Notes under the pieces: generated by a model
What the model was told of the DNA's origin: nothing
The model's input: only the letters and a program-made list of their open reading frames with translations
The model's database searches: none
Source: Candidatus Latescibacterota bacterium
Lineage (GTDB): Bacteria > JAAXHH01 > JACQVL01
NCBI GenBank assembly: GCA_016209865.1
Contig: JACQVL010000107.1
Span: 1 to 15,919 of the forward strand
DNA: 15,919 nucleotides
Reading direction: 5' to 3'
In this document: positions 1 through 15,919 of the stretch, piece by piece
Numbering within the stretch: position 1 is the first letter of the stretch
Layout: the number at the start of each line of letters is the position of its first letter
Made by a program: the position numbers and the translations under genes

Positions 1-366
1 ACTCCTTTACGAGCGATGAATCGTTCTGGATCGTGTTTGATTTTACATGCCAGTATCTCTTGCAAATGGACGATCAGGAGTGATAGAGTCCAGAATACTC
101 GGACTGAAGGATTAAATTTAATTCGTAACCGTAAAGGACCTACGCCTCATATTGCGGTAGTCACAGCCGAGCCGTTGCCAACCCGTCTTGCGTCTTTAGC
201 ATTGGGAACCGGTGATTTAGACTGCGTGTACCACTTTGCGCTTCCTGAACTACTGGAATCAGTCGAAAAAATTGGAAGTGAAGATCAATTAGAGGTCTTG
301 CGAGGAATGATCAATGGTCGACGTCTACGTGACATTAGCGACCTTCCTCTTGATTTGGCGATATAA
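1..366 (+). CDS. Type II restriction endonuclease, NgoMIV/Cfr10I/SgrAI family, C-terminal part (5' end outside window)
   Basis: This is the C-terminal part of a DNA-cleaving type II restriction enzyme. The reading frame is open to the left edge, so the start lies outside; the ATG at 16 is internal. The family active site is PD-X(46-77)-K-X13-E. Counting from the ATG at 16, the sequence has Ser15-Cys-Lys17, exactly 13 residues, then Glu31, matching the NgoMIV Ser185/Lys187/Glu201 spacing. Downstream come the family-like segments RNRKGPTPHIAVVTAEP, LALGTGDLDCVYHFALPEL and RRLRDISDLPLDLAI, the last at the extreme C-terminus as expected. The first catalytic Asp would lie upstream. The gene is more AT-rich than the next one, suggesting transfer. 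Enzymes of this family recognise CCGG-centred sites; the exact specificity cannot be read here, and no methyltransferase is in the window. I am confident of the family. I cannot tell whether the unseen N-terminal part is intact. Confidence 0.88.
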   Translation, partial: TPLRAMNRSGSCLILHASISCKWTIRSDRVQNTRTEGLNLIRNRKGPTPHIAVVTAEPLPTRLASLALGTGDLDCVYHFALPELLESVEKIGSEDQLEVLRGMINGRRLRDISDLPLDLAI

Positions 367-382
367 GCTTCTCAAAGCATGG

Positions 383-402
383 ATTCCCGCTTTCGCGGGA
401 AT
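383..402. repeat. Short palindromic dispersed repeat, copy 1 (loop TTTC)
   Basis: The core is ATTCCCGC-TTTC-GCGGGAAT, a perfect 8-bp stem with a 4-nt loop. It is flanked by GG on the left and GACA on the right, that is, in inverse orientation to copies 3 and 4. It lies between the endonuclease stop and the cytochrome-rhodanese start. It resembles REP/dRS3-like repeats known from many bacteria and could also act as a weak terminator. Confidence 0.85.
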
Positions 403-439
403 GACAAAATAATAGGAGCTATTTAAGCTGGAGATCCCC

Positions 440-1552
440 ATGGCTCGTCAGATGATCACTCCCCGCCTGCCGAGACGGTGCTTTGCTCTGCTGTCCGTCC
501 TCGTTCCGATCCTCTTCTGGACGAGGACGCTGCGTGCGGAAGAGGAGCCGCCACAGGTGCAGCGTCTTGCCCGTGGCAAGCAGTCCTATGACATGCTCTG
601 CGCTGGCTGTCACGGCACGGACGGGGAATCGACGTCACGGGGCGAGAACACGAAGACCCTCCCCGGCATCGGCATCCGGCGGACTGATTATGAGATCGGC
701 CACCGACTACGCGGGCTGATGGCGGCGCTGTTCACGGAAGAGGAACGGGCAGACCTGGTCGCCTATGTGAAATCTTTCAAAGGACCAAAAGGGTACGCGC
801 GACCGGAGCTGGTGATCAACGCGACCGCACTGACCCCGTTCATCACCGATCCCGGCGTCCGGATCGTCGATCTTCGGCCTGCGGATGCCTACGCGCAGTC
901 CCATCTCCCGAACGCCGTCCATCTCGACGAGGACGCGCTGCGGACGTTGCCGGATGCAGCCCGGTTCGCCGCGCTGATGGAGGGGATCGGCGTCGGGAAT
1001 AACACGTGCGTCGTCGCGTACGACGACAACGGCGGGCGAGGAGCGGCACGGCTGTGGGCGGCGCTGACCTATTACGGACATCCGCGCGTCAGCATCCTGG
1101 ACGGTGGGTGGCGGAAATGGCTCGGCGACGGGCGGGACACGACGGTCTGGCGGCCATCCCAGCGGGTCGTCACGTTCACCCCCTGGCCCCAGCCAGACGT
1201 GCACGTCACGGCGGCTGAGCTGCGTGCCTGCTTGAAGGCACAGGACGTCGTGCTCCTTGATGCCAGCCCATCCTTCATGAGACAGAATGGGTGGAAACAC
1301 CGTGTCATCCATCTCGAATCGACGAACACCCTGCAACCGGACGGGACGTTCCGGCCTGCGGCGGAACTCTTATCGCTGTACGCTGCAGTGGGCATCACGC
1401 CCGACCGGCGTGTCGTGACGATGGGCACGGACTGGGCACAGGCGGCGATGGCGATGTTCACGCTGCGTCTGCTCGGCTATCCGGACGTGCGGATGTACGA
1501 TGGGACAGGAACAGAACGCGCGGGCGAGATTGTCAGCCACACAGGGCAGTGA
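440..1552 (+). CDS. Secreted cytochrome c fused to tandem rhodanese domains (degenerate active loops)
   Basis: The 370-aa protein has an N-terminal signal sequence (basic MARQMITPRLPRR, hydrophobic residues 14-31, likely cleavage near Ala33), so it should act in the periplasm. A single class I cytochrome c domain follows (about 45-113), with heme motif CAGCH at 54-58 and Met94 as candidate axial ligand. Two rhodanese-like domains follow, about 120-235 and 250-365. The first keeps the typical VVAYD and DGGWRKW segments, with Asp195 at the cysteine position, as in the inactive N-terminal half of classical rhodanese. The second has VVTMG, placing Gly329 where the sulfur-accepting Cys should be. 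No cysteine remains in either loop, so sulfurtransferase activity is doubtful; sulfur-compound binding or a redox-partner role is possible. The start is supported by GGAG at 430-433, 6 nt upstream. The function as a whole is inferred from domains. Confidence 0.85.
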   Translation: MARQMITPRLPRRCFALLSVLVPILFWTRTLRAEEEPPQVQRLARGKQSYDMLCAGCHGTDGESTSRGENTKTLPGIGIRRTDYEIGHRLRGLMAALFTEEERADLVAYVKSFKGPKGYARPELVINATALTPFITDPGVRIVDLRPADAYAQSHLPNAVHLDEDALRTLPDAARFAALMEGIGVGNNTCVVAYDDNGGRGAARLWAALTYYGHPRVSILDGGWRKWLGDGRDTTVWRPSQRVVTFTPWPQPDVHVTAAELRACLKAQDVVLLDASPSFMRQNGWKHRVIHLESTNTLQPDGTFRPAAELLSLYAAVGITPDRRVVTMGTDWAQAAMAMFTLRLLGYPDVRMYDGTGTERAGEIVSHTGQ

Positions 1553-1590
1553 AATTGTTCGGAATACCAGACAGCATTGACGGAAGCTCA

Positions 1591-1597
1591 AGGAGGG
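1591..1597 (+). promoter_or_regulatory. Shine-Dalgarno AGGAGGG deciding the GTG start of hicB
   Basis: AGGAGGG lies 7 nt before GTG at 1605. It is the strongest ribosome-binding site on the plus strand here and supports a GTG start for the antitoxin gene. High translation of the antitoxin relative to the downstream toxin is the usual arrangement. Confidence 0.7.
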
Positions 1598-1604
1598 AAC
1601 TCAC

Positions 1605-1847
1605 GTGCTGACAAACTACATCCGGGCTGCTATGCGTCGAGCACATTATGAAATTTTGTCCGACGATGGGACTTTCTATGGTGAGATCCCAGGGTTCAAC
1701 GGCGTCTACGCGAATGCTGCGACACTTGAAGCCTGTCGAGAAGAATTGGAAGAGGTTCTGGAAGAATGGATCTTGTTCCGTGTTTCCAGAAGTCTTCTAT
1801 TACCGGTTGTTGATGGAATCTCATTAACTATCGAGGAAGTTGTATAA
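1605..1847 (+). CDS. hicB: HicB-family antitoxin (short form)
   Basis: This 80-aa protein matches the partial RNase H-like fold of HicB antitoxins: an N-terminal strand HYEILSDDGTFYGEIPGFNGVYANAATLEACREELEEVLEEWI, with the characteristic Gly-Phe-x-Gly-Val turn and following helix. The protein ends soon after this domain, so it lacks the C-terminal ribbon-helix-helix or HTH domain that many HicB proteins use for operator binding. It should neutralise the HicA encoded immediately downstream; the two genes overlap by one base (TAATG at 1845-1849). Translation starts at GTG 1605 behind a strong Shine-Dalgarno. Base composition is clearly more AT-rich than in the flanking redox genes. The order antitoxin-toxin is reversed relative to classical hicAB but is common for this subgroup. 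Confidence 0.85.
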   Translation: MLTNYIRAAMRRAHYEILSDDGTFYGEIPGFNGVYANAATLEACREELEEVLEEWILFRVSRSLLLPVVDGISLTIEEVV

Positions 1848-2065
1848 TGCCTCGGTTGGGCCCTATCAAGCGTTATGATCTGATTCGTTATTTGAGACAA
1901 TCAGGTTTTGAAGGGCCGTATTCAGGTGGAAAACATCAGCTCATGATTAAGGATGATATCACGGTACGACTTCCCAACCCTCATCAAGGGGATATTGGCA
2001 GAGAGCTTCTATCCAGAATATTGCGGCAGGCCAGTATTGGCAGAGATGAGTGGGAAAGACTCTAA
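1847..2065 (+). CDS. hicA: HicA-family mRNA interferase toxin
   Basis: This 72-aa protein is the size and shape of HicA (YcfA-like, double-stranded RNA-binding-like fold). The N-terminal segment [16 protein letters not shown] is the usual first helix. The GGKHQLMIK segment carries the conserved catalytic His of the family's G-S/K-H motif. [31 protein letters not shown] matches the typical C-terminal half ending in an ILRQA helix. Family members cleave mRNA to arrest growth until HicB sequesters them. The start codon overlaps the hicB stop by one base, indicating translational coupling. The end overlaps the ATG proposed for the next gene by 20 bases. All key residues are present, so the module is probably functional. 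Confidence 0.87.
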
Positions 2066-3584
2066 GGCGAAACAGGCTATAAAGAGACCGGAGCCCTCAT
2101 TGTCCACCCCTTCCTTCGCAGGCAAAGTCAACGCGCCGGAGTTCCCGTCCGGCGCGGACTGGCTCAACACCGACCGCCCGCTCTCGCTCAGAGACCTCCG
2201 CGGGAAGGTCGTCCTCCTCGACTTTTGGACGTATTGCTGCATCAACTGTATGCACGTCCTCCCCGACCTCAAGAAGCTGGAGCGGAAGTACCCGGAGGAA
2301 CTGGTTGTCATTGGCGTCCATTCCGCCAAATTCTTCACCGAGCGGGAGACGGAGAACATCCGCCAGGCGATCCTCCGGTACGAGATCGAGCATCCGGTCA
2401 TCAACGACCACGAGTTCCGGCTGTGGCGACAGTATGGCGTACGGGCCTGGCCGACGCTTGTGTTGATCGATCCGGCCGGGAAAGTCATCGGACAGGCGTC
2501 GGGGGAAGGCATCTTCGAGCCGTTCGATCAGGTGATCAGCGCGGTCATTCAGGAATTCGACGCCCGAGGTCTGATCGACCGGACGCCGCTCGGACTGAAG
2601 CTGGAGAAGGCGCACGAGCGGGACTCGATCCTCTCCTTTCCCGGCAAGGTGCTGGCGGATGAAGCGTCCGGCCGGCTGTTCGTCGCCGACTCGAACCACA
2701 ACCGCATCGTCGTGGCCGGTCTCGACGACGGCACCGTCCTCGACATCATCGGAAGCGGGGCGACCGGCCTGGATGATGGCTCGTTCGAGCGAGCGGCGTT
2801 CACCCATCCGCAGGGGCTGGCGCTCGACGGGAACAGGCTGTACATCGCGGACACGGAGAACCACGCCATCCGGCGGGCAGACCTGACGGCGCGCACGGTC
2901 GAACGAATCGCGGGCACGGGGGAGCAGGCGCGGCAGTCCAACGTCGCGGGCCATGGAACCTCGGTCGCCCTGAACTCCCCGTGGGACCTGGTCGTCCATA
3001 AGAAGACGCTGTACATCGCCATGGCGGGGCCGCACCAGGTCTGGGCGCTCGACCTGGAGACGCACGAGGCGGCGCCCTACGCCGGGACGGGCGCGGAAGC
3101 CCTGCGGGACGGCCCGCTCCGCCAGGCGTCGCTCGCCCAGCCGAGCGGCCTGACGACGGACGGGAAAAAATTGTACTTCGCGGACAGCGAGGTGAGCGCC
3201 ATCCGGGCCGCCGATCTCAACCCGAACGGCCGGGTAGAGACGATCGTTGGAGCCGACTTGTTCGAGTTCGGGGACATCGACGGGGTCGGGGAGATCGTCC
3301 GGCTTCAGCATCCGTTGGGCGTCGTCTCTCACGACGGCCTGCTGTACGTCGCGGACACGTATAACAATAAGATTAAAAAGATTGGTCCAAAGACGCGCGC
3401 CTCGACGACGTTCATCGGGTCGAGTCAAGCCGGGTACCGGGACGGCGACGACCCGTTGTTCGACGAGCCGGGGGGCGTGAGCATCGCACGTGGGAAGCTG
3501 TACATCGCGGACACGAACAACCACGTCATTCGCGTGGCCGACCTGGCCACCGGCCATACCACGACGTTCACGTTCACACGTTAA
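2046..3584 (+). CDS. TlpA-like thioredoxin / NHL-repeat propeller protein (NHLRC2-like)
   Basis: From ATG 2046 the protein has 512 aa and no signal peptide, so it is probably cytoplasmic. Residues about 27-170 form a thioredoxin-like domain with [19 protein letters not shown]. The CCINC motif (64-68) is typical of the bacterial TlpA/NHL and animal NHLRC2 family, and a cis-Pro region [11 protein letters not shown] follows. Residues about 190-510 contain six NHL blades with recurring L(Y/F)(I/V)AD(T/S)-x-N/E-x-x-I repeats, forming a beta-propeller. Family members often carry a further C-terminal beta domain, which is absent here. Start choice is uncertain. ATG 2046 overlaps hicA and has a poor ribosome site, whereas TTG 2100 has GGAG at 2090-2093 with 6-nt spacing and begins close to where homologues start. 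The biochemical role is not established; thiol-disulfide chemistry is inferred. Confidence 0.88.
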
Positions 3585-3605
3585 TGCGTTCATACGTTGA
3601 AACCA

Positions 3606-3676
3606 TGTAGGGGTGAAGCATTCACGACAGTCGAGCGAGAGCCTTCAGCTCTGATGGTGAATGCTTCGCCCCTACA
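3606..3676. repeat. Long hairpin element with 20-bp stem (MITE-like, possible terminator)
   Basis: The arms TGTAGGGGTGAAGCATTCAC (3606-3625) and GTGAATGCTTCGCCCCTACA (3657-3676) are reverse complements with a single mismatch that becomes a G-U pair in RNA. The 31-nt loop contains a smaller AGAGC/GCTCT hairpin. The element fills the space between the TlpA/NHL stop and the aldehyde dehydrogenase start. It has no T-run, so it is more likely a palindromic mobile or dispersed element than a classical terminator, though it may still stop or stabilise transcripts. Confidence 0.75.
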
Positions 3677-3698
3677 GTCACACCCAATTCGCGGACGT

Positions 3699-3708
3699 TC
3701 ACATGTGA
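3699..3708. promoter_or_regulatory. Palindrome TCACATGTGA, possible operator
   Basis: A perfect 10-bp palindrome lies 22 nt upstream of the aldehyde dehydrogenase ATG, between the hairpin element and the ribosome-binding site. It could be an operator for a dimeric regulator of this cluster. A 10-mer palindrome can occur by chance, and no convincing -10/-35 pair was seen beside it. Confidence 0.25.
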
Positions 3709-3730
3709 TGTGATAGAAGGGGGGTCTCTC

Positions 3731-5149
3731 ATGCAGATGTACATCGCAGGACGCTGGGTCGATAAATCGCAGAAGATAGACGTGGTCAATCCCTACGACG
3801 GGAGCGTGATCGACACCGTCCCGAAGGGGGATAAGCAAGACGTGGACGCCGCGATCGCCAGCGCCGTCCGGGGCGCGACGGTCATGGCGAAGATGCCGGG
3901 GTACGACCGCTTCCTCATCCTGAGGAAGGCGGCGGACCTGATGAACGAGCGGTTAGAGGAGTTCGGCCGGACGATCACCCTCGAAGAGGGGAAGGTCATC
4001 GCCGAAGGTCGGTTTGAAGCCTCCCGCGGCGTCCAGACGCTGTTGACCTCCGCCGAGGAGGCGAAGCGCATCCACGGAGAGACGATCCCGTTCGACGGCG
4101 CGCCGGGCGGCGCGGGCCGGTTCGGGTTCACGATGCGCGTCCCGTGCGGGGTCGTCGCGGCCATCAGCCCGTTCAATTTTCCACTCAACCTCGTCTGCCA
4201 TAAAGTCGGCCCGGCCATCGCCGCCGGGAACGCGGTCATCATCAAGCCAGCGACGGACACCCCGCTCTCCGCCCTCAAGTTGACCGCCCTCCTGTTAGAG
4301 GCGGGACTGCCCCCGGAGGCGATCCAGTGCGTGACCGGCGCCGGCAGTGAAATCGGAGATGCCCTGTGCTCCGATTCGCGTGTCCGGAAGATCACGTTTA
4401 CTGGCAGCCGGGACGTGGGGGAGCACATCTGTCATGTGGCGGGCCTGAAAAAAGTGACGATGGAGCTCGGCTCGAACGCGCCCGTCATCGTCATGCCGGA
4501 TGCCGATCTGAACAAGGCGGCGGACGCGGTGGCCGCTACTGGGTACTCGAACGCGGGACAGACGTGCATCTCCGCACAACGCATCCTGACGAACAACAAA
4601 ATTTATGGGGATTTTCTCGACGCGCTGCGACCAAAAGTTGAAGTCATGACGACCGGCAACCCGCTCGACGAGAAAGTCAAGATGGGGCCGATGATCCGGG
4701 AGAAGGACGCGGTCCGGGTGGGTGAGTGGGTGGAGGAGGCGGTCAGGAGCGGCGCACGGCTCGTCACGGGCGGGGAGCGGCACGGGACGTTCTACCAGCC
4801 GACGGTCGTGGCGGACGTGAAGCCGGAGATGCGGATCTCCTGCGACGAGCTGTTCGGCCCGGCGGTGGCGGTCACCCGCTTCGACGACATCGACCAGGCG
4901 ATCGCCTTAGCGAACGACACGATCTACGGGCTGAGCGCCGCCATCTTCACTCAGAACCTCGACTGGGCGATGAAGTTCGCCCGCGAGGTGTATTCGGGCA
5001 ACCTGATGATCAACTGGGGACCGCAGTGGCGCGCCGACTTGATGCCGTACGGCGGGGTGAAGGACAGCGGCATGGGCAAGGAAGGCCCGCGATACGCGGT
5101 GGAAGAGATGACGGAGCTGAAGTTAGTGTGCTTTAATTTGGGGAACTAA
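3731..5149 (+). CDS. NAD(P)-dependent aldehyde dehydrogenase, ALDH superfamily
   Basis: The 472-aa cytoplasmic enzyme should oxidise an aldehyde to the acid. The catalytic set is complete: Asn149 in SPFNFPLN, Lys172 in IIKPA (cofactor binding), the FTGS Rossmann turn, Glu245 in MELGSNAP, and nucleophile Cys279 in GQTCISAQ. Presence of the general-base Glu argues for the hydrolytic type rather than the CoA-acylating methylmalonate-semialdehyde type. The sequence resembles lactaldehyde/glyceraldehyde-type and related short-chain hydroxyaldehyde dehydrogenases, but the substrate cannot be fixed. ATG 3731 is chosen over GTG 3710 because an AAGGGGGG ribosome site (3718-3725 region) precedes it at normal spacing. 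It sits upstream of a sugar-acid dehydratase, so an aldehyde from sugar-acid breakdown, such as glyceraldehyde or a semialdehyde, is a reasonable inferred substrate. Confidence 0.9.
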   Translation: MQMYIAGRWVDKSQKIDVVNPYDGSVIDTVPKGDKQDVDAAIASAVRGATVMAKMPGYDRFLILRKAADLMNERLEEFGRTITLEEGKVIAEGRFEASRGVQTLLTSAEEAKRIHGETIPFDGAPGGAGRFGFTMRVPCGVVAAISPFNFPLNLVCHKVGPAIAAGNAVIIKPATDTPLSALKLTALLLEAGLPPEAIQCVTGAGSEIGDALCSDSRVRKITFTGSRDVGEHICHVAGLKKVTMELGSNAPVIVMPDADLNKAADAVAATGYSNAGQTCISAQRILTNNKIYGDFLDALRPKVEVMTTGNPLDEKVKMGPMIREKDAVRVGEWVEEAVRSGARLVTGGERHGTFYQPTVVADVKPEMRISCDELFGPAVAVTRFDDIDQAIALANDTIYGLSAAIFTQNLDWAMKFAREVYSGNLMINWGPQWRADLMPYGGVKDSGMGKEGPRYAVEEMTELKLVCFNLGN

Positions 5150-5152
5150 AAT

Positions 5153-5311
5153 CAGTGACGAGTGACAAGAGGAAAACGAGAACAGGTGAAATATGAAGAG
5201 CAATGATGAGCTGAAAAATAATCGATTCATCTCAAGCATGTTATCATTCCCGCTTGCGCGGGAATCCATTCCTGTTTTTACTCGTCACTTGTCACTCGTC
5301 ACTCGTCACTG
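5153..5311. repeat. MITE-like inverted-repeat element with heptamer arms and nested hairpin repeat
   Basis: The gap between the aldehyde dehydrogenase and the dehydratase is nearly filled by an element with imperfect terminal inverted repeats. The left arm is 5153-5186 (begins CAGTGACGAGTGACAAG). The right arm is 5271-5311, whose complement begins CAGTGACGAGTGAC, carries one extra heptamer, then AAG, and also ends in ACAGG. The right arm contains four tandem heptamers, TCGTCAC/TTGTCAC, at 5282-5309. Copy 2 of the short hairpin repeat lies inside. No ORF is visible in it. Its origin as a non-autonomous mobile element is an inference. Confidence 0.65.
5246..5265. repeat. Short palindromic dispersed repeat, copy 2 (loop TTGC)
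   Basis: The core is ATTCCCGC-TTGC-GCGGGAAT with a perfect 8-bp stem. Its loop is the complement of that in copy 4, but the outer flanks (TC before, CCA after) are those of copies 3 and 4, so the core appears flipped relative to its surroundings. It is nested in the inverted-repeat element at 5153-5311. Confidence 0.85.
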
Positions 5312-5326
5312 CTCTTTGGAGCGCCT

Positions 5327-6457
5327 ATGACCATTCGCGACATCAACGTCTTTCCCGTCTGGGAAGGCTGGCGGAATTACCTGATCGTGAAAGTTGACAC
5401 GGATGAGGGACTGTACGGCATCGGTGAGGGCGGGCTGACCTGGCGTGAGCTGGCGGTGCTGGAGACGATCAACTCCCTCAAGCCGCTCCTCATCGGTCAG
5501 GATGCGACCCGGATCGAGCATCTCTGGCAGGTGATGTTCCGGAGCGGATTCTTCCCCGGCGAACGGACGCTCTCGTCTGCCATCAGCGCGATCGACATCG
5601 CCCTGTGGGACATCCAGGGCAAAGCCTTCGGCGTGCCCGTCTACCGGCTCTTGGGCGGACGGTGCCGGGATCGAGTGGTGTGTTATCCCCACTGCGACAG
5701 CAGCACGACGGACGGGCTGGTGGAGAACGCGAAGAAGGCGGTGACGGACGGCTGGAAGTTCATCCGGTTCCATCTCCCGTCCGATGGCGACGTGCTCGAG
5801 CCATCCCGCGCCGTCCGGCGGGCGATCCAGGCCTGCGCCGCCGTGCGGGAGGCGGTCGGGGACGACATCGAACTGCTGCTCGACGTCCACACCCGGCTCG
5901 ACCCGGCGGACGCGATCACCCTCTGCCGGGCGGTCGAGCCGTACCGGCTGTACTTCGTCGAAGACCCGCTCCGGTCGGAGAACACGGCGTCGTACCACCA
6001 GCTCCGCCGGCACGTGGCCGTCCCGCTCGGCGTCGGGGAACACTACGCGAGCAAGTGGGAGTTCCGCGAACTGATCGAGCACGACCTGATCAATTATGCC
6101 CGCGTGGATGTGTGCCTTGTCGGCGGGCTGACCGAGGCGAAGAAGGTGGCGGGCTGGTGCGAGACGCACTACATCAACTTGGCGCCCCACAACCCGCTCG
6201 GTCCGGTCTCGGCCGCAGCGTGCCTCCACCTCGACCTGGCGGCGCCGAACTTCGGGGTGCAGGAGCTGCCCCGGAAGCCGGGCGCGATGTCGGATGTGTT
6301 CCCCGTGCAGGTCGAATGGAAGGACGGCTACCTGTTGCCCCCCGACCGGCCGGGTTTGGGGGTGGAGTTCGACGAAGACGCGGCGCGGAAGCACCCGTAC
6401 CAGCCCGGCCAGACGCCGATGCTCCACCGGGAGGACGGGGCGTTTACGAATTGGTGA
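5327..6457 (+). CDS. Enolase-superfamily sugar-acid dehydratase, D-galactonate dehydratase (DgoD)-like
   Basis: This 376-aa enzyme belongs to the mandelate racemase/muconate lactonizing group, which abstracts a proton alpha to a carboxylate. The Mg2+ ligands are Asp186 (LLLDVH), Glu212 (FVEDP) and Glu238 (GVGEH). Acid/base residues are His188 and the His288-Asp261 dyad (LAPHNPLGP; RVDVC), with Glu313 at the late active-site position. All lie exactly three residues after the E. coli D-galactonate dehydratase positions as I recall them (183, 209, 235, 185, 285, 258, 310). The length and the C-terminal HREDG...NW ending also fit that family. Expected chemistry is dehydration of a sugar acid to a 2-keto-3-deoxy sugar acid. 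The exact sugar acid is not certain, because fucon-, gluc- and galact-specific relatives share this set. ATG 5327 has GGAG at 5318-5321. The next gene starts 11 bases after its stop. Confidence 0.87.
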   Translation: MTIRDINVFPVWEGWRNYLIVKVDTDEGLYGIGEGGLTWRELAVLETINSLKPLLIGQDATRIEHLWQVMFRSGFFPGERTLSSAISAIDIALWDIQGKAFGVPVYRLLGGRCRDRVVCYPHCDSSTTDGLVENAKKAVTDGWKFIRFHLPSDGDVLEPSRAVRRAIQACAAVREAVGDDIELLLDVHTRLDPADAITLCRAVEPYRLYFVEDPLRSENTASYHQLRRHVAVPLGVGEHYASKWEFRELIEHDLINYARVDVCLVGGLTEAKKVAGWCETHYINLAPHNPLGPVSAAACLHLDLAAPNFGVQELPRKPGAMSDVFPVQVEWKDGYLLPPDRPGLGVEFDEDAARKHPYQPGQTPMLHREDGAFTNW

Positions 6458-6468
6458 TCGGAGCCTCC

Positions 6469-8025
6469 ATGCTCCTCGGCGACATCCTCCGCCGCAACGC
6501 GGATCCACGACGCTTTGGGGACAAGACGGCGGTTATCTTCAGGGAGACCGCGCTGACGTACCGCGAACTGAACGGCCGGGTCAATCGATTGGCTCACGGG
6601 CTTCTCGGGCTCGGGGTGCGCAAGGGCGACCGTGTGGCGGTGCTCGGCCGGAACTCCGATGCGTACGTCGTCATCTACTTCGCCCTGGCGAAAATCGGGG
6701 CGATCATCGTGCCGGTCAATTACTGGTACAGAGCGGCGGAGATCACGTACACCCTCGACCAGTCGGAGAGCGCTGTCTTCATCGTGGAAGACCGGTTCGA
6801 AGAGACCGTCGCTCCGGTCATCCGGGATCGATCCGGCCTATCCGTCCTTTTTTACGGCGCGGGAGCCAGCGGATCGGCCACGCTGGAATCCCTGATCGAA
6901 TCGTCCTCGCATGCGGAGCCGTCCGTCGCCGTGGCGGATGACGACCCGCACATCATCCTGTACACGAGCGGGACGACCGGGTTTCCCAAAGGGGCGATAC
7001 TGTCCCACCGGAATCATGTCATCCACGCGATCGCATGGGTGATCGAGACGAGTGTCGTCGAAGCGGACGTCGGTCTCATCGTCTACCCCCTTTTCCACAC
7101 GGGCGGGCCGGATTGCGTCCTTCTGCCCCATTTCCTCGTCGGCGCGACGGTGGTCATCCTCGACCGGGCCGACCCGCCGGACATCTTGGGGGCGATCCAG
7201 CGACACCGTGCGACGAACCTGTTCTGCGTGCCGACCGTCTGGCGCCGGTTGCTCGCCTTCCCGGAACTCGACCGGTACGATGTGCACACGCTCAGTCGAT
7301 GTCTCGGCTCGTCTGATACGTTCCCGCCCGATCTGCTCAACGCCATCAAGCAACGCTTCAACGCGGACGTGTACGTGACGTACGGGCTGACGGAAGCGGG
7401 TTGCATCCTGACGTTCTCGAAGCTGACGCGGGATGGCCGGGGGAAGATCGATGCTGTCGGACGGCCGCATCCGTTCGTCGAGGTGCGCGTGGTCGGTCCC
7501 GACGGACAGGATGTCCCGGCGGGCGAGGTGGGGGAGGTGATCGCCCGTGGGGAGACGATCATGTCCGGCTACTGGCGGATGCCAGAGAAGACGGCGGAGG
7601 CGATGCGGGACGGCTGACTGCACAGCGGCGACCTCGGCCGGTTTGATGATGACGGCTATCTGGCTATCGTCGGCCGGTCGAAGGATATGATCATCAGCGG
7701 CGGGGAGAAGGTCTACCCGGTCGAAGTCGAGAAACTCCTCCGGCAGCACGCGAAAATCAAGGACGCCGCGGTGATCGGTGTCCCGGATGAAGAATGGGGG
7801 GAGTCGGTGCTCGCCGTCATCGTCCCGGAACGCGGCCAGGCGCTCGATGCGAGTGAGGTCATCGATTACGTCCGGGCGCGATTGGCGGGCTACAAGAAGC
7901 CCCGGTACGTCGAGTTCGTCGAGGCGCTTCCGGTCACGACAGCGACTGGCAAGGTGCAGAAAGCGGTGCTCCGGGAGCGGTACAAAGAAAAATACGGACG
8001 AAAAGGGGAAGAGGCGAAACGGTGA
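6469..8025 (+). pseudogene. Acyl-CoA synthetase (AMP-forming), interrupted by an in-frame TGA
   Basis: This is an ANL-superfamily ligase that would activate a carboxylic acid as acyl-AMP and then acyl-CoA. From ATG 6469 (GGAG at 6460-6463) the N-terminal domain has the P-loop YTSGTTGFPKG (165-175) and YGLTEAG (305-311). Codon 383 (7615-7617) is TGA, in the sequence Asp-Gly-stop-Leu-His-Ser-Gly-Asp, where the family has DGWLH(T/S)GD. One G-to-A change in TGG explains it. The frame then continues intact to 8025 with SGDLGRFDDDG, GRSKDMIISGGEKVYPVEVE and the catalytic Lys495 in TGKVQK. The truncated 382-aa product would lack the mobile C-terminal domain and probably activity. Neighbouring genes end in TGA, so reassignment to Trp is unlikely. 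It could be a recent nonsense mutation or a sequencing or assembly error. The substrate is unknown; medium- or long-chain or aromatic acids are typical. Confidence 0.88.
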
Positions 8026-8082
8026 AAAGGGAACGGATTCCTTCTCTCATGTTGCGTCCCTGGTACCTGTTGTTCGGTTGTC

Positions 8083-8102
8083 ATTCCCGCGAAAGCGGGA
8101 AT
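8083..8102. repeat. Short palindromic dispersed repeat, copy 3 (loop GAAA)
   Basis: The core is ATTCCCGC-GAAA-GCGGGAAT, flanked by GTC on the left and CCA on the right. It lies between the interrupted acyl-CoA synthetase and the amidase. Its right end is only 17 nt before the amidase GTG, so it could form a structure near the amidase translation-initiation region. Confidence 0.85.
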
Positions 8103-8119
8103 CCATCTCTCCCGTCGAC

Positions 8120-9373
8120 GTGAAAAGACGCCCACTGTTCCTTTTCCTTCTTGTTTTTCTTTCCTCTTTTCTATTTCCCCTTTTCCCCTTTTCCCCTTTT
8201 CCCCCGTGTCTTGCCGCCACGCCGAACATCATCGATTACCAGCGTCACCTCCCGCCGACGTTCAAGAAGCAAGCCCGGCTCGCCACCCGGCTTATCATCA
8301 TTCATGATACCGAATCCGGCCTGCAGAGTGCGCTCAACACCCTGTCGAAGGGCGGGTACAGCAACTATCTCATCGATCGGAACGGGGACATCTACCGCAC
8401 CCTCGATAAACGGTACCGCGCCGACCACGCGGGCCTCAGCATGTGGGACCGAGTCGAGGACATCAGTAGTCAATCGATCGGAATCGAACTCGTCGGCTAT
8501 TACAACGACCCGTATACGAACGCGCAGTACGCCTCCCTCTCCTGGCTCCTGAAGGTGCTCCAGAAACAGTACGCCATCCCCGACTGGCGAGTCTTAGAGC
8601 ACTACCGGGTGGCATACGGGCGGCCGAACGCGTACGTCAGGAAGCTCCATCGCGGGCGACGCAAGGACCCGGGCATTTTCAACTTCGACCGGTCGCGGGC
8701 GGGGCTGACGTCGACAGACCCGCGCAACGACGCGTTGTACGACCCGGACGTGGCGGCCGGCCGGCTCATCCCCGACCCGGACATCAACGTCGCCAGCCTC
8801 AAGCGCCGCAACCCACAGAAATTCCAGCAGGAGGTCGCGGCCCTCTCATCCAACACGATCACGGCGACGAACACCGCCTGGCGGATCGCCCGCGAGGAGT
8901 ACGACAGCCCGACGACCCTCTACAAATTCCCTGATGGACGGACGCGAAGGGGGAATCAGATCAAGGACTGGGCGAACATCCCGGCCGGGACGCAGGTGAT
9001 CGTTCGCGCGCAGGAGGATGCGACAGCGTTACAGCGCGTCGTCTTAGAGATCACGGATGGGGCGACCGCGCTTGATCGCGCCGGGCGGGCTTATCGGCGG
9101 CCCGATACATTCTACATCTTTCCCAAAGGGACGGTCAGGAACGGCACGCAGGTCAAGGATTGGGGCCAAATTCCCCCCGGAACGAAGGTACTCGTCGGCT
9201 ACCAGCCCCCCGTGCCGCTGACGAAGTCTGCTCTCCGCAAGCAAACGACACGGGCGGCCACGCAGGACCGCCGGACCGTGTTTCTCGTCCCGACGAACCG
9301 GGTCGTGTCGGCCGATCAGGTGAAAAATATCGCGAAGCTCCCGGCCGGGACGCTGATGTTCGTGAAGAAATGA
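8120..9373 (+). CDS. Secreted N-acetylmuramoyl-L-alanine amidase (Amidase_2/PGRP type) with three C-terminal repeats
   Basis: The 417-aa exported enzyme should cleave the amide between N-acetylmuramic acid and L-Ala in peptidoglycan. The start is GTG 8120, because it opens a clear signal peptide (KRR, then a Phe/Leu-rich core, cleavage near CLA-A at 32-33). No good ribosome site is visible. The Amidase_2 domain spans about 40-195: zinc ligands His62 (IIIHDT), His161 (LEHYRV) and Asp183 (RKDPG), and Glu123 in SIGIEL. The C-terminal half has three similar about 32-residue units at about 266-297, 330-361 and 386-417. Their pattern is T-hydrophobic-x-x-x-P, then Q-[IV]-K-[DN], then [IL]-P-[AP]-G-T. 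They are possibly wall- or partner-binding; I do not recognise a named domain. The signal-peptide codons are a pyrimidine tract with TTTTCCCC repeats. The gene converges on the DUF11 gene only 4 bp away. Confidence 0.85.
   Translation: MKRRPLFLFLLVFLSSFLFPLFPFSPFPPCLAATPNIIDYQRHLPPTFKKQARLATRLIIIHDTESGLQSALNTLSKGGYSNYLIDRNGDIYRTLDKRYRADHAGLSMWDRVEDISSQSIGIELVGYYNDPYTNAQYASLSWLLKVLQKQYAIPDWRVLEHYRVAYGRPNAYVRKLHRGRRKDPGIFNFDRSRAGLTSTDPRNDALYDPDVAAGRLIPDPDINVASLKRRNPQKFQQEVAALSSNTITATNTAWRIAREEYDSPTTLYKFPDGRTRRGNQIKDWANIPAGTQVIVRAQEDATALQRVVLEITDGATALDRAGRAYRRPDTFYIFPKGTVRNGTQVKDWGQIPPGTKVLVGYQPPVPLTKSALRKQTTRAATQDRRTVFLVPTNRVVSADQVKNIAKLPAGTLMFVKK
8174..8205 (+). repeat. Octamer tandem repeat (TTTTCCCC, about four units) in the amidase signal-peptide codons
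   Basis: Units occupy 8174-8180 (one T short), 8181-8188, 8189-8196 and 8197-8204, inside a long polypyrimidine stretch from about 8135. The octamer length is not a multiple of three, so gain or loss of one unit would shift the frame of the amidase. Confidence 0.85.
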
Positions 9374-9377
9374 CCGC

Positions 9378-9917
9378 TCACCGTCCGGTCCGTACCCGCA
9401 CGTTCAGCGTCGCGCTCACGCTCGCTTTGGGCGGGATGGGCTGCGTGACCACCCATTTGACGTGCGTGTACATCCCGGCCGGCGCCGGCCGCTTCTCCGT
9501 CTTCCCGTCCGGCAGCCGGACTTCATACGTCACCGGGGGAAGCTGGTAGGAACGCCCGCCGTCGATGCTGTACGAGATCGTCATCTCCTTCCCGGTCGCG
9601 CTCTCAAGGACGTACTCGGTCCCGGCGGGGATGGGGTCGACGATCTCCACGTTATGGGCGGGTTCGGTGCCACGGTTGGTGGCGGTGAGGGTGTAGCGGA
9701 TGAGATCGCCGGGCTTCGTGATCAGGTTGCCAGATTTATCCCGCTCCACTTTGCGGCCGGGCTCCGGCCCGGCTAAGGCATCGGTGATGACGATGTCGAT
9801 CTTCGGGCCGGCCGCCGGCGCGGGCTGAGCGGCCTGCGCCCACGCGTCGCTGCGCGCCAACCCGATACCGAATCCGATGATGAGAATCAGGATAATGGAA
9901 CTCCTGAACGATCGCAT
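9378..9917 (-). CDS. Small secreted DUF11-domain protein
   Basis: The 179-aa protein begins MRSFRSS at 9917, behind AAGGAGG with 6-nt spacing, which decides this start over an upstream in-frame ATG at 9956. The signal peptide has a hydrophobic IILILIIGFGIGLA core and likely cleavage after AWA near residue 27. After an Ala/Pro-rich linker there is one DUF11-like beta-sandwich: KPGDLIRYTLTATNRGTEPAHNVEIVDPIPAGTEYV, with the family's T-N-x-G-x-x-x-A-x-x-V-x-x-x-D-x-[IL]-P signature, ending ASVSATLNVRVRTGR. DUF11 domains are surface-stalk or adhesin building blocks. No membrane anchor or sortase signal is seen, so it should be periplasmic or exported. It lies downstream of the barrel and DUF11-OmpA genes on the same strand and is likely a partner, but no enzymatic role is evident. 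Confidence 0.85.
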   Translation of the reverse strand: MRSFRSSIILILIIGFGIGLARSDAWAQAAQPAPAAGPKIDIVITDALAGPEPGRKVERDKSGNLITKPGDLIRYTLTATNRGTEPAHNVEIVDPIPAGTEYVLESATGKEMTISYSIDGGRSYQLPPVTYEVRLPDGKTEKRPAPAGMYTHVKWVVTQPIPPKASVSATLNVRVRTGR

Positions 9918-9965
9918 ACTCTCCCTCCTTGCCAGACGTGATGAAGAAAATCTCATGACCTCTCA

Positions 9966-9994
9966 AACATACACTCACCAGTAGTAAAAATCAA
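9966..9994 (-). promoter_or_regulatory. Candidate sigma-70 promoter for the small DUF11 gene
   Basis: Reading the minus strand, TTGATT (9994-9989) and TATGTT (9971-9966) are separated by exactly 17 nt. Each matches consensus at 4 of 6 positions. A start near 9959 would leave an untranslated leader of about 42 nt before ATG 9917. The region is the most AT-rich in this half of the window, as expected for a promoter. Confidence 0.4.
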
Positions 9995-10021
9995 GACGGC
10001 ATTACTCAATCATTTGGTGTC

Positions 10022-10041
10022 ATTCCCGCGCAAGCGGGAAT
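10022..10041. repeat. Short palindromic dispersed repeat, copy 4 (loop GCAA)
   Basis: The core is ATTCCCGC-GCAA-GCGGGAAT, flanked by GTC and CCA as in copy 3. It lies 8 bp past the barrel-gene stop and upstream of the small DUF11 promoter. It may end or process the barrel transcript, separating it from the next gene. Confidence 0.85.
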
Positions 10042-10048
10042 CCAGTCC

Positions 10049-13000
10049 TCACCGCCAGAAGCTCTGGAGACCGTTGAGCCAGCCCGCCACCGTCGATTCC
10101 GTGAATTTGACCTGCACCTTCATGTAAGGCCCGTGCGCCCAGTACGACGTGCCCGCGAAATCCTGGTCGTGGTACCCCGCAAAGTTGTAGCCGACCGCCA
10201 TCCGGGCGTTGCGCTGGAGGATGACCCCGACCTCTGACGCGGCCCCGTGCCGGTAATCGCGGGCGGTATGCTGGAACAGGAGGCGGTATTCCCCCAAGAC
10301 ATCCAGCCGGCCCCGCCATTCATACCGGACGTTCGTCATCCACAGGTCGGTGAGCGTCCGGGACATCACGCCGTCGCTCGACAGCGAGGACACCTTGAAC
10401 CCATACCGTACAAACCACTCAACCTGCGACTTCGGTTCCAGGATCGTCTCCACCGACCCGATATGCGTCGAGCGTGTGGTTGCGGGGGTGATCAGGCTAT
10501 TGTCTTCATATTTATACTCGTATTTCCCCAGCACACTCAGGTAATCGTGCGCGGTGGCCCGGTAGGCGAGGCCCGACAGGAAATGATGCGCCTGCTGGGT
10601 GGTCGCGCTCCCGGTCCCGAACCCGACCCGCTGTTCATCTAAGTAGGTGTGCTTGGCCAGGAACGTGAAGTCTTTCGCTAACGTCAAGTCGAACGCCCCC
10701 GAGGCCACGATCTTGTCGAGGGCGACGCCGTTCCGCTGCTCATACCGGACGCTCCCCTTGACGGGCAGTTTGGGCAGGTACTCGCCGGCCAGGCTGAACG
10801 CGTAGAAATCCCCCTGCCGGTCGCCGCGAAGCGTCCGCACCCGTTCCATCGCGCTGTGGAGGGTGAGGTCGGGGCGCAGTTTGTACCGGTGCCGGAGTCC
10901 GACGATCGCCTGGTTCCGCTGCCCGTTGATCCCGCCGTCGAGTTCGTAGTTGGCATACGCCTTCAGGTCGTCGGACAGCCGGGATTGAATCCCCACGGCG
11001 GTGAAACTGGAGTCGAAGAAGCTCCGGGCGCCGCCGTCCCGGAACGCGTGTTCGCCGACGATGTCGACGCGATCACTCAAGCCGAGGCGCATCCGCAGAC
11101 GGTTGAGGGTCGGCCGGTAGGCCACATCCTTGTCCCCGTAGCTCTGGTCGCGCCGGGCGCCCACCGTCAGCCAGGGGGTCGCCGCCCAGTCAGAGCCAGC
11201 GGCGAAGATGGTGCTCCTGGCGTCACGGCCCTGGCGGTCGGACCGCGTGTCTTCGACGGACAGTTGATTGGTCAGCGTCTTCACCCGATACGTCGTCCCG
11301 ACGATGGCGCTCACCCGCTTCTCCCGGTTGACGTCGTCGTCCGTCCGGAACAGCTCGGTATTGAGGGACAGACCCTTGCCGGGCGACCAAGTCGTCCGTC
11401 CCCGGACCTTGCGGACGCCGGGCTGGGCGGTCGGACTGCTGGGGTTGTCGAACTGGCGGTCGGCGTCCCGGTAGTACAAGTCGTACCCCAGCTTCGCGCC
11501 CAATCGTCCCTGTGTTCCGACTTTCCAGGCCCATCCGTCGAGCCCCTGAGACGAACGGGCCAGTTCCGACGTCAGCGTCATCCCCTTGACCGGCTGCCAG
11601 CGCGTGTCCACCCCGGTCAGCCAGTAACTCTGCGTCATGCGTTCCTCCCCGACCACCGTCGTCCCGACCTCCCAGGTCTCGACCGGATGGAGAGCGAGAC
11701 GCCCGCCGCCCACCCATTTTTTCTGGATCGCCCGGGCGGTCTCGTACGTCGCCAGGATGATGATCGGGTGCTCTTCCGGGGTATGACTGGGAACCGGCCG
11801 CTTGAAGAGCAGCGTTCCCGCGTCGTAGTCGATCTCGTAATCCGTGAACCGGTACTGCGGCTCTTCCTTCAACACCAGCTCCGAATGGAGCCGGTCGCGC
11901 GTCTGGATGACCACCCGCTCGCTCCCCTCCACGATCGGGACGCCCCGCCGCGCGGCGGACAGGTAGTACAGCCCGGAGATGCCCTCGCCGGACACCTGAT
12001 CGACCTGGATCGCCTGGTCCGTCGACGCGCCGAAGAGGATGATCGTGGATTTCTTCTGCTGGACGACGGAGGACACCCCGGTAAACGTCCGGTTGTACGC
12101 GATCAGCTCCGAGCGGGTCAGGTCGGTGGCGAAGTTGCCGAACTGGAGCGACGACCGGTCGCGCGTCAGTCGAACGAACAGCCGGCTGGCGGACGGGGCT
12201 TCGTAGAAGATCGAGCTCGCGTCCCCATAGATCGGGAAGAACCTCTCCGGCGTCAGGTAGCGGAACACCCGGTTGTTGAACCGCCGGTCCGAGTCGTAGG
12301 ACGCCGTCAGGAGGAGACCCTTGCTCAACGTCCCCCGTGCGAAGAATGCGGCCTTCCCGTCCGCATAGCTCCCGCCGTCGAATGATTTGCCGGGCTCCAC
12401 CCCGGCTGGCGGTGCCTGGTGCCGGCGCCAGCCGACCTGCCCGACGGCGGTGCCCGTGACCATCCACTGTTCATGGGGCAGGGTATAATCCAGCTCGGCC
12501 TCGGCGGTCACCCCGTCGGCGGTCACGCTGATCCGGTCTGTCCCGACGGTCGTCGACGAGAGGACGTGGACGACCACCGCCCCGGCCTGGACCTGCACCT
12601 GGACGCCCGGCTGGTCGGGATAGATGTCGGTCGTCAGGATCGTCCCTCGGTCGATCTGCACGGTGACCATCTGTCCGTCGGCTAACGGCATGCCCCACTG
12701 ATCGACCACCCGGGCTTTGACTTCTGCCTGGGACAGGCTGTCGGCGGGGATGGAGGACGGGACCACCTCCAGCAGCACTTTCGCGGCGGGGCCGACGACG
12801 TGGATGCGCACGCTGTCGGCGAACGTGAACCCGCCGGGGAGTTGCTGCGCCACACGCAGGACGACCGGCCCGGCGGGCGCGCGGACGTTGAGGAAGTCGG
12901 CCTTCATATCAGGCCGCACGTCGAGCGTCTGGGCGTCCGTGCCGTTGACGGTCAGAGTGATGGGGAACCCGGAACGCCCCCGGACGATGACCGCGATCCG

Positions 13001-13135
13001 GTCCCGGTGGCTGACCGACTTGTCAGCCGGGGACTCGATCTTGACGAGTTGGGCCAGAGCCGGAGCGGCGCTCACAAGGAGCACCAGCGGCGCCAGCCAG
13101 CGGCCAATCATCCTGAGGGGACGGGCGAGGATCAT
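10049..13135 (-). CDS. Large outer-membrane beta-barrel protein with N-terminal Ig-like domains
   Basis: The 1028-aa protein has a signal peptide (MILARPLRMIGRWLAPLVLLVSAAPALA, cleavage after residue 28). Residues about 30-115 look like an Ig-like domain. About 116-220 resemble a Big_1/invasin-type domain: VPSSIPADSLSQAEVKARVVDQWGMPLADG, then ISVTADGVTAEAEL. From about 225 to the end the sequence is a long series of alternating strands rich in Tyr, Arg and Trp with short turns, typical of a large outer-membrane barrel. The last residues are FWR rather than a terminal aromatic. I recognise no named family for the whole protein. The start at 13135 overlaps the stop of the upstream DUF11-OmpA gene (ATGA, 13132-13135), with a GGGGGGTGA ribosome site inside that gene's end, so the two are translationally coupled. 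A role as translocation pore or anchor for the DUF11 protein is inferred from context. Confidence 0.75.
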   Translation of the reverse strand: MILARPLRMIGRWLAPLVLLVSAAPALAQLVKIESPADKSVSHRDRIAVIVRGRSGFPITLTVNGTDAQTLDVRPDMKADFLNVRAPAGPVVLRVAQQLPGGFTFADSVRIHVVGPAAKVLLEVVPSSIPADSLSQAEVKARVVDQWGMPLADGQMVTVQIDRGTILTTDIYPDQPGVQVQVQAGAVVVHVLSSTTVGTDRISVTADGVTAEAELDYTLPHEQWMVTGTAVGQVGWRRHQAPPAGVEPGKSFDGGSYADGKAAFFARGTLSKGLLLTASYDSDRRFNNRVFRYLTPERFFPIYGDASSIFYEAPSASRLFVRLTRDRSSLQFGNFATDLTRSELIAYNRTFTGVSSVVQQKKSTIILFGASTDQAIQVDQVSGEGISGLYYLSAARRGVPIVEGSERVVIQTRDRLHSELVLKEEPQYRFTDYEIDYDAGTLLFKRPVPSHTPEEHPIIILATYETARAIQKKWVGGGRLALHPVETWEVGTTVVGEERMTQSYWLTGVDTRWQPVKGMTLTSELARSSQGLDGWAWKVGTQGRLGAKLGYDLYYRDADRQFDNPSSPTAQPGVRKVRGRTTWSPGKGLSLNTELFRTDDDVNREKRVSAIVGTTYRVKTLTNQLSVEDTRSDRQGRDARSTIFAAGSDWAATPWLTVGARRDQSYGDKDVAYRPTLNRLRMRLGLSDRVDIVGEHAFRDGGARSFFDSSFTAVGIQSRLSDDLKAYANYELDGGINGQRNQAIVGLRHRYKLRPDLTLHSAMERVRTLRGDRQGDFYAFSLAGEYLPKLPVKGSVRYEQRNGVALDKIVASGAFDLTLAKDFTFLAKHTYLDEQRVGFGTGSATTQQAHHFLSGLAYRATAHDYLSVLGKYEYKYEDNSLITPATTRSTHIGSVETILEPKSQVEWFVRYGFKVSSLSSDGVMSRTLTDLWMTNVRYEWRGRLDVLGEYRLLFQHTARDYRHGAASEVGVILQRNARMAVGYNFAGYHDQDFAGTSYWAHGPYMKVQVKFTESTVAGWLNGLQSFWR

Positions 13136-15919
13136 CGCTCACCCCCCATCATCCCCGATTGCTTCTGTTGCGTCGGCACGACGACGGATGGTTTTCCTGT
13201 CACCGCAGGGTTCGTGATCCACTGGCCATCGGGCAGGCTGTAACTCACGACCGACCGGATCGGCAGAGCGGTGTTCCCGCTGGTCGTGCCGGTCACGTCG
13301 ACCTGGTACGACACGGTGAAGGTGTCACCGGGCTTGACATCCTGGAGCGACCAGACCAGTACCCCGTTCCCCACGAACGGCGGCACGGACGCGCTCCCGG
13401 CCCGGTACACCATCCCGACGCCCAAGGAATCCGCCACCTGCACCCATGCTACCGGCCCGGGGCCTTTGCAGGTCACGGTCGTCGTCCGGGTTAAGCCCAC
13501 TTCAAACGGAATCCGCTCGACATCCGTCTCGATGATCTCGATCTCCACCCGGCGGTTCCGCCGCCGCCCGTCCGGAGTGCTGTTCGTCGCCACCGGTCGG
13601 CGCGGGCCATGTCCTTGCGTGATGATCCGCTTCGGGTCGACCCCAGCCGCCACCAGCCAGGTCTTGACCGCTTCCGCCCGCGCTAACGACAGTTCGTCGT
13701 TACTCGGGAACTGCGGGGTGTGGATAGGGTTCGAGTCGGTATGCCCGCTGACGACGATCGGCTTGTCCGGGATCGTCCCCAGCTTCGCCCGGAGCGCCCG
13801 GAGGGTGACGATCGCGTTCTCCCTCAGGTCGGCAAGCCCGGACTCGAACGAGTCCGCCCCCAGACTGCTCAGCCGCTCGTGCTTGACTTCCACGAACAGC
13901 GTCTCCGGAGAGGTCGAGGCGGAGACCGCCCAGGCGGGACGGGGGAGGATGGTCACGGTGACGCTGTCGCGGGAGCTCGGGATTAGGGGTTCGGGGTTCG
14001 GGGTTCGGGGTTCAATCCGCCCCCGAATCCCCAATCCCGAATCCCGAACCCCGGACGTATCCGGGGCGGGCGGCGCGGGCTTGCGGCGGAACGGGAAATT
14101 CGCTTTGGCCAGCCCGGTCTGGGAGACATCCGCAAACCGGATCCACGGGTCCTGCGCGGAGCGGGTGCCTAAGACCATCGGCTCAAGGTCGGACGGAATA
14201 TTCCGGTCGAGCAGCCGCAGCACATGGCTGCCCGCCCGGACTTCCGGGATGGAGAACCGGCCCTGCCGGTCGGCGATGATGCGGGTGCCGTCCTCCATGA
14301 CCATCACGACGCCCGGCACCGGAGGCTCACCCTTCTCTTGAACCCCGTTCTCGTTCAGGTCGACCCAGGCTTTGCCCACGATCACTTCGCCGCGGGAGAA
14401 CAGGTCGGGGCGGACTCGCACCTTCGTCCGTGCCGGACCCGCCGGGGCGGGGTAGCCGCGCGGGGTCGTGGCTGAAGCCATCGCCACGTTCATCCCGTCC
14501 CCGGACTCGGCGTCCGCGCCTAAGACCAGCCGGTAGCTCAGCCGCCGGGTCTTGCCCGCATCCAGCCGGGCAACCCGCCAGACGACGTCCCGGCCACGGA
14601 GGCTGTCCGGGGCCAGCAACTGGCCGTCGAGCCGGGCCGTCCCCTTCACGTAATCGAACCCGTACGGGAGCCGGTCCCGGACGACGACGTTCGTCAGGTC
14701 GGTGCTCGTGCTGAGGTTCTGCAAGACCACCCGGTAGACGACGAACTCCCCGGCTTCCGCCACGCTCTGATCCGCCCCCTTCTGTACCGTGAAGAACGGG
14801 ACGGTGACCACCACGTCAGCCGGGTTGGAGACGTACGTCAGGCCATTCCAGGACGCCACGGCGACGTTGCGCGTCGGATGCTCGCCCGGCTCCAGGCCCG
14901 GTCGCGGCGTCAGGCTGGCCCGCAGGGTCTGCGTCTGCTGGGGTGTGATGATGGGCAGCGTCCACACCAGGGCATGGGCCAGACTATCGTACACGGCGGG
15001 CGGCTGGCTGCTCCCCGCGACGTACGCTAAGGCGTTCGGCAGGGTATCGCTGACCGTCACGGCCGTGAGGGTATCGACGGGCGCGGTGACCGTCACGGTG
15101 TACTCCACCATCTCTCCCGCTTCGATCACTGGTTGATTCGTGCTCTTGGTCAGAATGAGCATCTGGGTCGGCTTGATGAAGACCTTCACGTTCGCGCGGA
15201 GCCGGCGGTCGTAGTTGATCAGCCAGGCGATGTTCTCGACCCAGGGGTGTGTCGTGTGGACGCGGACCGTCAGGCTGATCGTATCCACCGTGCCGGGCGC
15301 GAGGGCGGTGTACGTCCAGGTGAGGACGTTCCCGCTCACGACGGGCTTCCCTCTGGCAGACACCAGGGTGATGCCCGGTGGGAGCGAATCCACCAGGGCG
15401 ATCGGTCCCGGAACGGTGATCGAGTCGTCATTCCGGATGATCAGGTGGAAGACGACGGTGTCCCCCGTGTGTACCGTATCGGGAACGGCACGTTTGGTCA
15501 GGCTAAGCTGAGGGGTGCGGACGGGGGTCGTCGTAGCGGTCGCCGCCCAGGTCCGGCTGTCCGGTCCATGAATGAGCGCCTTATCTAAGATGACCGTGCC
15601 CACCTTGATCGAATCCACGATTTGAGCGATAAAGTGCGTGCTGTCCGTCTGACCGACCGCCACGTCCGGGAGCGGCCAGACGATCATCTGGCCGTCGATC
15701 CGGCCGCCGCTCAGGTACGCCGCGCCGACCGGTTTCGTCGTAGGCCCGGCCTGACCGTTCGTCACCGACACCGGGAAGAGCACGGGTGGAAGGGAATCGA
15801 TCAAAGTGAACCCGACGGCCGTTTGCGTCCCGATGTTCGTGAACGGGATCGTGTCCGGAACCTGCTGGCCCGGCCCGACGCTGTCCGCCTCCGCCCGAAT
15901 CCGCAATTCCCACGTGGGG
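13132..15919 (-). CDS. DUF11-repeat / SdrD_B / OmpA-domain surface protein (5' end outside window)
   Basis: The frame is open to the right edge; codons before the TTG at 15906 read P-T-W-E, so the N-terminus is missing. At least 928 residues are visible. Four DUF11-type beta-sandwich repeats come first (about 15919-15515, 15510-15170, 15165-14790 and 14785-14405), each with a D-x-L-P turn. An SdrD_B-like domain follows (about 14390-14190; GKAWVDLNENGVQEKGEPPVPGV). A proline-rich linker encoded by an inverted heptamer array lies at 13979-14052. Then comes an OmpA-like peptidoglycan-binding domain (about 13910-13515; VSGHTDSNP, ELSLARAEAV, DGRRRNRRVEIEI). A final DUF11-like domain ends the protein. 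The architecture suggests a periplasmic or surface stalk held to peptidoglycan. It is translationally coupled to the barrel gene by a 4-nt overlap. The exact function is unknown. Confidence 0.87.
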   Translation of the reverse strand, partial: PTWELRIRAEADSVGPGQQVPDTIPFTNIGTQTAVGFTLIDSLPPVLFPVSVTNGQAGPTTKPVGAAYLSGGRIDGQMIVWPLPDVAVGQTDSTHFIAQIVDSIKVGTVILDKALIHGPDSRTWAATATTTPVRTPQLSLTKRAVPDTVHTGDTVVFHLIIRNDDSITVPGPIALVDSLPPGITLVSARGKPVVSGNVLTWTYTALAPGTVDTISLTVRVHTTHPWVENIAWLINYDRRLRANVKVFIKPTQMLILTKSTNQPVIEAGEMVEYTVTVTAPVDTLTAVTVSDTLPNALAYVAGSSQPPAVYDSLAHALVWTLPIITPQQTQTLRASLTPRPGLEPGEHPTRNVAVASWNGLTYVSNPADVVVTVPFFTVQKGADQSVAEAGEFVVYRVVLQNLSTSTDLTNVVVRDRLPYGFDYVKGTARLDGQLLAPDSLRGRDVVWRVARLDAGKTRRLSYRLVLGADAESGDGMNVAMASATTPRGYPAPAGPARTKVRVRPDLFSRGEVIVGKAWVDLNENGVQEKGEPPVPGVVMVMEDGTRIIADRQGRFSIPEVRAGSHVLRLLDRNIPSDLEPMVLGTRSAQDPWIRFADVSQTGLAKANFPFRRKPAPPAPDTSGVRDSGLGIRGRIEPRTPNPEPLIPSSRDSVTVTILPRPAWAVSASTSPETLFVEVKHERLSSLGADSFESGLADLRENAIVTLRALRAKLGTIPDKPIVVSGHTDSNPIHTPQFPSNDELSLARAEAVKTWLVAAGVDPKRIITQGHGPRRPVATNSTPDGRRRNRRVEIEIIETDVERIPFEVGLTRTTTVTCKGPGPVAWVQVADSLGVGMVYRAGSASVPPFVGNGVLVWSLQDVKPGDTFTVSYQVDVTGTTSGNTALPIRSVVSYSLPDGQWITNPAVTGKPSVVVPTQQKQSGMMGGER
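13979..14052. repeat. Inverted arrays of GGGRTTC heptamers inside a coding region, with a G-quadruplex motif
   Basis: On the + strand there are five tandem heptamers at 13979-14013: GGGATTA, then four perfect GGGGTTC. After an 11-bp spacer, four heptamers of the same family lie in the opposite direction at 14025-14052 (read on the minus strand as GGGGTTC, GGGATTC, GGGATTG, GGGATTC). The two arrays can pair as a long hairpin. Positions 13986-14010 hold four G4 runs separated by TTC. The array is translated in frame as a Gly/Arg/Pro-rich linker between SdrD_B-like and OmpA domains. Confidence 0.9.

What the first reader, a model, noticed from the sequence alone, without database searches (positions are those of the whole stretch)
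7615..7617. Single in-frame TGA at the invariant Trp of an otherwise intact acyl-CoA synthetase
The stop replaces the Trp of the DGWLHxGD motif, both sides are full of conserved motifs, and no frameshift is needed. It separates the adenylating domain from the lid domain with the catalytic Lys. Options are a very recent nonsense mutation, a sequencing or consensus error, UGA read-through, or two polypeptides reconstituting an enzyme (an ATG at 7687 is too late to include the hinge motif).
Basis: seen in the sequence. Interest (0 to 1): 0.6.

Follow-up and report, generated by a model that had tools for sequence, protein, structure and literature searches.

The report
Acyl-CoA synthetase gene with nonsense codon
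A fatty-acid-activating enzyme gene in an uncultured bacterium's draft genome carries one stop codon in its middle, most likely a recent inactivating mutation or an assembly error in an organism that uses the standard genetic code, so it is ordinary.

Summary
A TGA at 7615-7617 is the only interruption in an AMP-forming acyl-CoA synthetase frame (6469-8025, 518 codons, stop at codon 383). Both halves match the same families, and all 27 near-invariant residues are present, 12 of them after the stop.

Two details need correcting. The site is aromatic (W 65, F 42, Y 11 of 121 homologues), not an invariant Trp. The stop also lies before the A7 Asp388 and Arg403, not only before the lid.

Every testable recoding route failed. 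RF2 is present. TGA is the commonest terminator in the genome. The only tRNA-Trp found is a CCA tRNA with a normal 5-bp anticodon stem and without the known suppressor changes. A tRNA-Sec exists, but no SECIS follows this TGA. A survey of 1.08 Mb of the genome found only three credible single-stop interruptions (2 TGA, 1 TAG), so TGA is not special. Two polypeptides starting at ATG 7687 would leave residues 383-406, with Asp388 and Arg403, untranslated.

The best reading is a single nonsense substitution, presumably TGG to TGA: a recent or strain-level loss of function, or a consensus error in this 356-contig draft. Reads are needed to choose between these two. Low interest.

The parts
6469..8025 (+). 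AMP-forming acyl-CoA synthetase (fatty-acid--CoA ligase-like) frame, interrupted by one TGA
7615..7617 (+). in-frame TGA at codon 383, an aromatic position of the A7 region (DGW-LHSGD)
6469..7614 (+). upstream fragment, 382 codons: AMP-binding domain without the A7 Asp
   Evidence: PF00501, 300.5 bits
7618..8022 (+). downstream part: A7 Asp388, Arg403, hinge Asp406, lid domain with Lys495, all intact
   Evidence: PF13193, 73.1 bits
7687..8025 (+). ORF from the first ATG after the stop (Met407); the AAGG is only a base or two from the ATG, and no GTG or TTG lies earlier
5327..6457 (+). neighbouring enolase-superfamily dehydratase gene (galactonate dehydratase-like) that itself ends in TGA

Best explanation
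One base substitution (inferred G to A in a TGG Trp codon) has put a stop into an otherwise intact acyl-CoA synthetase gene. It is either a recent or strain-level nonsense mutation, in which case the enzyme is lost, or a consensus error in a draft metagenome-type assembly, in which case the cell has an ordinary gene. I put the split at about 60:35 in favour of a real mutation. Shown: the stop, the intact motifs on both sides, the standard code and normal decoding tRNAs, and similar isolated stops, one of another type, elsewhere in the genome. Inferred: the ancestral codon and the loss of activity.
For: Single in-frame stop with 27 of 27 near-invariant residues kept, 12 of them downstream. The ratio of downstream to upstream identity is within the range of intact homologues (1.43 against 1.29 +/- 0.20), so there is no sign of long decay. 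All Trp-bearing homologues use TGG, one transition from TGA. RF2 is present. The only tRNA-Trp found is CCA with stem CCGGA/TCCGG, A9 and G24. TGA ends 305 of 580 long ORFs. A survey of 1.08 Mb found three credible single-stop splits: this TGA, a TAG inside a Helicase_C domain (L209:328) and a TGA in an IS4-type transposase (L170:7806), so there is a low background of isolated nonsense codons that is not specific to TGA. Assembly errors are a documented source of such false pseudogenes (PMC11017572).
Against: The downstream part shows no decay at all, so a real mutation must be very recent. No sister genome of the same genus or family is held, so the state of the site in relatives was not tested directly. 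Reads are not available.
Confidence: 0.94

Rival explanations
1. UGA is read through as Trp at a useful level by the ordinary tRNA-Trp, giving some full-length enzyme.
For: The codon sits where Trp is commonest, and the next base is C, which I recall as a weak termination context in E. coli. Background UGA read-through by a normal tRNA-Trp occurs in E. coli (PMC13092985).
Against: tRNA-Trp has a 5-bp anticodon stem and lacks the G24A and A9C suppressor changes. RF2 is present. TGA is the main terminator, and this gene and its upstream neighbour both end in TGA. There is no TGA at this site in any homologue.
Confidence: 0.04
2. Two polypeptides, 1-382 and 407-518, form a split enzyme.
For: Both parts are intact on the sequence level, and an ATG exists at 7687.
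Against: Residues 383-406 would be in neither product; they hold Gly387, Asp388 and Arg403 (near-invariant) and the hinge Asp406. There is no properly spaced ribosome-binding site at 7687 and no GTG, TTG or ATG before it; only a CTG such as the one at 7618 could serve.
Confidence: 0.012
3. The UGA encodes selenocysteine.
For: The genome has a tRNA-Sec gene, tca anticodon.
Against: The site is aromatic in homologues and Cys in only one of 121. The downstream stretch folds no better than shuffles (z 0.24), and no SECIS family matches.
Confidence: 0.004
4. The organism has reassigned UGA to Trp.
For: An in-frame TGA at a Trp-rich position.
Against: About 3,600 TGG codons lie in the sampled long ORFs, against two credible in-frame TGAs by a screen with 43% sensitivity. 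There are no stops inside 52 ABC-domain matches. No tRNA-Trp UCA was found, and RF2 is present.
Confidence: 0.002

Closest known systems
Single-nonsense pseudogenes and assembly-error false pseudogenes of bacterial drafts (PMC11017572)
   Same: One internal stop in an otherwise intact conserved gene
   Different: Nothing found; reads could not be checked here
[quoted passage not shown]
   Same: In-frame UGA at a Trp position and no UCA tRNA-Trp
   Different: Here the stem has 5 bp (C27:G43), A9 and G24 are normal, RF2 is kept and UGA is the main stop
AMP-forming acyl-CoA synthetases (ANL superfamily; NCBIfam PRK06187.1)
   Same: All motifs and both domains, in frame
   Different: One nonsense codon at the aromatic residue before the A7 Gly-Asp

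Membership tests
AMP-forming acyl-CoA synthetase | P-loop motif YTSGTTGxPKG and the Glu of the YGxTE motif | tested here: met
   residues 165-175 and 305-309
AMP-forming acyl-CoA synthetase | A7 Gly-Asp, Arg403, hinge and catalytic Lys in one polypeptide | tested here: not met
   all present in the DNA (D388, R403, D406, K495) but after the in-frame stop
Nonsense-interrupted gene (pseudogene or assembly error) | conserved family match continues in frame across one stop, in a genome with the standard code | tested here: met
Nonsense-interrupted gene (pseudogene or assembly error) | read support for the base and intact copy in sister genomes | not testable with these tools
   no reads; no genome of the same genus or family held
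UGA-to-Trp recoded genome | tRNA-Trp UCA or 4-bp-stem or suppressor tRNA-Trp CCA | tested here: not met
   about 83% complete genome, so an unseen tRNA is possible
UGA-to-Trp recoded genome | many in-frame TGA at Trp sites, TGA not used as stop | tested here: not met
   TGA ends 305 of 580 long ORFs; only two credible in-frame TGA in 1.08 Mb
Selenoprotein gene | tRNA-Sec in the genome | tested here: met
Selenoprotein gene | SECIS hairpin just after the UGA, and Cys in homologues | tested here: not met

The most novel reading that the evidence does not exclude
The UGA is a conserved, regulated read-through site that makes a truncated and a full-length acyl-CoA synthetase in this lineage.
Probability: 0.01. 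Interest if true: 0.5.

Novelty: already known. Interest (0 to 1): 0.06.

Why it matters
It matters little beyond annotation. The gene should be marked as interrupted by a single stop that needs read support, and it is no evidence for a changed genetic code. The genome has at least two other isolated stops of this kind, which is a mild warning about consensus quality or recent gene loss.

Tried and rejected
Genome-wide UGA reassignment: rejected. Suppressor-type or 4-bp-stem tRNA-Trp: rejected by reading the tRNA (PMC13092985). Selenocysteine: tRNA-Sec exists, but there is no SECIS and no Cys pattern. Split enzyme from ATG 7687: rejected, since residues 383-406 would be lost. Hints of in-frame stops in other acyl-CoA synthetases of the genome (C122, flagged '1 TGA') were checked: no internal stop lies in its aligned part. 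Most of the 13 survey candidates looked like antisense artefacts or a normal gene end (the S18-L9 junction, L171); this sorting was by eye, and only the helicase and the transposase were confirmed with family models. The whole genome was not available as a file, so about 1.08 Mb was sampled as stretches. A literature search for acyl-CoA synthetases working with a lid domain in trans gave nothing on point.

Full report
Observation. The frame from ATG 6469 to TGA 8025 encodes a 518-residue AMP-forming acyl-CoA synthetase if the TGA at 7615-7617 (codon 383) is read through; it is the only internal stop. The two sides match AMP-binding (300.5 bits) and AMP-binding_C (73.1 bits), and the joined sequence passes the NCBIfam cut-off for a long-chain-fatty-acid--CoA ligase family in one continuous stretch. 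The best solved relatives are fatty-acyl/feruloyl-CoA synthetases (8weu, 8wev).

The residue. In 121 homologous matches the position is Trp in 65 (always TGG), Phe in 42, Tyr in 11 and another residue in 3. It is therefore an aromatic site, not an invariant Trp. Five other acyl-CoA synthetase-like stretches of the same genome were aligned over it: four have Trp in the corresponding stretch and one has Tyr.

State of the gene. Of 104 intact homologues aligned, 15 near-invariant columns lie before and 12 after the stop; the window sequence agrees at all of them, including Asp388, Arg403 and Lys495. The ratio of downstream to upstream identity is 1.43, within the spread of intact homologues (1.29, sd 0.20). 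Third-position G+C is 0.83 before and 0.78 after the stop. Nothing shows decay after the stop, so the change is recent or is not in the cell at all.

Genetic code. The genome (3.75 Mb in 356 contigs, 83% complete) has RF2. Its tRNA-Trp has anticodon CCA. By my reading of its sequence the anticodon stem is CCGGA/TCCGG, five pairs with C27-G43, position 9 is A and position 24 is G. It therefore lacks the 4-bp stem and the A9C and G24A changes reported to favour UGA decoding (PMC13092985). No tRNA-Trp UCA was seen. In 1.08 Mb of sampled genome, TGA ends 305 of 580 ORFs of at least 250 aa. The upstream neighbour and this gene itself both end in TGA.

Background of isolated stops. A codon-usage screen of the same 1.08 Mb, with 43% sensitivity on stops placed at random, gave 13 candidates. 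By eye, three look real: this gene (TGA), a TAG inside a Helicase_C domain (L209:328, match continuous across the stop) and a TGA in an IS4-type transposase (L170:7806, match continuous across the stop). No stop lies in any of 52 ABC-domain matches of the whole genome. With so few cases TGA is not visibly enriched beyond its share of stop codons, so these read as scattered nonsense codons and not recoding. Such stops are known to arise both by mutation and by assembly error (PMC11017572).

Selenocysteine and split enzyme. The genome has a tRNA-Sec, so UGA recoding may occur elsewhere in it. Here no SECIS family matches, the stretch after the TGA folds no better than shuffles, and Cys occupies the site in one homologue only. 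A second polypeptide from ATG 7687 starts at Met407. Residues 383-406, with Asp388, Arg403 and hinge Asp406, would be in neither product, and the AAGG before 7687 is too close to the ATG. The roles of Asp388 (ribose binding), the hinge and Lys495 are from general knowledge of the superfamily, not tested here.

Conclusion. This is one nonsense substitution, inferred TGG to TGA, in a conserved enzyme gene: either a very recent or strain-level loss or a consensus error. The finding is real as a sequence feature and ordinary as biology. The deciding evidence, reads or sister genomes of the same species, was not available.

Noticed in passing
window 8074-8100 and 385-407: A short palindromic repeat (cattcccgcgaaagcgggaatcc) that recurs at some 30 other places in the genome: a REP-like dispersed element.
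   Followed up: no
L209:328 (G000:C316): An in-frame TAG inside the Helicase_C domain of a helicase gene near a contig start; the family match continues across it.
   Followed up: partly
L170:7806 (G000:C177): An in-frame TGA in an IS4-family transposase; the family match continues across it.
   Followed up: partly
L252 (G000:C14:8916-9009): A tRNA-Sec gene, so this genome probably makes selenoproteins somewhere.
   Followed up: no
L160 / L104 (G011:C70): An acyl-CoA synthetase of another genome of the same order has a TAA aligned with query residue 165, just at the ATP-binding motif.
   Followed up: no

Follow-up and report, generated by a model that had tools for sequence, protein, structure and literature searches.

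A DUF11-OmpA stalk, an outer-membrane barrel and a small DUF11 protein as a candidate surface structure in a Latescibacterota bacterium

DUF11 occurs widely in the surface proteins of bacteria and archaea, yet it is still called a "domain of unknown function". On one contig of Candidatus Latescibacterota bacterium (G000:C47), whose full 15,919 nt form the window analyzed here, three minus-strand genes encode a DUF11-containing stalk protein, a predicted outer-membrane barrel and a small DUF11 protein, which raises the question of what the three products may build together. The layout described in the first-pass annotation, a DUF11/SdrD_B/OmpA stalk, a barrel coupled to it through ATGA and a secreted protein with a single DUF11, was borne out (Table 1). 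All six DUF11 matches of the draft genome (83% complete) fall on the window contig, and collinear relatives of the stalk plus barrel and of the small gene occur in a genome outside the window's phylum, so the locus is more than a chance arrangement.

Table 1. Positions of the genes and domains in the window, with the evidence for each
Feature	Positions	Strand	Evidence
Stalk gene, at least 928 aa, DUF11 x4 - SdrD_B - OmpA - DUF11	13132..15919	-	Pfam and alignment to the G311 fused protein
DUF11 no. 1 of stalk	15607..15894	-	PF01345, 26.3 bits
DUF11 no. 2 of stalk	15217..15507	-	PF01345, 41.4 bits
DUF11 no. 3 of stalk	14908..15159	-	PF01345, 39.7 bits
DUF11 no. 4 of stalk	14464..14787	-	PF01345, 43.3 bits
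SdrD_B-like domain, aa 517-566	14221..14370	-	Pfam E 1.7e-4, under cut-off
OmpA-type peptidoglycan-binding domain, aa 691-789	13552..13848	-	Pfam E 6.4e-19
DUF11 no. 5, between OmpA and stalk C-terminus	13267..13494	-	PF01345, 22.1 bits, under cut-off
ATGA overlap of stalk stop and barrel start, junction GAGCGATGATCC	13132..13135	-	Sequence
Barrel gene, 1028 aa: signal peptide, Ig region, predicted outer-membrane barrel	10049..13135	-	Domains and relatives
Ig-like region, aa 30-218	12482..13048	-	Invasin_D3/Big_1 similarity at aa 122-214
Predicted barrel domain, aa 222-1028	10052..12472	-	AF2 model, Foldseek
Module common to barrel and SprA, aa ~389-530, ..EGSERVVIQTRD..DYEIDYDAGTLLFKRPV..	11546..11971	-	hhalign
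Small secreted single-DUF11 gene	9378..9956	-	DUF11 match, start re-read to 9917

The three genes and their relatives

Both the stalk and the small protein pass the DUF11 (PF01345/TIGR01451) cut-off of 24.6 bits. The stalk matches over five stretches with E 4.8e-42 and 143 bits; its 5' end is lost at the contig edge, so its N-terminus is unavailable, and the missing part was sought in the draft genome and not found. The SdrD_B-like domain is kept at the same position in most relatives. The OmpA domain (PF00691, 68.6 bits vs a cut-off of 27.2), whose PDB relatives are TssL, MotB and YiaD, is intact, with Asp728 and Arg747 at the peptidoglycan (DAP)-binding positions known from D271/R286 of A. 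baumannii OmpA. The profile match and the two intact residues support the earlier suggestion that this domain would attach to the cell wall.

For the small gene (DUF11 E 2.8e-9, 37.7 bits), the ATG at 9917 behind AAGGAGG is likely to be the start, in preference to 9956, which would give a protein of 179 aa with a signal peptide. The promoter of its own that had been assigned to this gene was not supported, since neither a sigma-70-like promoter nor a terminator was found in 9300-10200. The spacer between the barrel and small genes contains a 24-nt hairpin repeat that occurs genome-wide.

In the nearest relative, G311, stalk and barrel are one chain of 2451 aa with a small gene adjoining. The stalk (aa 134-804) is 43% identical to aa 617-1263 of this fused protein and the barrel is 58% identical over 1001 aa to aa 1454-2449, both aligning collinearly; the fused protein is the sister of the window sequence in the tree (support 100/100), and the small proteins of the two loci are 54% identical. 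At the level of sequence, this comparison identifies the stalk and barrel as halves of one family (DUF11n - SdrD_B - +/-OmpA - +/-Ig - barrel), split here, and the small DUF11 protein as a conserved neighbor of that family. The earlier picture of a stalk plus a coupled barrel stands with respect to the ATGA overlap, but it describes a split form, because many relatives encode a single polypeptide. Loci of Thermus, cyanobacteria and Sinorhizobium also have a 4-nt overlap where these two genes meet.

Co-occurrence of the three genes across genomes, which the first-pass annotation had named as a check, was found. A profile of the small protein, built with G291, G274, G292 and G334 left out, gave eight near-full-length matches in 384 genomes; the barrel is present in all eight of these genomes and in about 20 of the 384 overall, and six of the eight matches lie in the same locus as the barrel. 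Where the flanks of a barrel locus can be read, DUF11 is almost always fused or adjacent, and across phyla the barrel is, with few exceptions, joined to DUF11/SdrD_B proteins or next to them. Members of the barrel family come from six or more named phyla, with Thermus and Deinococcus (Deinococcota) among the carriers. The order in Thermus thermophilus HB8 is small - DUF11 - DUF11/SdrD - barrel - DUF11, with a 4-nt overlap at both sides of the barrel gene; there the small gene is TTH_RS10905, the barrel gene TTH_RS10920 and the stalk protein WP_262409785.1. A second alignment (A2), used as genome-contig query, recovered 4 loci only. Most other loci hold further, longer DUF11 proteins (long partners); none is visible on the truncated contig of the window, and none was found elsewhere in the 83%-complete draft genome. 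Two putative tip proteins carry an AgmC-like domain whose match falls short of the cut-off for that family, and no publication on the domain was found.

The predicted outer-membrane barrel

Residues ~222-1028 of the barrel protein are predicted, at low model confidence, to have the fold class of an outer-membrane beta-barrel, as the Foldseek and VIA matches of the model are outer-membrane barrels. About 38 strands of at least 7 residues are predicted, a number that is soft because the AF2 model, folded from six sequences only, is poor (mean pLDDT 61, pTM 0.37). An earlier AF2 model that also took in the Ig region was of insufficient quality (pLDDT 44); the barrel-only model was weak but usable. 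Assignment to a fold family was dropped because VIA ties many barrel families, and no PDB sequence match was found for these residues, one further match being at chance level. A C-terminal GPY/F.....KF motif is conserved in the family, in keeping with the aromatic or hydrophobic residue that closes the last strand of such barrels. Invasin_D3 (E 2.6e-5) and Big_1 (0.0013) match the Ig-like region in a single stretch, both under the Pfam cut-offs, and the region is retained in Ignavibacterial, cyanobacterial and Acinetobacter relatives.

Profile searches of the window barrel and 21 family members gave no match to TonB plug or receptor profiles, to the usher, to the PF03797 autotransporter barrel, to POTRA plus ShlB barrel or to TIGR04189 (SprA), and no known porin profile matches the window barrel. 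The barrel is thus not a known porin or TonB-dependent receptor by these searches; a match of that kind would have counted against the first reading of the locus.

Ends of the DUF11 proteins and the proposed assembly

In the stalk/fused protein and in the long partners, the mature N-terminus carries the last DUF11 strand pair (GTxIxNxAxxxY...SNxVxTxV), which in the long partners follows directly after the signal peptide, and most partners end in a DUF11 without exactly that strand pair. The small protein, in which the DUF11 core stops 3 residues before the stop and the N-terminus has no donor motif, carries only the end with the missing strand pair (acceptor).

We scored N-termini with a donor profile built from 106 internal DUF11 tails only, using a threshold of at least 8 bits. 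It was reached by 19 of 36 long-partner N-termini, about half of them thus scoring below it, and by 4 of 350 other N-termini (p = 3e-19), and a closer look showed that these four are all long DUF11 proteins from loci of this kind; none of the 12 small proteins and none of the 54 shuffles reached it. Among control DUF11 proteins, which come from loci chosen by DUF11 similarity and not randomly, 2 of 24 from barrel-less loci reached the threshold (Fisher p = 3e-4), and the chain ended at most 5 residues from the DUF11 core in 13 of 26, vs 30 of 34 partners (p = 0.0014). The idea that a C-terminal DUF11 might be a secretion signal found at barrel loci alone was rejected, as those 13 of 26 controls have the same ending. 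The donor of the window stalk is inferred from G311, whose fused protein has a weakly scoring N-terminus (4.4 bits), because the stalk N-terminus is missing and the genome yielded no long partner.

This pattern is consistent with a surface structure on a dedicated outer-membrane barrel, in which DUF11 proteins would be joined by donor-strand complementation, and we give this reading about an even chance. From the known domains, the stalk would be held on peptidoglycan by its OmpA domain, with the barrel lying in the outer membrane. The donated strand pair would complete the incomplete DUF11 of a partner, as in pili. The stalk or fused protein, which could only donate, would form the base. Long partners, able both to donate and to accept, would make up the links, and the small protein, which could only accept, would be the cap or the first-in tip. 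More tentatively, the DUF11 subunits may pass the outer membrane via the large barrel with its SprA-common module, and the barrel may act as a pore, an anchor or both. The "fibre and cap" of the first-pass annotation gains sequence support from the donor and acceptor ends as regards the joining of subunits; the fibre itself is presumed. The most likely use of the structure is adhesion or cell-cell contact.

A bolder version is possible but doubtful: an unnamed outer-membrane system of six or more named phyla, Deinococcota among them. Its barrel, related to SprA and of ~36 strands, would export and anchor Ig-like DUF11 subunits, each joined to the next head to tail through a donated strand pair; the small acceptor-only protein would be an obligatory cap or initiator, and the fibre base would be fused to the translocon. 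The proposed surface structure is widespread and apparently undescribed; no paper naming such a system was found in the open-access literature. If true, the DUF11 joining rule (a split fold at chain ends) and the dedicated barrel would offer a function for many hypothetical genes and one route for surface-protein display in Thermus, Deinococcus and cyanobacteria, and would link the very large barrel SprA, part of type IX secretion, with bacteria that do not have that system.

Alternative readings and known systems

The barrel could instead serve export only, in a two-partner or T9SS-like manner, as an SprA-like translocon for free DUF11 proteins that are released or attached elsewhere without a donor-strand fibre. 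Pointing this way are the module of ~120 residues common to the barrel and SprA (hhalign 97.9%, E 5e-13, score 122 vs the SprA alignment), the ~38 predicted strands vs 36 in SprA (PMC7463736), the gene order of exoprotein then barrel and a PorV/PorQ-family gene that adjoins one Aerophobetes barrel. Probabilities from hhalign run high for barrels, as an unrelated usher used as control reached 91% with a score of 62. Against this reading, SprA (TIGR04189) has no match in the window genome, the splitting of the DUF11 fold between chain ends would be left unexplained, and the covalent joining of barrel and DUF11 in many phyla means that at least some cargo cannot leave. We regard export alone as rather unlikely.

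In a periplasmic tether, OmpA would bind the wall and the barrel the outer membrane, with DUF11 repeats plus small protein forming a post inside the periplasm. This would suit the position of the OmpA domain between DUF11 repeats and barrel, and the distribution of that domain, which occurs in fused forms whose DUF11 repeats are few and is absent from the 17-repeat form. We consider the tether unlikely, as the 17-20 DUF11 repeats of some relatives would exceed the width of the periplasm and the same DUF11 type ends large proteins with other, adhesin-like N-terminal domains. The ends could also reflect a circular permutation, in which each protein uses its N-terminal strand pair to complete its own C-terminal DUF11 and no subunit chain forms; both halves are indeed present in long partners, but a donor-only base and an acceptor-only small protein would have to pair in trans if the rule holds, and this reading is very unlikely. 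That the barrel is an unrelated porin or receptor for uptake, its surface domains being decorative, is scarcely credible, for although RefSeq names several alphaproteobacterial relatives TonB-dependent receptors and Porin_4 gives weak, scattered matches in 4 of 21 members, none of the 21 matches a plug or TonB-receptor family and the DUF11 linkage is constant.

The proposed structure of DUF11 proteins on a dedicated barrel can be compared with several known systems. Chaperone-usher pili (FimD/FimA/FimH) likewise have an outer-membrane barrel and Ig-like subunits, and the completion of an incomplete Ig fold by a donated N-terminal strand, together with an acceptor-only end subunit, would be further likenesses; in contrast, the present locus has no usher match, no PapD-like chaperone seen in the window, a strand pair instead of a single strand as putative donor, an OmpA wall anchor and, in many phyla, a base covalently in the barrel protein. 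T9SS SprA/Sov (TIGR04189) resembles the barrel in the common module, the very large predicted barrel and the PorV-family neighbor of one relative, whereas the barrel here is without a TIGR04189 match and the window genome without SprA, which is also missing from 9 of 14 barrel genomes.

DUF11 repeats on the cell or spore surface, tied to aggregation or fibre anchoring, are also found in archaeal and Clostridial proteins, such as the Methanothermobacter CaT2 aggregation protein, which PMC10787695 cites, and F-Anchor-3 (PMC11952670), but no outer-membrane barrel partner is described for them. OmpA/OprF-type wall-bound proteins similarly join an OmpA wall-binding domain to an outer-membrane barrel, with 8 strands vs the ~38 predicted here, where DUF11/SdrD_B/Ig domains and partner proteins are added. 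Archaeal threads, bundling pili and TasA are donor-strand filaments without an usher (PMC9715654), and the head-to-tail joining of Ig-like subunits would be common to them and to the present locus, which differs in belonging to diderm bacteria and in its dedicated outer-membrane barrel and DUF11 fold.

The three genes and their surroundings

The window genome is a draft (356 contigs, 3.75 Mb, 83% complete) in which the window makes up the entire contig C47, and all six DUF11 matches of this 83%-complete genome lie on that contig. The first-pass annotation had named a DUF11/SdrD_B/OmpA stalk, a barrel coupled to it by ATGA and a small secreted DUF11 protein, and both these parts and their grouping were correct. 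The OmpA domain of the stalk scored 68.6 bits against the Pfam profile (cut-off 27.2), and its Asp728 and Arg747 occupy the diaminopimelate-binding positions of OmpA domains. The barrel protein had been credited with invasin-like Ig domains; the similarity is real despite a Pfam score below the cut-off, but it is a single stretch (aa 122–214). The favoured start of the small gene is the ATG at 9917, preceded by a Shine-Dalgarno-like AAGGAGG, and the promoter of its own that had been ascribed to this gene was not seen.

Coordinates of features in the window
Feature	Position	Strand	Remarks
Stalk gene, DUF11/SdrD_B/OmpA	13132-15918+	minus	Incomplete, continues past the contig end
Barrel gene, 1028 aa	10049-13135	minus	ATGA overlap with the stalk gene
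Small DUF11 gene	9378-9956 (ORF)	minus	Secreted product
24-nt hairpin repeat, GATTCCCGCNNNCGCGGGAATGAC	382-405, 8080-8103, 10019-10042		One copy lies in the spacer from barrel to small gene
Inverted repeat with GGGATTCGGG-type arms of 33 nt	13978-14053		In frame, in the part of the stalk gene that separates SdrD_B from OmpA

Allowing 3 mismatches at most, we counted 224 copies of the hairpin repeat in the window genome and none of its pattern read backwards. The inverted repeat is a palindromic element inside the coding region; the relative in genome G311 has only a Pro-rich linker at this stretch. An Amidase_2 gene (N-acetylmuramoyl-L-alanine amidase, 8168-9373) is convergent with the small gene and ends 5 nt away; no amidase gene was noticed next to other barrel loci.

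A conserved unit in split and fused forms

The closest barrel relative retaining its flanks is a single 2451-aa protein in G311, of which aa 617–1263 match stalk aa 134–804 (43% identity) and aa 1454–2449 match barrel aa 29–1028 (58% identity). The tree grouped the window barrel with G311 (support 100/100) and scattered the split and fused forms, with at least three changes between them. Stalk and barrel of the window are thus one protein in split form. The 4-nt gene overlap recurs in the split forms at loci L049, L055, L077, and L111, and the common order of domains in the family runs from DUF11 repeats through SdrD_B and, in about half of the proteins, OmpA to an Ig region, which is often present, and the barrel. 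The split barrel has a signal peptide of its own, so the two chains would meet only after export and would then have to find each other.

The fused gene of G311 adjoins a gene whose 193-aa product shares 54% identity with the window small protein. The motif ...SxDGGxxY...EKRxAPxxYTHxxW... is shared by the small proteins of the window, G311, cyanobacteria, G136, and G338, and the small protein is a distinct family. Its profile, built without four of the eight matching genomes (G291, G274, G292, and G334), gave eight matches over nearly the whole length in 384 genomes. The barrel was present in all eight and shared a locus with the small protein in six, the two lying apart in G274 and both on short contigs in G292; the suggested co-occurrence of the three genes across genomes was borne out. 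Stalk, barrel, and small genes form a conserved unit, of which the split and fused forms are equivalent.

Profile searches detected the barrel at full length in about 20 of 384 genomes spanning bacteria. They also gave full-length barrels in Ignavibacteria/Bacteroidota and Candidatus Aerophobetes, among Pseudomonadota in Acinetobacter, Pseudochrobactrum, Sinorhizobium, Roseivivax, Pacificitalea, Eleftheria, and others, and in the cyanobacteria Synechococcus NIES-970 and Kovacikia, and diverged ones in Deinococcus and Thermus; on pTT27 of T. thermophilus HB8 the set is complete, in the order small, DUF11, DUF11/SdrD, barrel, DUF11. The system occurs widely, including in model organisms. HB8 has kept all five genes. 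In HB27, which has kept the barrel, the small gene and one long DUF11 gene are missing and two further genes are largely lost (L111, L112), so the strains are a natural pair for comparison. The D. radiodurans DUF11/SdrD gene (L078, L113) is fragmented in the old reference NC_000958 and intact in NZ_CP031502. The closest named relative of the window organism, in the same order, is filed under Candidatus Zixiibacteriota. Most genomes of this order lack the barrel, and two hold remnants without the stalk, a frameshifted copy or fragment (L016, 3846-6362; L017, 9059-9508).

The barrel and its SprA-like region

No sequence family in Pfam, NCBIfam, PHROGs, or PDB covers the barrel. Searches with 21 members of the barrel family yielded nothing beyond sporadic, weak matches to generic barrel families; TonB receptor, usher, and autotransporter profiles gave no match. 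Profile searches with these members and the window barrel upheld the view that it is no known porin or TonB receptor type. Several alphaproteobacterial relatives (L053, 9053-12784; matches H49-H59) are labelled 'TonB-dependent receptor' in RefSeq, a label without profile support. The AF2 model of aa 222–1028, from a six-sequence alignment, had a mean pLDDT of 61 and a pTM of 0.37, with about 38 strands of at least 7 residues by our own count, a soft number. Its top Foldseek matches were varied outer-membrane barrels, including SprA, FimD, LptD, and SlpA, and its fold class is an outer-membrane barrel.

The region at aa ~389–530 is common to the barrel and SprA, a 36-stranded translocon of ~7 nm (PMC7463736). 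The barrel profile matched proteins to which NCBIfam gives the name SprA (203 and 199 bits, cut-off 200), and hhalign aligned barrel and SprA over 123 columns (97.9%, E 5e-13, score 122), well above an unrelated usher control (score 62); the hhalign probability needs caution because this control reached 91%. Since SprA was not found in the window genome, nor in 9 of 14 barrel genomes, a definition of type IX secretion by its translocon does not cover the barrel system. PorV is the partner of SprA in type IX secretion, and a PorV/PorQ-family gene adjoins an Aerophobetes barrel gene (L019, 3431-4324; 175 bits, cut-off 90). A further ~1000-aa family in the same order also has this SprA-like module (L085, 102-3143; L086, 1-3292, the latter with no Pfam name), and similar matches of about that length occur in many other genomes.

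DUF11 chain ends and the proposed assembly

Directly after the signal peptide, long DUF11 proteins of barrel loci carry 'aGTxIxNxAxxxY...SNxVxTxV', resembling the final two strands of the DUF11 fold (a strand pair, the donor), and partner C-termini stop at the strand preceding that pair (the acceptor). For a donor profile, the tails of 106 internal DUF11 domains, and no other sequences, were used; N-termini were then searched with this profile at a threshold of 8 bits. It recognized 19 of 36 N-termini of long partners, stalks, and fused proteins, none of 12 small proteins or 54 shuffles, and 4 of 350 other N-termini, all four being long DUF11 proteins of barrel loci; for DUF11 proteins from 20 loci without a full-length barrel, the count was 2/24 (p = 3e-4). 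The chain ended at most 5 residues from the DUF11 core in 30/34 partners versus 13/26 controls (p = 0.0014). A donor alone occurs in base proteins, both halves in long partners, and an acceptor alone in the small proteins and in some larger ones. If this rule is right, base and small protein must pair in trans because each is without one half.

From these end patterns, we infer that the DUF11 proteins of barrel loci may be joined by donor-strand pairing. The wall-bound stalk and barrel would be the base, long DUF11 proteins, where they occur, the links, and the small protein a cap or first-in tip; base and cap only are visible in the window. The DUF11 proteins would be exported through the barrel and assembled outside the cell, with a probable role in adhesion. 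The chief alternatives to such a chain are export without any fibre, which is unlikely, and a purely periplasmic tether, which is slightly less likely still and against which relatives with 17–20 DUF11 repeats speak.

Beyond the first-pass annotation, the analysis adds the single stalk-barrel protein elsewhere, the wide spread, the SprA module, and a testable assembly rule. No published description of the system was found in the open-access literature, which is no proof of novelty. AgmC-like N-terminal domains, weak at 111–119 bits against a cut-off of 275, occur in two DUF11 proteins of barrel loci that have only the acceptor (L061, 3074-8200; L075, 2695-4986); AgmC is a protein of adventurous gliding. 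In the proposed chain, large acceptor-only proteins with other N-terminal domains would be tips, and we propose as their parallel FimH, the tip in type 1 pili. The DUF11 end pattern follows the same logic as donor-strand complementation in chaperone-usher pili and archaeal threads (PMC9715654).
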